From positions 1,550,001-1,614,000 of the forward strand of contig NZ_OW659496.1 in assembly GCF_940143175.1 (NCBI RefSeq): a stretch of 64,000 bases of DNA, read 5' to 3'. The position numbers were made by a program, and so were the translations under genes. This DNA comes from Erysipelothrix amsterdamensis. Its GTDB lineage: Bacteria > Bacillota_I > Bacilli_A > Erysipelotrichales > Erysipelotrichaceae. Numbering within the stretch: the first letter of the stretch is position 1; each line of letters starts with the position of its first letter. The notes beneath the pieces were generated by a model that did no database searches, had not been told where the DNA came from, and was given only the letters and a program-made list of their open reading frames with translations. Shown here piece by piece: positions 1 to 64,000 of this stretch.

Positions 1-4
1 ACAT
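1..4 (-). CDS. Start codon of a gene running off the left edge
   Basis: On the minus strand an ATG at 4-2 is preceded by the SD-like run AAGGGGGGG with 4 bases between, and a promoter with a cre site lies about 35-70 bases upstream. Only the start codon is inside the window, so the product cannot be named. The cre site suggests a gene under carbon catabolite control. Confidence 0.35.
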
Positions 5-37
5 AGTTCCCCCCCTTGGTACGTTCTTTATAACTCT

Positions 38-73
38 ATAATAGCATTCACAAATAAAATGTAAACGCTATCT
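38..73 (-). promoter_or_regulatory. Promoter with overlapping CcpA cre site for an off-window gene
   Basis: Minus strand: -35 TTTACA (60-65), a 16-base spacer, and -10 TATTAT (38-43). On the plus strand ATGTAAACGCTATCT (59-73) matches the cre consensus WTGNAANCGNWNNCW at every fixed position and overlaps the -35 box, the usual geometry for repression by CcpA. The site match is seen directly; control by CcpA is inferred. Confidence 0.6.
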
Positions 74-233
74 AAACATTTTTAACACGAAGTCAAAAAC
101 AGCGTATTCATCCACCCGATTCACTCTTGATTTATATCCACAAAAAAAATCCCAAGTTCAAATCTCGAGATTTTTTCACGAACACTATTATTAATCACTT
201 TAAATTGAAGGTCTTATAAGATTCCATGCCACT

Positions 234-926
234 TCAAAATGATATCGTCCCGGATTTTTTAGTGATTGAAAAACCTGGTTCACCATCATTACTTTCTAAG
301 ACTAAGTGTGTATCTGCCAGTGTCATAAGATAGGAATCATGAGTAACAATCACCACTGTCTTCCCTTCATCCTTCAACATCATCAATAATTCTATGATTT
401 TATCTCTGTTTCGCTCATCTAAACTCCCTGTTGGCTCGTCACACAAGACAAGTTCACAAGGTTTTAAAAGGATTCGTGCAAGTGCGATACGCTGTTGTTC
501 TCCCCCGGAACATTGATAAACAATTTTATCTTTAAATCCATCGAGACCTACTTTTTTTAGGACCTCATTCACCTTTTCTTTTTTGTTCTTTAGCTTAACG
601 TTCTCTAAAGCTAACATTAAATTATACTCGACGGATTTGTTCTCGACGAGCGCAAAATTTTGAAAAAGATAACCGATTTTTGTGCGTAATAATGCCGTTG
701 CTTCTTTAGAAAACGGTTTAGGATTTGCTTTTCCAAACAAGGTCACTGTGCCTTCGTCTGGCGTATCCAGGAGTCCAATAATATTTAATAATGTACTTTT
801 ACCACTTCCTGATGGGCCTGAGATTACAATAACTTCATGAGATGGCATTTCTAGATTAATTTCAGTTAAGATTGGTATATCGTTAAACTGTTTAGAAATC
901 CCTTCTAACTTTATAATTGATTCCAT
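234..926 (-). CDS. ABC transporter ATPase, bacteriocin/macrolide export type
   Basis: A 230-residue nucleotide-binding subunit of an ABC exporter of the MacB/LolD type. Visible motifs are Walker A GPSGSGKST (about residues 37-45), signature CSGGEQQR, and Walker B LVLCDEPTG followed by SLD. The SD is AAGGAGATG, and the start codon overlaps the stop of the upstream permease gene (TAAATG), so the two are translationally coupled. Its partner is the 713-aa permease at 927-3068. The pair probably exports, or protects against, a peptide; the substrate cannot be read from sequence. No bacteriocin precursor gene is visible nearby. The next minus-strand gene off the left edge has its own promoter, so this is the last gene of its operon. 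Confidence 0.88.
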   Translation of the reverse strand: MESIIKLEGISKQFNDIPILTEINLEMPSHEVIVISGPSGSGKSTLLNIIGLLDTPDEGTVTLFGKANPKPFSKEATALLRTKIGYLFQNFALVENKSVEYNLMLALENVKLKNKKEKVNEVLKKVGLDGFKDKIVYQCSGGEQQRIALARILLKPCELVLCDEPTGSLDERNRDKIIELLMMLKDEGKTVVIVTHDSYLMTLADTHLVLESNDGEPGFSITKKSGTISF

Positions 927-3068
927 TTAGTCATCTCCTTTTAAAATTGTAGACACTTCCGTCGATTCATATTTTTTTATGCTCGCCTTAATGGTGATCC
1001 ATTCCAAGATTAATGTCACGACAAATATTCCTAATAATACCGCAGCAATTGCTTTGTCTCCTGAAGCCTGGTAGAGAAGATATGTAAAAGCAGCAATTGT
1101 TGAAAAGACTGATCCATTAATGAGCATTGCATAGCGATTGTAATAATTCGTCCCGTTGAGATATCTAATGGCAATTTTTTTGCTATAGCCATCAACATAG
1201 ATTTTAATTGAAGTATAGTTTATTATTAGAAGTATTAAAAAATATAATCCAATCGATTGTAAACAAACTAAATAATCATTTTTGATTTCAAAAATACTTA
1301 ATTCATAGATATCTCGCGATTTCACAACTTTATAGCTCGCATCATATTCTTGATCCATACGTTCCAAGATATTTGTAAGGCTATTGGTTTCTCCGTTGTA
1401 TAACAAGCTCACAGTAAAGTTATCAATCCCTCTTGAGTAAACATTATCTACAAAGTAAATAGGATCATCTATGGTCCCTGCTGGAATGGCTATCGTTCTA
1501 TTGGCGGATACATAAGTTGAATTTGGTTGAATATAAAGAATTTCATAGTTACTCATATATGGCTCTAAGTAATTATAATACGTATTAACTCGTTCCTTAG
1601 AAACCAAGATATAATTTTTATCTTTTGATAACATTTTAGGATTTAACATTCGATTTGTTTCGTCAGTGATGCTGATATAATCTAAATATGCATTATTAAT
1701 GTGAACGGATGGTGGTACATATCCGTCCATTGCTAATTCAATGTTCTTGTATTGATCATGTTTTAGCACGGTGAGGTAGAAATCATATGCATCATGGTTT
1801 GCGTATGCAATATCATTTTGACTTACAAGCTCAAACAAAGCTTTCTCATAGTCCTTATAATCTTTATCCACAGGAGATTTTGATGCATAAGCAATGCGCT
1901 TAGAATTTAAAACCATTGGATTTTCTGTCAATGAATTTATATGCCCCTGTTTGTATTCAATGCTTTGAATTCGAGTAAAAATAGGAATAAGAAGAATAAT
2001 TATGGATAGTGCTTTCAAAATAAGCGTTAACATATATATTGGTACAATTGACATACTCGATTTTAAAATTTCATTAGACGTTCGTTTAACAACCAAAAAA
2101 TATGTAACGAATAAACATCCTAAGATACTAAAAACATAAATAAGAACAAATGGAATCAGTTTTACTAAAAACATAAATAGTAACGTTCCATAAGAATCCG
2201 TGATGACAAAGGCTGTACAAAAAATCGTAAAAGCGAATAGAATTGATAGACCTATAATGTCTTTTAAAAATAATTTTTTAATAATTTGTATTGTTGACTG
2301 TCCTTGCAAATAACGTATCCCGATTTCCTTACCATTTTTAAGTACTGTAAGTACCATTAACATAAGAACGCTGATAACAGCAACAACCGTAGCCGGCTGT
2401 AATTCTCTATCCACACTTACATTATTCATTTGTCCTAACTCAGATACAAAAAATCCGGAAGGGCCATTCATATAATTATAAACTTGAAAATAATCAAAGA
2501 TCGTCTCTTGTATCTGTGTTGAATATTCGTCAACAAAAATTGTAACTAAAGTTTGAATACCACTTGATGGATAGTATTCTTCTATTTTGGACAAGGGATA
2601 GATCGAAATGGAATCTTTATAAGTTGAATCAAAATCATAGAAACGATTATCCAGATAATCAATTAAATAACTTGGTTTTTTGAGGTGATTATTAGATATA
2701 ACCCAATCGTCATTAATAAAAAAACTTTCCTTTAATCTCCCCTCTTTCACAATAATGTGGCTTAAGAGGTTCGATTCATTACCACTTATAAAATAAAAGT
2801 AGCCATTTTCTTGATTGGAATAGTCATCCTCTGAAGTTGTAATCGCAATATTATATTTGTATCTTTCACTAAAAGTTCTAACGTCTTCGATCAAATCATC
2901 AATCGAACGATTCACTTCACTCGGAGTTATATCAATATAGTAAGCTTTTGAATGTTCTCTATGAATTTGGTCCACACCTAAAAGCCCAAGTCCTACCTGG
3001 TACTCATAATTGAATACTTGAAAACTGCTTGTAGTAATTAAGATTGCTAACAATATCGTAAAAACCAT
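927..3068 (-). CDS. Bacteriocin-associated ABC permease, FtsX-like membrane protein
   Basis: A 713-residue integral membrane protein. It has a hydrophobic N-terminus, a large outside loop (about residues 22-215), a block of about four membrane spans (220-366), a second large outside loop (370-605) and about three C-terminal spans. This is the layout of the bacteriocin-associated integral membrane family that partners MacB-like ATPases. It is immediately followed by its ATPase. The start is odd. The ATG at 3068 has no SD close by, while AAGGAAAGGGGGG sits upstream of an in-frame ATC codon (3081-3083) that would add I-K-K-I-N and give a normal basic N-terminus. A rare ATC start is possible. Family assignment is by architecture and neighbour; the substrate is unknown. 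Confidence 0.75.
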   Translation of the reverse strand: MVFTILLAILITTSSFQVFNYEYQVGLGLLGVDQIHREHSKAYYIDITPSEVNRSIDDLIEDVRTFSERYKYNIAITTSEDDYSNQENGYFYFISGNESNLLSHIIVKEGRLKESFFINDDWVISNNHLKKPSYLIDYLDNRFYDFDSTYKDSISIYPLSKIEEYYPSSGIQTLVTIFVDEYSTQIQETIFDYFQVYNYMNGPSGFFVSELGQMNNVSVDRELQPATVVAVISVLMLMVLTVLKNGKEIGIRYLQGQSTIQIIKKLFLKDIIGLSILFAFTIFCTAFVITDSYGTLLFMFLVKLIPFVLIYVFSILGCLFVTYFLVVKRTSNEILKSSMSIVPIYMLTLILKALSIIILLIPIFTRIQSIEYKQGHINSLTENPMVLNSKRIAYASKSPVDKDYKDYEKALFELVSQNDIAYANHDAYDFYLTVLKHDQYKNIELAMDGYVPPSVHINNAYLDYISITDETNRMLNPKMLSKDKNYILVSKERVNTYYNYLEPYMSNYEILYIQPNSTYVSANRTIAIPAGTIDDPIYFVDNVYSRGIDNFTVSLLYNGETNSLTNILERMDQEYDASYKVVKSRDIYELSIFEIKNDYLVCLQSIGLYFLILLIINYTSIKIYVDGYSKKIAIRYLNGTNYYNRYAMLINGSVFSTIAAFTYLLYQASGDKAIAAVLLGIFVVTLILEWITIKASIKKYESTEVSTILKGDD

Positions 3069-3132
3069 ATTTATTTTTTTGATAAGAAGGCCCCCCTTTC
3101 CTTAAATGTACCATAAACGCACACCTATTCAT

Positions 3133-3138
3133 ATTATA
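3133..3138 (-). promoter_or_regulatory. Possible -10 box for the bacteriocin-type ABC operon
   Basis: Minus-strand TATAAT lies about 45 bases upstream of the SD-like purine run of the permease gene. No good -35 hexamer stands 16-18 bases upstream, so this is only a candidate promoter. Confidence 0.3.
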
Positions 3139-3192
3139 GTTATGTGTAGATTAAACCCTCTAAAGCTGAAGAACCTAATGATTTCAACTAAA

Positions 3193-3223
3193 GAAAAAAG
3201 TCTCAAGATAATATCTTGAGACT
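3193..3223 (-). terminator. Rho-independent terminator after tRNA-Arg(CCG)
   Basis: An 11-bp perfect stem (AGTCTCAAGAT / ATCTTGAGACT) with a 3-base loop is followed on the minus strand by a T run. It lies 17 bases past the 3' end of the tRNA gene. Confidence 0.85.
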
Positions 3224-3240
3224 CTTAATTAATTATAAAT

Positions 3241-3316
3241 TGGCACGCCCGACAGGAATCGAACCTGCAACCTTTTGAACCGGAATCAAACGCGCTATCC
3301 CTTGCGCCACGGACGC
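3241..3316 (-). tRNA. tRNA-Arg (anticodon CCG)
   Basis: A 76-base cloverleaf on the minus strand with an encoded CCA end. The acceptor stem is GCGTCCG / CGGGCGT, the D stem GCGC/GCGC, and the anticodon arm TTTGA-TTCCGGT-TCAAA gives anticodon CCG, reading codon CGG. The T arm GCAGG-TTCGATT-CCTGT has the normal G53-C61 pair. The acceptor begins with a G-U pair. A terminator follows directly. Confidence 0.95.
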
Positions 3317-3383
3317 ATATCAATGCATGGATATAATACCATAGAATTGATATTTTAAAAAGACCGTATTTCATTCTTTAAGG

Positions 3384-4316
3384 TTAAGAATTATTTGGTG
3401 TTTGAGTTAAATAACGAGTCAGAAATGACTCAATGGATTTTTTGTAATATACAGGATCTTTTTCATAACTCTCTGCATGATTTGCACCTTTTATTACGAT
3501 TTTTTCTTTGGGACCAGGATGTGCTTGGTATAAGGTATCCAACATCTCATAAGGTACAAAGTCATCTGCATCCCCATGAATGAATAACGTAGGCAACGTG
3601 CTTCGTTTTAAAGACTCGACTGCAGATGCTTCATAGAAATTAAAGCCTGCTTTGACTTGCGTAATCATACTTGTAATTGGAATCATTGGAAAGGCGGGTA
3701 GATTATACATATCTTTGAGTTTATAAGACAGTTGATCTGCAACACTGGTATAACCGCAATCTTCAATCACAGCCATGACATTGTCTGGGAGATCAAGACC
3801 ACTTGCCATCATTACCGTTGATGCTCCCATACTAAGACCAAATAATGCAATTCGAGAATCTTCACCATTTTGATTTATGATTTTTTGGACCCAAGCTTCA
3901 ATATCAAATCGCTCTGGCCAACCAAATCCAATAAGGTTTCCCTCACTTTCACCATGTGATCGTGCATCTGGTGCGAGCACATTAAATCCCATCTCATGGA
4001 ACAGTCGGATATAATGACCCACACGGTCTTTGTTATTGCTATAACCGTGTGCAACTAATATTGTATCTTTCGTTTCTGTTTTCGCAGGAACATACCACGC
4101 TTTAAGTTTCAATCCGGAATCACTGACAAGTTCTTGAGACGTTTTATTCACCGATTTTAACCATTCTTGATCGGGCTTCCATACAGCTTTCACATCAGCG
4201 TCTATAAAATCTTTATCCCCCGGGATCAATGCAAGTTTAAAGAAGTACCCACCCGCAAAACCAAGTAGTACCACCAATATACCCGCAACGATTATTAATT
4301 TTTTTAAATGTTTCAT
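3384..4316 (-). CDS. Membrane-anchored alpha/beta hydrolase
   Basis: A 310-residue serine hydrolase. The start at 4316 (MKHLKK) is chosen because GAGGTG lies five bases upstream; an ATG nine codons earlier lacks an SD. A basic N-terminus and one hydrophobic segment (about residues 5-25) suggest a membrane anchor with the catalytic domain outside. The HG motif VAHGYSNN forms the oxyanion region. GLSMGAS carries the nucleophile Ser, and an Asp (HGDADDFVP) and a His (ANHAES) complete the triad. It belongs to the broad esterase/peptidase-like group of extracellular Firmicutes hydrolases. The substrate is unknown. It appears monocistronic between tRNA-Arg and the ABC operon terminator. Confidence 0.85.
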   Translation of the reverse strand: MKHLKKLIIVAGILVVLLGFAGGYFFKLALIPGDKDFIDADVKAVWKPDQEWLKSVNKTSQELVSDSGLKLKAWYVPAKTETKDTILVAHGYSNNKDRVGHYIRLFHEMGFNVLAPDARSHGESEGNLIGFGWPERFDIEAWVQKIINQNGEDSRIALFGLSMGASTVMMASGLDLPDNVMAVIEDCGYTSVADQLSYKLKDMYNLPAFPMIPITSMITQVKAGFNFYEASAVESLKRSTLPTLFIHGDADDFVPYEMLDTLYQAHPGPKEKIVIKGANHAESYEKDPVYYKKSIESFLTRYLTQTPNNS

Positions 4317-4383
4317 TGTCACCTCATATACTTTGATGTTCAAAGTAATAAAAGAATAACATAGATTATTAAGTTTGTAAATC

Positions 4384-4416
4384 TATAAAAAACAGAACCT
4401 TAACAACAGGTTCTGT
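4384..4416 (-). terminator. Terminator of the three-permease ABC operon
   Basis: The 9-bp stem ACAGAACCT / AGGTTCTGT with a 7-base loop is followed on the minus strand by TTTTTT. It sits 37 bases past the lipoprotein stop codon. Confidence 0.85.
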
Positions 4417-4453
4417 GAAAAATTGCAGGATTCAAATCAATTAAAACAATGCA

Positions 4454-4963
4454 TTATTGATCTAAAAAATCTAAAGCGGTTGGTTCTAGATAAAAATTTT
4501 GACCGTAAGCGTGGATGTCGGTGGCTGGATAATCACTCGGATTTGACTCTAAAATACACACTCTTAAAAAATGACGATCAAAATCGAGGTAGATAAAATC
4601 TGATTCATAACTTGTATCACTGTATTCAGCCTCAAAATAGTATCCAAAACCTGGCTTCTCAATCAATGGCACTTCTTCAGATTTTACAATTTCAAGAATT
4701 TCATCTTTCTCGCTATCCATCACTACTTGATAAATTGTGGCGTTATTGTGTTCGCCAAGCGATAAATAATATTGAGTATAACGATCGGGATAGGATTTAA
4801 TTACCGGATCCTTATAGTTATCATTAAAAATAAATGCGGAATTTCTAATTTCCTTTAACACTTCTTCATTTAATGACAATGTCGGTTCTTCTTGATGTGT
4901 ACATCCAACAAGAATGAGTGTTATAAGTAACGAAAAAATGAGAACCCGTCTTTTCATTAACAT
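4454..4963 (-). CDS. Small secreted lipoprotein of an ABC operon
   Basis: A 169-residue protein with a lipoprotein signal: basic MLMKRR, a hydrophobic stretch, then lipobox LVGC, so Cys21 should be lipidated and the rest lies outside the membrane. No known domain is recognised in the mature part, which is acidic and rich in Tyr. The start overlaps the stop of the ATPase gene upstream, so it is translated as part of the same operon. It could be an accessory or immunity-type lipoprotein of the transporter. It does not look like a classical substrate-binding protein, being far too short. Confidence 0.75.
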   Translation of the reverse strand: MLMKRRVLIFSLLITLILVGCTHQEEPTLSLNEEVLKEIRNSAFIFNDNYKDPVIKSYPDRYTQYYLSLGEHNNATIYQVVMDSEKDEILEIVKSEEVPLIEKPGFGYYFEAEYSDTSYESDFIYLDFDRHFLRVCILESNPSDYPATDIHAYGQNFYLEPTALDFLDQ

Positions 4964-5604
4964 TCCGATTCCCCTTTGATGAGTCTTAGTTTTTTATCAT
5001 CAATTTCATATACAACATCGGCAATTTCAAAAACTTCTTCCCCATGATTGGTAAAAACAAGGGTACATCCTGTTTCTTCAACATATTCATCCAACATTTC
5101 TATCACAATTTTTTTACTTAATCGATCCAGTCCATCAAAGGGTTCATCAAGGATTAAGTAATCAGGACGCTCCATTAAAGCTTGAATCAATCTCATTTTT
5201 TGTTTCATTCCTAAGGAATACGTTTTATATTTCTTAGATAACTCCGCTTCAAAATTAACCTTTTTAGCGAGAAGGATAATATCCGCTTCATTCACACATC
5301 TTCGAATGCGTGCAATTTCACGAAGGTTTTCAAGTCCTGTTAATGAACCAATAAACTCTGGCGCATTAATACTTACACCGCCATTGGGTACAAAATCGAT
5401 ATCCTGCTGCAATTTCTTCCCATCAATCACAATACTCCCTGATGTTGGGACAGAGTAGCCGACGATGAGTTTCAATAACACACTCTTACCACTACCGTTT
5501 GGACCTACGATGGCGGTCTTTTTTCCTTCTCTTATATTAATATTGACATCTTCAAAAAGAAGTAGGTCTTTAAACTTTTTAGAAACGCCATTAAATTGAA
5601 TCAT
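4957..5604 (-). CDS. ABC transporter ATPase
   Basis: A 215-residue nucleotide-binding protein. Walker A is GPNGSGKS (residues about 34-41), the signature is the degenerate YSLGMKQKM, and Walker B is LILDEPFDGLD. This pattern is that of ABC-2/lantibiotic-immunity exporters rather than importers. The SD AAGGAG precedes ATG 5604, and the gene overlaps the upstream membrane protein gene by 14 bases. It is the only intact ATPase in an operon with three membrane proteins, so it probably powers a complex made from them. A decayed relative lies at the head of the operon (7775-8016). Confidence 0.88.
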   Translation of the reverse strand: MIQFNGVSKKFKDLLLFEDVNINIREGKKTAIVGPNGSGKSVLLKLIVGYSVPTSGSIVIDGKKLQQDIDFVPNGGVSINAPEFIGSLTGLENLREIARIRRCVNEADIILLAKKVNFEAELSKKYKTYSLGMKQKMRLIQALMERPDYLILDEPFDGLDRLSKKIVIEMLDEYVEETGCTLVFTNHGEEVFEIADVVYEIDDKKLRLIKGESEC

Positions 5605-6280
5605 AATAAATGCTCCTTTTTAAAATAAGTATGGAACCTACGAAGGCAATTAAAACAAATACGAAAGCTAAAATCATTCGCATCAATTCAAGTTCTAATA
5701 CACCAACAAAAGAAACAATACTTATTGAACTGTAATAATCCATTGATATCATAATCATAATCATAAAATATGGAAAAATTGATGTAACCAAATTCTCACT
5801 GAACCGGATACTGATTGCTTCAAATAACAGTCCAATCGCTAGCATTAGACTTGTTAATCGGGTGAGATACAATATGATTACAAACATCGTAGTTAATGTA
5901 CTCTTATAGACTAAAGTCATGAAAACAAAAAATATAAAGGTCATGACCATCATCTTAATTGCATTCAAAACATGATACTTCGCTAGAACTGTATAAGACG
6001 TGATTATATTCTTCCGATAAAGTAAGAGACCATAAAATGATTGTAAGTCTTTAAATTCCCTTAAAACGGTATTCATTAATGTAATTGTAATTAACGTAAA
6101 CACAATGACATTTTGAATGCTTGCTTGATCAATGCCGTACAAAGGAAAACTTTCAAAGTTTAAATATAATACATTCATAAGATCGCACAATGTTATGACT
6201 CCATGCGGGCCTGGGAACATTTGGAGTAAAGAGATTATAATTCCAAGTATCAAGGTGATAAAATAAATCAATACTGTCAT
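5591..6280 (-). CDS. Six-span membrane protein, ABC-2-like permease subunit
   Basis: A 229-residue hydrophobic protein with about six membrane spans and no recognisable soluble domain. The start at 6280 is set by GGAGGA nine bases upstream and by the ATGA overlap with the stop of the preceding gene; a longer reading frame to 6364 would lie inside that gene. It sits between another membrane protein and the ATPase and is inferred to be a permease subunit. No sequence family is claimed. Confidence 0.72.
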   Translation of the reverse strand: MTVLIYFITLILGIIISLLQMFPGPHGVITLCDLMNVLYLNFESFPLYGIDQASIQNVIVFTLITITLMNTVLREFKDLQSFYGLLLYRKNIITSYTVLAKYHVLNAIKMMVMTFIFFVFMTLVYKSTLTTMFVIILYLTRLTSLMLAIGLLFEAISIRFSENLVTSIFPYFMIMIMISMDYYSSISIVSFVGVLELELMRMILAFVFVLIAFVGSILILKRSIYYDSI

Positions 6281-6879
6281 AATTCTAAATCCTCCATTTT
6301 TAAGTAGAAAACTAACATCAACAAGAATACATAGGGTAGATAGTTTAAAATAATCACCCCACAATTTAAGCCTTCTAAATGATAAAAAATGTAGAACGGA
6401 TTCATGGGATTATCCAATATTGGCATATAGTAACTTGTAGAGGAAAGAATTAACAGAAATTCCACAAAACTTGTTATGGGTAACTTTGAGCCAAGACGTA
6501 AAAGTTTTACGAGCACTTCCGATATCCCTAACACTACCACCAGCACCATTATTTTCAGAAAATAATAAAAATCGAAACCCGAATAAAAATAGATTGATAG
6601 GATCAAATAAAATAGAACTAAACTAAAATAAAGCACTGAAGCATGATACACAGCGTTCCCAATTGTTTTTAAAGCAAAATTTATTTTTGAGCCATATCGA
6701 TGTACCGTCATCATCTCACAATCTTCTTTTATATAGATCGAAAAGTACAAGACAATCGTACCAATAACAAAATATATATCATTGAAAAGATTTTGGAATG
6801 ACGCTGCATTACCGATCAAAAATATAAAGCTAATATACATGATATAGCCTGCAAATGCTGCTTTTCTAACTAATCTCAA
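6277..6879 (-). CDS. Membrane protein, ABC-2-like permease subunit
   Basis: A very hydrophobic protein of about 200 residues with about six predicted spans. The start is uncertain. GAGGTAAG lies seven bases before a TTG at 6879, giving a 14-base overlap with the upstream gene. An in-frame ATG at 6915 has a much weaker SD and would overlap by 50 bases. Its C-terminal codons themselves contain the GGAGGA SD of the next gene, so translation is tightly coupled. The function is inferred from the operon only. Confidence 0.68.
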   Translation of the reverse strand: MRLVRKAAFAGYIMYISFIFLIGNAASFQNLFNDIYFVIGTIVLYFSIYIKEDCEMMTVHRYGSKINFALKTIGNAVYHASVLYFSLVLFYLILSIYFYSGFDFYYFLKIMVLVVVLGISEVLVKLLRLGSKLPITSFVEFLLILSSTSYYMPILDNPMNPFYIFYHLEGLNCGVIILNYLPYVFLLMLVFYLKMEDLEL

Positions 6880-7774
6880 GATGCTTACCTCGCGTCTTAT
6901 GGTTAAATAATACATAACCTAAAATAAGGGGCATTGAGTTTGTGATAAAAAGCAGTATTGTGGGCGCTGTATTGTAATCACTAATCGAAAAAATAGTGGA
7001 TGGCGCAAACAACATGGCAATTGGAAACTTATCAATTGTTCCCACAGAAACCAGAGGAAACATAAGAACTGAGAGACCAAAATAATAAATTAAGAGCCCA
7101 AACACCACCGTACTCTTTTTAGTTGAGAAGAGCGCAATTGATGTTGATAAATAGGCTAAAACAAATGGAATGAGTAAATACTTTACAATCCCCAGTAAAA
7201 AATAATAAAACTTGAGGTGTTGATAGTAAAATTTATTTCCAAGTACATCTAAAAATAAATCCGTGTGAATTGTGTATCCGTCAAATCGTCCTCCGCTTAT
7301 AAATAGAATAAGTAGGTAATATAAAACGTATGCGCTAAAAATTGAACCCGCCACGCTTATCGCGATTCTTAACTGTTCATTGCGAATAAAGTTACGATAT
7401 TTTTTTACACGGTATGATTTTAAAACATTACAACTGGTTTGGTTTTGATACATTATTAATCCCGCAAATGAAGCAAGTAAAGGAACCACGATTTGGAAAA
7501 GTGACAGAGCCCTTGTTAAGTTCGCTTCAAAACTTGAATACTTCAATGCATTATGGAGTTCAATTGAAGTATATTTGATAAATGTGATCTCACTGCTGTC
7601 TGAGAAGAAAATCCCGACATCAGAATTAAATAAACTTTCGTTACTATTTTGGAAATACGAAACAATGATTTGGTAGATATCCAATTCATTTAAGAACATA
7701 AAGCCAAATAAAAATAGTGATACACAAAAAAGCAAAACATAATAACGAAATTCATTTCTTCTCTTAATATACAT
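6866..7774 (-). CDS. Membrane protein with large outside loop, ABC-2-like permease
   Basis: A 302-residue protein from ATG 7774. It has a basic start (MYIKRRNEF), one span, an outside loop of about 80 residues rich in Asn and Ser, then about five further spans: an ABC-2 permease shape. The frame stays open upstream to a TTG at 7915, but that part reads as a remnant of an ATPase gene (see 7775-8016), so the ATG with the basic N-terminus is preferred. GGGTGGGGA just before it is a poor SD. It is the first intact gene of the operon. No promoter was identified. Confidence 0.68.
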   Translation of the reverse strand: MYIKRRNEFRYYVLLFCVSLFLFGFMFLNELDIYQIIVSYFQNSNESLFNSDVGIFFSDSSEITFIKYTSIELHNALKYSSFEANLTRALSLFQIVVPLLASFAGLIMYQNQTSCNVLKSYRVKKYRNFIRNEQLRIAISVAGSIFSAYVLYYLLILFISGGRFDGYTIHTDLFLDVLGNKFYYQHLKFYYFLLGIVKYLLIPFVLAYLSTSIALFSTKKSTVVFGLLIYYFGLSVLMFPLVSVGTIDKFPIAMLFAPSTIFSISDYNTAPTILLFITNSMPLILGYVLFNHKTRGKHLEIS

Positions 7775-8016
7775 TCCCCACCCACTTATCCAAATTCTAT
7801 TTGCATCCATTTCCCCAAAAAATGATGCGCTATTTATTACCGAGTTTAGTCTTGTTTTTCTAAAAAACAAAAGCTTAGCGGTTTCATTATAGTCATAAAA
7901 GGAGCCGTAAGTCAAAAATGAACCTACAAAGGTGCATTTAATTTTGAGTTAAACTGTTCTTGGATTTCCTTGTCTTCTATTTTTATTTGCCCTGAAATTA
8001 GACGCATTACCCTCAC
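7775..8016 (-). pseudogene. Decayed fragment of an ABC transporter ATPase
   Basis: Two adjacent minus-strand frames read like the stretch after Walker A of an ABC-2 ATPase. The first contains SGQIKIEDKEI and ends KLNAPL-stop. A shifted frame continues TFVGSFLTYGSFYDYNE and runs openly into the next gene. The intact ATPase of the same operon has SGSIVIDGKKL, INAPEFIGSLTGLENL at the equivalent places. The Walker A half and the C-terminal half are missing. The remnant abuts the tRNA-Val terminator, suggesting deletion next to the tRNA. The similarity was judged by eye. Confidence 0.5.
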
Positions 8017-8041
8017 TCAAAATCCACAGATGAGAAAGCAT

Positions 8042-8071
8042 AAAAAAACCACCCTCGTCGTGGGTGATCCA
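8042..8071 (-). terminator. Terminator after tRNA-Val
   Basis: On the minus strand CACCC-ACGACGA-GGGTG is followed by GTTTTTTT, ten bases past the tRNA 3' end. Confidence 0.75.
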
Positions 8072-8080
8072 GAATAAAAA

Positions 8081-8156
8081 TGGTGGAGGTTAACGGGCTC
8101 GAACCGCTGACCCTCTGCTTGTAAGGCAGATGCTCTCCCAACTGAGCTAAACCTCC
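8081..8156 (-). tRNA. tRNA-Val (anticodon TAC)
   Basis: A 76-base minus-strand cloverleaf with encoded CCA. The acceptor is GGAGGTT / AACCTCC, the D stem GCTC/GAGC, the anticodon arm TCTGC-CTTACAA-GCAGA (anticodon TAC), and the T arm AGCGG-TTCGAGC-CCGTT. All canonical positions are present. Confidence 0.97.
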
Positions 8157-8220
8157 ATGGAAGATAAGTCTAACATATGTATAAGCGAATAACAATGCGT
8201 TTGAACTGAAAATTTAAGAA

Positions 8221-8250
8221 AGAAAACCCACTTGTTTAAAGTGGGTTTTC
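8221..8250 (-). terminator. Terminator of the fructosamine-type PTS operon
   Basis: The 11-bp stem AAAACCCACTT / AAGTGGGTTTT with a short loop lies directly after the SIS-domain gene. A and T runs on both sides would let it work in either direction. Confidence 0.8.
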
Positions 8251-8252
8251 GC

Positions 8253-9248
8253 TTAATAATCCAATTGTCGGTAATAACGACGAATTTCTGTAGGATGACA
8301 GTTTATTTTCTCAATATGAGCATCAATACGACGGTTAACCGCCATCATTACAAGATGACAAATGTGACCGCGATATTTTTCACTGATCCCTTTCAGTTCA
8401 TAATCTTTACTATCAATGACTTCATAGTTTGCGCATATACGCGGAATAAAATCGACAACACGTGTTGATAATGGACGAGATGTATCTTCTCCTACGAAGA
8501 TCGTTACAGGGGTGTCTCGTTCGACAATCTCAAACATACCATGGAAGAATTCAGGTGCTGTAATTGATTTTGTAGGAAGCCAATGTTGTTCTTCCCAATA
8601 ACACATTGCATAGGAGTACGTTGCACCCCATTGATTCCCTGCACCTACAAAGTAATGCATGGCATCATCGTGATGACGTTTCGCATAAGCTTCCCCAAAT
8701 GCATCGGCTTTGATTTCCACATCAACAAGTGCTTCAGGTAAGTATTGATCAAATTCTTGATACATTGCTTCATAATCATCAAAATCACCCTTACGTTGCA
8801 TTAAACGATCCATAAACATAAAGAACTTAAGTTGTTCATTCAGACCGAAAGAGATGGTGTAATCACCCAATTCCGCAAGGATTGAATTAGGTTCATCGAC
8901 GAATGCGACAATCGTACACCCAACTTCTTTTAAAACCTTAACCGCTGCCACAACCTCTTGTGTTGTCCCAGTTACAGAAGAATAAACGATAATTGAATCT
9001 TTAGTAATGTTCTTATTCCCGGTTACTAAGTATTCCGCAGCATGTTCCACATAAATTGGCAGTGAACTCATCTCTTTTACGTGATGAGCAACTTGGAGTG
9101 CAGAAGCATAAGTTCCTCCAATCCCTACAAAATAGATACCGTTATAACCTTTATCATGAATTGCATCGGCAACCTTTTCAATTTCAGGTCGAAGGGCTAA
9201 TCCCCCTTTAAAACTCGCTAATTGCTTTTCTTTATCAAATTTTAACAT
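8253..9248 (-). CDS. SIS-domain fructosamine-6-phosphate deglycase (FrlB/GfrF-like)
   Basis: A 331-residue protein with two SIS domains. The first phosphosugar-binding region is GIGGTYASALQ (about 41-51) followed by SSVTGTTQEVV. The catalytic-type segment APEFFHGMFEIVE matches the ExxHGPxE region of FrlB/GlmS-like enzymes, and the end NCHPTEIRRYYRQLDY resembles the FrlB tail. Such enzymes split a 6-phosphorylated Amadori compound into glucose-6-phosphate and an amino acid or amine. The SD is GGAG. It is the last gene after PTS subunits IIA-IIB-IIC-IID and a FrlC-like epimerase, which supports an Amadori substrate. The exact substrate, such as fructoselysine, glucoselysine or another fructosamine, cannot be decided. 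Confidence 0.82.
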   Translation of the reverse strand: MLKFDKEKQLASFKGGLALRPEIEKVADAIHDKGYNGIYFVGIGGTYASALQVAHHVKEMSSLPIYVEHAAEYLVTGNKNITKDSIIVYSSVTGTTQEVVAAVKVLKEVGCTIVAFVDEPNSILAELGDYTISFGLNEQLKFFMFMDRLMQRKGDFDDYEAMYQEFDQYLPEALVDVEIKADAFGEAYAKRHHDDAMHYFVGAGNQWGATYSYAMCYWEEQHWLPTKSITAPEFFHGMFEIVERDTPVTIFVGEDTSRPLSTRVVDFIPRICANYEVIDSKDYELKGISEKYRGHICHLVMMAVNRRIDAHIEKINCHPTEIRRYYRQLDY

Positions 9249-9257
9249 ACGTTTCTC

Positions 9258-10082
9258 CTATCCAAAGATTCCTAAATAAACACCAGCAATACCTACTACC
9301 ATCGTGCCAACAATAAGAATAAGGGGATTTACTTTTTTCTTAAGTAACCAATAATAAAGCCATGTTGTTCCTAGACCGACAAGTCCTGGCATAATACCAT
9401 CCAATATTTCTTGGAAGGGTTGTGCCGTTTCTCCGGTACCAATTTGTAAGGCCAATCCTGTATAAACCATTTCTTTCGACATACCACCAATAACCATGAT
9501 CCCTAAAATACCTGCTGCCGCAAGAACTTTATCCATCACACCACTTTGTTGCATTTTCTCAAGATAATTAAAACCAATATTGTAACCGAGATGTGCCCCA
9601 AAATAACGTGCTAAGAAAGCAGGGATGTTATAGATTAAAAAGTAAGCGATGGGTCCTAGGATATTCCCACTCATTGCAAGTGATAAACCAACACCTAATG
9701 CAATAACTCGGATACACCCTACAAAGATCGAGTCTCCAATTCCAGATAAGGGTCCCATTAACGCCGTTTTAATCGCACTAATCGCCGTTGCATCGACCTC
9801 TCCATCTTTATGTTTTTCTTCCATCGAACACACAATACCACCAACAAATGGTGCTAATTGGGGTGTAATATTAAAGAATTCAATATGACGTTGTAACGCT
9901 TCCGCATAACCTTCTTGATCATCCTTATAGATTTTTTTAAGGGTTGGATCCATCATCATGCCAAATGCAAGATGCATCTGACGTTCATAGTTCCAAGAAA
10001 ACTCCATGCCTAAACTTCCAGCATTGAAGGCCATCTTGGTAATGTCTTGTTTGGTAATTACACTGTTATTAGAAGTCATCAT
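9258..10082 (-). CDS. PTS mannose-family transporter subunit IID
   Basis: About 274 residues of the EIID(Man) family. The N-terminal part is cytosolic with MEFSWNYERQMHLAFGMM, and the mid segment GPLSGIGDSIF is typical of IID. It has C-terminal hydrophobic stretches and ends near the membrane. Together with IIC it forms the sugar channel. The start is set by GGAGG in the end of the IIC gene; two in-frame ATGs at 10082 and 10079 stand 6 and 9 bases after it, while the ATG at 10097 lies upstream of the SD. The gene overlaps the IIC gene, so the two are coupled. Confidence 0.9.
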   Translation of the reverse strand: MMTSNNSVITKQDITKMAFNAGSLGMEFSWNYERQMHLAFGMMMDPTLKKIYKDDQEGYAEALQRHIEFFNITPQLAPFVGGIVCSMEEKHKDGEVDATAISAIKTALMGPLSGIGDSIFVGCIRVIALGVGLSLAMSGNILGPIAYFLIYNIPAFLARYFGAHLGYNIGFNYLEKMQQSGVMDKVLAAAGILGIMVIGGMSKEMVYTGLALQIGTGETAQPFQEILDGIMPGLVGLGTTWLYYWLLKKKVNPLILIVGTMVVGIAGVYLGIFG

Positions 10083-10839
10083 CATCGTCCTCCACATTTA
10101 ATCCTGCCGGTGCTTGTCTAAAGCCCCCTAAGAAGTCAAATTTCTCAATTACAATAATGACACCGATAATCGCAATCCCTAATACCGGTACATTGAGATA
10201 AGCAGATAAAACAAATCCTAAGAAATAAAATGGAACAAGTTTCTTGTTTAAAATCATACGCATTAACATCGCAAATCCAAGTGCAGGAAGAAGTCCCGCA
10301 GCTGCATCCATACCGGCAATAATTTGTTCTGGTATTGCTGCAATAACATTAGACATTGCTTCAGCACCGAAGTAAAATCCAAGGCATACTAACAAGAAAC
10401 GACGAACTACTGTAATCATCCCAATACTCCAGTGTGCTGTTTTAATACCACCAACACTACCTGCCTCTGCCGATTTATCAGCAATGCGTAGGATAAAGGA
10501 ATTAACAACGTTAAAGATATTTCCAATTGCAAGTGAGATTAATGCAAGTGGCATAGCAAGCGCAATCGCTGCTTCGGTTCCAGATCCCATTGAGATTGCA
10601 AACGCTGTAGCCAGTGTCCCACCAACAATTACATCCGGTGGAATATAGGCACCAATTGACACGGCCCCCATAAAGAATAATTCTAAAGTAGCACCAATAA
10701 TAACACCTTGTTGAACATCTCCTAAGATAAGTCCAACAATGGGTCCAAGAATAATTGGGCGATTAATATACAGTGATCCCAGTTGATCCCCGAAGACACC
10801 CAATGCCGCTACTAAACCAATCAATATTGCTTGTAACAT
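10069..10839 (-). CDS. PTS mannose-family transporter subunit IIC
   Basis: A 256-residue membrane channel subunit of a mannose-family PTS. It has the conserved early segments GDQLGSLYINRPIILGPIVG and GVIIGATLELFFMG, about seven to eight hydrophobic segments and an acidic tail (EDDDDDF). It pairs with IID to move the sugar while IIB phosphorylates it. The gene lies 15 bases after the IIB gene and overlaps IID. Confidence 0.92.
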   Translation of the reverse strand: MLQAILIGLVAALGVFGDQLGSLYINRPIILGPIVGLILGDVQQGVIIGATLELFFMGAVSIGAYIPPDVIVGGTLATAFAISMGSGTEAAIALAMPLALISLAIGNIFNVVNSFILRIADKSAEAGSVGGIKTAHWSIGMITVVRRFLLVCLGFYFGAEAMSNVIAAIPEQIIAGMDAAAGLLPALGFAMLMRMILNKKLVPFYFLGFVLSAYLNVPVLGIAIIGVIIVIEKFDFLGGFRQAPAGLNVEDDDDDF

Positions 10840-10854
10840 GAATTCTTCCTCCTT

Positions 10855-11319
10855 TTATAGTTTTACTACCTGCTTTGAGTCGCTGGATAACATCCGTATT
10901 TCTACTTCTTTTCCAGCATCCATTAATTCCTTCAACAATTTCTTATCGGTTTCACTGACAAAGATGGCTTTACTGATTTGTTCATCATCACCTTCTTTTT
11001 TCGTTCCACCAAGGTTAATGGATTGAATCTGTGGACATGCTTGCGCAAGCTGATACGCAACGTCAATGGTCCGTACGACAATTAACAGCTGATACTTATC
11101 TGTAACGCCACTGTTTAATGCGTTTATTGCATCTTCAACATTCTTTATGACTAACTTAACATTGGCTGGTTTTGCCAGTTTCAATGTGGTCTTCCAAATA
11201 TCATCGGAAACGACATCATCATCTGCAATCAAGATACAGTCTGCACCCAGGGCATTGGTCCATGAGAATGCAACCTGTCCATGTAAGAGACGATGGTCAA
11301 CACGACATAATACAATCAT
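10855..11319 (-). CDS. PTS mannose-family phosphotransfer subunit IIB
   Basis: A 154-residue cytosolic EIIB(Man/Sor) domain as a separate protein. The signature RVDHRLLHGQV holds the phosphorylated His13. It receives phosphate from the IIA protein encoded just upstream and passes it to the incoming sugar. AGGAGG precedes the ATG, and nine bases separate it from the IIA stop. Length is normal for the family. Confidence 0.92.
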   Translation of the reverse strand: MIVLCRVDHRLLHGQVAFSWTNALGADCILIADDDVVSDDIWKTTLKLAKPANVKLVIKNVEDAINALNSGVTDKYQLLIVVRTIDVAYQLAQACPQIQSINLGGTKKEGDDEQISKAIFVSETDKKLLKELMDAGKEVEIRMLSSDSKQVVKL

Positions 11320-11328
11320 AAGTTCCTC

Positions 11329-11742
11329 CTAAAATTCGTCTTCGACGTCCATTCCAACAAGATCGTCATTACAATATCGTAATGACATACGACACGCTTC
11401 GATCTTTTCTATAAGTTCTTCACGCGTTATGGGGCCTTGAATTTCAACCATGATTGAAATAATAAGCGCTAGATTAACGCCGGCAATGAGATGGAAATCA
11501 CGGCTCCCCAATAACTTCATAAACTCTGTATTGACACTTCCGCCATAAATATCCGTCATGACCACCAAATCATCTTCAAGAGGGATTCCCTCGAAGCACA
11601 TCATAATTTCTTGTGTGAGATCATGATGATCAACGTAGGCAGAAATAATATGAACGGAATCCACATCTCCGACAATGGCTTTGACGGCACTGTAGAATCC
11701 TTCGGCCAGGTGTTTATGACTTGCGATAATATAGTGTTTCAT
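11329..11742 (-). CDS. PTS mannose-family phosphotransfer subunit IIA
   Basis: A 137-residue EIIA(Man) protein. The active-site His9 lies in IIASHKHLAEGF, and VVMTDIYGGSVN matches the family's second conserved block. It takes phosphate from HPr. The start follows GGGAGGG, and the preceding stop codon is immediately adjacent (TAAATG). Separate IIA and IIB genes, rather than a IIAB fusion, are typical of the fructoselysine/glucoselysine-type members. Confidence 0.9.
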   Translation of the reverse strand: MKHYIIASHKHLAEGFYSAVKAIVGDVDSVHIISAYVDHHDLTQEIMMCFEGIPLEDDLVVMTDIYGGSVNTEFMKLLGSRDFHLIAGVNLALIISIMVEIQGPITREELIEKIEACRMSLRYCNDDLVGMDVEDEF

Positions 11743-12555
11743 TTAGATCCCTCCCTGTTCTTTATATTTCGTTAAACTTTGTAAATCCGCATCACCTGGT
11801 TTTGCTTCATAACATTGTTTGGCTGTTTCCAGCGAGTAATAACCTTGATACTTATTTTGATTAAATTTTGTAAGATCTTCCTGCATGTTTCGATGTCCAT
11901 CCCCCCATGCACAATGTCCTGAATCCACAAAATGCACATGAACAATATCTTCTTTAAAAACATTAAAGTAATCATCAATTGTTTCTTCAGCCTGGGTCAT
12001 TGCCCCAAGGTCCAGACAAATTTTTAAGTTTTCACACGCCACGGCATCTTGATATGCTTTCAAATCTTGAACAGTATTCACCAAGCGTGATTCATAAGGC
12101 TGTAATGCCTCAATGGCAAGAAGAATTCCTTTCGCTTGCGCATGAATACACAATCTTCGCATCATTGCGACACTGCGTTGATAGGCAGCTTCAAGGGGTT
12201 CGTCATAAAATGCCCAACCACTTGTTACCACCACCAGATTCGCAGCGACTGTATGTGCAATATCAATCATATTACGGAAGTAAGCATACACACGATTTTG
12301 TTGTTCAAGTGATCCTGTCGCCATGTTATGGGGCTTAGGATTTGTCTGTTCTGGACAGATTGCGATAATCTGTAACCCAAAATGTTCTGCATGGGTTTTA
12401 AGTGCAAAAGAATCATCATACTGTTGGTAATCCACAAAGAAATGATGTGGACTGGTCCATATCTCACATGCATCAAAACCTAAACTTGAAATGGTTTTAA
12501 AAAATGTATTTAAACTATAATATCGATAGTGACTGTTCATTGCTGATAGTTTCAA
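11743..12555 (-). CDS. TIM-barrel sugar epimerase/isomerase, FrlC-like
   Basis: A 270-residue xylose-isomerase-like TIM-barrel protein. Likely metal ligands are the Glu in LLAIEALQPYES, the Asp in KICLDLGAM, the His in VHFVDSGH and the Glu in YYSLETAK, in the expected order. FrlC interconverts fructoselysine and psicoselysine, and the early part (LGFDACEIWTSPHHFF) resembles it. The start is a TTG at 12555 that overlaps the stop TGA of the regulator gene (TTGA). An ATG five codons in has no SD. Placed between regulator and PTS genes, it probably acts on the phosphorylated or free fructosamine. The substrate is inferred. Confidence 0.75.
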   Translation of the reverse strand: MKLSAMNSHYRYYSLNTFFKTISSLGFDACEIWTSPHHFFVDYQQYDDSFALKTHAEHFGLQIIAICPEQTNPKPHNMATGSLEQQNRVYAYFRNMIDIAHTVAANLVVVTSGWAFYDEPLEAAYQRSVAMMRRLCIHAQAKGILLAIEALQPYESRLVNTVQDLKAYQDAVACENLKICLDLGAMTQAEETIDDYFNVFKEDIVHVHFVDSGHCAWGDGHRNMQEDLTKFNQNKYQGYYSLETAKQCYEAKPGDADLQSLTKYKEQGGI

Positions 12556-15254
12556 AATGAATCATCCTCTCCATGCTCTCGATTTTTATCATTTTCAATA
12601 TAGTCATAAAGGAGTGCAATCTCCGATACCGGCAACATGACATTATAATGTTCGAGCATAGGGCCAAAACTATCATTCACATCACGAATAAAGGCTTGAT
12701 GATCTTTCTCAAAGCGCTTCACGTCCTTATAGTCGTCAATAGCTGTTTTGGTTACCAGTCGTTCAATTAAGAAGCAGACATGAATATAAATACCAATAAT
12801 CGTCTTACTCTGGAATGTCTTTTGCATCTTGCGTTCTAAATGAGATGTGGAATCACTGACAAAGTTCAAAAGTTTGTTTGCATTTAGAATCGTTAGATTC
12901 TGCATCACATTTTGAAGTGAAAAGTTTTTAAGCAGATTCCGGTTAAACACTTCAATCTCATCTGCATCCAGATAATCTTCCAAGGCCTTATCCACAATGG
13001 AAATATCTTTAAAACTGACAATATCCTCCAAACTTACACTGCGAATCGAATCCAGCGGTAATGAGTGTGGTTTCACCATCAACATCACTTCAAACTTATC
13101 AAATAAGGGATCCTTTAAGCCATTTGTTAATAATTCTTTAAAGTCATACCGAATAAAACGAAGATCAATGGATTTAGGCAAGGACTGTTTAAAGAGGTTA
13201 ACCATCCGATCTGCAACGGATACCCCTGCATCACTCACAAAGACCATGGCTTTTGTTTTCTCTGCACGATTCAAGATTTTATACTTGGTAACGGCTTGCT
13301 TCGAAGCTTTCGCTAAGATTTCTTCCAGTGGATATTCTTGACGAACCATTGAACCAATATGCAAGGCAATTGCCGTTGAACTGTTATTAATGACACCAAC
13401 ATTTAAATCTTTGAGAATGCGATCCCCAATTAATTCCAACGATCCCATATCGACCAGTAAAATCAAATTCTTATAATACGGATTTAAGGCGATATAGTCA
13501 TTCACCTTCATAATGATTTCTTCACTGCTACTATCCAGTGGCATATCAAAGGCATCAAAAATATGTTCCTCTAACAACTGATTGGCAGCATCCGCAATAC
13601 TGCTTGCCGTCGAGTATCCATGCGATACAATTACGGCCGCCGTATCTTTGTGTTTAATGTTGTCGTTATAGAAATAAATATTTAGGATTAGAAAGATTAG
13701 ATTAAAATCATTAAGATTTAACTCTAAAGCTTGGTAGATCATCTTTGAAATCTCATTTGAAATCATGAAAATGTCATACATTTCTTCTTTTAAGAACTCT
13801 AATAAAGCATTGATATCGTTACGATGTTTATACGTCCACCGATCAAGTTTTATTTTTTCATGTGATGTTGACAACAAAACCCGTGATAAGACAAAACTGC
13901 AATTGCTGGGAATGTTGATTTTGTTTTTTTGTTTCACATCTTCAAGCACATCATCAATAATTTTCTCAAGTCCATATACTTTTTGAAGGCTATACGATTG
14001 ATCAAAAATCATCAAATCATAATAATTACGCATCGACTCAAAATCTTGTGCTAACATCTCACGATACGATAGTTGATTGCTTTGGAAACCGTTAAACGCT
14101 TTTAAGATGTTTTTAAATAAATGCACGATCTTATCCGTTGATTCATGAATGACATACGTATCAATTTCAATAAGCTGCTTCATATCTTGTTCATTTGAGA
14201 TGGTGTAGTTCAATTTATCTTCTGGTAAATGATATAAGTGACAATGCATGACACCTTGTTGCGCTGATTCAAGGGCTGTTGCACAGATGCGCGTGATGCA
14301 TTTTTTTAACTCATGAATGTCTTCATCAAATTTGAGTTGAAGCAACGCTTCCAACAGTTTGTATGAAATAAAGATTTTTAAGCCAAGTTTTTGTTGTTCT
14401 TGCTTAAAGAATTTCAGGATGAAGTGTTCTTTTTCCTGAGTTCCACGTTGATCAAAGTGCGGAATCTTGCATATAATTGGAAGACTTTGAAGTAATGAAT
14501 AATCAAAGGCATCTTCGGGATTATAAGAAGTTCCAAAAACCAAGCGGCAATGGACCTTCACAACCTTGCGGTCTTTGGTGTAATAACCATCTTTAATAAC
14601 ATTGGATACTTGATATTGGATGTCTGGACGCATTCGATCTGCATGTTCAAGATAGAGCACACCAATTTCTTTCTGTTCCAACAAACCACTTTGTGTTTCA
14701 TCCCCAAAAAGCAAACGTTCATAATCACATTGTGGATCAATAAATTTTAGATGATAGACGCTTTGTCCTGTTTGAATTAAGTCATGCTCCACACAAAATT
14801 TATGAATCATACGCGATAAATACGTCTTACCACTTCCGCGCTTTCCAAACAATACAATCGGTAATCCACGGCCTGGATAAAGCAGGGCTGACTTAATTTG
14901 TTGAACGATGTGACTTAACGATCCATCAAAACCAATTAAATCTTGGAAGGAATCATACCCTTCCGAACTTTGTATTTCATCCATGAGTGCTTTAACACTT
15001 AAATACTCACGCGATACATTTTGAACACGATAGCGCTTCTCAAATTCGTGTTTATCAAAGTAATACACCGGTCGTGACGATACCTTAATCAAAAGCCCCT
15101 CATGAAACAATTCATTTAAGTATTGCGATACTAAGGAACGGCTTAAGTGTAACGATTCTGAAATCACTGCGGTTGTGAGTAAGGAAAAGTCATGATCGAG
15201 TAGAATTTGTGTTTCGAAAACAAGATACTGATAAATTTGTTCTTTTGTATTCAT
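12552..15254 (-). CDS. LevR-like PRD/AAA+ PTS regulator, first gene of the operon
   Basis: A 900-residue regulator. Order: N-terminal helix-turn-helix (1-75), AAA+ domain (about 100-340; Walker A GKRGSGKT at 137-144, Walker-B-like VLYLEHADRM), a first PRD, an EIIA(Man)-like domain with His in VSHGYSTASS, an EIIB-like domain, and a C-terminal PRD. Such proteins are switched by PTS phosphorylation. Two oddities stand out. The sigma-54 contact loop GAFTGA is replaced by GDETQSGLL, and the EIIB-like loop FVSDAGVSVAD lacks the usual Cys. The start at 15254 has AAGGAG seven bases upstream; the frame upstream is open but lacks an SD. It heads the operon, so it probably controls itself as well as the PTS. 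Confidence 0.85.
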   Translation of the reverse strand: MNTKEQIYQYLVFETQILLDHDFSLLTTAVISESLHLSRSLVSQYLNELFHEGLLIKVSSRPVYYFDKHEFEKRYRVQNVSREYLSVKALMDEIQSSEGYDSFQDLIGFDGSLSHIVQQIKSALLYPGRGLPIVLFGKRGSGKTYLSRMIHKFCVEHDLIQTGQSVYHLKFIDPQCDYERLLFGDETQSGLLEQKEIGVLYLEHADRMRPDIQYQVSNVIKDGYYTKDRKVVKVHCRLVFGTSYNPEDAFDYSLLQSLPIICKIPHFDQRGTQEKEHFILKFFKQEQQKLGLKIFISYKLLEALLQLKFDEDIHELKKCITRICATALESAQQGVMHCHLYHLPEDKLNYTISNEQDMKQLIEIDTYVIHESTDKIVHLFKNILKAFNGFQSNQLSYREMLAQDFESMRNYYDLMIFDQSYSLQKVYGLEKIIDDVLEDVKQKNKINIPSNCSFVLSRVLLSTSHEKIKLDRWTYKHRNDINALLEFLKEEMYDIFMISNEISKMIYQALELNLNDFNLIFLILNIYFYNDNIKHKDTAAVIVSHGYSTASSIADAANQLLEEHIFDAFDMPLDSSSEEIIMKVNDYIALNPYYKNLILLVDMGSLELIGDRILKDLNVGVINNSSTAIALHIGSMVRQEYPLEEILAKASKQAVTKYKILNRAEKTKAMVFVSDAGVSVADRMVNLFKQSLPKSIDLRFIRYDFKELLTNGLKDPLFDKFEVMLMVKPHSLPLDSIRSVSLEDIVSFKDISIVDKALEDYLDADEIEVFNRNLLKNFSLQNVMQNLTILNANKLLNFVSDSTSHLERKMQKTFQSKTIIGIYIHVCFLIERLVTKTAIDDYKDVKRFEKDHQAFIRDVNDSFGPMLEHYNVMLPVSEIALLYDYIENDKNREHGEDDSF

Positions 15255-15384
15255 AGATACTCCTTCTTTTTCAATGGTGACTTTAACTGTCTCTATTGTA
15301 CGAAGGGGATGAGATTTCGTCTTTAGTTTCATCATTCTTCGACAAAAACACTTAAAATCCACCAATTTCTAACACTGAACGATA

Positions 15385-15438
15385 CTTTCGACACTTAATT
15401 ATCAGTTATAAGCGATATTGTGGGGATACTGTCGAAAG
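15385..15438. promoter_or_regulatory. Inverted repeat upstream of the LevR-like operon
   Basis: CTTTCGACA (15385-15393) and its exact reverse complement TGTCGAAAG (15430-15438) are 36 bases apart, about four helical turns between centres, 131 bases upstream of the regulator start. Minus-strand TATAAC/GATAAT -10-like boxes lie between them. No sigma-54 -24/-12 element (GG and GC ten apart in the right context) was found. It is a candidate operator. Confidence 0.45.
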
Positions 15439-15557
15439 ACGCGTTGATACCCTAAGATTACCACACAGCCAATTCAAATCGAACGATTCCATAAATGTCT
15501 CATCATATGCTCATTTACCGCTCATCACATAAAGACACACATTTCTTTCACTTTTTA

Positions 15558-15586
15558 TTGACAGCGGTTACACCACGTGCTAATAT
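15558..15586 (+). promoter_or_regulatory. Promoter of the glucose-family PTS gene
   Basis: TTGACA (15558-15563), a 17-base spacer and TAATAT (15581-15586) form a near-consensus vegetative promoter. Transcription would start near 15593, just before the antiterminator RNA site. TTGACAGCGGTTACA across the -35 is one base from the cre consensus, so CcpA control is possible. Confidence 0.8.
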
Positions 15587-15600
15587 GTGCTTGTAAGATA

Positions 15601-15665
15601 GGATTGTTACTGAAGAAGGCAAGACCTACAAATATGGCGATACGCTATTTTTGTAGGTCTTTTTA
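15601..15665 (+). promoter_or_regulatory. RAT antiterminator site with overlapping terminator
   Basis: The leader begins with a ribonucleic antiterminator sequence, GGATTGTTACTG ... GGCAAGACC (15601-15626), the binding site of BglG/LicT/GlcT proteins. Its last bases (AAGACC) are also the first bases of a terminator stem, AAGACCTACAAA pairing with TTTGTAGGTCTT (about 15621-15661) followed by T-rich sequence. The two structures exclude each other: bound antiterminator protein allows reading into the PTS gene. The matching antiterminator is encoded at 17196-18044. Confidence 0.88.
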
Positions 15666-15716
15666 TATCTTCACGTAACAATTTCTAAATCATATAGAAA
15701 AGGAGAAGTGACTTAT

Positions 15717-17153
15717 ATGATGAAACATTTACAGAAATTAGGCCGTGCCTTAATGCTTCCAGTAGCGGTATTACCGGCTGCAAGTTTATTAATGGGTATT
15801 GGTTATTGGATTGACCCTGTTGGATGGGGAGCTAACAGTGTTCTTGCCGCTTTCTTAATTGGATCGGGTAAAGCAATCATTGATAAACTTCCGATTATCT
15901 TTGCGGTCGGGATTGCTTATGGATTATCAAATGATAAAGATGGGGCTGCTTCCTTAAGTGGACTCGTTGGTTTCTTAATGATTACCACATTACTCTCTGT
16001 GGGATCTGTAGCAAACTTAAAAGGAATTGCACCTGAAGCTGTGAATGCAGCATTTGGGAAAATTGATAATGCCTTTATTGGTATTATTTCTGGGGTAGTT
16101 GGTGCATTAATGTACAACAAATTTTCCAAAACAGAACTCCCAACCGCACTCGCATTCTTTAGTGGTAAACGCTTGGCACCAATTATGACTGCAGTTGTGA
16201 TGATGCCAATCTCCATTGCATTACTTTATATCTGGCCAATCGTCTATGGTGGACTTGTATCCTTTGGTACCGCAATCTCATCCATGGGTCCTCTGGGAGC
16301 AGGTTTATTTGGGTTCTTCAACCGTCTCTTAATCCCTACAGGATTACACCACGCTTTAAACTCCGTATTTTGGTTTGATACGATTGGTATTAATGACATT
16401 GGAAATTTCTGGGGTGGTACCGGTGTTAAAGGAATTACCGGAATGTATCAAGCTGGATTCTTCCCAGTTATGATGTTTGGACTCTGTGGTGCTGGTCTTG
16501 CAATGTATCAATCGGCAAAACCTGAAAATAAAAAAGTTGTGGGATCACTCATGCTTGCAGCTGGATTCTCAGCATTCTTTACTGGGGTAACAGAACCGAT
16601 TGAATTCTCATTTATGTTCGTAGCTCCAGCATTATACTTAGTACACGCAATCCTAACAGGACTTTCATTATTTATTGTTTCATCCTTTGGATGGACAGCA
16701 GGATTTGGATTTAGTGCTGGATTTGTTGACTTATTCTTAAGCTCACGTCTACCACTTGCAAACAAACCTTATATGATTGTTGTATTCGGTGTTGTATACT
16801 TTGTAATCTACTACGTACTCTTCCGTTTCTTGATCGTTAAGTTTAATATTAAAACTCCTGGACGTGAAGAAGTATTGCTAGATGATACAATTCTCGCTGC
16901 ATCAGACAGCAAATTTGCACATCAAGCAGAAATTATTCTTAATGCGCTTGGTGGTAAAGAAAATGTTAAGAGCGTTGACTACTGTACAACACGCCTTCGT
17001 CTTGAATTATTTGAAACTGAAAATATTGACGAAAAAGCAATTAAAGGAACTGGTGCAGCAGGTATCGTAAGACCTGGTGGAAGCAGTCTTCAAGTTATTG
17101 TAGGTACAAACGTACAATTTGTAGCCGATGAATTCAAAAACTTAATCAAATAA
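15717..17153 (+). CDS. ptsG: PTS glucose-family transporter EIICB
   Basis: About 478 residues: a ten-span EIIC channel domain (to about 385) that starts LQKLGRALMLPVAVLPAA and contains GVTEPIEF, then a linker and a C-terminal EIIB domain with the phosphorylated Cys in VDYCTTRLRLEL. There is no fused EIIA, so a separate EIIA(Glc) is needed. The ATG at 15717 has AGGAGAAG upstream; a GTG at 15708 is too close to the SD. The substrate is probably glucose or a related sugar; the RAT leader and GlcT-type neighbour agree. It is monocistronic between its attenuator and a bidirectional terminator. Confidence 0.88.
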   Translation: MMKHLQKLGRALMLPVAVLPAASLLMGIGYWIDPVGWGANSVLAAFLIGSGKAIIDKLPIIFAVGIAYGLSNDKDGAASLSGLVGFLMITTLLSVGSVANLKGIAPEAVNAAFGKIDNAFIGIISGVVGALMYNKFSKTELPTALAFFSGKRLAPIMTAVVMMPISIALLYIWPIVYGGLVSFGTAISSMGPLGAGLFGFFNRLLIPTGLHHALNSVFWFDTIGINDIGNFWGGTGVKGITGMYQAGFFPVMMFGLCGAGLAMYQSAKPENKKVVGSLMLAAGFSAFFTGVTEPIEFSFMFVAPALYLVHAILTGLSLFIVSSFGWTAGFGFSAGFVDLFLSSRLPLANKPYMIVVFGVVYFVIYYVLFRFLIVKFNIKTPGREEVLLDDTILAASDSKFAHQAEIILNALGGKENVKSVDYCTTRLRLELFETENIDEKAIKGTGAAGIVRPGGSSLQVIVGTNVQFVADEFKNLIK

Positions 17154-17179
17154 TCGTACACGTATTATCCTACTCTATA

Positions 17180-17210
17180 AAAAAAACCGGTATGGCTACC
17201 GGTTTTTTTC
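17180..17210. terminator. Bidirectional terminator between ptsG and the antiterminator gene
   Basis: AAAAAAACCGGTA and TACCGGTTTTTTT form a strong stem with A/T runs on both sides. It serves both convergent genes and overlaps the last codons of the antiterminator gene (K-N-R-stop). Confidence 0.9.
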
Positions 17211-18044
17211 ATGCTTCATAATTTGGTAAAGATGTATTGCAAGATACATGCGTTCATCCATCGAGAGTTCATAGTCAAATCGTGTATTGACGTATTGATT
17301 AATCTTTGCGACACAATCGTTATATTTTTTTAACTTCGCTGCAATAAATAGATTCAGTTCACCAATGCTTTCATCAAATGGATGACTGGAACTTGGATTT
17401 CCAATAATCCGTTGTGCAAGATACTTTAGGTGGGTTGCAAGACGTGTATACGCAGGTTGACTGGTATTCATCTCAATACCCAACTCACTTTGTACAATCA
17501 CCATAACATCCTTTAGAAACATCATGGTATTTTGAGCTTGATGCGATATATTCCCATTACTTGCATTAACGATGTGAATTACGAGATAGCCGATTTCATC
17601 TTCAGGAAGTGTTACCTCGAAGCGTTTATTAATATAATTCAAAGCCCATGTGCCAACTTTAAATTCATCAGGATAATACATTTTAATTTCTTCCGTAAAA
17701 AGTCCCGGCAATTCAACATCCTCTTTTGATCTGAGTACTGCATAGTAGATATGATCTGTAAGTGCCACGTTTATCGTATCACTCAGTGATATATCCAAAA
17801 CAGAATGAGCATATTCCACAATCGCTCGCGTGGCTTCAAAATAATCCACTGGTATTTTATTAAGAAGTTGTTCAAAGTCGTCTTGGCTATCACTTACCAC
17901 TTTAAACATTTTTTCGATGCGCGAAGCATCAATTTCGTCCCCTATTTTGTGTTGGAAACCGATTCCTGAACCCGTAACAACCATGTCTTCTCCATCGATA
18001 AATGTAGCGACACAGTTATTATTAAAGATTTTCGTTATGTGCAT
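17196..18044 (-). CDS. glcT: BglG/GlcT-family transcription antiterminator
   Basis: A 282-residue protein with the co-antiterminator RNA-binding domain (1-58; KIFNNNCVATF, GSGIGFQHKIGD) followed by two PRDs carrying the expected His residues (VEYAHS, LTDHIYYA, YLVIHIV, ATHLKYLA). It binds the RAT hairpin when the sugar is present, controlled by PTS phosphorylation. The convergent PTS gene with a RAT leader is the evident target. LicT and GlcT subtypes are not told apart with certainty. Spacing from the AGGGGATGG run to the ATG is long, so translation may be weak. Confidence 0.85.
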   Translation of the reverse strand: MHITKIFNNNCVATFIDGEDMVVTGSGIGFQHKIGDEIDASRIEKMFKVVSDSQDDFEQLLNKIPVDYFEATRAIVEYAHSVLDISLSDTINVALTDHIYYAVLRSKEDVELPGLFTEEIKMYYPDEFKVGTWALNYINKRFEVTLPEDEIGYLVIHIVNASNGNISHQAQNTMMFLKDVMVIVQSELGIEMNTSQPAYTRLATHLKYLAQRIIGNPSSSHPFDESIGELNLFIAAKLKKYNDCVAKINQYVNTRFDYELSMDERMYLAIHLYQIMKHEKNR

Positions 18045-18127
18045 ATCAAAAACCCATCCCCTTTTTTATAGGCCTATTATAACATAGACCCTTCTATTTA
18101 AAGGTGAAAGTCGTCTTATCTCCATAA

Positions 18128-18151
18128 AAAAAGAGAGGATATTCCTCTCTT
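18128..18151 (-). terminator. Terminator of the P-type ATPase gene
   Basis: AGAGAGGA-TAT-TCCTCTCT, an 8-bp stem, is followed on the minus strand by a T run, 17 bases past the stop codon. Confidence 0.85.
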
Positions 18152-18167
18152 TGGTTATTCAATTTAA

Positions 18168-20750
18168 TTAATGTTTACCGTTAAGTTTAAGTAGTTTCAT
18201 AATTTCGACGATAATCATTGGTACAAACATCAACATCACAACAATCATCCAGTGATGTCCATCAAGTGTTCCAAGTTTAAATAAATCGTTTAGAACTGGA
18301 ATGAATAATACCGCAAGAATCATGAGCCCATTAATGAGCGTTGCCATGATGAGGTATTTATTTTTCCAGAATGATGTGAATACTGATTTTTCACTTGAAT
18401 GAATACTGTAGGAATGGATTAATTGTGAGAATGCTAATACGATAAATGCCATTGTCGTACCTGTTTCAGTATCACCAACAGCCCATAGACGCCCTGCTCC
18501 GTACATGTAAGCAAAGAGTGCAACGCCCCCTACAACAGCACCTTGGTACCCAATACGCCAAAGCATTGATTTACTGATAAGTGAACCTGTGCGATCTGGT
18601 TGACGTTCCATAATACCATCTTCTGCACCATCAACACCAAGTGCTAATGCTGGAAGACTATCCGTTACAAGGTTAATCCATAATAAGTGAATTGGTAGAA
18701 GGGGTGCATCCCAGTCAAGGAGTACCGCAATTAATAACAGTAACAATTCTCCAACATTACATGATAGTAAGTAAGAGATTGCTTTCATAATATTATCTTT
18801 AATACGACGACCTTCACCAATTGCAGTTACTACTGTAGCAAAGTTATCATCTGTAAGAACCATGTCCGCTGCACCTTTAGCAACTTCCGTTCCAACAATA
18901 CCCATTGCTGCACCGATGTCAGCACGTTTTAGGGCAGGCGCATCGTTAACACCATCACCTGTCATCGCCACGATATCACCATGACGTTTCCAAGCGGAAA
19001 TAATGCGCATTTTATGTTCTGGAGAAACACGTGCATACACGCCAATATGTTGAACTTGTTCGAACAATTCATCATCCGTCATTGCATCTAATTCTTTTCC
19101 AGAAATAACACGTTGTCCATCCTCAAGGAGTCCAATTTCACGACCAATTGCAGATGCGGTAACAGCATGGTCACCCGTGATCATTACGACACGAATACCT
19201 GCTTTTTTACTTGTTTTAATTGCTTCTGTAACTTCAGGACGTGGAGGGTCGATCATCCCTACCAATCCAACAAATGTTAGTTCACTTTCAATTTCGGTTG
19301 CTTCTAAGTCTGTATTTGAAACAGATTTTTTAGCAAGTGCAAGAACGCGTAGTGCCTTGACACCCATTTCTTGATTATTTTTTTGAATGCGTTCAATATC
19401 TTCTTGAGTAATTGCACGAACACCATTTTCATCTTGGTATTGTGTTACAACGGCAAGAACTTCATCAACGCCACCTTTTACAAATACTGTAGCATCCCCA
19501 TCAATATCATTAATGGTACTCATACGTTTACGTCCTGAATCAAAAGGAACCTCATTTAATCGTGTATGCTTTTGAATCAAGCCAACAGCATCAAGGTCAA
19601 GCGCTTCTGCCCATGCAGATAGTGCTGTCTCAGTTGGGTCTCCAAGCCAATTTCCATCGACCTTACGTGCATCATTACAGAGTAATAAACCACGTGATAA
19701 TTCATTCACTTCACTTTCAGTCCAATATTCTTTTACCGTCATAACATTTTGTGTTAAAGTACCCGTTTTATCTGAACAGATAACCGTTGCGGAACCAAGC
19801 GTTTCAACAGATGGTAAATTACGAACGATTGCATGACGTTCGACCAAACGTTGAACACCAAGTGCTAAAACAATTGTAGCAACAGCTGGTAAACTTTCAG
19901 GAACAACTGCGACCGCTAGAGAAACCGCTGTTAAGAACATTTGTAAGAAATCATGATTATTCAAAACACCAACAAGAAGAATAATTCCACAAGCAATAAT
20001 CGCTCCAACGCCTAGGATTTTACCCAGTTGATTTAATTGTTGTTGCAGTGGTGTCGGATCTGATTTTGTTTCAGTTAGCATCGTAGCAATCTTACCTACT
20101 TCAGTGTCCATACCGACAGCAACGACAACTCCTTGTCCACGACCATAACTCACCATTCCGGATGAATATGCCATATTTTTACGATCTCCTAAGACCGCAT
20201 CTTCAGCACATACAACATCCGCATGTTTTTCAACAGGTACAGATTCTCCTGTTAAAGATGCTTCTTGTACTGTTAAGGAATTTGATTGGACAATTCGTAA
20301 ATCGGCAGGTACTAAATCCCCTGCATCCATTACAATCAAATCTCCAACAACAACATCATTCGAATTAATTGTTTGTTCTTCACCGCCGCGAATAACTTTT
20401 GCGGTTGGGGTAGACATATCTTGAAGTGCTTTAAGGGACTTCTCAGCTTTGTCTTCTTGAATCATTCCAATAAGTGCGTTCAATGCTACGATTGCGAAAA
20501 TTAAAATCGCATCTGCATGTTCCCCCACAATACCACTAATTAAAGCAGCAACAAGTAAAATAATGATTGTTACGTCTTTAAACTGATCCAATAGACGCAT
20601 CATAAAACTACGTCCCTTTGCTTCAGCCAATTTATTCATCCCATATTTCTCACGTGATGCCTCAATTTGCGCATCCGTTAATCCGTTGACGATATCCGTC
20701 TTTGCTGCCACTTCTTCAAGTGACTTTGCATACCATTTTGTATCTTTCAC
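18168..20750 (-). CDS. P-type cation ATPase (IIA type), riboswitch-controlled
   Basis: An 860-residue cation pump. It has an N-terminal cation-ATPase domain, TGES actuator loop (about 167-170), M4 motif VVPESLPAVA (283-292), phosphorylation motif DKTGTLT (Asp327), TGDGVNDAPALK hinge, and M6 NLVTDSLPALALG. The M4 and M6 residues are those of Ca2+/Mn2+ pumps of the SERCA/PMR1 group. A GTG start follows AAGGAGG by six bases. The leader carries a yybP-ykoY-type manganese riboswitch, so Mn2+ efflux is likely, with Ca2+ as an alternative. It is monocistronic, with its own promoter and terminator. Confidence 0.9.
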   Translation of the reverse strand: MKDTKWYAKSLEEVAAKTDIVNGLTDAQIEASREKYGMNKLAEAKGRSFMMRLLDQFKDVTIIILLVAALISGIVGEHADAILIFAIVALNALIGMIQEDKAEKSLKALQDMSTPTAKVIRGGEEQTINSNDVVVGDLIVMDAGDLVPADLRIVQSNSLTVQEASLTGESVPVEKHADVVCAEDAVLGDRKNMAYSSGMVSYGRGQGVVVAVGMDTEVGKIATMLTETKSDPTPLQQQLNQLGKILGVGAIIACGIILLVGVLNNHDFLQMFLTAVSLAVAVVPESLPAVATIVLALGVQRLVERHAIVRNLPSVETLGSATVICSDKTGTLTQNVMTVKEYWTESEVNELSRGLLLCNDARKVDGNWLGDPTETALSAWAEALDLDAVGLIQKHTRLNEVPFDSGRKRMSTINDIDGDATVFVKGGVDEVLAVVTQYQDENGVRAITQEDIERIQKNNQEMGVKALRVLALAKKSVSNTDLEATEIESELTFVGLVGMIDPPRPEVTEAIKTSKKAGIRVVMITGDHAVTASAIGREIGLLEDGQRVISGKELDAMTDDELFEQVQHIGVYARVSPEHKMRIISAWKRHGDIVAMTGDGVNDAPALKRADIGAAMGIVGTEVAKGAADMVLTDDNFATVVTAIGEGRRIKDNIMKAISYLLSCNVGELLLLLIAVLLDWDAPLLPIHLLWINLVTDSLPALALGVDGAEDGIMERQPDRTGSLISKSMLWRIGYQGAVVGGVALFAYMYGAGRLWAVGDTETGTTMAFIVLAFSQLIHSYSIHSSEKSVFTSFWKNKYLIMATLINGLMILAVLFIPVLNDLFKLGTLDGHHWMIVVMLMFVPMIIVEIMKLLKLNGKH

Positions 20751-20787
20751 AGGCTTCCTCCTTATACATTGGATAGTAAGTAAAATA

Positions 20788-20907
20788 AAAAGACCCTATC
20801 CGTGCCTAAAAAAACTTGGATAAAGTCTCGAATTTATACACGTTCCGGACTCTAAAGTCGTGTTGACGAAACTGTGGACCTAAAGAATAGGCTTCTACTC
20901 CCTTTAT
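20788..20907 (-). promoter_or_regulatory. yybP-ykoY-type (Mn2+) riboswitch with terminator platform
   Basis: Minus-strand leader. The aptamer (20820-20907) opens with ATAAAGGGAGTAG, contains GTCAACACGAC and CCGGAA, and closes with GAGACTTTAT; ATAAAG/CTTTAT make the P1 stem. The terminator stem AGACTTTATCC (20818-20828) with GGATAGGGTCT (20791-20801) pairs over 11 bp and is followed by TTTTATTTT. Both structures use the same CTTTAT, so ligand binding should block the terminator and switch the gene on. The family was recognised by eye from its conserved ends and core. Confidence 0.85.
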
Positions 20908-20913
20908 GTATTA

Positions 20914-20942
20914 ATAATAACAAATGCACCTATGGGTGTCAA
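20914..20942 (-). promoter_or_regulatory. Promoter of the riboswitch-ATPase transcript
   Basis: Minus strand TTGACA (20937-20942), a 17-base spacer and TATTAT (20914-20919). The start point would fall next to the first base of the aptamer P1 stem. Confidence 0.8.
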
Positions 20943-21020
20943 AGTGTTTTGGGTGATATTGTACGATATTTTACACACTTAAAATGTTGAAAGTTGCTAA
21001 TAAAGAGTTTGAAATTCATA

Positions 21021-21058
21021 AAAAAAACCGAAACTCAGTTAAAGTAATGAGTTTCGGC
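21021..21058 (-). terminator. Terminator of the first giant surface protein gene
   Basis: CCGAAACTCA and TGAGTTTCGG form a 10-bp stem followed by seven T on the minus strand, 27 bases past the stop. Confidence 0.85.
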
Positions 21059-21084
21059 TATTAATACATTTTATATTAAATTAT

Positions 21085-24000
21085 TTAGTTATTATAACGA
21101 TTTTTCTTTGTTTGAATCACAAAGATTAACATACCAACAAGGCTCAATAGTAGTCCGTATAAACGTATACTGCTTGCAGTAATTCCAGCTGCAGGAAGAA
21201 CCGGTTGTGATTTCATTAAATTCTTAACAATTTTGTCCATCTCATTAATTGAATAATTTAAAGATTTATTTATCTTATCAATTTTCGAACTAGAGTCAAT
21301 TGAATCAAGACCTTCTTTTAAGACTTTATCTACTTCGGCTTTAGCTTTAGTTTTTTCGTCTTGAGTTAGTCCCGGTAATGCATCAATCGCTTTTTTCGTT
21401 TCATCTGCTTTCGCTTCTAAATCTTTTTTAGCTTTGTTTTTTGCATCTTGTAACGTGCTTTGATCAACAATGTCTTTCACTGCTTTGTCTGTTGTATTTT
21501 TCGCATCTTCAACATCTTTTGGTGTCGTACCTTGATCAATTGCGTCTTTACCATCTTGAGTTTTTTGATCAATATCATCTTTTGCTTTCTGCTTTTCATC
21601 ATCTGTTAAGTTTGGTAACTTATCGATTTCTTTCTTTGCATCTTCAGCTTTTTTATCAAGATCGTCTTTAGCTTTATTCTTGGAATCGAGAAGTTTATTA
21701 TCATCAACAATATCATTGATTCCTTTATCCGTTGTATCAATCACTTTTTCAATTTCTTTAGAATCTTTTGATTGATCAATTGCATCTTTTCCTTCTTGAT
21801 TTTTTTGATCGATATTATCTTTAGCTTTGGTTTTCTCTTCATCCGTTAAGTTTGGTAACGAATCAATTTCTTTTTTAGCTTCTTCAGCCTTCTTATCGAG
21901 ATCATCTTTAGCTTCATTCTTGGAATCGAGAAGCTTGTTGTCATCAACAATCTCATTAATCCCTTTATCGGTTGTATCGATCACGTCCTCAATTTCTTTA
22001 GGATCGTTTGAGTTATCAATTGCATCTTTGCTGTCTTGATTTTTTTGATCAATATCATCTTTAGCTTTGGTTTTTTCTTTATCCGTTAGGTTTGGTAACT
22101 TATCGATTTCTTTTTTAGCATCTTCAGCTTTTTTATCAAGCTCTGATTTAGAATCTTCTTTTTTCTTATCTAAATTGCCTGTGTTTTTCGCTTCGTATTT
22201 TTTTTCAATTGCATCTAATTCATCAATACCTGTTTTTAAGTTCTCAGGAATCTCCGTTATAACCGCAGTATCTTCAATACGCTTAATTGCATCTGCAAGA
22301 GTTTTGTTAATCTCGTCATTTGCTTCTTTACGTTGTTGATTTGAAAGTGACGGTTTATCAGCAATTTGTTTACGAACTTCTTCTGCTTTTGCTTTTAAAT
22401 CTGCAATAGCTTTGATTTTTGCATCATCAAGCTCTGCTTTAACAACAACTTTACTAATATCATCTTTACCTTGATTATAAATTGAGTCGATGTCTGATGG
22501 CGTTGTTGCTTTATCTAGAGCTTTAGAAGCGTCATTAACGGTTTTATCAATTTCTTTTTTCGCTTTATCTTTTTCGTTTTGTGATAAGTTTTCAAGTTTA
22601 TCGATTTTTTCTTTTGCCTTCTCAGCTTCTGCGTTTAAACTTGCTTTCTTGTCATCTTTAAGTTTTTTAAGCGTTTCGAAATTTTCTTTAACGAGAGCAT
22701 CTTTAATAGCATCCATTTCGGTTTTTGTATCTGTTACAACTTTATTAATTGCTTCAGTTGACGTACCAAGTTCTACGCTCTCAAGACCTTTATTTAATGC
22801 ATTATCGATTTCAGCCTTAGCTTTGTCTTTTGCTTCTTGGGAAAGACCAGGAAGTGCATCAATCGCTTTTTTCGTTTCATCGGCTTTTGCTTCTAAATCT
22901 TTTTTCGCTTTATTTTTTGCATCCTGTAATGTACTTTGATCAACAATTTCTTTCACCGCTGTATCCGTTGTATTTTTTGCATCTTCAACATCTTTTGGTG
23001 TCGTTCCTTGATCAATTGCATCTTTTCCATCTTGTGTTTTTTGATCAATGTCATCTTTAGCTTTTTGCTTTTCATCATCCGTTAAGTTTGGTAACTTATC
23101 GATTTTTTTCTTAGCATCTTCAGCTTTTTTATCAAGATCGTCTTTAGCTTTATTTTTAGTATCTAGAAGCACATTGTCCTCAACGATGTCCTTAATCCCT
23201 TTATCAGTTGTATCGACAACTTTTTCAATGTCTTTAGGATCGTTTGAGTTATCAATTGCATCTTTTCCGTCTTGATTTTTTTGATCGATATCATCTTTGG
23301 CTTTTTGCTTTTCATCATCTGTTAAGTTTGGTAACTTATCGATTTCTTTTTTAGCATCTTCAGCCTTTTTATCAAGCTCTGATTTAGAATCTTCTTTTTT
23401 CTTGTCTAAATTGCCTGTGCTTTTCGTTTCGTATTTTTTTTCAATTGCATCTAATTCATCGATACCTGTTTTTAAGTTTTCAGGAATCTCCGTAATAACC
23501 GCTGTATCTTCAATACGCTTCGTTGCATCTGCGAGAGTTTTGTTGATTTCATCATTTGCTTCTTTACGTTGTTGATCGGTTAGCGCCGGCTTATCAGCAA
23601 TTTGTTTTCGGACTTCTTCAGCTTTAGCATTTAAATCAGCTATAGCTTTCGTCTTTGCATCATCTAGTTCTGCTTTTACAACAACATTACCGATAGTATC
23701 TTTACCTTGATTATAAATTGAGTCGATATCTGATGGTGTTGTTGCTTTATCAAGTTCTTTTGAAGCATCATTAACAGTTTTATCAATTACTTTCTTTGCT
23801 TCATCTTTTTCGTCTTGCGATAAGTTTTCAAGTTTATCGATTGTTTCTTTTGCTTTTTTTGCTTCTGCATCAAGACTTGACTTTTTATCATTAATTAAAG
23901 CATCGATTGTATCATTGTTTTCTTTAATGAGTGCATCTTTAATGGCATCCATTTCTTTTGAAGTTTCTGTTATTACTTTAGTAACATCTTCAATAGATTT

Positions 24001-25713
24001 ACCTTTTTCAATATTTTCAAGACCTTTATTTAGTGCATTATCGATCTCGTTTTTAGCTTTATCTTTCGACTCTTGGGAAATTCCAGGAAGCGCATCAATC
24101 GCTTTTTTCGTTTCATCGGCTTTTGCTTCTAAATCTTTTTTCGCTTTATTTTTTGCATCCTGTAATTTACCTTGATCAACAATTTCTTTCACCGCTGTAT
24201 CCGTTGTATTTTTTGCATCTTCAACATCTTTTGGTGTCGTTCCTTGATCAATTGCGTCTTTTCCATCTTGAGTTTTTTGATCAATGTCATCTTTAGCTTT
24301 TTGCTTTTCATCATCCGTTAAATTTGGTAACTTATCGATTTCTTTCTTAGCATCTTCAGCTTTTTTATCAAGATCAGATTTTGAGTCGTTTTTACGATCG
24401 ACAAGAGTTGCATCGCTTACAATTTTATCAATGTTTCCAGCAGATGTATCTTTTGCATCCGTAGCATCTTCACGCGTCTTCGCGTCGTCGATAGCCTTCT
24501 TCCCAGTTTCTAATTCTTTTTGAATAGCTTCAATTTTTTCTTTCTTTTCAGACTCCGGTACATTTTTTAAGTCTTCAATTTTTTTGATTGCGTCATTTGC
24601 TTTCTTTTCAAGTTCTTCTTTTAGAACTGGTTTTAACTCTTGCAATTCATAAACACGTTCAACTTCTTTTAAATCATTAGTTAGTTTTTCTTTAAGTCCA
24701 GGACTTGATACTTCACCAATGTTGTTTTTCAGTTCATCGATTGTGTTTTGAGTTACATCACCTTTTAATACTTTTTCATCAAAGTTTTCAAAAGTATCCT
24801 TAATCGCTTTCTCAATTCCTTTTGCATGATCTAATAATGCTTGAGCCTTATCAAGTAAGTCGTTTACATATGCTTTAACATCACTTGCATAAGGGTTTCC
24901 TGATGCAGTAATTTTAGCTCGGATTGCATCAATATTTTTCTGAATTTCAGCTGTATCTTTACCCACTAATTCTTTAAACTCACTGTCATTAAACAATGCA
25001 TGTGTATCTTCTTGAATTAGATAGTCATCTTTCAAGAAAAATCCCATTCGATAAATTTCTAAGTGTGTATTTTTATCATTCGAAGCAAAGTGACGTAGGG
25101 AAACCGTAACTTCTCCACTTCCATCAGCGATAAAAGGTAAACTTACAATTTCTAATTTATTGGTTGCTGTAAAACCTCCAGATGCAAGTCCGTTTTTTCC
25201 AGACGTTGCAGTTCCAGGATAAATATTCAACATCCCTTTGCTCGTACCATCAACACTCTTTAACTCGGCTCTAAAATAATATTCATAGCCTGCCTGAAGT
25301 TGAATCGTTTGACCAACTAGCATAAAACTTGCATTTTCTGCCACACTTGAGTTTTCCACTCTCATTGACTTTGATTTAAATACACTTTGGTCTGTATCAT
25401 TTTTCTCGCCTACGAGATAATTATATTTTCCAATATCACGATATCCATCAGTTACTTTTGTGCTAATTGTCCCAGCTGCTTCGCCACCAAATACGTTATT
25501 TGTTGAGCTGAGTTTCCAATTTGGAATCGTCGTATCTTTTGTACCATATCTCAGATAGGGGTTTTGTAATTTATTGCCTCGGAATGGAAACAATTCCTCT
25601 GTCTCTTGTGCAGATATTGTATAATTTTGATTCATTGAAATACTTGTAACGAGCAAGACAAATGTTAATGCAATTGTCATGATCTTGTTTAATAGTTTAT
25701 TTTTTTTCATCAT
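21085..25713 (-). CDS. Giant surface protein with DUF1542-like repeats and LPAAG end
   Basis: A 1542-residue protein. It has a signal peptide (about 1-36), then an N-terminal beta-rich domain (about 40-230, starting LFPFRGNKLQNPYLRYG) that may bind ligand, a helical linker, and about 14 helical units of 70-80 residues, each with a core such as IDKLPNLTDDEKQKAK. The units look like DUF1542/FIVAR-type rods. The end has LPAAG, a hydrophobic span and a basic tail, that is, a sortase signal whose Thr is replaced by Ala. AAGGAG precedes the start. A paralogue of the same architecture lies at 35782-39930. It is probably a wall-anchored adhesin; the ligand is unknown. Confidence 0.85.
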   Translation of the reverse strand: MMKKNKLLNKIMTIALTFVLLVTSISMNQNYTISAQETEELFPFRGNKLQNPYLRYGTKDTTIPNWKLSSTNNVFGGEAAGTISTKVTDGYRDIGKYNYLVGEKNDTDQSVFKSKSMRVENSSVAENASFMLVGQTIQLQAGYEYYFRAELKSVDGTSKGMLNIYPGTATSGKNGLASGGFTATNKLEIVSLPFIADGSGEVTVSLRHFASNDKNTHLEIYRMGFFLKDDYLIQEDTHALFNDSEFKELVGKDTAEIQKNIDAIRAKITASGNPYASDVKAYVNDLLDKAQALLDHAKGIEKAIKDTFENFDEKVLKGDVTQNTIDELKNNIGEVSSPGLKEKLTNDLKEVERVYELQELKPVLKEELEKKANDAIKKIEDLKNVPESEKKEKIEAIQKELETGKKAIDDAKTREDATDAKDTSAGNIDKIVSDATLVDRKNDSKSDLDKKAEDAKKEIDKLPNLTDDEKQKAKDDIDQKTQDGKDAIDQGTTPKDVEDAKNTTDTAVKEIVDQGKLQDAKNKAKKDLEAKADETKKAIDALPGISQESKDKAKNEIDNALNKGLENIEKGKSIEDVTKVITETSKEMDAIKDALIKENNDTIDALINDKKSSLDAEAKKAKETIDKLENLSQDEKDEAKKVIDKTVNDASKELDKATTPSDIDSIYNQGKDTIGNVVVKAELDDAKTKAIADLNAKAEEVRKQIADKPALTDQQRKEANDEINKTLADATKRIEDTAVITEIPENLKTGIDELDAIEKKYETKSTGNLDKKKEDSKSELDKKAEDAKKEIDKLPNLTDDEKQKAKDDIDQKNQDGKDAIDNSNDPKDIEKVVDTTDKGIKDIVEDNVLLDTKNKAKDDLDKKAEDAKKKIDKLPNLTDDEKQKAKDDIDQKTQDGKDAIDQGTTPKDVEDAKNTTDTAVKEIVDQSTLQDAKNKAKKDLEAKADETKKAIDALPGLSQEAKDKAKAEIDNALNKGLESVELGTSTEAINKVVTDTKTEMDAIKDALVKENFETLKKLKDDKKASLNAEAEKAKEKIDKLENLSQNEKDKAKKEIDKTVNDASKALDKATTPSDIDSIYNQGKDDISKVVVKAELDDAKIKAIADLKAKAEEVRKQIADKPSLSNQQRKEANDEINKTLADAIKRIEDTAVITEIPENLKTGIDELDAIEKKYEAKNTGNLDKKKEDSKSELDKKAEDAKKEIDKLPNLTDKEKTKAKDDIDQKNQDSKDAIDNSNDPKEIEDVIDTTDKGINEIVDDNKLLDSKNEAKDDLDKKAEEAKKEIDSLPNLTDEEKTKAKDNIDQKNQEGKDAIDQSKDSKEIEKVIDTTDKGINDIVDDNKLLDSKNKAKDDLDKKAEDAKKEIDKLPNLTDDEKQKAKDDIDQKTQDGKDAIDQGTTPKDVEDAKNTTDKAVKDIVDQSTLQDAKNKAKKDLEAKADETKKAIDALPGLTQDEKTKAKAEVDKVLKEGLDSIDSSSKIDKINKSLNYSINEMDKIVKNLMKSQPVLPAAGITASSIRLYGLLLSLVGMLIFVIQTKKNRYNN
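21276..24618 (-). repeat. DUF1542-like coding repeats in the first surface protein
   Basis: About 14 units of 70-80 codons arranged in a higher-order pattern: KLPNLT type, ALPGLS type, KLENLS type, DKPALT type, then KLPNLT again. Several units agree almost perfectly at DNA level, which suggests recent duplication or gene conversion. The edges are approximate. Confidence 0.8.
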
Positions 25714-26118
25714 AAAATACTCCTTTTCTTATCCATACTAAAGTGTTGCGTTTATTTAATTCCCCTCCCCATTCCGTAAGCACGCTCTAACAAGATAATA
25801 TAGAAGCAGAATCAATTCTAAGTATTTGCTTTGGTTTTCATAATATGTTTATCTTATATCGATAAAATCTTCGTTTTTATCGTGTTATTAGGCCTTTTTA
25901 CTCACACTTCGCTTTCTTTGTCCTAACAAGGTGTTTTATTTGTTCGTGGTGTTTTTCACTCTATAATTACAGTGTTTGTCATTAACATCCTCACTTTTTT
26001 CACAATTCATTTTTTTGCCATTAATCAAGATACACACAAATATCCTTTTCTACCACCTTGCTTCAAAGATGATTATTTCATTGGTTATTGGCATAGCATG
26101 GTTGTATTCAAAAGTTCA
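25714..26118. other. Gene-free leader region of the first surface protein gene
   Basis: No open frame of note on either strand. It holds the SD of the surface protein gene and an inverted repeat CGATAAAA-TCTTCGT-TTTTATCG (25860-25882), about 150 bases upstream of the start, which could be an operator or leader hairpin. No clear promoter hexamers were assigned. Confidence 0.5.
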
Positions 26119-26148
26119 TAAAAAAAAACGTTGAATCATCAACGTTTT
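26119..26148 (-). terminator. Terminator after the GNAT gene
   Basis: AAAACGTTGA-ATCA-TCAACGTTTTA with an A run that reads as T on the minus strand. It overlaps the last codons of the acetyltransferase gene. Confidence 0.8.
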
Positions 26149-26618
26149 ACTTCATAAACCATACGTAAAGTTTTGAGTGGGTAACCGTACAGTGTATCTG
26201 GAATACATATTTTTTGGACAAATCCATATTTCTTATAAAATGACTCTGCGCTAACATTACCATTTTCTACATCAACATATGCTTGATTAATAGAATCTGG
26301 AACATTCTTCTCAATATATGAAAGTAATTCCGATCCTACACCTGCACGTTGATGTGTGGGGAGTACGTACAATGCAACAATATATAAATCATTGTCACGA
26401 ATCTCATAGTTTCCAAATCCAACAATATAATCATCTTGAACTGCTACCACAAGCTTTGTCGTTTCAATTCGGCGCTCAAGGACTGTGGGCGAATAAGCAT
26501 CTTCAATAAAACGATTAATAATATCCAGTGGGATTAAATCCTTATACGCTTCTTTCCATGTAATCGAAGCAATCAAACGAATTGCCTCTAAATCATCGGG
26601 CGTAGCCAATCGTATCAT
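26139..26618 (-). CDS. GNAT-family N-acetyltransferase
   Basis: A 159-residue GNAT-fold protein. Acetyl-CoA binding is shown by the segment YVLPTHQRAGVGSELLSYIE (about 92-111), which fits the R/Q-x-x-G-x-G/A rule, followed by YVDVENGNVSAESFYKKYGF. It is of typical length for a stand-alone acetyltransferase. It lies 80 bases after the NahK-like kinase gene and may be read from the same transcript. The substrate cannot be told. Confidence 0.8.
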   Translation of the reverse strand: MIRLATPDDLEAIRLIASITWKEAYKDLIPLDIINRFIEDAYSPTVLERRIETTKLVVAVQDDYIVGFGNYEIRDNDLYIVALYVLPTHQRAGVGSELLSYIEKNVPDSINQAYVDVENGNVSAESFYKKYGFVQKICIPDTLYGYPLKTLRMVYEVKR

Positions 26619-26698
26619 TATGTCACCTTCTTTTTATATAGTAAACATTGTAACCGATATCACCTAAAATTCATAGTTTTCAGTTAGAAGTTTCATAA

Positions 26699-27787
26699 TT
26701 ACACTTTTAGACGGTCCTCACTAATTTTTTTGAGCGTGTCCCATGAATTTTCCATCTCTCGCACTAATTTAAACTGTGTACGTGCCCTTACTAGATTGTG
26801 ATCTGGATAATTTGTTTTGAAGTAAGTATCTCCATCAATATAATCTTTAAGAAAACGAAAGCCACATTCAAGTGTCATCATTTTGGCACTTTCTGGAAAG
26901 AGTTGTATTTCTAAATCAGACAAACTTCCATCAGCACCAGTAATGAAACCGTCCACATATGCCTCATAGTAAGGGATGCTTAAGTGCACTTTCGACAGGT
27001 CTTTCTCATCCTCCAATGCAGTGCTTGCACCAAATCGAATCGAATCCCCAAAATCATCCAAAGAAAACCCTGGCATAACCGTATCTAAGTCCACAACACA
27101 CAACACCTCATTTGAATCTCTATCCAGAAGAACATTATTAAGTTTCGTATCATTATGTGTTACCTTCAGTGGTAAAAGTCCTTGATTATAGTAATTCCAT
27201 AAAGTTTCTGCAAAGTCTCGATATTTAAGCACGAATTTAATTTCTTCAGATACTAAATGTTTTCGACCTGATTTGTTTATTTCAATCGATTTAATGAAAT
27301 CCTCGTATCGTTTGGGTGTATTGTGGAAATCTTGAATCGTCAGATTTAACGATTCAACCGGAAAATCTTCTAAATCTTTCTGGAACGATCCAAAGGCAAC
27401 ACCACTTCGATAAAAATCCTCACTATTTTCAACACGTTCTAATGATTTCGAATTTTCTATCAAATTATAAGCACGCCAAAAATCACCCATTTCACTCTTA
27501 AAAACATAATTATCATGAATTGTTGGTATGAGATTTAAAACCTCACGACTTGGATCACCACCACGTTTTATTACTTTTTGACGAATGTGTTTTGTTACTT
27601 TTTCAATATTGTCGATAAGTCCATTCGGGTCTAAAAATATTTCATGATTAATTCTCTGTAAAACATAGCTTCCCTGGGTGCAAACTACGCGATAAGTATC
27701 ATTAATATGTCCATTTCCAAATGGAACAATTTCTTTTACATGTCCACTCAAACAAAATGCTTTAACTATTTCATTTATAGATTCCAT
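26699..27787 (-). CDS. nahK: N-acetylhexosamine 1-kinase-like protein (first copy)
   Basis: A 362-residue phosphotransferase of the APH/NahK family. GNGHINDTYRV near the N-terminus corresponds to the GDGHINTTY segment of bifidobacterial NahK. The catalytic loop VTHNDTKLNNVLLD contains the Asp base, and VVDLDTVMPGF holds the metal-binding Asp. NahK phosphorylates GalNAc or GlcNAc released by the phosphorylase in the neighbouring operon. A terminator-like hairpin stands between this gene and the preceding small membrane gene, so it may have separate or attenuated expression. A second copy lies at 33509-34582. The specificity of each is unknown. Confidence 0.83.
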   Translation of the reverse strand: MESINEIVKAFCLSGHVKEIVPFGNGHINDTYRVVCTQGSYVLQRINHEIFLDPNGLIDNIEKVTKHIRQKVIKRGGDPSREVLNLIPTIHDNYVFKSEMGDFWRAYNLIENSKSLERVENSEDFYRSGVAFGSFQKDLEDFPVESLNLTIQDFHNTPKRYEDFIKSIEINKSGRKHLVSEEIKFVLKYRDFAETLWNYYNQGLLPLKVTHNDTKLNNVLLDRDSNEVLCVVDLDTVMPGFSLDDFGDSIRFGASTALEDEKDLSKVHLSIPYYEAYVDGFITGADGSLSDLEIQLFPESAKMMTLECGFRFLKDYIDGDTYFKTNYPDHNLVRARTQFKLVREMENSWDTLKKISEDRLKV

Positions 27788-27818
27788 ATTTTATCCTTCT
27801 AAAGTCCTATTCTAGACC

Positions 27819-27850
27819 AAAATAACACCTGTCTCATCAGGTGTTATTTT
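27819..27850 (-). terminator. Terminator between the GNB operon and the first kinase gene
   Basis: AAAATAACACCTG-TCTCAT-CAGGTGTTATTTT, a 13-bp perfect stem. It ends the SBP-permease-phosphorylase transcript or attenuates reading into the kinase gene. Confidence 0.85.
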
Positions 27851-27856
27851 AATACT

Positions 27857-28024
27857 CTAAAGAAAACGTTTATTATATCGATAGAGCAAATACAGTAACA
27901 TTCCCAAACCAATAATCATCATGAATAATGATTGCATTGAAATGGTTTTTTGGAAATGAATTACCATCCAAATCCCCAAGATAAACACACCTACATTAAT
28001 AAGACCATTCAATAGTTTCTTCAT
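27857..28024 (-). CDS. Small two-span membrane protein at the end of the GNB operon
   Basis: 55 residues from ATG 28024 (MKKLLNGLINVG): two hydrophobic segments separated by a short polar turn (HFQKTISM) and a basic tail (YRYNKRFL). GGGGTGA lies five bases upstream, inside the end of the phosphorylase gene, and the two genes overlap by 29 bases, so it is translationally coupled. An earlier ATG in the same frame lies deeper in the phosphorylase gene. The function is unknown; location suggests an accessory role in the sugar system. Confidence 0.6.
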   Translation of the reverse strand: MKKLLNGLINVGVFILGIWMVIHFQKTISMQSLFMMIIGLGMLLYLLYRYNKRFL

Positions 28025-30182
28025 TGCGTTCACCCCACTTAATTTCCGATGGCTCAAGGGTTATCTCTTGCCCTTTACCTAAACCATCATAGAATATCGT
28101 TTTTTGCGTTTCATGCGTATTATTCAATAATGCTACTGATCGTGGATAAACATTCACTTCACAGTGTATATTGGAAGCGAAGTAACGTTTCATTTGATTT
28201 TCTTTATTCATCGCATAAAAAATTGATCGATATAGAATACGTGTGTTTTCAAAACTGTATGGAAGTCCTGAAAGATACACACCACGACCTCTGCCAAATG
28301 ATTTAGCTGCGATGGTTACATTCTCATTATCCATCTTAATTATTTCAGTATCCGCAGTTCGAGCATACACATTATTTATAGCTTCCCCATAATTAAAGTC
28401 ATTCTCAAGATCATGAGTAATAAAATGATCTGAAAGCACCTCTTTAAAATACTTATCGGTGGACAAGGTAAACCCGAGTTCCTTGTCTACACCTAGAACG
28501 TCATGAAGTTGGAAGAAATGTCCTCCTTTTTCAAAAGCACTCGGTTCCCCAACACCGATAAAACCATGTCCTTCGTAAACCCACTTTCGAATCATCGCTA
28601 CAAATGCTGGATTACTCCAGACAACATCGCCTGAAAATGATGTTTTCGCATCCCCTGCATTAATGAGTACATCAATTTCACTTGGTATACCCGATTTAAT
28701 CTCATCAAAACTTAAAAAACGAACATCCACATCCATACCACTGAGCGACTCTAAAATTCCAATATAAGAGTAAATTTGTTTATAGTGTAATGCATGCGCA
28801 ACCATAAAGTTTTGCCAACTACGAAGAGATCCCCAAGCACTCATAATTCCAATTGTTGCTTTAGTCATCGGTTTTACATCTTCTATTTTATCAATGATTC
28901 CTCTAAATTCATCAGCAGTTTTAGCAATATAATCGACAAACTTAGGAAATTTATAAGCAAGGCTTGGATATCCTCCGTAACCAATACGATTAAGCGGACT
29001 TCTCATTAATGCCCGACGTGCAGATATCCAATTGTCATTTGCTTCTTTTAAAATTGCATCATCATTGCCCTCAAAGAATGTATCAGGGAAGAAATACGGT
29101 AAAAAACGTCCTTCCGTATATTTTACATGAGGAATATCGGAAATAAGTCGAAGCGTCATCCCACCGCCAACACTCCCCACTACTGCATCCAGTCCTATTG
29201 TATGGAAATACGCTCCATACGGTTCAACCCCAATCCAGTTATCACCTAAAAACATCATGGCTTCTTTACCGTATGAATGCACCAAATCAACCATTGCTTT
29301 AGCTTGCTGAGCGACAAATTGTTGTTGGAAATCAATATAATCTTTATATGTTTGAGTTGGCATGCAGAATGTCGAATTATAATATCCATTTTGGATAAAG
29401 TCTTCAGCGGTGAGACGATAGCCTTTCGCTTTTTCAAACGCCTCTAAAGCACGGGGAGAAACACTCGATCCATATCCAAACCAGTCCACGAATTTTTCTT
29501 TTCGTTGATCATTAAAGCACAAAGTAAAGTGATAGTAAAACGTCGTAAAACGAATCACATCGGTTTTGGGATTGGTTTCTAGAAAGTCTTTCAGTGTGTC
29601 CAACATAAATTTTTGAGAGTGTGGTTGTCGAACATCGAAAGGAATCTCTTTCTCACGATCTTTCCAGTCGTTTGTGATGTAGTTGTACATTTGAGTTGGA
29701 TCCCAAATCATATAAGAAAGAAAATTAACGGTATACTCATGGAACGGCTCAGTATCCTTTATCACGACAACATCACGTTTTGAATCAACCTCCCATTTCG
29801 AAACATCAACCACTTCATTACGTGTTCGATCAATAACTTGCCACCAAACTTTAGGATCATGATCATAGTCTGGAGTAAGTTGTTCACGCAGATATCCTGT
29901 CATAAATGGAATTTCAAGTTCTGTTTTGATAGCAAAATGGTAATCACTCATCAAGAAAATCTGTTGAGCCTCCGTTATATGTTGTAGCGCAAATTCATTT
30001 TGACCTCGGGCTACAAAATACGTTGTATAGATTTTCGCATCAAGATTTTTTAAATCTTTATCCAATTTGGTTCCATCACTATCACGCAAGGCATCTGCAC
30101 CCCAACGCTCCATTAAATCCTTGGTTTCTTCAAGGAAGTTGTTTTCACTTGGGAGTGTTACACGGCCTTTATTCTTTTTCAT
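27996..30182 (-). CDS. lnpA: GH112 galacto-N-biose/lacto-N-biose phosphorylase
   Basis: A 728-residue GH112 phosphorylase, full length. The N-terminus GRVTLPSENNFLEETKDLME and RWGADALRDSDGT matches the family, and the general acid Asp (Asp314) sits in FLGDNWIGVEPYG, the position of Asp313 in the Bifidobacterium longum enzyme. It cleaves Gal-beta-1,3-GlcNAc/GalNAc with phosphate to galactose 1-phosphate plus the N-acetylhexosamine, in the cytosol. The same family includes a galactosyl-rhamnose phosphorylase, but two NahK-like kinases next door favour an N-acetylhexosamine product. It comes after the two permease genes in one operon. GalT and GalE are not in the window. Confidence 0.92.
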   Translation of the reverse strand: MKKNKGRVTLPSENNFLEETKDLMERWGADALRDSDGTKLDKDLKNLDAKIYTTYFVARGQNEFALQHITEAQQIFLMSDYHFAIKTELEIPFMTGYLREQLTPDYDHDPKVWWQVIDRTRNEVVDVSKWEVDSKRDVVVIKDTEPFHEYTVNFLSYMIWDPTQMYNYITNDWKDREKEIPFDVRQPHSQKFMLDTLKDFLETNPKTDVIRFTTFYYHFTLCFNDQRKEKFVDWFGYGSSVSPRALEAFEKAKGYRLTAEDFIQNGYYNSTFCMPTQTYKDYIDFQQQFVAQQAKAMVDLVHSYGKEAMMFLGDNWIGVEPYGAYFHTIGLDAVVGSVGGGMTLRLISDIPHVKYTEGRFLPYFFPDTFFEGNDDAILKEANDNWISARRALMRSPLNRIGYGGYPSLAYKFPKFVDYIAKTADEFRGIIDKIEDVKPMTKATIGIMSAWGSLRSWQNFMVAHALHYKQIYSYIGILESLSGMDVDVRFLSFDEIKSGIPSEIDVLINAGDAKTSFSGDVVWSNPAFVAMIRKWVYEGHGFIGVGEPSAFEKGGHFFQLHDVLGVDKELGFTLSTDKYFKEVLSDHFITHDLENDFNYGEAINNVYARTADTEIIKMDNENVTIAAKSFGRGRGVYLSGLPYSFENTRILYRSIFYAMNKENQMKRYFASNIHCEVNVYPRSVALLNNTHETQKTIFYDGLGKGQEITLEPSEIKWGERNEETIEWSY

Positions 30183-30191
30183 ATTAATCTC

Positions 30192-31073
30192 CTAGTCTTT
30201 AACACCACCCAAGGTCATCCCTTGAGTGAGCTTGCTTTGTACAAATATATATAAGATAAGTGTTGGTAACATTACAATTACCAACCCCGCATAAAGCGGT
30301 CCAGGGTTTGCAGCCCCTCTTGCTGCCTGTTGTAAGTTTATTAATCCAACAGGTAATGTTTTTTGAGCACCTGGCATTAAGGTTAATGCAATAATATACT
30401 CATTCCAAAATGATAAAAAATTAAAGAGAATCACCGTTACAATACTTGGTTTTGCCATTGGAATCATAATTTTTGTCATCGTCTGAAAGTACGTACATCC
30501 ATCAATTGATGCTGCTTCTTCAAATGCCTTCGGTAGTGTTTTAAAATATCCGGATAACAGATAAACCGTAAATGGAAGTGCAGTGGCTGCATAAACTACT
30601 GCTAACATGAATCGATTGTTTATAAATAAACTCATATTTAAAAGTGATTTACTGCTTTCATTCCACTTTAAAAGCATTAAGAATATGGGTATCACAATAT
30701 AGTTTACGTTAATAAATAGGCCGGCCATAAACAAACCATTAATTTGTTTCTTAAATTTAAAATCAAATCGCGCTAAGACATAGGCCGCAGGTAGTGCCGT
30801 AATCAAAAGAAGAACGATTCCTAAAACCGTTACATAAACAGAATTAAGGAAGTATTCACCCATCTTAGCTTCTTTAAATGCAACCACAAAGTTATTGAAG
30901 TTCGGATTCTGCGGGAATTTCCATGGATTCATAAAAAACTCTGATGGTTCTTTAAGTGATGCCAGAAATACCCAACCGATTGGTACGATTATGGAAATGG
31001 TTAATGCGATTAGGACAACATAAATAAATAACTTATATGCTTTTTCAGCACTCATGCTCTTATGTTTTTTCAT
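30192..31073 (-). CDS. Sugar ABC transporter permease, MalG/LacG type
   Basis: A 293-residue, six-span inner permease. The ATPase-coupling EAA loop is EEAASIDGCTYFQTMTKIMIP. The N-terminal stretch with FLASLKEPSEFFMNPWKFP is typical of carbohydrate uptake family 1 MalG-like subunits. It follows the MalF-like gene by eight bases, with AGGAGG before the ATG, and precedes the phosphorylase gene by nine bases. It forms the membrane channel with its neighbour. Confidence 0.93.
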   Translation of the reverse strand: MKKHKSMSAEKAYKLFIYVVLIALTISIIVPIGWVFLASLKEPSEFFMNPWKFPQNPNFNNFVVAFKEAKMGEYFLNSVYVTVLGIVLLLITALPAAYVLARFDFKFKKQINGLFMAGLFINVNYIVIPIFLMLLKWNESSKSLLNMSLFINNRFMLAVVYAATALPFTVYLLSGYFKTLPKAFEEAASIDGCTYFQTMTKIMIPMAKPSIVTVILFNFLSFWNEYIIALTLMPGAQKTLPVGLINLQQAARGAANPGPLYAGLVIVMLPTLILYIFVQSKLTQGMTLGGVKD

Positions 31074-31081
31074 AGATCCTC

Positions 31082-31978
31082 CTACATTTGGATTGGATCA
31101 CGCTCTGTAATCTTATTTACAATTGCAGATAGTGCAAAGGAAAATAAGAAAATCATGACCCCAATCGCCATTCCATATCCATACGAAGCATTATCGTATG
31201 CTTGTTTGTATAAATAACTCAAGAATACTTCACTGGATCCACCAGGTCCACCACTTGTAAGTACCTTTACAAATAAGAAACTCATGTTAATAGTACTAAT
31301 AATAAAGAACGTTAGTGTAGTCCGTAGATTCGACCATATTAATGGTAGTGTGATTTGGAAGAATTGACGGGTTCGGGATGCCCCTTCAATTTTCGCAGAC
31401 TCATACAAATGCTCTGGAATACTGCTAATACTTGCCATATACATTACCATGTAATAACCAATCGCTTGCCATATCATTGCCCCTGCTACCGCATACAAGA
31501 CAATATTTGGATCACCTAGAAATTGAATGTTTTTCCATGTTTCCGGTTTAAATATTCGAATAACACTATTCAACAAACCACCTTGATCGACAGCATAGAT
31601 TTGTGCGAAGATTGCGGAAATAATTGCTACGGATAGAATGTTAGGAATATAGAAGATAACTCTAAAGAATCCTTTTCCTTTTACATTTTCACGCACAAGA
31701 ATGTTCGCAAACACAACTGCAAATCCAAACGTCACAATTGTCACAATGACAATGAGTAAGATGGAATTTTGAACTGCTTGAATAAATTTTAGATCTTGGA
31801 ATAATATCTTAAAGTTATTTAATCCTACAAAGGTTTTAGTACTGGATAATCCACCCCATTTAAAAAGCGACATCATAAAGATATTTATCGTCGGATAAAC
31901 CATAAAGATTCCAATTAGTACGAGTGCTGGGGTTAAGCATCCAATTACAAACCGTCTTTTTGCCTTTTTCTTATTCAT
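31082..31978 (-). CDS. Sugar ABC transporter permease, MalF/LacF type
   Basis: About 298 residues, six spans. The EAA loop is ESAKIEGASRTRQFFQITLPL. The N-terminus (MNKKKAKRRFVIG) is strongly basic. ATG 31978 is chosen because GGAG lies seven bases upstream; an ATG six codons earlier has no SD. It partners the MalG-like permease and the binding protein encoded upstream. No ATPase gene lies in the locus, so a shared MsmX-like ATPase elsewhere is expected. Confidence 0.92.
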   Translation of the reverse strand: MNKKKAKRRFVIGCLTPALVLIGIFMVYPTINIFMMSLFKWGGLSSTKTFVGLNNFKILFQDLKFIQAVQNSILLIVIVTIVTFGFAVVFANILVRENVKGKGFFRVIFYIPNILSVAIISAIFAQIYAVDQGGLLNSVIRIFKPETWKNIQFLGDPNIVLYAVAGAMIWQAIGYYMVMYMASISSIPEHLYESAKIEGASRTRQFFQITLPLIWSNLRTTLTFFIISTINMSFLFVKVLTSGGPGGSSEVFLSYLYKQAYDNASYGYGMAIGVMIFLFSFALSAIVNKITERDPIQM

Positions 31979-32011
31979 ATTCCCACTCCATTTCAAGGCT
32001 TCTTAATAGAA

Positions 32012-32037
32012 GAGCGATAACACGTATGTCATCGCTC
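32012..32037 (-). promoter_or_regulatory. Intercistronic hairpin between binding protein and permease genes
   Basis: GAGCGATAACA and TGTCATCGCTC pair over 11 bp with a 4-base loop and no T run. Hairpins in this place commonly stabilise the upstream message, so that the binding protein is made in excess over the permeases. Confidence 0.55.
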
Positions 32038-32064
32038 CTTAAACATCAAATACTTTATTGTTAA

Positions 32065-33381
32065 TTATTGATATTTTGAAACTGCATCAAGAACTTCTTG
32101 ATACCATTGATCTGCTGTTTTTTGGCCCGATACAATGTCATTAACGGTTCCGTATAAGATTCCATCACCAGATGTTAAATCAACACCTTCTACTGGATCT
32201 TTCGCTGCAAATCCAACGGATGAAGCAATAACACCACGACCATAAATGGCATAGAAATCTTTTGTTTGTTGATCAGTAATCAAGTCCGATGAACCTTTAA
32301 CCGGTTGAATTGCATTTCCATTATTCGCAAAGAGTTCAACGGCTTTATCAGAATAAACAAAGGTTAAGAATTCTTTTGCTAAGTCCACATTCTTCGCACC
32401 TTCTGGAATATACATTTCTTCCGCAAAGGTGGTTGCATAAGTAGCATCACCCTTTGTACGAACGGGCGCTGTTGTTAAGCCCCACTTAAATCCTTCAGCA
32501 CGAGGTGCTTTTTCCATTTCTCCTGCTAACCAGGTACCGTTTGGAATAAAGAGTGCTTTATTATCTAAGATTAGTTGTTGGTTCTTCGTAAATCCTTCGC
32601 CGTTCGCTTGAGCAACAGTATCCGGATGTGTATATGTTAGAAGTTTTCCAACTAAATCAAAGGTCTCTTTAACTTGTGGATCTTTCCATGTTTCAAGATC
32701 ATAATTCATAAGTTTTTCAAATTTTTCAGGACCTACCATATTATTTAAGACTGATGAGAAAAATGCATCAAAATATCCTGTTGTTGGATAGGTAAATAAT
32801 GCGATGTCTTCCGCTTTCGCAAGATCCCCTAAAGCAAACATTTCTTCCCATGTTTCTGGAACGGTCCATCCTTTTTCTGTAAATAACGTTTGGTTATAGA
32901 AGAGTCCTGTTGGAGCATAAAATACAGGTGCTAGATAGGTCTTTCCATCTCCATATGGACTTGTACGCATCGTGTTTTGAACACCGACATTAATTTTGTC
33001 CTTTAGTTTTACGGATTCTCCAAACACATTCATATCCATAATATCGGAAATATCCATAATTTTCTTTTCCGAAATCATTGTATCTGTAAGTTTACCTTCT
33101 GAACCAATCGCAAGGTAAATCACATCGGGAACATCCCCTGATTGAATTTGTGGACGTAGTACTTCTGCGATGTTTTTTTCAAGTACTAATTCTACTTTAG
33201 TACCGTCACCTTTTGCTTCTTCAAAAGCTTCCACAACTTTCTTAAAGCCTTCAGTACCGTATCCGCTGTTTAATCCCGCTACTTTTAAAACTTTATCCTC
33301 ATTGGATGTAGCATCTTTTTTTTCTCCACATCCGGTTAGGATAAGCAATGCAGTAAGGCAAATTACTAACATTTTTTTCAT
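32065..33381 (-). CDS. Sugar-binding lipoprotein of the GNB/LNB transporter
   Basis: A 438-residue extracellular solute-binding protein, family 1. It has a lipoprotein signal with lipobox LTGC (Cys18), then a linker and the two-lobe fold; the early block GYGTEGFKKVVEAFEEAKG is typical. GGGAGG precedes the ATG. It is first in the operon before two permeases and the phosphorylase, behind a promoter with a cre site. It should capture galacto-N-biose/lacto-N-biose or a related disaccharide outside the cell. The ligand is inferred from neighbours. Confidence 0.92.
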   Translation of the reverse strand: MKKMLVICLTALLILTGCGEKKDATSNEDKVLKVAGLNSGYGTEGFKKVVEAFEEAKGDGTKVELVLEKNIAEVLRPQIQSGDVPDVIYLAIGSEGKLTDTMISEKKIMDISDIMDMNVFGESVKLKDKINVGVQNTMRTSPYGDGKTYLAPVFYAPTGLFYNQTLFTEKGWTVPETWEEMFALGDLAKAEDIALFTYPTTGYFDAFFSSVLNNMVGPEKFEKLMNYDLETWKDPQVKETFDLVGKLLTYTHPDTVAQANGEGFTKNQQLILDNKALFIPNGTWLAGEMEKAPRAEGFKWGLTTAPVRTKGDATYATTFAEEMYIPEGAKNVDLAKEFLTFVYSDKAVELFANNGNAIQPVKGSSDLITDQQTKDFYAIYGRGVIASSVGFAAKDPVEGVDLTSGDGILYGTVNDIVSGQKTADQWYQEVLDAVSKYQ

Positions 33382-33405
33382 TTAAAGTTCCTCCCTGATA
33401 CTCTT

Positions 33406-33431
33406 ATTATAGATTAATGTAAGCGTTTAAT
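33406..33431 (-). promoter_or_regulatory. Promoter and cre site of the GNB/LNB operon
   Basis: Minus-strand -10 TATAAT (33406-33411) with a weak -35. ATGTAAGCGTTTAAT (33417-33431) matches the cre consensus except at one position and occupies the spacer/-35 region. Binding by CcpA would block transcription, so the operon is probably off when preferred sugars are present. Confidence 0.6.
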
Positions 33432-33508
33432 CTTTCATGATATTGTTCTTAACTTATGATATCTTGCTGTTTATAATTTTTTTATGATTTTTCATAATTT
33501 GATCTATA

Positions 33509-34582
33509 TTATAAGCAATATGCACTCGCGATAGCTTGCATATCCGTCCATGAATCTTCCATATCACTTACCAATTTAAGCTGTGTTCGTGTTCGAGCTA
33601 AGTTATGCATTGAATCCGTCGTTTTGAAGTAAACGTCACCTTCAAGATAATCTGTTAAAAAACGCATACCACATTCTAAGGTCATCATTTTCGCTCCTAC
33701 CGGAAACAGTTCTATTTCTAAATTCGTTAGACTTCCGTTAGCTCCTTCAACAAAACCCTCTACATAAGCACGGTATAGATCGAGATCAAAGTGAACCTTG
33801 CTTAAATCACGTTCATCTTCAAGTGCTGTGGAGGCCCCAAATCGAATCGAATCCCCAAAGTCATCTAAGGCAAATCCTGGCATAACGGTATCCAAATCAA
33901 TGACACAAACTCCCTCACCACTATCCGCATCTAATAAAACATTATTCAGCTTTGTGTCATTATGGGTAACTTTTAGTTTCAATGATCCCTTATCATATAA
34001 ATCCCATAGTGTATTCATAAACGATTCTCGTTCTAATATAAACTGAATCTCGGCTTCACACGTATGGCTACGATTCATCACATCGTTACTTACTGCTTTT
34101 TTAAACTGCTCGAATCGTCTAGGTGTATGATGAAAATCTTCGATTGTACTGTGCAATGATGACACAGGAAAGTCTGATAACATATATTGAAAATTTCCAA
34201 ATGCACGACCACTTTCATAAAAATCTTTCACTTCTAAAACAAGATCATACGAAATAGTATTTTGTATAAAACGATACACACGCCAGTAGTTACCACCTTC
34301 ATCCACTGTATAATCACTTTGGTCTAATGTAGGTATTAACGTAAGCGATTCTCTTGAGGAATCCCCTCCTTGTTTATTTATTTTATCTTGAATAAATCGT
34401 GTCACCCGACCTATATTCTCCATCAACAACTCTGGTTTCTTGAATACATGTGTATTAATTCTTTGCAGGATATACACATCGTTTAGTGTCTCAACCCGAT
34501 AAGTGTCATTTATATGCCCATTTCCATAGAGCTCACAACTTACAATATCCCCATCCAGTTGAAATTGATTCAGTATTTTCAT
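33509..34582 (-). CDS. N-acetylhexosamine 1-kinase-like protein (second copy)
   Basis: A 357-residue paralogue of the kinase at 26699-27787, with the same landmarks: GNGHINDTYRV, VTHNDTKLNNVLLD and VIDLDTVMPGFALDDFGD. AGGAGG precedes the ATG. It sits upstream of the binding-protein gene with its own promoter, divergent from the AraC gene. Two kinases suggest division of labour, for example GlcNAc versus GalNAc, or different regulation. The catalytic loop and both Asp residues are intact in each, so neither looks dead. Confidence 0.83.
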   Translation of the reverse strand: MKILNQFQLDGDIVSCELYGNGHINDTYRVETLNDVYILQRINTHVFKKPELLMENIGRVTRFIQDKINKQGGDSSRESLTLIPTLDQSDYTVDEGGNYWRVYRFIQNTISYDLVLEVKDFYESGRAFGNFQYMLSDFPVSSLHSTIEDFHHTPRRFEQFKKAVSNDVMNRSHTCEAEIQFILERESFMNTLWDLYDKGSLKLKVTHNDTKLNNVLLDADSGEGVCVIDLDTVMPGFALDDFGDSIRFGASTALEDERDLSKVHFDLDLYRAYVEGFVEGANGSLTNLEIELFPVGAKMMTLECGMRFLTDYLEGDVYFKTTDSMHNLARTRTQLKLVSDMEDSWTDMQAIASAYCL

Positions 34583-34602
34583 AACATACCTCCTATGTCC
34601 TC

Positions 34603-34690
34603 ATTATGACCCTACATGATGACTTGAAGCAATCGAGATATTGTTACAATCTTGTACTATCTTGTTTATTTTATTCAATAATAATATACT
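34603..34690. promoter_or_regulatory. Divergent promoters with phased repeats (AraC operator candidate)
   Basis: Minus: TTGCTT (34627-34632), 18 bases, CATAAT (34603-34608), for the kinase. Plus: TTGTTT (34662-34667), 17 bases, TATACT (34685-34690), for the AraC gene. Between them ATATTGT (34638), ATCTTGT (34649) and ATCTTGT (34659) are spaced 11 and 10 bases, about one helical turn, as expected of tandem AraC-family half sites. Confidence 0.6.
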
Positions 34691-34711
34691 TTAATTATAC
34701 AGGGGGAATTT

Positions 34712-35533
34712 ATGGAAACGAAACACGACCTTACAAAGCGTCTAAACCGACTTAAATTACTTTATATTGATAGTTCTCGCTACGATTCAGATTGGCATTC
34801 TACGCTTCACTCACATCCTTTTGCGGAATTAATGTATGTTGTACGCGGAAGTGGTTATTTTCGCTTCGCGGACAATCTTAAACTACCAATTCAAGCAGAT
34901 GACTTAATTATCATTAATCCAAATGTCTTGCATACGGAATGTAGTGATGCGAAAAGCGGATTAGAGTACATTGTTTTAGGCATTGATTGCGTTGAATTTT
35001 CTACTGAACAAAAGGAGCATCCAGGTGTATCCATTCATAATTACGAAGACTATAAACACGAGATTTTATTTTATATTAAGGCAATTCTCGAAGCAAAAAA
35101 ATCCCATGATGAAATGTCAGAATTGATTGTGGATAATCTTCTTAGAGTTTTGGTTTTAAATACAATGCGTCGCACAACATCGCTTCTGGATGTTGAAACA
35201 TCGAGCGGCGGTGAGAATAAAGATTGTATATTCTTAGAACATTACCTAAACCTTCACTATCGCGAAAACATTACGCTTGATCATCTTGCATCACTCACAT
35301 TTTTAAATAAATTTTATCTATCGCATATCTTCAAAGAACAGACAGGATTATCACCTATTGATTATCTATTACGAAAACGTATGATTGAGGCCAAAAAGCT
35401 ATTAATCAACACCGATTTATCCATAACACAAATATCAGATATTGTAGGTTTTAGATCACCTTCTTATTTTTCACAATTTTTTAAAAATGTGGAATCTATG
35501 TCTCCAAGTTCCTTCCGTAACAAACACAAATAA
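34712..35533 (+). CDS. AraC-family transcriptional regulator of the GNB/LNB locus
   Basis: 273 residues: an N-terminal cupin-like sensing domain (HSHPFAELMYVVRGSGYF) and a C-terminal double helix-turn-helix (about 170-273) with KFYLSHIFKEQTGLSPIDYL and a second helix pair DIVGFRSPSYFSQFFK. AGGGGG precedes the ATG. It is divergently placed next to the kinase and binding-protein genes and faces phased repeats. It is inferred to activate the sugar operon when the disaccharide or a product is present. Confidence 0.88.
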   Translation: METKHDLTKRLNRLKLLYIDSSRYDSDWHSTLHSHPFAELMYVVRGSGYFRFADNLKLPIQADDLIIINPNVLHTECSDAKSGLEYIVLGIDCVEFSTEQKEHPGVSIHNYEDYKHEILFYIKAILEAKKSHDEMSELIVDNLLRVLVLNTMRRTTSLLDVETSSGGENKDCIFLEHYLNLHYRENITLDHLASLTFLNKFYLSHIFKEQTGLSPIDYLLRKRMIEAKKLLINTDLSITQISDIVGFRSPSYFSQFFKNVESMSPSSFRNKHK

Positions 35534-35656
35534 CTTTTACCAATACTAACTCGTGGTTTTCGAATAATAGGAATGTCATCTCAACCACATTATTAACGGA
35601 GTTCGTAGATCGTTAAATACATTTATTAGCCTATCTTCCTTAAAATGAATCTGTAT

Positions 35657-35731
35657 AGAAAAGAACCTCAATCCAAATTGTGGAACTGGCGCGCTGACCG
35701 AGTTCTTTGGGTTTATGAGGTTCTTTTTTAT
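35657..35731. terminator. Long nested hairpin, probable bidirectional terminator
   Basis: AAGAACCTCA pairs with TGAGGTTCTT at the base. Inside, AATCCAAA pairs with TTTGGGTT and GAACT with AGTTC around a GC-rich loop. A T run follows on the plus strand and a T-rich stretch on the minus strand. It ends the AraC gene and perhaps the second surface protein gene. The length (75 bases) is unusual for a plain terminator. Confidence 0.65.
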
Positions 35732-35781
35732 GTTCAATGAAAAACTATAATTATTAATAAACGTAATGAGTTTTTACATAG

Positions 35782-38700
35782 TTATTTTTCTAAAAAATAC
35801 TTTTTTCGATCAAATAAAGTGAAAGTCAGACCAAATATAGCTATTAGAGCTCCTATAGTAGGTGTATGGGAATCATTTACACCTAAAGGTCCGAGATCAC
35901 CATCTTTTTTATTTAGTGATTCAAGCACCTTATGCATATCTTTTATTGAATTCTGAACATATCGTTCGATTTCATAAAGATAATGACTGGAATCTATACT
36001 TTCGTAGCCTTTATTGAGAATTGAGTCAATCACTGCCTTGGCTTTATCTTTGGCCTCTTGGGAAATGCCAGGGAGTGCATCAATCGCCTTTTTCGTTTCA
36101 TCTGCTTTCGCTTCTAAATCTTTTTTCGCTTTATTTTTAGCATCCTGTAAGGCACTTTGATCAACAGTTTCTTTCACCGCGGTATCGGTTGTGTTTTTTG
36201 CATCTTCAACATCTTTGGGTGTCGTACTTTGATCAATTGCATCTTTACCATCTTTTGTTTGTTGATCAATCTCATCTTTAGCTTTTTGCTTTTCATCTTC
36301 TGTTAAGTTTGGTAACGCATCAATTTCTTTCTTAGCATCTTCAGCATTTTTATCGAGATCATCTTTGGCTTTATTCTTGGTATCAAGAAGTTTGTTATCC
36401 TCAACAATATCGTTGATGCCTTTATCCGTTGTATCAATCACGTTATCAATTTCTTTTGGATCGTTTGACTGATCAATCGCATCTTTACTCTCTTGATTTT
36501 TTTGATCAATATCATCTTTGGCTTTTTGCTTTTCATCATCCGTTAAGTTTGGTAAGGAATCGATTTTTTTCTTAGCATCTTCAGCTTTTTGATCAAGTTC
36601 CGATTTAGAATCTTCTTTTTTCTTATCTAAATTGCTTGTGTTTTTCGCTTCATAGTTCTTTTCAATTGCATCCAATTCGTCAATTCCTGTTTTTAAGTTT
36701 TCAGGAACATCGGTAATCACTGTTGTATCTTCAATACGCTTAGTTGCATTAGCAAGTGTTTGATTAATTTCATCATTTGCTTCTTTGCGTTGTTGATCGG
36801 TCAGTGCTGGTTTATCAGCAATTTGTTTGCGAACTTCTTCTGCTTTAGCGTTTAAATCTGCAATAGCTTTAATTTTCGCATCATAAAGTTCTGCTTTTAC
36901 CACAACTTTACCAATATCATCTTTGCCTTGATTATAAATCGAGTCAATATCTGAAGGTGTTGTTGCTTTATCAAGTTTGCTTGCAGCATCATTAACTGTT
37001 TTATCGATCACTTTCTTCGCTTTTTCTTTGTCAGATTGTGATAAGTTTTCAAGTTGATCGATTGCTTCTTTCGCTTTTTCAGCTTCAGCATTTAAACTTG
37101 CTTTTTTATCATCCTTAAGTTTTTCAATCGACTCGAAATTCTCTTTAGTGAGGGCATCTTTAATTGCGTCCATCTCCGTTTGTGTTTCGGAAACCGCTTT
37201 ATTAACATCTTCTACAGTCTTACCCGACGCAATATTTTCAATTCCTTTATTTAGAGCGTCATCAATTTCACCTTTAGCTTTATCTTTGGCCTCTTGGGAA
37301 ATGCCAGGGAGTGCATCAATCGCCTTTTTCGTTTCATCTGCTTTCGCTTCTAAATCTTTTTTCGCTTTATTTTTAGCATCCTGTAAGGCACTTTGATCAA
37401 CAGTTTCTTTCACCGCGGTATCGGTCGTATTTTTTGCATCTTCAACATCTTTGGGTGTCGTACTTTGATCAATTGCATCTTTACCATCTTTTGTTTGTTG
37501 ATCAATCTCATCTTTAGCTTTTTGCTTTTCATCTTCTGTTAAGTTTGGTAACGCATCAATTTCTTTCTTAGCATCTTCAGCTTTTTGATCAAGTTCTGTT
37601 TTTAAATTTTCTTTTACATTATTAAAATTATCAGAATTTATTTGTTCATACTTGACCAAAAGCGCATCAAGCTCGTCCATACCTATTTGTAGATTTTCAG
37701 GTAAAACATGAACATCTTGAGTTTGATTAATACGTTGTATCGATTGTTCTAACGTTTGATTTATTTCATTATTTGCAGCATTTTTTTCATCATCTGTTAA
37801 TGATTCCATCGAATTAATCGACTCGCGCACTGCTTCAGATTTCTTCTGTAATGCATTAATTGCATCAATTTTAGCATCAGCAAGTTCTGTTTTTATAACA
37901 ACTTTATCGATATTACCTTTTCCTTGGTTATAAATCGAGTCAATATCTGATGGTGTTGTTGCTTGATCTAGTTGATTTGAAGCTTCTGTGACCGCTTTAT
38001 CTATGGCTTTCTTCGCGTCATCTTTTTCAGTTTGTGATACATTTTCAAGTTTATCGATTGTTTCTTTCGCCTTCTCTGCTTCAGCGTTTAGGCTGGCTTT
38101 TTTATCATTGATTAGTGCATTAATGGAATCATCGTTTTCTTTAATGATTGCATCTTTTATTGCATCCATCTCCGTTTTTGTATCCGTTACTGCTTGATTA
38201 ATAACATCCACCGATTCACCGGATTCTACCGATTCAAGCCCTTTATTCAACGCATTTTCAATTTCACCTTTCGCTCTATCTTTAGCCTCTTGGGAAATTC
38301 CAGGGAGTGCATCAATCGCTTTTTTCGTTTCATCTGCTTTCGCTTCTAAATCTTTTTTCGCTTTATTTTTAGCATCCTGTAAGGCACTTTGATCAACAGT
38401 TTCTTTCACCGCGGTATCGGTCGTATTTTTTGCATCTTCAACATCTTTGGGTGTCGTACTTTGATCAATTGCATCTTTACCATTTTCTGTTTGTTGATCA
38501 ATCTCATCTTTAGCTTTTTGCTTTTCATCTTCTGTTAAGTTTGGTAACGCATCAATTTCTTTCTTAGCATCTTCAGCTTTTTGATCGAGATCCGATTTTG
38601 ATTCGTTTTTACGATCGACAAGGCTTACATCGCTCATAATTTTATCAATATTTCCTGATGAAGTATCCTTTGCATCCGTAGCATCTTCTCGCGTTTTCGC

Positions 38701-39930
38701 CTCATCGATGGCCTTCTTACCACTCTCTAATTCTTTTTGAATTTCTTCAATTTTTTCTTGCTTTTCAGACTCTGGTACATTTTTTAAGTCTTCAATTTCT
38801 TTGATTGCGTCGTTTGCTTTCTTTTCAAGTTCTTCTTTTAGAACTGGTTTTAGCTCTTGTAAATCATAAACACGTTCAACTTCCTTTAAATCATTGGTTA
38901 GTTTCTCTTTAAGTCCTGGACTTGAAACTTCTTCAATTCTATTTTTGAGTTCGTCAATTGTATCTTGAGTTACGTCTTCTTTTAAAACCTTTTCATCAAA
39001 ATTTTCGTAAGTATCCTTAATCGACGTTTCGATACTTTTAGCTTGATCTAACAATGTTTGTGCTTTATTAAGTAATCCATTTACATATTCTTTGACATCT
39101 TCGGCATATGGATTGTCTGACGCTGTAATCTTAGAACGAATTGCATCAATGTTTTTTTGTATCTCAGCAGTATCTTTACCGACAAGTTCTTTAAATTCAC
39201 TGTCATTAAACAATGCATGAGCTTCTTCTTGAATTAAATAATCATCCTTCAGGAAAAATCCCATACGATGTATTTCTAAATGTGTATCTTGCTTTGCGTT
39301 TGCAAAATGACGTAACGAAACCGTGACATTTCCATCGCCTGTTGGTGTAAAAGGAAGACTCACAATCATCATCTTATTACCAACACTGTATTTTTGCGAA
39401 GCAAGTACATTTGGACCCGAGGTTCGATCGCCAGGATATATATTTAAAACCCCGTCATTATTACCATTAGAACTTTTTATTTCCGCTCTAAAATAATACT
39501 CACGGTTAGCTTGTAGTTTCATGGTCTGTCCAAACAACATAAATGCGGCGGCTGCATTTGATGATGATTCTGATGTTCTATATGATTTAGATTTAAACGT
39601 GGATGTATCCGTATTATTTTCAGACCCAACAAGATAGTTAGTCCTACCAATGTCCCGAAATCCATTTTTTGAGGTTTTGCTTATTGTACCTCTTTTTTCA
39701 CCAGAAAGTATATTATTTGTCGAACTGATAACCCAATTTGGTATGGATGTATCACTTGGGCCATATCTCAAATAAGGATTTTGAAGTTTATTCCCTCTAA
39801 AAGGAAACAGTTCTTCCTGTTCATTTGCTGAAACTGTATAGAATCCGTTCTTTGAAAAACTTGAAATCATAAGTCCTAATACGATTAAAATCATAAATAC
39901 TCGATTGATAACGATTTTGGCATATTTCAT
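35782..39930 (-). CDS. Giant surface protein with DUF1542-like repeats, no LPxTG
   Basis: A 1382-residue paralogue of the protein at 21085-25713. The signal peptide (about 1-35) is followed by the same N-terminal domain (LFPFRGNKLQNPYLRYG), the same linker (NDSEFKELVGKDTAEIQKNI) and about 12 helical repeat units. The C-terminus has a hydrophobic span (about 1355-1372) and a basic tail (DRKKYFLEK) like a sorting signal, but no LPxTG is visible; GPLGVNDSHTPTIG lies where it should be. It may be membrane-held, or cut by a sortase with other taste. The second gene of the pair flanks the GNB locus on the other side. Confidence 0.83.
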   Translation of the reverse strand: MKYAKIVINRVFMILIVLGLMISSFSKNGFYTVSANEQEELFPFRGNKLQNPYLRYGPSDTSIPNWVISSTNNILSGEKRGTISKTSKNGFRDIGRTNYLVGSENNTDTSTFKSKSYRTSESSSNAAAAFMLFGQTMKLQANREYYFRAEIKSSNGNNDGVLNIYPGDRTSGPNVLASQKYSVGNKMMIVSLPFTPTGDGNVTVSLRHFANAKQDTHLEIHRMGFFLKDDYLIQEEAHALFNDSEFKELVGKDTAEIQKNIDAIRSKITASDNPYAEDVKEYVNGLLNKAQTLLDQAKSIETSIKDTYENFDEKVLKEDVTQDTIDELKNRIEEVSSPGLKEKLTNDLKEVERVYDLQELKPVLKEELEKKANDAIKEIEDLKNVPESEKQEKIEEIQKELESGKKAIDEAKTREDATDAKDTSSGNIDKIMSDVSLVDRKNESKSDLDQKAEDAKKEIDALPNLTEDEKQKAKDEIDQQTENGKDAIDQSTTPKDVEDAKNTTDTAVKETVDQSALQDAKNKAKKDLEAKADETKKAIDALPGISQEAKDRAKGEIENALNKGLESVESGESVDVINQAVTDTKTEMDAIKDAIIKENDDSINALINDKKASLNAEAEKAKETIDKLENVSQTEKDDAKKAIDKAVTEASNQLDQATTPSDIDSIYNQGKGNIDKVVIKTELADAKIDAINALQKKSEAVRESINSMESLTDDEKNAANNEINQTLEQSIQRINQTQDVHVLPENLQIGMDELDALLVKYEQINSDNFNNVKENLKTELDQKAEDAKKEIDALPNLTEDEKQKAKDEIDQQTKDGKDAIDQSTTPKDVEDAKNTTDTAVKETVDQSALQDAKNKAKKDLEAKADETKKAIDALPGISQEAKDKAKGEIDDALNKGIENIASGKTVEDVNKAVSETQTEMDAIKDALTKENFESIEKLKDDKKASLNAEAEKAKEAIDQLENLSQSDKEKAKKVIDKTVNDAASKLDKATTPSDIDSIYNQGKDDIGKVVVKAELYDAKIKAIADLNAKAEEVRKQIADKPALTDQQRKEANDEINQTLANATKRIEDTTVITDVPENLKTGIDELDAIEKNYEAKNTSNLDKKKEDSKSELDQKAEDAKKKIDSLPNLTDDEKQKAKDDIDQKNQESKDAIDQSNDPKEIDNVIDTTDKGINDIVEDNKLLDTKNKAKDDLDKNAEDAKKEIDALPNLTEDEKQKAKDEIDQQTKDGKDAIDQSTTPKDVEDAKNTTDTAVKETVDQSALQDAKNKAKKDLEAKADETKKAIDALPGISQEAKDKAKAVIDSILNKGYESIDSSHYLYEIERYVQNSIKDMHKVLESLNKKDGDLGPLGVNDSHTPTIGALIAIFGLTFTLFDRKKYFLEK
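36003..38835 (-). repeat. DUF1542-like coding repeats in the second surface protein
   Basis: About 12 units. A stretch of roughly 290 bases is almost identical at three places (about 36060-36350, 37296-37590 and 38292-38585), offset by 1236 and 996 bases. This fits recent duplication or gene conversion and would allow length change by recombination. Confidence 0.8.
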
Positions 39931-40120
39931 TTTTTTACCCCTTTTCTATTTATGAATTTCCAAAAAAATATCCATTGCATCAAATCATTCCATTTTTCGA
40001 TACATATCCACCATAACACATTCTTCACTCCCTTCATTGAAAGTTAATTGAAATCAGTTATTCTACTAAATTTCATAGGGACGTTTTTTATGATTATAGA
40101 AAGAATCCTTGACTTATTAT

Positions 40121-40154
40121 AAAACGAACCCAATTAAGACTGGGTTCGTTTTTA
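40121..40154 (-). terminator. Terminator of the PDH-ptb-buk-lysR operon
   Basis: AAAACGAACCCA-ATTAAGAC-TGGGTTCGTTTT, a 12-bp perfect stem overlapping the LysR stop codon. Confidence 0.88.
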
Positions 40155-41048
40155 ATGATTCACCATGAGTTCTTCATATAAATTTTGAAATATTGCATAC
40201 TCATCCACGTTTGTTTTATCGTAATTAATTACAAGTTGAAGATGAAAACGACTGATTTCATCATCCAACTCAATCCATTCCACATCATCTCGTGCAATGA
40301 TGTGTTGGAGATCTACAGGAAGAATTGTCACGGAACCATATGCAGCGACATGTTCCAATACAACTTCCCAGTTGTCATTACGATAATTTATTGCCGGTAT
40401 AAATCCTAATTCTTTACAACGTCGTGGTACTTCTTGACCTATTGCATAAGCATCCGATACCAAAGCAAAGGATTCAGTCATGATATCTCGAAGGGTTAAA
40501 TGTTCGCGATTAGCGAGTGGATGATCTTTAGCAACCACCACCGCAACATCATAATAATACCCCTCTAATCGTTTTGCATTCTCTTCAAGTTTTGAGTAAT
40601 AAATGGGTTCAGAAATTAAGGCCGCATCCAGTTTATCTTGGATGAGCATGTCTTGAATTTCCTTAGAACCACGTTGCACAAAATTTAATTCTACTTGTGG
40701 ATATTTGCCGACATATCCTTGGAATTGATCCATATAGTTAATGGAAGAAAGAATGGTAAGTCCAAATCGAATTTTACGGCGGATGCGTTGTGCTTCAGAC
40801 TTCATTAATCGATCCAAGCGATTTAGATGTGCAACAACATCTTTCGCACCATCGTAAAACACTTGCCCACTTTCTGTTACACTGACGCCCGTTTGAGTAC
40901 GCTCAATGAGTTGCGTTTCAAGTTTCGCCTCAAGTTGTTTGATGTTCCAACTGAGAGCAGGTTGCGTCATGTGTAACGTTTTAGCGGCAGCAGTAAAACT
41001 GCCTGCTTCAATAACAGCAATAAAGTATTTCAACTCTCTAATTTCCAT
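40152..41048 (-). CDS. LysR-family regulator at the end of the PDH operon
   Basis: 298 residues: a winged helix-turn-helix (MEIRELKYFIAVIEAGSFTAAAKTLHMTQPALS) and the usual effector-binding domain. GAGGT precedes the ATG, and only 15 bases separate it from the butyrate kinase stop, so it belongs to the operon. It could regulate the whole unit; a large inverted repeat sits upstream of the first gene about 70 bases before the expected start point, a usual place for a LysR site. The effector is unknown. Confidence 0.85.
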   Translation of the reverse strand: MEIRELKYFIAVIEAGSFTAAAKTLHMTQPALSWNIKQLEAKLETQLIERTQTGVSVTESGQVFYDGAKDVVAHLNRLDRLMKSEAQRIRRKIRFGLTILSSINYMDQFQGYVGKYPQVELNFVQRGSKEIQDMLIQDKLDAALISEPIYYSKLEENAKRLEGYYYDVAVVVAKDHPLANREHLTLRDIMTESFALVSDAYAIGQEVPRRCKELGFIPAINYRNDNWEVVLEHVAAYGSVTILPVDLQHIIARDDVEWIELDDEISRFHLQLVINYDKTNVDEYAIFQNLYEELMVNH

Positions 41049-41063
41049 AGTTACCTCTTAATT

Positions 41064-42119
41064 CTATTCGAAATAATGAGTGGTTTCGAGTTTATGAAAT
41101 GCTCTTAATCCTCCTGAAGCAAGTGCTTCGAGTTCAAATTCTCCCGGATATATCGCAACCGGTGCAATAAACGATACACGTTCTTCAATCCAATTCATTA
41201 TGCGATTCGAACGTGCAAATCCCCCACTGATCACGATACAATCAACATTACCTTTAAGCACAGTACTCAATGTACCAATACTTTTCGCAATTTGATAAGC
41301 CATTGCTTCTAAAACGAGCGCTGCTTCATCATGACCCTCTTCAATCATTGCTTCGACAGTTCGGACATCATTGGTCTCAAAATATGAGATGAGACCACCT
41401 TGATGACGGGTTAGTTTTGTAACCGCTTCCTTGTCATTATTATAGCATAGATTCGTAAAAGGACGTAAAGGTAAACCACCACTTCGTTCCGGTGAAAAGG
41501 CACCTTCATCATCACCAACAAGATCAATCATACGACCCTGTTTATGTGCTGTGACAGTAATACCACTTCCAGCATGGACAACAATCATGTTGAGTTTGTT
41601 ATAAGGAGTTTGAAGGGATTTCGCGTGTTCTATGGCAACAGCACGCGAATTTAACATGTGTCCAATGCTTTTACGTTCAATACCCTTTAACCCAGAGATA
41701 CGGGCAATTGGATCCATTTGATCGACGGAGATCGGATCGTAAATATACGCCGTACAGTTTTCTGCTTGATCTACAAATTTCTGAGCGATCGAAGCACCTA
41801 AGTTTGCGGGGTGAATGACTTCAGCTTTATGTAAGAGATAATCAATGAGTGTGTCAGTAACTGCAATTGCTCCAGCTTCAACGGGTGGTAAAATACCACC
41901 ACGACCCACTGCAATTTCTATTTTTTTAGGATCAAAACCATGTTCAACCAATGCATCATAAATTGAAGCATAACGATCTTCCAATTGATCCTCTAATTTG
42001 TGATAACCTTCTACTTTTTCTAAAGGTATTTTTAGGTCATCACGCATTAATTCTTCTTCGTCATTAAATAACGCGAATTTTGTTGAGCTGGCTCCAGGAT
42101 TGATGGCTAGAATATACAT
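41064..42119 (-). CDS. buk: Butyrate kinase family (branched-chain acyl kinase)
   Basis: 351 residues of the acetokinase/butyrate kinase family. The N-terminal MYILAINPGASSTKFALF is the diagnostic phosphate-binding start, followed by VGRGGILPPVEAGA and a C-terminal CIVISGGFARS. It makes ATP and the free acid from an acyl-phosphate supplied by Ptb, encoded just upstream. AAGGAG precedes ATG 42119, which overlaps the ptb stop (TAATG); a longer frame to 42146 lies within ptb and is not used. Whether acetyl, butyryl or branched acyl-phosphate is used cannot be told. Confidence 0.9.
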   Translation of the reverse strand: MYILAINPGASSTKFALFNDEEELMRDDLKIPLEKVEGYHKLEDQLEDRYASIYDALVEHGFDPKKIEIAVGRGGILPPVEAGAIAVTDTLIDYLLHKAEVIHPANLGASIAQKFVDQAENCTAYIYDPISVDQMDPIARISGLKGIERKSIGHMLNSRAVAIEHAKSLQTPYNKLNMIVVHAGSGITVTAHKQGRMIDLVGDDEGAFSPERSGGLPLRPFTNLCYNNDKEAVTKLTRHQGGLISYFETNDVRTVEAMIEEGHDEAALVLEAMAYQIAKSIGTLSTVLKGNVDCIVISGGFARSNRIMNWIEERVSFIAPVAIYPGEFELEALASGGLRAFHKLETTHYFE

Positions 42120-43015
42120 TATAAGTCTCCTTTCGCAATCGAACATGCAAGTAAGATTGAGTTGATTTTTTCATCACGATTTGAACCGCGAGATGTAAGG
42201 ACTATTGGTACTTTCGCACCTTGAATTACACCCGCCATCTTGCCATCGGTGAACAGTGTTCCAACTTTCCCCAAAATATTTCCACTGATAATATCTGGAG
42301 CAATTAGAATTTTGGCATCACCTTGGATATGACCATTCCATTTTTTAATCTCTGCTGCATGTTTCGATACTGCAAGATCTAAAGATATTGGTCCTTCGAC
42401 AATTGCATGTTCCCACTCTCGCTGACTTAAGGTTTCTGAATCAACGGAGGATTGAATGTGAGGATTGGTATGTTCTGCAGCGTCTAATAAGGCCACTTTT
42501 GGCTCTTCAATCCCTAAAGCATGAGCAAGTTGAATACTGTTTTCGATAATCCCTACCTTTTGATCAAAATTAGGCGTAGGAATCATGCCTCCATCACTCA
42601 TAATATACATTGTTTCTTTGAATGGGATTTCCACAAGCGCAACATGGGACAAGACTTTCTGTTCACGAATGCCTGTTTCACGTTTCACGACTGCGGATAA
42701 TAAATCACTGGTTTGAATTAACCCTTTCATGATTAGATCAACTTCTCCTGCTTTCGCAAGTGCAACTGCTTTTTGAGCGGCTTCACGAGGCTTGTCACAA
42801 TGAATAATTTCATAATTCACCGCAAGATTGTTTTCACGAATTACGTCTTGAATTGCTTCTTTGTTTCCCAGAAGAATTGGTTTGATATACCCACGTTCTT
42901 CCATATTGATGACTGCTTCAAGTGTATTCACTTCATCCGCACATACAAGCGCAAGACGCTTTTGCGTCATGCGTTCTCGTACTAAACGTGCCTCCAATTC
43001 TACAAAATTTTTCAT
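42119..43015 (-). CDS. ptb: Phosphate butyryl/acyl transferase
   Basis: 298 residues of the PTA/PTB family. The C-terminal segment GKMAGVIQGAKVPIVLTSRG and the central GLIQTSDLLSAVVKRETGIR are typical of Ptb. It converts acyl-CoA and phosphate to acyl-phosphate, feeding the overlapping buk gene. Immediately upstream, and adjacent, is a PTS_EIIC_2-type membrane protein gene. In listeriae and enterococci ptb-buk precede branched-chain keto-acid dehydrogenase genes; here they follow PDH-type genes. Confidence 0.9.
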   Translation of the reverse strand: MKNFVELEARLVRERMTQKRLALVCADEVNTLEAVINMEERGYIKPILLGNKEAIQDVIRENNLAVNYEIIHCDKPREAAQKAVALAKAGEVDLIMKGLIQTSDLLSAVVKRETGIREQKVLSHVALVEIPFKETMYIMSDGGMIPTPNFDQKVGIIENSIQLAHALGIEEPKVALLDAAEHTNPHIQSSVDSETLSQREWEHAIVEGPISLDLAVSKHAAEIKKWNGHIQGDAKILIAPDIISGNILGKVGTLFTDGKMAGVIQGAKVPIVLTSRGSNRDEKINSILLACSIAKGDL

Positions 43016-44068
43016 TTATTGTACCTCAATATGATAATCATCCACCGCTACAATCGGCTTCACTTCAGTAAAGACTTTTCTGAATACAATCGCAAGACCA
43101 ATCGGCATTACCATAAAGGCAAGAACTGCATTGATGATATTCCCTAAAGTCCAGCCACCAGCAAGGTTAATTGCATTGATGGGTCCAATCAGTCCACTAA
43201 TCCCAAATCCCGCTGACATGGGCGTACCTTGTTGATTAAGTAAAACAACCACAATAGCACTTAGTGCCGCATTACATAGAACAGGAATCATAATTTTTGG
43301 TTTTTTCATAACATTAGGCATCGCCATTTTAGGTGAACCTAACATTAAAGCAATTTTTGTTCCAAGTTCATTTGATTTCCAACCTGTAATCGCAAGACCA
43401 AATGCAGCTGCACAAATTCCCACATTAGCTGCTGCTGATCCAACACCGGATAAGTTAACTGCGAGCGCAATCCCAACTGTAGAGAGTGGGGAAACAATCA
43501 TCATCGCAAAGATCATAGATACAAGTATCGACATGAGAAGTGGTTGTAGCTGAAGAAGGTTACTGATCAAGTGTGCCATTGCACCTGTAATCATTTGAAC
43601 ATATGGGAGTGTAATCATTCCCAAACCACCCGCAACAATTAATACTAAAGTTGGTGTTAATAACATGGCATAAGCTTTAAATTTGTCTGCAACCGCAAGA
43701 ATTAAGATAACCGCAAACGTAGCAGTAAGAGCCATATTAATGATGTCACCAATGCCTTTAAGCATAAACGTTCCATCTTCCGCAAGTTTCCATCCACCGG
43801 AGGCAAATGCGGTTGCCATTCCTACGGATGCGGTTTGAATCGGTGTAAACTTAAACATCATCGAAACAGCCACACCAATTACAACACCCATGAGAATCAT
43901 TCCGAAAGATGTTGCCGTTAAAACAAATTGACCTTGTGGAAAAATGGGTAAGAGCGCTTTAAAGATTTCATTAAGCAAGGCACCAGGAATCAAAACTACA
44001 ACCGAACCTATCGCCACCCCATTCAGTACTTTCATTCCAAATCCTTTATCAAATATTTTTTTCATCAT
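43016..44068 (-). CDS. PTS_EIIC_2-family membrane protein in the PDH operon
   Basis: 350 residues, about nine to ten hydrophobic spans, resembling the PTS EIIC type 2 domain family without IIA or IIB domains. Early residues GFGMKVLNGVAIGSVVVLIP and late GISGLIGPINAI are landmarks. It lies eight bases after the lipoamide dehydrogenase gene and directly before ptb. No partner phosphotransfer proteins are nearby, so it may be a phosphorylation-independent carrier. Given its neighbours, a keto acid or short-chain acid substrate is a reasonable guess and no more. Confidence 0.7.
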   Translation of the reverse strand: MMKKIFDKGFGMKVLNGVAIGSVVVLIPGALLNEIFKALLPIFPQGQFVLTATSFGMILMGVVIGVAVSMMFKFTPIQTASVGMATAFASGGWKLAEDGTFMLKGIGDIINMALTATFAVILILAVADKFKAYAMLLTPTLVLIVAGGLGMITLPYVQMITGAMAHLISNLLQLQPLLMSILVSMIFAMMIVSPLSTVGIALAVNLSGVGSAAANVGICAAAFGLAITGWKSNELGTKIALMLGSPKMAMPNVMKKPKIMIPVLCNAALSAIVVVLLNQQGTPMSAGFGISGLIGPINAINLAGGWTLGNIINAVLAFMVMPIGLAIVFRKVFTEVKPIVAVDDYHIEVQ

Positions 44069-44076
44069 GACCCTTT

Positions 44077-45483
44077 CTAGAGATGGATGGGAGAACCCAG
44101 AGCCAATTCTGCAGTATCCATTATCATTTCCGATAAACTAGGATGTGTATGAATGATTAACGATACATCCTCAACCGTTAATTGAGATTCGATTGCCATG
44201 GTAAGCTCCGCAAGCAATTCACTTGCTTGTGCGCCTACAATTTCAGCCCCTAGGATAAATCCTGTTTCAGTCTCTACAGTAAGTCGAACAAATCCTTGTG
44301 TATCATCCATGGATAACGCACGACCATTTGCGGCATAAGGGAATTTGAAAGCTTTCGCTTGAATGCCTTGATCTTTTGCTTCTACAGCATTCATTCCGAC
44401 AACCGCAATTTCAGGATGGGTATAACTTACTGATGGAATGACCGTATAGTCAAATCCAGCTGTTTTTCCTGCGATTACTTCCGCAACGACTTTCGCTTCA
44501 TAGCTTGCCTTGTGTGCGAGAGCAGGACCTGGAATAATATCACCAATTGCATAGATATGAGCAACATTTGTAAGTCCTTGATCATTAACTTCGATTAGTC
44601 CACGTTGGCCAACTGTGACACCGGCATACTCAAGTCCTAAATCATCCGTATTTGGACGACGTCCAACGGTGACTAAAACATATTCAGATTGATGAGTAAC
44701 TGATTTTCCTTCTTGACTGTAAGTGACTGTTACCATGTCATTTTCAACTTTTGCGGACTCAGCCTTCACATTCGTATGGATCGTTACATTTTTTTGTTTA
44801 AAATTATCCACAACATAAGCACTTAAATCTTTCTCAAAAAGCGGTAGAATATTTGGCGCACCTTCAAGAATTGTGACTTCGGTACCCAAGTTTGCGAATA
44901 CCCCTGCAAGTTCACAACCAATATAGCCACCACCGACGATGGTTAACGATTTTGGTACAACTTCGAGGTTAAGTGCTCCTGTAGAATCTAAAATTCGTTT
45001 ACCAAATTTAAATCCAGGTATTTCAATCGGTCTACTTCCAGTTGCGATGATCACATCTTTAAATGAGAATGTTTGAACATCCATGTCATCTACAACACGA
45101 ATTTTATCTTCCGACATAAAGTGTGCTTCACCCTTAACAATTTCGATTTTGTTTTTCTTTAAAAGTGCACCAATGCCTGAAGTCAAGGTCTTCACAACTT
45201 CCTTGTCTTTCCAAGCTTTTGCTTGTTTCATATCAAAACTTGTTTTACCATAGCTTAAACCAAATGGTGTATTTGTTTGTGTTTTTGCATATTCACTGCT
45301 TGCATGAATCATAGCTTTTGAAGGAATACATCCAACATTAAGACATGCGCCACCGATTTCATCACGTTCGATGATGGTAACTTTTTTTCCAAGTTGAGCA
45401 GCACGGATGGCTGCGACATAGCCACCCGGTCCACTTCCGATTACAATGACATCTGCTTGTTTTGCGAAATCTCCAACTACCAT
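44077..45483 (-). CDS. pdhD: Dihydrolipoyl dehydrogenase (E3)
   Basis: 468 residues. The FAD-binding motif GSGPGGYVAAIRAAQ (about 16-30), redox-active disulfide CLNVGC, NAD-binding GGGYIGCELAG, and C-terminal catalytic HTHPSLSE are all present. There is no fused lipoyl domain. It reoxidises the lipoyl group of E2 with NAD. It lies three bases after the E2 gene. GGAGGGG precedes the start. Confidence 0.95.
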   Translation of the reverse strand: MVVGDFAKQADVIVIGSGPGGYVAAIRAAQLGKKVTIIERDEIGGACLNVGCIPSKAMIHASSEYAKTQTNTPFGLSYGKTSFDMKQAKAWKDKEVVKTLTSGIGALLKKNKIEIVKGEAHFMSEDKIRVVDDMDVQTFSFKDVIIATGSRPIEIPGFKFGKRILDSTGALNLEVVPKSLTIVGGGYIGCELAGVFANLGTEVTILEGAPNILPLFEKDLSAYVVDNFKQKNVTIHTNVKAESAKVENDMVTVTYSQEGKSVTHQSEYVLVTVGRRPNTDDLGLEYAGVTVGQRGLIEVNDQGLTNVAHIYAIGDIIPGPALAHKASYEAKVVAEVIAGKTAGFDYTVIPSVSYTHPEIAVVGMNAVEAKDQGIQAKAFKFPYAANGRALSMDDTQGFVRLTVETETGFILGAEIVGAQASELLAELTMAIESQLTVEDVSLIIHTHPSLSEMIMDTAELALGSPIHL

Positions 45484-45486
45484 TTC

Positions 45487-46731
45487 TTACCCCTCCAATA
45501 CAAGCTTGTTTGGGTCGCTTAGAACTTTTTTAAGTTCATCTAAAGCATGTTGTGCTTCCACACCGTCGATAATACGGTGATCAAAGGTAAAGGATAGTTT
45601 CATAAATGGTGCGATTGCGACAGTCATGTCTTCTGTAACATACGGTTCCATTTCAATTTTCGCTGTTCCTAAAATTCCCACTTCAGGTGCATTGATAATT
45701 GGTGTTGAGTAAACACCATCTGATGACATCCCACCAACATTTGTGATTGTGAATGAACCATCACGCATTGCATCCATTGGTAGTTTTCCTTCTTGAGCTA
45801 AACGTGCATTTGTTTCAATTTCTTTTGAAATCTCAAAGAGATTTTTTGTATCTGCATTTTTAATATTTGGTACATAAAGTCCTGCGTCAGTATTCGTTGC
45901 GACACCGATATTGATTGCATCACGGTAGATGATCTCACCTTTTTCTGCATCAACCATCGCATTGAAGATTGGATATTTCTTCAACATGGTTACGGCTGCT
46001 TTCACAAAATATGCCGTATACGTTAAACGTGCACCTTCTGCTTTCGCATAGTCTTTATACATATCACGGTGTTCCACCAATTTGGATACATTAATATTGG
46101 TAAATACCGTAACACGTGGGATGGATGATGTGGAATGAACCATTGCTTGCATTGTTGCTTTACGCATTGGTGTCATTTTTTCACGACGTAAGCCATCTGT
46201 ACCCTCTGTTTGTACCGGAGCTTTCACAACTTCTTTTGGTGTTGTGACTTTTGGCGTTGCCACTTCACTTGCTTGTCCAGTAAAGTTATCAATATCTTCT
46301 TTTGTAACGGTATTATGTTTTCCTGTTGGCGTTACAAGGGCAATATCAATCCCTTTTTCTCGTGCATATTTACGAACTGATGGAATTGCTCGTGCTTTCC
46401 CTTGACTAACAACAGGACCCACTTTGGTTTCCACTTCCGTTTTTTCAACACTTGGTGTTTCTTCTTGTTTCGCATCTTTAGGTAAATCTGAAGCATCCAC
46501 TTCAATTTCCACAAGCGTAGCACCTACTTTCGCTACGACTCCTGCTTCCACAAGAACTTTCTTAATTGTTCCCTTAACAGGAGATGGCACTTCAATTGTA
46601 GTTTTATCATTTTGAACTTCAAAGAGTGGATCATCAGTTTTAATGACATCCCCTTCTTTTACATGCCAAAGTAAAATTTCACTTTCGGTAATTCCTTCAC
46701 CGAGATCGGGTAAATTAAATTTATAATTCAT
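45487..46731 (-). CDS. pdhC: 2-oxo acid dehydrogenase E2 acyltransferase
   Basis: 414 residues: one lipoyl domain (1-76; lipoyl Lys43 in QNDKTTIEV), a Pro/Lys/Glu-rich linker, a peripheral subunit-binding domain (about 115-150; [17 protein letters not shown]), a second linker, and the catalytic domain with [10 protein letters not shown], whose His is the active site. It forms the core of the complex and moves the acyl group to CoA. Bacilli often have the same single-lipoyl form. AGGAGG precedes the ATG. Confidence 0.95.
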
Positions 46732-46740
46732 GAGTTCCTC

Positions 46741-47721
46741 CTAATATTCCTGTACTAATTTACGTGCTGATGTAACGATATCCTGTGCATTGGGTAACCA
46801 AATTTGTTCCACTTGTGGTAAAGGATATGTTGTATCGGGCGCTGTTACACGTGATACAGGAGCTACAAGGTCTAAGAAGAAACGTTCACTGATTTCAGAC
46901 ATAACATGACTCGCTACCCCTGCAATACGTTGTGCTTCTTGAACAACCAATACACGTCCTGTTTTTGAAACAGATGTTCCGATTGTTTCCATATCTAAAG
47001 GTGCAATGGTACGTAGGTCAACAACTTCAACGCTAATACCTTCTTCCGCAAGGATATCTGCAGCTTTACGTGCTTCCACCACCATCGCTCCATATGAAAC
47101 AATTGAGATGTCTGTTCCTTCACGAACAATATTTGCTTTATCAAGCGGTACTTCATAAATCCCTTCAGGTACTTCTACTTTTTCACCACGATACAGTTTC
47201 AAGTGTTCTAAGAACAACACAGGGTCATTACTTTTAATGGATGAAATTAAGAGTCCTTTCGCATCATAAGGGTTTGATGGAACTACAACCCGCATCCCAG
47301 GCATTTGTGCAATCATTCCCTCATAACTATCTGAGTGAATTTCAGGCGTTGCAACACCACCACCGTAAGGACTACGAATCGTAATCGGTGCAAATAATTG
47401 ACCTTCGGTACGGTAACGCATACGAGCCATTTGGTTGGTAATGGAGTCAATTGCTTCTGTAATAAATCCAAAGAATTGAATTTCAGGAAGCGGTCTAAAT
47501 CCTTCAACACCTAAACCGATTGAAAGACCTAAGATTCCCGATTCCGCAAGCGGTGTATCAAAAACACGATCTTCTCCAAATTTTGCTTGAAGACCATCGG
47601 TAGCACGGAAAACCCCTCCGTTTTTCCCAACATCTTCTCCAAAAATTAAAACTTTTTCATCATTTTCAAGCATTACTTCAAGTCCATCCGTAATTGCTTC
47701 TACCATATTCTTAACAGCCAT
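46741..47721 (-). CDS. pdhB: Pyruvate dehydrogenase E1 component, beta subunit
   Basis: 326 residues. [18 protein letters not shown] and [12 protein letters not shown] are hallmarks, and similarity to Bacillus PdhB runs through [22 protein letters not shown] and [11 protein letters not shown]. It forms the thiamine-diphosphate active site together with E1alpha. AAGGAG lies in the end of the E1alpha gene, and one base separates the two genes. By eye it is closer to PDH than to branched-chain keto-acid dehydrogenase. Confidence 0.93.
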
Positions 47722-47722
47722 C

Positions 47723-48820
47723 TTATGCGTTCTCCTTTTCTACATAAAGATCGTATTGCTCTTTAATTGAAGGTGGCATCACTTCATACATATTTGCCAG
47801 GTATTCTGATATTTTTTGTTTAGGAAGTTTACGTGATGCATCCAATGCATCTTTAACTTCAATTTGTGTTTTCTCGATAATTGCTGCTTCTTGTTCTTCA
47901 GACCAAAGTCCTTTTTCAGTTAAGAACTTACGCATACGAATGAGTTGATCTTTTGGTAACCATGAATCAACGAGTTCGTTTTCACGGTAACGACGTGGAT
48001 CATCACTTAATGTATGAGGTCCATAACGGAATGTTAAGAACTCAAGAAGTACGGGTCCATTTCCCGCAACAGCATATTCACGTGCTGCTTTTGTTGCTGC
48101 ATAAACTGCGAAAGGATCCATACCATCTACAAAGAGATGTGCAATCCCTACCCCAATCCCTTTTTGGGATAGTGTTGCAGATTTTGTTTGGAAACTACGT
48201 GGTACAGAGATTCCAAATCCATTATTTTGAGCGATAAAGATTACCGGTGCATCGTAAACTCCTGCAAAATTTAATCCTTCATAGAAGTCCCCTTGTGATG
48301 TCCCACCATCACCTATATAAGTCATTGCGACATTTTCTTTTTTGTTTTTCTTAAGCCCTAAACCAACTCCTGCGGCTTGGATAATTTGTGCTCCAATAAT
48401 AACTTGAGGTGGAAATGCTTTGATTGAATGATCGTATGCGAATCCATCTGTATGACCGTTGTACCAGTTCATCGCTTGACGTGTTTCAATTCCATGACGA
48501 ATCAATGGTGGTACATCACGATATGTTGGTAATAACCAGTCTCCCTCTTGTAATGCGTATTGACTGATTAGTTGTGCTGCTTCTTGTCCTTCAGTTGGTG
48601 GTAGGTTTCCGATAATTCCTTGTCGGCTCAGGATGCTTACACGATTGTTGTATTCACGTCCCCAAACCATAACCTCCATCATTTCAACCATCTGTTCATC
48701 AGTTAACTCTGGAAAGTAATCTTTATTGACGATTTTCCCGTTCTCGTCCATAATTTGGAACAACTTAGGCTCCGTATTCGTTTCCTTTAGAATCTTCTTG
48801 TAATCTATTACTTTTGTCAT
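47723..48820 (-). CDS. pdhA: Pyruvate dehydrogenase E1 component, alpha subunit
   Basis: 365 residues. The thiamine-diphosphate motif is [18 protein letters not shown] ... QNNGFGIS. The PDH-like segments [27 protein letters not shown] and [15 protein letters not shown] (phosphorylation-loop region) match Bacillus PdhA closely. It decarboxylates the 2-oxo acid and passes the acyl group to lipoyl-E2. It is first gene of an eight-gene operon; AAAGGG precedes the ATG. Pyruvate is the likely substrate, but Ptb and Buk downstream leave branched-chain keto acids open. Confidence 0.93.
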
Positions 48821-48885
48821 ATTGTGCCCTTTCTATGTTTTGACATCTTCCCGGTGTCGGGATGATCAAAAATAAATATACAAAG

Positions 48886-48919
48886 AATGATAGCGCTATC
48901 ATTTCTTGACTCCATTATA
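48886..48919 (-). promoter_or_regulatory. -10 box and cre-like palindrome of the PDH operon
   Basis: Minus-strand TATAAT (48914-48919) has no good -35, suggesting an activator. Ten bases further on is the 18-base perfect palindrome AATGATAGCGCTATCATT (48886-48903), one base off the cre consensus and typical in form of LacI/CcpA-family operators. Its place just after the start point favours repression. Confidence 0.6.
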
Positions 48920-48950
48920 GGGCGATAACGCAGAGCCGACCAATACAACG

Positions 48951-49009
48951 TTTTTATGCCTATAAATTATTTTTATATTGTCGCAAAATATAATTTATAG
49001 GCATAAAAA
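48951..49009. repeat. 20-bp perfect inverted repeat upstream of the PDH operon
   Basis: TTTTTATGCCTATAAATTAT (48951-48970) and its exact reverse complement (48990-49009) are separated by 19 bases. The centre is about 70 bases before the expected operon start point. It may be an activator site, or form a cruciform or hairpin. Confidence 0.75.
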
Positions 49010-49037
49010 AAGACTGCTGACATCACGGTCAACAGCC
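49004..49037 (-). terminator. Terminator of the heterodimeric ABC exporter operon
   Basis: CTGTTGAC-CGTGAT-GTCAGCAG pairs over 8 bp, then TC and seven T on the minus strand, 15 bases past the stop. The T run is the edge of the large inverted repeat. Confidence 0.75.
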
Positions 49038-49051
49038 TATATATTTATTTC

Positions 49052-50815
49052 TTATTCTTGGTCATCTGTGAATTGACTGTTATAAAGATCTGCATAAAAG
49101 CCACCTTTAGCCATCAAGTCATCATGATTTCCCATTTCAATAATATTCCCATCTTTAACAACAAGAATCTTATCTGCATTTTTAATGGTTGAAAGTCGGT
49201 GCGCAATCACAAAACTTGTGCGACCTTTCATCAATTCAGCCATCGCTTCTTGAATCATTGCATCAAGTCGTGTATCAACAGAACTGGTTGCTTCATCAAG
49301 AATTAAGATTTTCGGATCACTTAACAGTGCTCGTGCAATCGTAATTAATTGTTTTTCTCCATTTGAGATATTTGAGGACTCTTCATTTAAAACCATGTCA
49401 TAACCATTTGGTAAGGTTGTGATAAAGTGGTGCACATTGGTTCGTTTCGCTGCATCGATGATTTCTTCATCGGTTGCATCCGGTTTACCGTAGGCAATAT
49501 TTTCTTTAATTTTTCCACTAAAGAGCCATGTGTCCTGAAGGACCATTCCAAACAGTGAGCGAAGATCATCACGTTTCATATCACGAATGTCGATTCCATC
49601 AATTTTAATCGATCCGTCATTCACATCATAGAAACGCATCAGGAGGTTAATAATCGTTGTTTTCCCAGCACCTGTTGGGCCTACAATCGCAACCATTTCT
49701 CCTGGCTTAATTTCAACGGATAAATCTTGAATAACTGGTTTTTCACCGTATCCAAAATAAACATTTTCAAATGAAACCGATCCCTCATAATCATCAATTT
49801 TAATCGGATTTTCGATATCGTAGACATCATCCGGTTCTTCTAAATACTCAAAGACACGATCCATCGCCGCAATAGACGCTTGGATGGTTGGAGCCATTTG
49901 GGTAATTTGTGACAAAGGTTGGTTAACTTGCCAGATATAACGAATAAAGGCTTGTAAAGCCCCTACAGCCATAGCACCTTCGATAATACGGATCGCACCC
50001 ATGTAAACTGCAAGTGCAATCGCAATATACGTAATCATCGAAACACTTGGTGTCATTAAACCCGAGAAAAAGTTTGCTTTAAATCCATTTTCGCACAATT
50101 CTTCATTGGCTTTACGGAAATCTGCCGTCGCATTTTCTTGATAGTTATACAGTTTAATTTCATTAAAACCCGTAAATTTCTCTTGAACTACCGAGAACAT
50201 GTTTCCTAAAACTTCTTGTTGTCGGGTAAAGAGTATTTGTGAACGTTTCATAATAAAACGGGCAACAAGAATACTTAATGGAATAATTGCGATCCCGACA
50301 AGTGCCATCGTAAAATCAATGGAAATCATAAGGATGACCGCAAAAATAATTCCAAGTACAGCCATCACGACTTGCGCAAAAGACTGTTGGAGTGCACCCG
50401 ATAACGCTTCAATATCCGTAGACATACGCGCCATTAAATCCCCAGCTGAGTGTTTATCAAAATAACTAACAGGGAGTCGTTCCATTTTCTTCTTAACTTC
50501 CATACGCATATCATAAACAGCTGATTGAATTGCATCTGAAATTAAATATTGAAGAAATAAACGTGATAATGCATTGGTAACATAAATTACAAATAAAATA
50601 CTAATAATGCGAATAATCACATCAAACTGAATGTGAGCACCTGCTACATTTAAACTGATATCTTTCACATCACTTGCAAGCTGAGTCGTCACAAACCCTT
50701 CAATCATCGGCGCAGCAGCCGTTAAGATTGCCGCTACAAGAAGACATAAGACAGCTCCTATAAGTTTGAGTTTATAAGGCTTTAGAAAACGCCAGAGTTT
50801 TTTATAACTTTTCAT
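49052..50815 (-). CDS. ABC multidrug exporter half-transporter, second subunit
   Basis: About 587 residues: a six-span exporter domain and an ATPase domain with Walker A GPTGAGKTT, Walker B ILILDEATSS with the catalytic Glu intact, and H-loop IAHRLST. The signature is the degenerate ISNGEKQ instead of LSGGQ. Its partner has the opposite pattern, so together they have one canonical and one degenerate site, as in LmrCD/BmrCD-type heterodimers. ATG 50815 has AAGGAG ten bases upstream; the two genes overlap by 14 bases. It exports a drug or amphiphile of unknown identity. Confidence 0.9.
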   Translation of the reverse strand: MKSYKKLWRFLKPYKLKLIGAVLCLLVAAILTAAAPMIEGFVTTQLASDVKDISLNVAGAHIQFDVIIRIISILFVIYVTNALSRLFLQYLISDAIQSAVYDMRMEVKKKMERLPVSYFDKHSAGDLMARMSTDIEALSGALQQSFAQVVMAVLGIIFAVILMISIDFTMALVGIAIIPLSILVARFIMKRSQILFTRQQEVLGNMFSVVQEKFTGFNEIKLYNYQENATADFRKANEELCENGFKANFFSGLMTPSVSMITYIAIALAVYMGAIRIIEGAMAVGALQAFIRYIWQVNQPLSQITQMAPTIQASIAAMDRVFEYLEEPDDVYDIENPIKIDDYEGSVSFENVYFGYGEKPVIQDLSVEIKPGEMVAIVGPTGAGKTTIINLLMRFYDVNDGSIKIDGIDIRDMKRDDLRSLFGMVLQDTWLFSGKIKENIAYGKPDATDEEIIDAAKRTNVHHFITTLPNGYDMVLNEESSNISNGEKQLITIARALLSDPKILILDEATSSVDTRLDAMIQEAMAELMKGRTSFVIAHRLSTIKNADKILVVKDGNIIEMGNHDDLMAKGGFYADLYNSQFTDDQE

Positions 50816-52544
50816 ACTTTGCCATCTCCTTTTCACTGAATTGAGACTCTGCAATTTGAATATAAATTGGACAATTCTTAATCAATTCTAAATGAGTCCC
50901 TTGTCCAACAATTTTTCCTTCATTCAACACGATAATACGATCTGCATCCACAATCGAACTAATTCGTTGTGCGACAACCAACATAATTGCATCTTTTGTT
51001 TCTTCTTTTAAATTCTTACGAATTAACGCATCCGTTTTATAATCAAGCGCTGAGAAACTATCATCAAAGATATAAATCTCAGGTTTACGTACAAGCGCAC
51101 GTGCAATGCTTAAGCGTTGTTTTTGTCCACCAGATACGTTTGATCCACCTTCACTAATCCATTCATTATATTTATCCGGTTTTTGTTCAATGAAGTCCTT
51201 AGCAGATGCAAGTTCTGCACTCTCTTCAACTTCATGATCATCTGCAGATTCTTTCCCATAACGAATATTTTGAGAAATACTACCACTAAAGAGAAGTGAT
51301 TTTTGTGGAATAAACCCTACCTTATAACGTAAGGAATATAAATCCCATTCACGAACATCAACACCATTCACCAAGACACGACCCTTAGTCACATCATAAA
51401 AACGAACAATAAGATTAATCAGCGTGGATTTCCCTGAACCCGTAGAACCAATAAAAGCTATAGTTTCACCTTTTTTAGCACTAAAGTTTAGATTTTCTAA
51501 AACATTTGCTTCTCCATCTGGATATGCGAAATCAACATGATCAAAGATAATTGACGTTTCTTGAGATCCTTCATGAACTCCGTTTTCAGGATTCTTAATA
51601 ATTGGTTCTTTATTCAAGATTTCATCAATACGGCGTGCACTTACAGCAGCACGAGGATACATGATAAACACAACTGAGAATAAAAGTAATGAGAATAAAG
51701 CATGGAATTGATATTCTAAAAAGGCAACAATTGAACCCACTTCTAGCGTTCCTGCTTCAACCATTCCAGATGCTGTCCACATAATGGTTAGTACTGATAA
51801 TTCTAGGATAAAGAAGAACAGTGGTTCTGCCCGTGACATAACACGGAATAGTTTTTTAGATACATCCGCATAATCTTTATTAATTTTTTGGAAACGTGCT
51901 GTTTCGTGTTTATCCTTACGGAATGCACGAATAACACGGACACCGGTTATATTCTCACGGGTTACACGATTCAGTGTATCCATAAGTTTTTGTTGTTTTC
52001 GACTTAAGGGTCCGGATAGCTTCCCAACAATGCCTACTACTATAAGGATAAAAGGAACACTTCCCGCCATCACAAGTGCAAGACGTTGATTGGTACGATA
52101 AATCATTACCGAACTGAATAAAATCATAAAGGGAGCATGTAGCCCCATACGTAATAACATTTGAACAAATAATTGTAATTGGTATACATCATTAGAAACA
52201 CGTGTAATTAAAGATGATACCCCGATTTCATTATACTCAGAGTGTGAAAATTCTTGAGATTTTTCAAACATATCGTTACGAATATCGCGAGTGATACGTG
52301 TAGCAATACGACTCGACGTATAGTTAAGTAAGATTGTCCCCAAACCTCCAAGAATGGCAACTCCAAGGAGCAAGAAACCTTGGCTCTTAATTAAGTCCAT
52401 ATTCTGTGTTCCTACACCCTCATTAATCATGGTTCCCATGATTGTTGGTATTCCCAACTCAACAAGCGCAAAGGCCAGAATTGCGACAATATTTAAAAGA
52501 AACAACATTTTATATTTCTTCAAATATCTAATAATTAATCTCAT
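50802..52544 (-). CDS. ABC multidrug exporter half-transporter, first subunit
   Basis: 580 residues: a six-span domain and an ATPase with Walker A GSTGSGKST and signature VSGGQKQR. Walker B reads IYIFDDSFSALD: the catalytic Glu is Asp, which marks the degenerate site of heterodimeric exporters. AGGAGG precedes the ATG. The promoter upstream is of MerR type and is shared, divergently, with the regulator gene at 52626. Confidence 0.92.
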   Translation of the reverse strand: MRLIIRYLKKYKMLFLLNIVAILAFALVELGIPTIMGTMINEGVGTQNMDLIKSQGFLLLGVAILGGLGTILLNYTSSRIATRITRDIRNDMFEKSQEFSHSEYNEIGVSSLITRVSNDVYQLQLFVQMLLRMGLHAPFMILFSSVMIYRTNQRLALVMAGSVPFILIVVGIVGKLSGPLSRKQQKLMDTLNRVTRENITGVRVIRAFRKDKHETARFQKINKDYADVSKKLFRVMSRAEPLFFFILELSVLTIMWTASGMVEAGTLEVGSIVAFLEYQFHALFSLLLFSVVFIMYPRAAVSARRIDEILNKEPIIKNPENGVHEGSQETSIIFDHVDFAYPDGEANVLENLNFSAKKGETIAFIGSTGSGKSTLINLIVRFYDVTKGRVLVNGVDVREWDLYSLRYKVGFIPQKSLLFSGSISQNIRYGKESADDHEVEESAELASAKDFIEQKPDKYNEWISEGGSNVSGGQKQRLSIARALVRKPEIYIFDDSFSALDYKTDALIRKNLKEETKDAIMLVVAQRISSIVDADRIIVLNEGKIVGQGTHLELIKNCPIYIQIAESQFSEKEMAKYEKL

Positions 52545-52580
52545 AGTTTTACCTCCTGTACATTTTTTTGCAACTGAACT

Positions 52581-52611
52581 ATAATAAGGTATAAGGTAAC
52601 CTTATAGTCAA
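52581..52611 (-). promoter_or_regulatory. MerR-type promoter and operator of the exporter operon
   Basis: Minus strand: -35 TTGACT (52606-52611), a 19-base spacer, -10 TATTAT (52581-52586). The spacer contains the palindrome ATAAGGT-T-ACCTTAT, which with one flanking base on each side runs 52590-52606. A too-long 19-base spacer with an internal dyad is the hallmark of promoters that MerR proteins twist into activity. Confidence 0.88.
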
Positions 52612-52625
52612 GGAGAAAACGCATA

Positions 52626-53453
52626 ATGAGCATAAAAAAGGATAAACTTACTACCGGTCAATTCGCAAAAATATGCCATGTACCGAAACATGTTTTATTT
52701 TACTACGATGAAATCGATTTATTTAAACCGGAATTTACCGATCAAAATGGCTACCGATACTATGCCTATCATCAGTATTATGCTTTTATTGTTATTACAT
52801 TCCTTAAAGATTTAGGAATGCCACTCACAGATATTAAAGAGTATCTGGATGTTCGTTCCCCCGAGAACCTTACTCATATTCTATCACAAAGAAATCAAAA
52901 AATAGATGAACAGATACAGAGATTAAAACTAAGTCAAAGTTTCATAAAACATACACTGGATTTAATGGATTTAGCGGCGCATTCAAACGCTAATGTTTGT
53001 GAAGTAAAAGTCCTCGAACCGGAGTCTTTAATTATAAGTAGACAAACTGTAAGCTCAGATCCTCACAGTTTTCTTAAAGCTTACGTTAATTTTTGTATTG
53101 ATAATGGTATCACCTTTACCAATTACGTGGGTTCGATTACATCAAAGCAAGCAATTCTTGAAAAGCGATACCGTGAATTGGATTACTTGTATGCAATTTC
53201 ACTGGGTGATTTAGAGCATGTGGAGCTCTACGAAAAACCAGGAGGAACGTATCTTACTTACTATCATCATGGATCTTACGATACCTTATCTATTGGTTAT
53301 GATGCGATGATAATGTATGCTGATAAACATAACTTTAAGCTCGATGAAGCCTTCTTTGAGAAGCTGCTTATTAATGAGATAACGGTTAAAACTGAAGATG
53401 AGTTTATTATTGAACTTTCCGTTCGTATTCTCGAAGATTACAGTGTAGAATAA
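52626..53453 (+). CDS. MerR-family regulator with effector domain (BmrR-like)
   Basis: 275 residues: an N-terminal MerR winged helix ([30 protein letters not shown]), a dimerisation coiled coil (about 75-115), and a C-terminal domain resembling the GyrI/BmrR-type ligand pocket (ending [22 protein letters not shown]). It is likely to bind the drugs or lipophilic compounds that the divergent ABC exporter removes and then activate that promoter. AAGGAG precedes the ATG. Confidence 0.88.
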
Positions 53454-53475
53454 GAAGTACAAGGGGGGGATTTCA

Positions 53476-53724
53476 ATGCATCACGAATCTATATTTGATC
53501 TCTATCGAGATCATAAGCTTCACATCGCTTTATGTTTCATAATCTTTATAATTACCTTTATCGTGCATTTTGTTATACCATTTGGAATTTACTACGATTT
53601 TATAAGCAAGACGATTTTTGCTTCTTGGTCCATTCCACCATTATTCTTCTTATGTTTTATTTCACTATTACTATTAAACATTCGGGTTTATCTTACATTC
53701 TCGAAAAACAATCGAAGCCACTAA
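53476..53724 (+). CDS. Small two-span membrane protein after the MerR gene
   Basis: 82 residues, two long hydrophobic segments (about 17-41 and 51-70) and polar ends (MHHESIFDLYRDHKLH; TFSKNNRSH). GGGGGG lies upstream, and the gene follows the MerR gene by 22 bases on the same strand, before a bidirectional terminator. No family is recognised. Placement suggests a link to the exporter system. Confidence 0.6.
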   Translation: MHHESIFDLYRDHKLHIALCFIIFIITFIVHFVIPFGIYYDFISKTIFASWSIPPLFFLCFISLLLLNIRVYLTFSKNNRSH

Positions 53725-53750
53725 AAAAGACGCTAATCCTAGCGTCTTTT
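53723..53750. terminator. Bidirectional terminator between the small membrane gene and the GNAT gene
   Basis: AAAAGACGCTA-ATCC-TAGCGTCTTTT, an 11-bp perfect stem with A and T runs on both sides, between convergent genes. Confidence 0.9.
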
Positions 53751-53751
53751 C

Positions 53752-54252
53752 TTATTTTAATTCTGATTTTAATAAACCATAGCAGAGCACATCGTGATAC
53801 TTACCATTTCGATAAAGCATTTCACGCATTCGTCCTTCTTCCACAAAGCCCATTTTCTCATAGAGTGCAATGGCACGTTTATTGAAGTCAAACACATGAA
53901 GATAAAGGCGGTTGAGATTAAGCCCTTCAAAGCCCCACTCAATGAGTTGAGCCATAATGAGTTTCCCATAGCCTTTACCCCAGTAATCTTTGTCCCCAAT
54001 AACAATTGCAAGTTCCGCATGACGGTTACGTTGGTCAAGATTCATAAATGCGCAGGTTCCAATCGGTTTGTCCCCATCACAGATTACATAAGTCATCCCA
54101 TCAACCATAATTTGACTCCATGTTTCAACTTCTTCAAAAGACATCGGTCTTAGAAATTGAGACTGATCAAAAATTGCGACCTCAGGGTCATTACGCCATG
54201 TGTAATAAGCCGGAATATGTTCTGCTGTGAATTTTTTAAAATTTAAGTTCAT
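53752..54252 (-). CDS. GNAT-family acetyltransferase, RimJ/RimL-like
   Basis: 166 residues of the RimJ/RimL/SpeG-like GNAT group. It shows YTWRNDPEVAIFDQS near the N-terminus, acetyl-CoA loop DKDYWGKGYGKLIMAQLIEW (about 97-116) and NKRAIALYEKMGFVEEGRMRE. It is the third gene after pepV and a YfcC-type carrier, 15 bases behind the carrier stop, so it is probably co-transcribed. The substrate is not known. Confidence 0.85.
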   Translation of the reverse strand: MNLNFKKFTAEHIPAYYTWRNDPEVAIFDQSQFLRPMSFEEVETWSQIMVDGMTYVICDGDKPIGTCAFMNLDQRNRHAELAIVIGDKDYWGKGYGKLIMAQLIEWGFEGLNLNRLYLHVFDFNKRAIALYEKMGFVEEGRMREMLYRNGKYHDVLCYGLLKSELK

Positions 54253-54267
54253 GATATTTTCCTCGTT

Positions 54268-55815
54268 CTATTTTACAAATCCAACTGCGGAGGCAACGGA
54301 TATAATAACCGCAGCGACAATTAATAAGACTGATAAAATGCGAAGTGTGAATTTAAGATATTTATCATAAGGAACATTCACAAACTCAAGTGTTCCCATC
54401 AGCGTTGCACTTGGATAAATCGCCGCCATAAAGTTAATTCCGGCCACAAAGGCACTGATTAAGATAATTTGTCCACCCGATTCCCCAATAGCACTTGCCG
54501 CAAACACTGCGGAAGCTACGGCTCCAAGAATTGGCATTGAAATCCCAGCAACACCACTTGTGGATTGAAGGAACACGCCAATAAGAACATATGAAGCAAT
54601 CGCAAATAAACCAAAGACCCAAGTTGGTACTGCACTTAATGCTCCAGAAATCCAATAGATAAAGGTGATTGACATCCCTTCGCTTGAACTTCCCATAATG
54701 ATTGCGATACCACGTGCAATTGCAAGCACAACCACAACACCAAACAAATCTTTCATTCCGTCAATAAATACATCTAAGAATTCTGTCTCGGACATTTTAT
54801 TAATAAATTTGAGTAAGAATGCCCCTAATACAAAGAGGAACGCAAACTCATTAAATCCCCATGTACCAAGTCTTGAAACATGACCTGCTCCCAGAATTGA
54901 TCCCAATACTGGCACTTTCGCAAGAGCTGTAAATGGACTGTTCACTGCATTCGCAACTCCAACACCTGCAATTTCTTCCCAAGGGAAGTATCCCAGAATG
55001 ATGACAACTACGATTAGAATTAATACCAACGCTGACCATTTACGTTGTGTCGTAAACTCAGGTAAAGATTCATTTTTATCCACAAGTGTATTCACACCTT
55101 CACAATCAGCCAATACTGATTTTTCAGGATTCTTTTTAACACGTGATGCATAGCGAATCATTAACATCGTCCCAACAACATAAAGTGCTAAGAAGATAAT
55201 TGAACGTAATACAATTCCTGATCCAATTGTAAGATCTGGATTTCCAATTGCGGCAACAGCAGCCCCGGTTGAAAATGGGTTTACAAGACTGGACATATTA
55301 CCAATTGTTGCCCCAATAAAGAGAACACCCAAACCAGTCATTACATCATATCCCGCAAGAACAAACATTGGCACAATAACAACTGAGAACGCTGTAATTT
55401 CTTCCCAGAAACCAAATGAAGTTCCTAATACAGCAAAAATAAACATCATCACTGCAATTAAGATATTTCCTTCAAAACGCTCTAGAATACGACCAATACC
55501 CGCATCCAAAGCGCCGACATGATTTAACACATTTAAGAAACCACCGGCACATAAGATCCCAACAGCAACATCACTTGCTGCTTGAAATCCTTGAATTGGA
55601 GCCATTAAGACATCCCAAAATCCAAACGGTCTTAGACCCACACCACGGATAATCTCACCGTGTTCACCAAATGCTGCGTTAAATACAATACTTCCCGCTT
55701 CTTTATCAAAAACCGATTGAGGCACAATATAACTCAATATCGCTGTGATAACTAAAGCAAAAAACACGATTGTATAAGACGTAGGCATTTTAAAACGTTT
55801 TTTTGTTTCACTCAT
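54268..55815 (-). CDS. YfcC-family membrane carrier
   Basis: 515 residues, about 12 spans, of the YfcC/C4-dicarboxylate anaerobic carrier-like group. Landmarks are FAVLGTSFGFWEEITAFSVV, the Asn/Gly-rich TIGNMSSLVNPFSTGAA, and the C-terminal QSTSGVAGISMPILGAVA. Family members are linked with amino acid, peptide-derived or arginine metabolism. It lies 28 bases after a PepV dipeptidase gene, so uptake or exchange of amino acids or dipeptides is plausible. Confidence 0.8.
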   Translation of the reverse strand: MSETKKRFKMPTSYTIVFFALVITAILSYIVPQSVFDKEAGSIVFNAAFGEHGEIIRGVGLRPFGFWDVLMAPIQGFQAASDVAVGILCAGGFLNVLNHVGALDAGIGRILERFEGNILIAVMMFIFAVLGTSFGFWEEITAFSVVIVPMFVLAGYDVMTGLGVLFIGATIGNMSSLVNPFSTGAAVAAIGNPDLTIGSGIVLRSIIFLALYVVGTMLMIRYASRVKKNPEKSVLADCEGVNTLVDKNESLPEFTTQRKWSALVLILIVVVIILGYFPWEEIAGVGVANAVNSPFTALAKVPVLGSILGAGHVSRLGTWGFNEFAFLFVLGAFLLKFINKMSETEFLDVFIDGMKDLFGVVVVLAIARGIAIIMGSSSEGMSITFIYWISGALSAVPTWVFGLFAIASYVLIGVFLQSTSGVAGISMPILGAVASAVFAASAIGESGGQIILISAFVAGINFMAAIYPSATLMGTLEFVNVPYDKYLKFTLRILSVLLIVAAVIISVASAVGFVK

Positions 55816-55843
55816 ACTTTTATTTTCCCCTACTAAGTTCTAT

Positions 55844-57175
55844 TTATTCAATAACAAGATTTAAGAATGCTTGCGCATAAACCGCCATCGCAACTTTCAT
55901 ATCTTTAATACTAATGCATTCGTTTGGTTGATGTTCTGTCTTCAACCCTCCAGGTAAAATTGCACCAAATGCTACGACATTATCCATAGCACGTGCATAG
56001 GTTGCACCACCACTTGTCTTCGGCTCGGATTCCATATCCCCTGTAACACTTTGATATGCACCCATGAGACTTTGAATAAACTCAGAATCTTTTTCCACAT
56101 AAATGGATTTTAGATAGTCAAACAATTCCACGACAACAGAATGTGCGTGTGCTGCTTTCTTAAGATTTGTTTCGACTTCTTCTTTTGGATAAGTAACAGG
56201 GAAACGAATATCAATTCCAATTTCTTGGATGTTTTCTTTAAAACTTACTTTCCCAACATTAAGCATTAATTTACCCGATACATCATCATAAACGTCACCA
56301 AAGATGAGTTTACCATTTGGATCTAAGCATTTTTCCACAATAAAATCGATCATTTCACTGCGTTTTCCCGCTGTATACAATGCATGAGCTAAATGCGTAA
56401 TTGCATTTTCACCTTGATCGGCAACTTGTGCATGCATCGCTTTACCCGTAACGGTAATCACATCATCCTTAATTTCATAAGGATAACCCAATTCATCCAA
56501 GGCTTTCACCACTTCAGGATCAAATGTCGTTGATGCTTCAGCCGGTACTGCATTCAAGGCACCACCACCATTAAATTGAATGTCGGTAATTTGATGTGTT
56601 GTGAGAGTAAACTCAATCAACCCTTTTTCCGCATAAATCAATGGGAATGATGAATCTGGTGTAAATCCTTGAGTTGGAAGTTCTTCCTTCGCAACATAAG
56701 CATTCATACAACGCCATAAGGATTCTTCATCCGTACCGAAGATAAAGCGAACACGTTGGTTTAAAGATTTCCCTTCATCCAACAACATTTTTAATGCATA
56801 CATAGCGGCTAAAGTTGGTCCCTTATCATCAGAAGTCCCACGTCCAAACAACATGCCGTCTTTCTCAACCAATTCAAAAGGATTCGTATTCCATGATGCA
56901 AGATTTCCGGCAGGTACAACGTCCATGTGTCCCAACACACCAAACATTTCCTCACCTTCACCAATTTCCGCATAACCGTAATAGCCTTCTGGGTCGATAA
57001 ATGTATTAAAGCCCATTTCCTTCGCAATCGCTAACACTTCTTCAAGTGCTTTTTGGATTTCTTGTCCAAATGGTTTTTGACCTTCTTCGTCAAGAACACT
57101 TGCGATGGATACAAGGCGTTCCAAATCACGTTTATAATCTTCAAAAACTGATTCTACTTTTGTATTTAAGTCCAT
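55844..57175 (-). CDS. pepV: M20 family dipeptidase PepV
   Basis: 443 residues. Zinc ligands are in LGHMDVVPAG (His, Asp), GRGTSDDKGP (bridging Asp), GTDEES (Glu-Glu) and the C-terminal EHQPNE (His). It has a lid/dimerisation domain between. The full length fits PepV, which splits dipeptides, including beta-Ala ones, in the cytosol. AGGAGG precedes the ATG. It heads an operon with the YfcC-type carrier and an acetyltransferase. Confidence 0.92.
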   Translation of the reverse strand: MDLNTKVESVFEDYKRDLERLVSIASVLDEEGQKPFGQEIQKALEEVLAIAKEMGFNTFIDPEGYYGYAEIGEGEEMFGVLGHMDVVPAGNLASWNTNPFELVEKDGMLFGRGTSDDKGPTLAAMYALKMLLDEGKSLNQRVRFIFGTDEESLWRCMNAYVAKEELPTQGFTPDSSFPLIYAEKGLIEFTLTTHQITDIQFNGGGALNAVPAEASTTFDPEVVKALDELGYPYEIKDDVITVTGKAMHAQVADQGENAITHLAHALYTAGKRSEMIDFIVEKCLDPNGKLIFGDVYDDVSGKLMLNVGKVSFKENIQEIGIDIRFPVTYPKEEVETNLKKAAHAHSVVVELFDYLKSIYVEKDSEFIQSLMGAYQSVTGDMESEPKTSGGATYARAMDNVVAFGAILPGGLKTEHQPNECISIKDMKVAMAVYAQAFLNLVIE

Positions 57176-57191
57176 AGATCCTCCTCATTCA

Positions 57192-57227
57192 TTTCAAGTA
57201 AGCTTGAAACGTTCTCTTATTATTATA
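57192..57227 (-). promoter_or_regulatory. pepV promoter with inverted repeat in the leader
   Basis: Minus-strand -10 TATAAT (57222-57227), with weak -35. TTTCAAG-TAAG-CTTGAAA (57192-57209) lies 12 bases downstream, near +5 to +22, a place fit for a repressor. The protein is unknown. Confidence 0.5.
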
Positions 57228-57344
57228 CCAAAGAGTGCATGGATAAAGTACCCCTCTCACCGTTTACCCTTGCCCGAACTCGTGATATTCACTCACAAAC
57301 AATTTAAGATGCGGTATACTTGAAGTAATAACAAGGAGATCCTG

Positions 57345-57758
57345 ATGATACAAAATGAACCCCGTGTTGGCGTAGGTGCCATGATTATGCAAGAAGGTGA
57401 AGTCCTGCTTGTTTTACGAAAAAAAAATCCAGAGAAAGATCACTGGAGTTTACCTGGTGGAAAAGTTGAACTCTATGAAACCTTGGAAGATGCGGTAAAA
57501 CGCGAAATTAAAGAAGAATTAAATCTAGAGATCCAATTGGATCAGCTTTTGTGTGCGACCAATCATATTTTGATTGAAGAAGCCGTGCACTTTGTTGCAC
57601 CAACATATCTTGCGCACATTACCGATGGCAATCCATGTTTAATGGAACCCGACGCATTGGGTGGTATGGGTTGGTTTCCCCTTGATGAATTACCACAGAA
57701 TCTAACCGTAACGACCGTGAATGCCTTGGACGCATATCTTAAATTTACTAAAAAATGA
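57345..57758 (+). CDS. NUDIX hydrolase
   Basis: 137 residues. The NUDIX box reads GGKVELYETLEDAVKREIKE followed by EL, matching GX5EX7REUXEE; the following conserved Gly is Asn here. SLPGGKVE precedes it. Such enzymes hydrolyse nucleoside diphosphate derivatives such as dCTP or ADP-ribose. AAGGAG lies before the ATG. Probably monocistronic; substrate unknown. Confidence 0.88.
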   Translation: MIQNEPRVGVGAMIMQEGEVLLVLRKKNPEKDHWSLPGGKVELYETLEDAVKREIKEELNLEIQLDQLLCATNHILIEEAVHFVAPTYLAHITDGNPCLMEPDALGGMGWFPLDELPQNLTVTTVNALDAYLKFTKK

Positions 57759-57820
57759 TCGAGTGGATAACGATTTCATAAACCTATGCTTTATAATATA
57801 TCTATTATGGGAGGGGAACG

Positions 57821-57982
57821 ATGTTAGAAGTACTATTTGAAGTTGTTATCGGATGTATTGCGATTTTCTACGTCGATGCGAAAGAATGGAGCGATACAAA
57901 AAAGCAAGTGGTAGCGATGCTTATCTACTGGATTTTAATTGCCTTTATGATTGCTTCCTTAATTTTTCTTTTTGGTGTCTAA
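57821..57982 (+). CDS. 53-residue membrane protein
   Basis: A short open frame, MLEVLFEVVIGCIAIFYVD then a polar AKEWSDTKKQ loop and VVAMLIYWILIAFMIASLIF, ends FGV. The two hydrophobic spans and the SD GGGAGGGG six bases before the ATG argue for a real gene, and a terminator begins at its stop codon. It matches no family I know. The polar loop would lie on one face of the membrane as a hairpin. Confidence 0.65.
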   Translation: MLEVLFEVVIGCIAIFYVDAKEWSDTKKQVVAMLIYWILIAFMIASLIFLFGV

Positions 57983-58013
57983 AAAGACCCACGATTACGT
58001 GGATCTTTTTTTC
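57983..58013. terminator. Bidirectional terminator between the small membrane gene and tag
   Basis: AGACCCACG-ATTA-CGTGGATCT with one mismatch, flanked by A and T runs. It serves both convergent genes. Confidence 0.8.
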
Positions 58014-58014
58014 T

Positions 58015-58578
58015 TTATTCATGTATTTTAAGAAAACAATCTTCTAAATGATCATCAACCATGCCCACAGCTTGCATGAGAGCATAAATTGTCGTTGGAC
58101 CGACAAACTTAAATCCCAGTTTCTTTAAATCTTTACTGATTTGAATTGATAGTGGTGTGGATGCTGGAACTTCTGACATATCATTGTAATGATTGATGAT
58201 TGGTTTGTAGTCAACATAATGCCATAAAAACTTTGCGAGACTGTCATGAACTTCTGTTAGTTTGTAGTATGCATGCGCATTGGATATTACTGCCTGAATT
58301 TTAAGACGGTGGCGGATAATATTCAGATTTAAAACAAGACGTTCTACATCCTCTTCGGTAAAGCGGATAAGTCGTGCCGGTTCGAAATTCGCAAAGGCTT
58401 CGCGCATCCCCTCACGTTTCGCAATAATCGTGGTCCAACTTAAACCACTTTGCATACCTTCTAAAATCAACATTTCAAATAAATAGCGATCATCTTCAGA
58501 TTTACGACCCCATTCTGTATCGTGATACATCATTTCTAAGGGATTACGATTCGCCCACTCGCAGCGTTGTTTTTCCAT
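58015..58578 (-). CDS. tag: DNA-3-methyladenine glycosylase I
   Basis: 187 residues of the Tag family. RCEWANRNPLEMMYHDTEWG is the family N-terminus, FEMLILEGMQSGLSWTTI contains the Glu near the base pocket, and FKFVGPTTIYALMQAVGMVDDH the C-terminal part with a Cys/His zinc site. It removes 3-methyladenine from damaged DNA. AAGGAG precedes the ATG. It is divergent from a LysR gene. Confidence 0.94.
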   Translation of the reverse strand: MEKQRCEWANRNPLEMMYHDTEWGRKSEDDRYLFEMLILEGMQSGLSWTTIIAKREGMREAFANFEPARLIRFTEEDVERLVLNLNIIRHRLKIQAVISNAHAYYKLTEVHDSLAKFLWHYVDYKPIINHYNDMSEVPASTPLSIQISKDLKKLGFKFVGPTTIYALMQAVGMVDDHLEDCFLKIHE

Positions 58579-58737
58579 AAAGACTCCTTTTTCTTTTATT
58601 ATACCGAAGTTAGCTCAAAAGTGTGTTTATTTGATATTAAGATCGCGAATATTTGTTAGAAAACAACACATTTCACAAGGTTTATATCTTTTCTGATAAA
58701 ACACTTAAAAATCTGTTTGTGCCATAACAATTACTTA

Positions 58738-58775
58738 TTGGTTGATAAACCAAATCAAGAGCCTTGTGATATAAT
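58738..58775 (+). promoter_or_regulatory. LysR gene promoter with LysR-type dyad
   Basis: TTGGTT-GATA-AACCAA (58738-58753), a dyad of T-N11-A type, lies upstream of TATAAT (58770-58775). No good -35 is present. It is probably an auto-regulatory site of the LysR protein. Confidence 0.5.
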
Positions 58776-58802
58776 TATCTAAATTACACAAGGAGAATCC
58801 CC

Positions 58803-59705
58803 ATGAATATTAGTTTTTATCGGGCATTTGTAGATGTCGCAAAATATAAAAGCATCACACGTGCTGCGGAACTTGCGAATATCTCTCAACCCGCATTGAG
58901 TCAACAAATCAAAGCAATGGAAACCCACCTTGACTGTACGCTTTTTGAACGGACCCACAAAGGGGTGGCGCTCACGGATGAAGGCGAAGTCGTTTTAAAA
59001 TATGCAACACGATTGATTTCATGTCACGATAAAATGATCAAAGAAGTCGAAAACCTTAAACATGATAAAAATCATCGCATCAATATTATGGCAACACCAA
59101 TTGTATATGCTTATGCCCTTCCTTGCACCATCCACAGCATTAAAGAAAATTTTGAATCCTATGATTTAGAAATGAAAGCCGCGTCCAGTATTGAAATTGA
59201 AAATCAAATTGTAGAAGGAAAGGCAGACATCGGTTTTATCATTGGAACGCCTCTTGATGAATCCCTTTATTGCCGTCCTTTAATTCAAGATCCATACTAC
59301 CTGGTCGCAAGTACGGATTTAGATGTTCCAGATACCTTAACGGTCGAAGAACTTTATGAATATCAAGTATTGATGTTGAAGAAGTCCCAAAAGTGCCGTC
59401 AGTTACTCAGCCAACAACTTGAGAAATGTCATGTTGATGAATCAAGATTACGCATCCCTTATGAATTGGATACAACTGAATCCATTAAAACATCAACCGT
59501 GCGTGGATTCGGCCTGGCATTCTTGCCTTACATGTCTATTAAAAAAGAAGTTTATAATAAACAACTTAAAATTATTAAACTTGAAGGATTTGAGTTTATG
59601 TCAGAGTACCATCTCATCCGTAAAAATATTACAGACGAAAATATGGAAGAACACCTAGAAATTATGCACTATATTGAAGATCAAGTTGATGCGACGAAGT
59701 GTTAG
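58803..59705 (+). CDS. LysR-family transcriptional regulator
   Basis: 300 residues: winged helix-turn-helix MNISFYRAFVDVAKYKSITR through ANISQPALSQQIKAMETHL, and an effector domain. AAGGAG lies before the ATG. There is no operon partner; the neighbour on the other side of the divergent region is tag. The target and effector are unknown. A LysR-type dyad in the upstream region suggests self-control. Confidence 0.88.
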   Translation: MNISFYRAFVDVAKYKSITRAAELANISQPALSQQIKAMETHLDCTLFERTHKGVALTDEGEVVLKYATRLISCHDKMIKEVENLKHDKNHRINIMATPIVYAYALPCTIHSIKENFESYDLEMKAASSIEIENQIVEGKADIGFIIGTPLDESLYCRPLIQDPYYLVASTDLDVPDTLTVEELYEYQVLMLKKSQKCRQLLSQQLEKCHVDESRLRIPYELDTTESIKTSTVRGFGLAFLPYMSIKKEVYNKQLKIIKLEGFEFMSEYHLIRKNITDENMEEHLEIMHYIEDQVDATKC

Positions 59706-59732
59706 AAAAAGCAGAATTCATCTGCTTTTTCT
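59706..59732 (+). terminator. Terminator of the LysR gene
   Basis: AAAAAGCAGA-ATTCA-TCTGCTTTTT, a 10-bp stem followed by a T-rich stretch, immediately after the stop. Confidence 0.85.
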
Positions 59733-60063
59733 TTTTTAAAACGTTCACCATGATTAATCCACTTCAATTCAATATACTTTTGGATTATAGAGGGAATGTT
59801 TTTCTCGAATATTAATTTGATCTTTCAAGAACAGGATAATGCAAGATGTGCCCTTTTATGAATTCTGATTAACTCGGTTCGGAACCAAGTATATTCCAGC
59901 GCTTTTACTTTTTTTCTTAATGACTGTACTATTAAAAATAATGTAGTGACTACTCTAGTATGAAATCGTTTCCTTTTTTTCTAAAATACTAGAATTGATT
60001 TAAAGAAGAATGTATTCGGGATTTGCGAATCCTTCTTCCAAATGGAACAGAGGGTGATTAAAT
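59733..60063. other. Gene-free region before a small membrane gene
   Basis: There is no convincing gene. A 21-codon frame from ATG 59796 lacks a recognised match. The part before the next gene forms a small hairpin, GGATT-TGCG-AATCC, within pairing of AAGAAG with CTTCTT (about 60003-60038), in the leader of the following gene. Nothing else is recognised. Confidence 0.5.
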
Positions 60064-60363
60064 ATGAAGAAAATAATTTCAATAATTAGAACGTTATTAG
60101 TTTTGTACACTGCATTAATATTTATGTCAATATATCCAATGCTAATTACGGTCGGTAGTGAATCTTTTGATTTGACGAAATGGTTGGATGCAGATCAATA
60201 TTCTGTTAAACCAATCTATATATCATTAATCCTTGTGTTACTTACATATGTGATTTCTGCTGTATTGATGATACTCGACAAAAAAATCAAAAATCGATTG
60301 CCTAATTCTATAAACAACGGCCTTCTTAATTTTCGGAAGATGGGTAGATACGGTTTAGACTAA
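60064..60363 (+). CDS. Small two-span membrane protein
   Basis: 99 residues with an N-terminal span (about 5-27), a polar loop with ESFDLTKWLDADQYS, a second span (about 50-68) and a basic tail (DKKIKNRLPNSINNGL). GAGGGTGAT precedes the ATG. It has a strong terminator of its own. No family is recognised. Confidence 0.6.
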   Translation: MKKIISIIRTLLVLYTALIFMSIYPMLITVGSESFDLTKWLDADQYSVKPIYISLILVLLTYVISAVLMILDKKIKNRLPNSINNGLLNFRKMGRYGLD

Positions 60364-60411
60364 ATTCAAAAAGAGCAACCGCCCCTTAGGTGGTTGCTCT
60401 TTTTGAATTTA
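60362..60411. terminator. Long bidirectional terminator
   Basis: AAATTCAAAAAGAGCAACC pairs perfectly with GGTTGCTCTTTTTGAATTT around an 11-base loop. It lies between convergent genes, with the stop codon of the small membrane gene in the stem. Confidence 0.9.
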
Positions 60412-60414
60412 GGG

Positions 60415-61494
60415 TTATCGATAGGGATCAACATATGTTTCCACATTATACTCATGTTCTGATAACGTTTCCGCAAAATAAACATCATGATGTTTCATAT
60501 CACCAACAAAATAATAATACTGGTGTCTTTCCGGTTCCATTGCAGCTAAGAGTGCATTTTGAGATGGATTCATAACCGGACCAATAGGAAGTCCCAAATG
60601 TTGATATGTATTAAATTTAGAATCAATATCTGTATTCGATTCACATTGTTGCCAGGTTTCATATTCATACAATGCATAACAGACGGTAACACTGGATTGC
60701 AAGGGCATTTCCGATTGGAGTCGACTATAAAATACACCGGAGACCCGTTTCATATCATCAAAATTTTCGGTTTCAAAATTAATAATTGAAGCCAGTGTAT
60801 AGATTTCATGGATCTTGAGTTTTTGAGTCTCAAATAAAGCTTTATGTTCTTGGTAAAACGCAAGGGTTTGGTCTAAAAGTCTTCGCGTAACCGCATCGAC
60901 GGTTGTTTGAGTAAAGAAACGATAGGTTTCAGGGGTAAGATACCCTTCTAAACCAACATTTAACGAGGGGTTTAATACAGCTTCAGTTAAAAACGGATAG
61001 TCCTTGCTTAGGGATTTTAAGTACACTGGATCACTCCAAGCCGATAAAATATCATCTGCTCTGAGGTTGGTAATGTTCCCAATTTTAAACGCAAAATCTT
61101 TAGCCCAATCATTTGGGATAAATGTGATATCAACTTCGCGTCCAACTTTGTTTTCTGGATTGGTTAATTGACTTGCAAGTTCCTCATAGGTTGATGAACG
61201 ATCTAAAAAATAATTTCCTGGCTTAATGTTTTGCGTTGTGGATCGTTGGATTGTTTTATTGAAAAATTTTTTTGAACGGACTATCCCTTGCCCTTCAAGA
61301 CGCTCAGCAATGGTATCCAGGGTATCATCAGATGTAACCAGAAACACAATCACATCCGATTCAGACGCCGCTGGCTTTCGCAACGTATCGTGACTCATTT
61401 TAATACGTGCCCCACCTCTAACAAATACAATAAAAAGCAGCATCATCAATGCTGCGAGATAAACATAACGTTGTTTCTTCTCTAAATCTTTCAT
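60415..61494 (-). CDS. mltG: Endolytic murein transglycosylase MltG-like protein
   Basis: 359 residues from ATG 61494 (GAGGGG upstream): a cytosolic start, one span (about 8-25), and an outside YceG-like domain. The C-terminal part LGLPIGPVMNPSQNALLAA and YYYFVGD is typical. Two conserved places differ: the usual E-K-E in the active-site helix reads ASIINFETENFDD (first Glu is Asn), and Q-S/T-D-P-T-V reads QSSVTV. It should cut nascent glycan strands in the wall; altered residues make the activity less certain. It precedes nothing else on this strand. Confidence 0.85.
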   Translation of the reverse strand: MKDLEKKQRYVYLAALMMLLFIVFVRGGARIKMSHDTLRKPAASESDVIVFLVTSDDTLDTIAERLEGQGIVRSKKFFNKTIQRSTTQNIKPGNYFLDRSSTYEELASQLTNPENKVGREVDITFIPNDWAKDFAFKIGNITNLRADDILSAWSDPVYLKSLSKDYPFLTEAVLNPSLNVGLEGYLTPETYRFFTQTTVDAVTRRLLDQTLAFYQEHKALFETQKLKIHEIYTLASIINFETENFDDMKRVSGVFYSRLQSEMPLQSSVTVCYALYEYETWQQCESNTDIDSKFNTYQHLGLPIGPVMNPSQNALLAAMEPERHQYYYFVGDMKHHDVYFAETLSEHEYNVETYVDPYR

Positions 61495-61524
61495 AGAACC
61501 CCTCAAGATTTTGATTGCGCTTCG

Positions 61525-61746
61525 TTATTGTTTTGCGGTAATCGTAATTTCCCACACACCAGGTATTACCTCATTAGGGCTGTAACGAAACCCCTGCGCA
61601 TCACAATAAACACCAACGGCAGATAAAGTACAATGATGATCTGTAACCAATAAAACAGACTCTCCAGAACATAAGGCATCATATTCTTTTTGGAGTAAAA
61701 GCATTGGGTAAGGACAAATTTCGCCTAAACAATCAATCCGTTTCAT
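61525..61746 (-). CDS. TusA/SirA-family sulfur carrier-like protein
   Basis: 73 residues: MKRIDCLGEICPYPMLLLQK shows the family's Cys-Pro-x-Pro motif with the active Cys11, and the fold's later strands are present. Such proteins carry sulfur as persulfide or act with YeeE-type transporters; no partner gene lies nearby. A second Cys at position 6 gives a Cys pair. AAGGAG precedes the ATG. It is 30 bases before mltG and could be read with it. Confidence 0.85.
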   Translation of the reverse strand: MKRIDCLGEICPYPMLLLQKEYDALCSGESVLLVTDHHCTLSAVGVYCDAQGFRYSPNEVIPGVWEITITAKQ

Positions 61747-62222
61747 ATCATCATCTCCTTTTTTGTTTATAGTACAAACAGTTCACTAACTTGTCAACGT
61801 AAAACGCAGAATTAGACAAATATACAGGTTGATTCATTCAAATAATGCGAAAAAAGCACTGCGTTGTCCGACACAGTGCTCTTTGGATGATTCAATCAAT
61901 TGCAAAGAATGGATAAACTCTGCATTGGGAATGATTGAATAGAGGTTGAACATAAAGAACATCAATACACGACATAAATCAACCGCCGATTTATATGCAA
62001 GGGGATGTGCTTGATGCTAACGTTTTATGCTCACTATTATTATTTGAGAAGGTGTTTTTAATCTATTATGTTGAATTAAACTTCCTTCCCTATCAATATT
62101 CTACTTAAATACTTCCGTGTTCAAAGCTATATGTCATGAAATACATAGTTTATGGCACTAATGCACAAAATTAAATAACATGATTGAAATCTTGTGTATG
62201 ATGGTGTCAAGGAGGATTGACT
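61747..62222. other. Gene-free region with an orphan terminator hairpin
   Basis: At 61848-61885 the minus strand has AGAGCACTG ... CAGTGCTTTTTTT, a good terminator with no assigned gene in front of it. Upstream on the minus strand only short frames exist, such as 27 codons from about 61975. It may end a small RNA or mark a lost gene. The plus-strand end holds the SD GGAGG of the YhcH-like gene. Confidence 0.45.
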
Positions 62223-62651
62223 ATGATCTACGACCGTATCAGTAATGCACATTTATACCTTGGTTTAAGCTCAGAACTGGATGAGGTATTGAAGGATATA
62301 CAGACAACGATTTCTGAACCCTCATCAACTTTAATTAAAAACTTCATTAATTTTGAGACCGGTCTTGAAGAAGAAAAGTCTTATGAATTACATCGTGATT
62401 ATTTTGATGTACATGTCATTTTAGAGGGTACCGAATATTTTAAAATGACACACAAAGATCAACTCATTCATCAAACTGACTATGATGAAGCAGGTGATAT
62501 TTTGTTTGGAGATTGCGAAACACATTGTACTAAAGGTTCTCTACCACCCAAGAGTTTTGTTGTTTTCTTTGAGCATGAAGCCCATAAGGTGGGTTATGAC
62601 CTCGTAGGTAATAATCCCATTTCTAAAATTGTCTATAAGGTTCGTGTTTAA
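62223..62651 (+). CDS. YhcH/YjgK/YiaL-family beta-barrel protein
   Basis: 142 residues of the YhcH/YiaL (DUF386) family. YFDVHVILEGTEYFKM contains the conserved His and Glu that bind metal, with GDCETHCTKGSLPPKSFVVFFEHEAHKVG near the C-terminus. Family members are thought to be sugar anomerases or isomerases in sialic acid and related pathways. ATG 62223 follows GGAGG by seven bases; a TTG two codons earlier is less likely. No sugar genes flank it here. Confidence 0.85.
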   Translation: MIYDRISNAHLYLGLSSELDEVLKDIQTTISEPSSTLIKNFINFETGLEEEKSYELHRDYFDVHVILEGTEYFKMTHKDQLIHQTDYDEAGDILFGDCETHCTKGSLPPKSFVVFFEHEAHKVGYDLVGNNPISKIVYKVRV

Positions 62652-62724
62652 CTGCTTCGGCAGTTTTTCTATTTCATAGACTTGCGGTATGAATCTTGTT
62701 ATTATAGAGGAAATCGGAGGCTTT

Positions 62725-63735
62725 ATGACTACACTTAAACAACGATACCTTTGGATCGATAATTTCAAAGGAATACTTATTATGCTGGTCGTATTTGGAC
62801 ATGGATTTGAATTTTTACGTCATGACTTCAAAAGTCTTCAGTTCATCTATAATCTCATCTATATGATTCATATGCCTGCCTTTGTGTTTATTTCAGGGTA
62901 TCTTTCTAAAAATATTCAAAAGGGACGTAATGATGCATTTCGCAACTTCTTTATTCCATTCTTTATTTTTAATACACTTTGGGCTTTGTTGAAGATGCTT
63001 CCAATTGGAATGCAAACTTCAGATTCATTACCTATTTTTAGTTTTCTAACACCTGGATGGGCAATGTGGTTTCTTCTTGCTATGTTTATTTGGAAGTTAC
63101 TTTTACCATCATTGCTTCAAGTCAAAGATATCTTTGCTCTAAGCTTATTTATTGGCGTTATCGGAGGTCTTTTCACAGAGTTTGGGGACTATTTAACCTT
63201 GTCTCGTGTTCTTGTCTTCTTGCCCTATTTTCTTGCAGGGTATTTCACCTCACATCAAACTATTGAGGAAATCCAGTCACAACCAAAACGTTATCCTTTC
63301 CTTGTACTTACCCTACTAATCATTGCGGCATATCTCTATACCTTTATCCTCAAACTTCCAGCCGAGTTTCTATGGGGAGATCGTTCGTATCATGAACTCT
63401 TTTCCACAATGGGATATCCAATGCTTTTAGCCTTAGTGCGTTATGGTCTTGGTTTTATGGGTATTTATGTTCTCCTCAATCTTGTGCCAGACCGTAAGAC
63501 ACCTTTTAAACGCTTTGGGAAAAACTCTTTAAATATCTATATGTTTCATACATATCTACTCGTACTAATGGCTCCGATTACATTTAACCTTGATAATCTC
63601 TATCTAAGACTTCTTCTTGTTTTAAGTTGGTGTGGTGTAATTCTTTATACACTCTCAAACAAACGTATTGTATCTTACTATGATCGATTCTTATTCTATA
63701 TTTATCGGCGTCTCTTTAGACCTCAGGACCAATAA
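62725..63735 (+). CDS. Membrane acyltransferase family 3 protein
   Basis: 336 residues, about ten spans. The N-terminus has WIDNFKGILIMLVVFGHGFE with the conserved His of acyltransferase-3 proteins, followed by IHMPAFVFISGYL. It ends KNSLNIYMFHTYLLVL. Such proteins O-acetylate surface polysaccharides or sugars, WecH/fucose O-acetylase-like. ATG 62725 is chosen because GGAGG lies four bases before; the frame also runs upstream. Substrate unknown. Confidence 0.88.
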   Translation: MTTLKQRYLWIDNFKGILIMLVVFGHGFEFLRHDFKSLQFIYNLIYMIHMPAFVFISGYLSKNIQKGRNDAFRNFFIPFFIFNTLWALLKMLPIGMQTSDSLPIFSFLTPGWAMWFLLAMFIWKLLLPSLLQVKDIFALSLFIGVIGGLFTEFGDYLTLSRVLVFLPYFLAGYFTSHQTIEEIQSQPKRYPFLVLTLLIIAAYLYTFILKLPAEFLWGDRSYHELFSTMGYPMLLALVRYGLGFMGIYVLLNLVPDRKTPFKRFGKNSLNIYMFHTYLLVLMAPITFNLDNLYLRLLLVLSWCGVILYTLSNKRIVSYYDRFLFYIYRRLFRPQDQ

Positions 63736-63736
63736 A

Positions 63737-63767
63737 AAAAGAACACCTACAGAAGTAGGTGTTTTAT
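63737..63767 (+). terminator. Terminator after the acyltransferase gene
   Basis: ACACCTAC-AGAA-GTAGGTGT followed by TTTATTT, with A-rich sequence on the other side; it can also serve tRNA-Arg(ACG) on the minus strand. Confidence 0.8.
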
Positions 63768-63775
63768 TTAATATT

Positions 63776-63852
63776 TGGCGCGCCCGACAGAAGTCGAATC
63801 CATAACCTCTTGAGCCGTAATCAAGTGCTCTATCCAGTTGAGCTACGGGCGC
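63776..63852 (-). tRNA. tRNA-Arg (anticodon ACG)
   Basis: A 77-base cloverleaf with encoded CCA. The acceptor is GCGCCCG / CGGGCGC, the D stem GCTC/GAGC with GG in the loop, and the anticodon arm CTTGA-TTACGGC-TCAAG gives ACG, read as inosine-CG after editing. The T arm is ATGGA-TTCGACT-TCTGT: positions 53-61 are A-T in place of the nearly universal G-C. All stems still pair. Confidence 0.93.
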
Positions 63853-63889
63853 ATTGTGTTTTTCAACATAATCCCTGTTGATGTTTCCT

Positions 63890-63918
63890 ATTATACGCTA
63901 GGTTTTGGGAATATGCAA
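63890..63918 (-). promoter_or_regulatory. Promoter of tRNA-Arg(ACG)
   Basis: Minus strand: -35 TTGCAT (63913-63918), 17 bases, -10 TATAAT (63890-63895). It lies about 37 bases upstream of the tRNA 5' end. Confidence 0.75.
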
Positions 63919-64000
63919 TGCTCAAATATAAAAAACACCAAATTAGCAAATATACAAATTATCAGCATGCAAATATCGTGATTATTATGGGTCAAATAGC

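Follow-up and report, generated by a model that had tools for sequence, protein, structure and literature searches.

The leader of a P2-type ATPase gene in an Erysipelothrix genome is very probably a divergent manganese riboswitch of the yybP-ykoY class, which activates transcription of the pump gene downstream. The window analysed here is a stretch of 64 kb from this 1.91-Mb genome, and on its minus strand a promoter, a four-helix aptamer, an intrinsic terminator, a Shine-Dalgarno sequence and the GTG-started gene of an 860 amino acid P2-type ATPase follow one another. A previous examination of the letters without database searches (the sequence-only reading) had proposed a promoter, an aptamer, a terminator and a GTG-started pump gene in this order, and we found all of them where it had placed them. 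Both the Mn2+ riboswitch class and the kind of target are already known, and the window leader shows a small variation on them.

The promoter (20914–20942; this and all other coordinates of the locus refer to the minus strand of the window) is of the sigma-70 type, with TTGACA and TATTAT separated by 17 bp, an extended -10 TG and 11 of the 12 consensus letters; the same promoter can be seen before most copies of the leader in the genus. Its position leads us to predict that the transcript starts with the first base of helix P1 (20907) or right next to it. The 5′ strand of this switch helix, AUAAAG (20902–20907, segment A), pairs with CUUUAU (20820–20825, segment B), which also belongs to the 5′ arm of the terminator. 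This is the ATAAAG/CTTTAT closing helix that had been proposed for the aptamer, and the suggestion that CTTTAT is common to this helix and to an 11-bp terminator stem is likewise borne out. Between the two strands lie loop L1 (GGAGUAG, 20895–20901), helix P2 (GCCUA/UAGGU, 20878–20892) and helix P3 (CACAGUU/AACGUG, 20839–20876), the last of which encloses loop L3, helix P4 and a CCGG motif. Loop L3 (CGUCA...) has an invariant adenosine at 20864, a conserved CA and an invariant GG are found within this P3 region, and P4 is formed by GACU (20859–20856) and AGUC (20851–20848). The terminator (20787–20828) has a stem of 11 bp made of AGACUUUAUCC (20828–20818) and GGAUAGGGUCU (20801–20791) and a U-tract at 20791–20787; its 3′ arm (segment C) keeps its pairing throughout the genus, with alternation between G-U and A-U pairs. 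The loop of this hairpin exceeds 8 nt, for which reason a simple terminator scan missed it, but it is seen in the fold. Downstream of it we find a post-terminator arm, CUAUCC (20771–20776, segment D), complementary to GGAUAG in the terminator 3′ arm, then the Shine-Dalgarno sequence AAGGAGG (20757–20763) and the ATPase gene (18168–20750, GTG start at 20750). Another intrinsic terminator (18130–18152) lies just 3′ of the ATPase stop codon, and the ATPase transcript is therefore probably monocistronic. The gene directly upstream of the riboswitch (21085–25713, also on the minus strand) encodes a 1542 amino acid surface protein with 14 DUF1542 and six GA-module matches and, towards the carboxy-terminus, an LPAAG signal of the sorting type.

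P1 and the terminator compete for CUUUAU and are mutually exclusive. When the RNA was folded up to the U-tract without ligand, the energy model favored the terminator (-33.0 versus -18.9 kcal/mol), and the same preference was obtained in ten relatives; OFF is therefore the default state, and a ligand must favor P1. The leader also folds better than its shuffled versions (z -2.35, 4/200). In Lactococcus lactis, docking of Mn2+ stabilises P1.1, a helix with a 3′ strand that is otherwise part of the terminator (PMC11087558), and the overlap between the P1 3′ strand and the terminator is alike in the window leader. We propose that transcription would start at about the first P1 base and that, without Mn2+, CUUUAUCC would pair with GGAUAGGG to form the terminator, with release of a short RNA. 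At high cellular Mn2+, the ion (together with Mg2+) would dock L1 and L3; docking would stabilise P1 (AUAAAG:CUUUAU) and take away the terminator 5′ arm, and the polymerase would continue into the coding region of the pump. Left without its partner, the terminator 3′ arm of the read-through transcript would pair with the downstream CUAUCC, which may help to hold the ON fold. The leader would thus be an ON switch acting by anti-termination.

In each of the 13 genomes of the genus, an ATPase gene is preceded by an element of this design. A contig of E. tonsillarum encodes the same ATPase with 95% identity, and the leader design is still kept in G149 and G154, where the gene encodes a different ATPase that matches the window pump at only 43% identity. 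In an alignment of 14 leaders, two-sided changes occur in 10 of the 21 aptamer pairs, 90.8% of the cells are paired (sliding the partners lowers this to 20–44.5%) and the covariation score of 0.302 compares with 0.172 for shuffles. P1 is nearly unvarying within the genus, which is expected, since one strand must serve two helices. Outside the genus P1 does covary: among 71 wider relatives, aligned by a fit to the model's own structure so that the alignment leans towards it, two-sided changes affect 19 of the 21 pairs and five of the six P1 pairs, 90.5% of the cells are paired and the covariation score reaches 0.761 (0.213 when shuffled). Covariation is seen in P2, P3 and P4 as well, so that all four helices by which the yybP-ykoY class is defined, arranged as two legs of a junction, are supported in these 71 sequences.

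The letters of the metal site are even more constant. GGAGUA of L1 and the adenosine of L3 are identical in 71 of the 71 relatives. In the aptamer of L. lactis, Mn2+ contacts the phosphates of G9, U39, C40, U44 and C45 and the N7 of the invariant A41, and A10 makes a cross-helix contact (PMC9190785, PMC6754395). By motif alignment, on which this equivalence rests, L1 of the window leader corresponds to G8, G9 and A10, and the invariant adenosine of L3 to A41. From these correspondences we infer that Mn2+ is the ligand.

The covariance model of the class in Rfam, RF00080, does not recognise the leader. A match to it had been named beforehand as a check of the sequence-only reading, and this expectation failed: the window gave none at the gathering score, at E 5 (401 bases) or at E 10 (161 bases), nor did the whole genome at E 10. 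Its gathering score of 45 bits was reached in 0 of 266 genomes of the family, the best relatives scoring 34.3 bits (E 1.4e-7), whereas a covariance model built only from the leaders of the genus (R1) finds the element in 82 of the same 266 genomes at E ≤0.01. RF00080 is thus blind to the Mn2+ riboswitches of the Erysipelothrix lineage. The sole relevant Rfam match of the leader is to RF02617 (SSRC10), over the full length of the model and at 27 bits against a gathering score of 56, with E-values of 0.0039 on 401 bases, 0.0016–0.0039 on small stretches and 0.0046 genome-wide. A second RF02617 match in the genome was dismissed as chance (E 1.99). Class- and phylum-wide scans found no copies of RF02617 above its cut-off, and a consensus search of plasmids for the element found nothing.

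Matches of the three models coincide in related genomes: R1 matches the RF00080 sites (RF00080 up to 34 bits) in L033, L034, L040, L041, L043, L050, L052 and L053, and RF00080 and RF02617 match identical coordinates in L007, L014 and L022. R1, RF00080 and RF02617 therefore describe one RNA. The assignment to the yybP-ykoY class and the switch geometry of the sequence-only reading are consequently upheld, not by RF00080 on the window itself, but by covariation, by the overlap of R1 with RF00080, by the invariant loops and by the MntP genes downstream in relatives (see below). Subthreshold RF02617 matches also precede the ATPase genes of Enterococcus raffinosus (L140) and Lentilactobacillus buchneri (L142, annotated as PMCA-type). 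In L141, a match to the Enterococcus sRNA Ref64 (RF02847, below cut-off) lies at 342–411, with a further PMCA-type ATPase gene following after about 350 nt, and no Mn2+ riboswitch match was found before that gene. We also observed that the element occurs twice on one strand of G233:C44 (32309–32422 and 33512–33624), with about 1.1 kb between the copies, and that in G150, a related genome, a T-box leader (L118, 90–324) precedes the riboswitch by about 1.2 kb.

The genes that follow the RNA in relatives agree with the association of the yybP-ykoY class with Mn2+ exporters. According to homology to the window ATPase and inspection, the first downstream gene codes for a P-type ATPase at 27 loci, and at about 20 it codes for an MntP-like protein. 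All three MntP-like proteins that were run against Pfam PF02659 pass it, and for four of four MntP is the best NCBIfam match, although below the cut-off of that model. Outside the genus, Na+/Ca2+ exchanger genes follow some members. CitMHS/ArsB-like permeases are found downstream of the element in L012, L018, L019 and L020 (CitMHS confirmed for L012 only), and it is possible that they are unrecognised exporters of Mn2+ or other cations. Elsewhere the element precedes a TetR-type regulator (L027, 1502–1606; Pfam TetR_C_8 passes and TetR_N is just below cut-off) and, by eye, a stomatin-like protein (L010, 1504–1615), both unusual targets for a Mn2+ riboswitch.

The pump itself is a complete P2-type ATPase according to Pfam, with the motifs PESLP in M4, NVGE in M5 and NLVTD in M6. 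The only ion-specific NCBIfam model whose cut-off it passes is TIGR01517 (calcium-translocating P-type ATPase, PMCA-type; 525.2 versus 507.05 bits), so that the prediction that this gene would attract the label of a calcium ATPase proved right. Passing TIGR01517 says nothing certain on Mn2+ versus Ca2+, and the three motifs and the family matches leave the choice equally unsettled. We found no MntP gene in this genome and one exporter of the CDF type; the ATPase is therefore plausible as the main Mn2+ exporter, and because of the CDF exporter it need not be the sole one. Judging from its leader, the pump most likely exports Mn2+, and possibly Ca2+ as well.

Three other explanations have to be weighed against a Mn2+ riboswitch. 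The same architecture could have changed its specificity to a different divalent ion (Ca2+, or more than one metal), in front of a pump that exports chiefly Ca2+. The PMCA-type calcium model, the Na+/Ca2+ exchanger genes downstream of relatives of the RNA and the yybP variants of altered specificity that have been suspected and proposed in the literature to respond to other metals (PMC7266159) all speak for it, as does the pneumococcal switch, which is described as Mn/Ca-sensing (PMC11434433). Against this, the L1 residues and the adenosine that selects Mn2+ through its N7 do not vary in any of the 71 relatives, and MntP manganese exporters are encoded downstream of the same RNA in related genomes; we regard a retuned switch as unlikely.

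The terminated leader could also be a trans-acting sRNA that lies before the ATPase gene by accident. RF02617, its best Rfam match, is indeed typed there as an sRNA ("Streptococcus sRNA 10") and belongs to no clan; SSRC10 was described as an S. pyogenes sRNA candidate located between a hypothetical gene and the "putative calcium transporter" gene SPyM3_0440, with a Rho-independent terminator at its end, and Northern blots show it as a discrete RNA (PMC3675131). A short RNA of this kind, though, is exactly what a terminated riboswitch would yield, SSRC10 itself adjoins a transporter gene, its model and RF00080 pick out the same places, and the association with cation exporters extends over the genus and the family; an incidental sRNA is accordingly very improbable. 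Just as improbable is a plain attenuator, in which a conserved terminator hairpin would work without ligand sensing: the terminator is indeed the most stable fold, but such a device has no need of covarying P2, P3 and P4 helices and invariant unpaired L1 and L3 upstream of the terminator. A Mn2+ riboswitch hence accounts best for the leader, and SSRC10 is probably the streptococcal form of such a leader, misfiled as an sRNA.

Beyond the known design, a segment complementary to the terminator 3′ arm occurs downstream of the U-tract in every leader of the genus. The usual pairing is GGAUAG with CUAUCC, and variants are GGAUAAG/CUUAUCC in G151 and G152, GAUAAA/UUUAUC in G149 and UAAAG/CUUUA in G154. 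The upstream arm CUUUAU is unchanged across these four and the usual leaders, and the downstream segment therefore follows the terminator 3′ arm on its own account. When we computed the duplex energy between the terminator 3′ arm and the next 24 nt and compared it with dinucleotide shuffles, the genus gave -9.82 versus -5.91 kcal/mol and 65 other leaders gave -5.31 versus -4.41 kcal/mol, values that none of 300 shuffles reached in either case. A control of 345 ordinary terminators from the same loci showed no enrichment (-4.95 versus -4.88; 70/300). Moreover, leaders pair better with their own downstream segment than with one taken from another leader, with a permutation p of 0.023 inside the genus and, beyond it, 0 of 20,000 permutations. 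The post-terminator arm is universal in the genus and present in only part of the other leaders; by eye, we did not see it in the leaders of Enterococcus and Lentilactobacillus.

A role of this arm in deciding termination was rejected, as segment D is transcribed only after the U-tract. With P1 imposed, the best read-through fold lies within 0.1 kcal/mol of the fold with the arm-D pairing in 10 of 11 leaders, and the arm may act in holding the ON fold, in RNA stability or in translation. One could imagine a four-segment switch (A/B/C/D) in which D would capture C after read-through, lock the ON fold and keep the 5′ end, which begins with P1, helical after Mn2+ leaves, a scheme that we put forward only tentatively and consider somewhat doubtful. 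If true, such a lock would be an added layer of control, on RNA stability or translation, of a type that is not described for the yybP-ykoY class in the literature we searched; in any case, the post-terminator arm is a testable new detail of how these switches may hold their ON state.

These results reassign to probable Mn2+ efflux a pump that carries a calcium ATPase label, in a genus with animal pathogens among its members. They also indicate that what Rfam files as the SSRC10 family is this riboswitch leader, and that the entry calls for merging or re-typing. The order of motifs in SSRC10 (GGGAGUAG, CGUCA, CCGG, GAGAC and terminator) is that of the window leader, and both adjoin a cation-transporter gene; the differences are that SSRC10 is filed as an sRNA without clan and that the window copy scores below its gathering threshold.

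A close counterpart is the yybP-ykoY switch of L. lactis, upstream of yoaB (PDB 4Y1I). There too, the P1 switch helix is common with an intrinsic terminator and the logic is that of an ON switch, L1 contains G9 and A10, and L3 has a UCA with the Mn2+-coordinating adenosine. The window leader differs in that its P1 has one G-C pair beside L1 instead of two, in that RF00080 does not recognise it and in its conserved extra arm after the terminator. The closest case that has been studied is mgtA (formerly caxP) of Streptococcus pneumoniae, a bacterium of another order than Erysipelothrix, whose riboswitch (Martin et al. 2019, as cited in PMC11434433 and PMC10543277) is a yybP-ykoY-family switch before the gene of a P-type ATPase reported to export Mn2+; in PMC11434433 MgtA is reported as a Mn2+/Ca2+ transporter, under a switch that senses Mn and Ca. 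Among ATPases of solved structure, the closest to the pump is the Ca2+-ATPase LMCA1 of Listeria (lmo0841), which aligns over residues 7–854 but has NLGA at M5 and PEALS at M4 where the Erysipelothrix pump has NVGE and PESLP.
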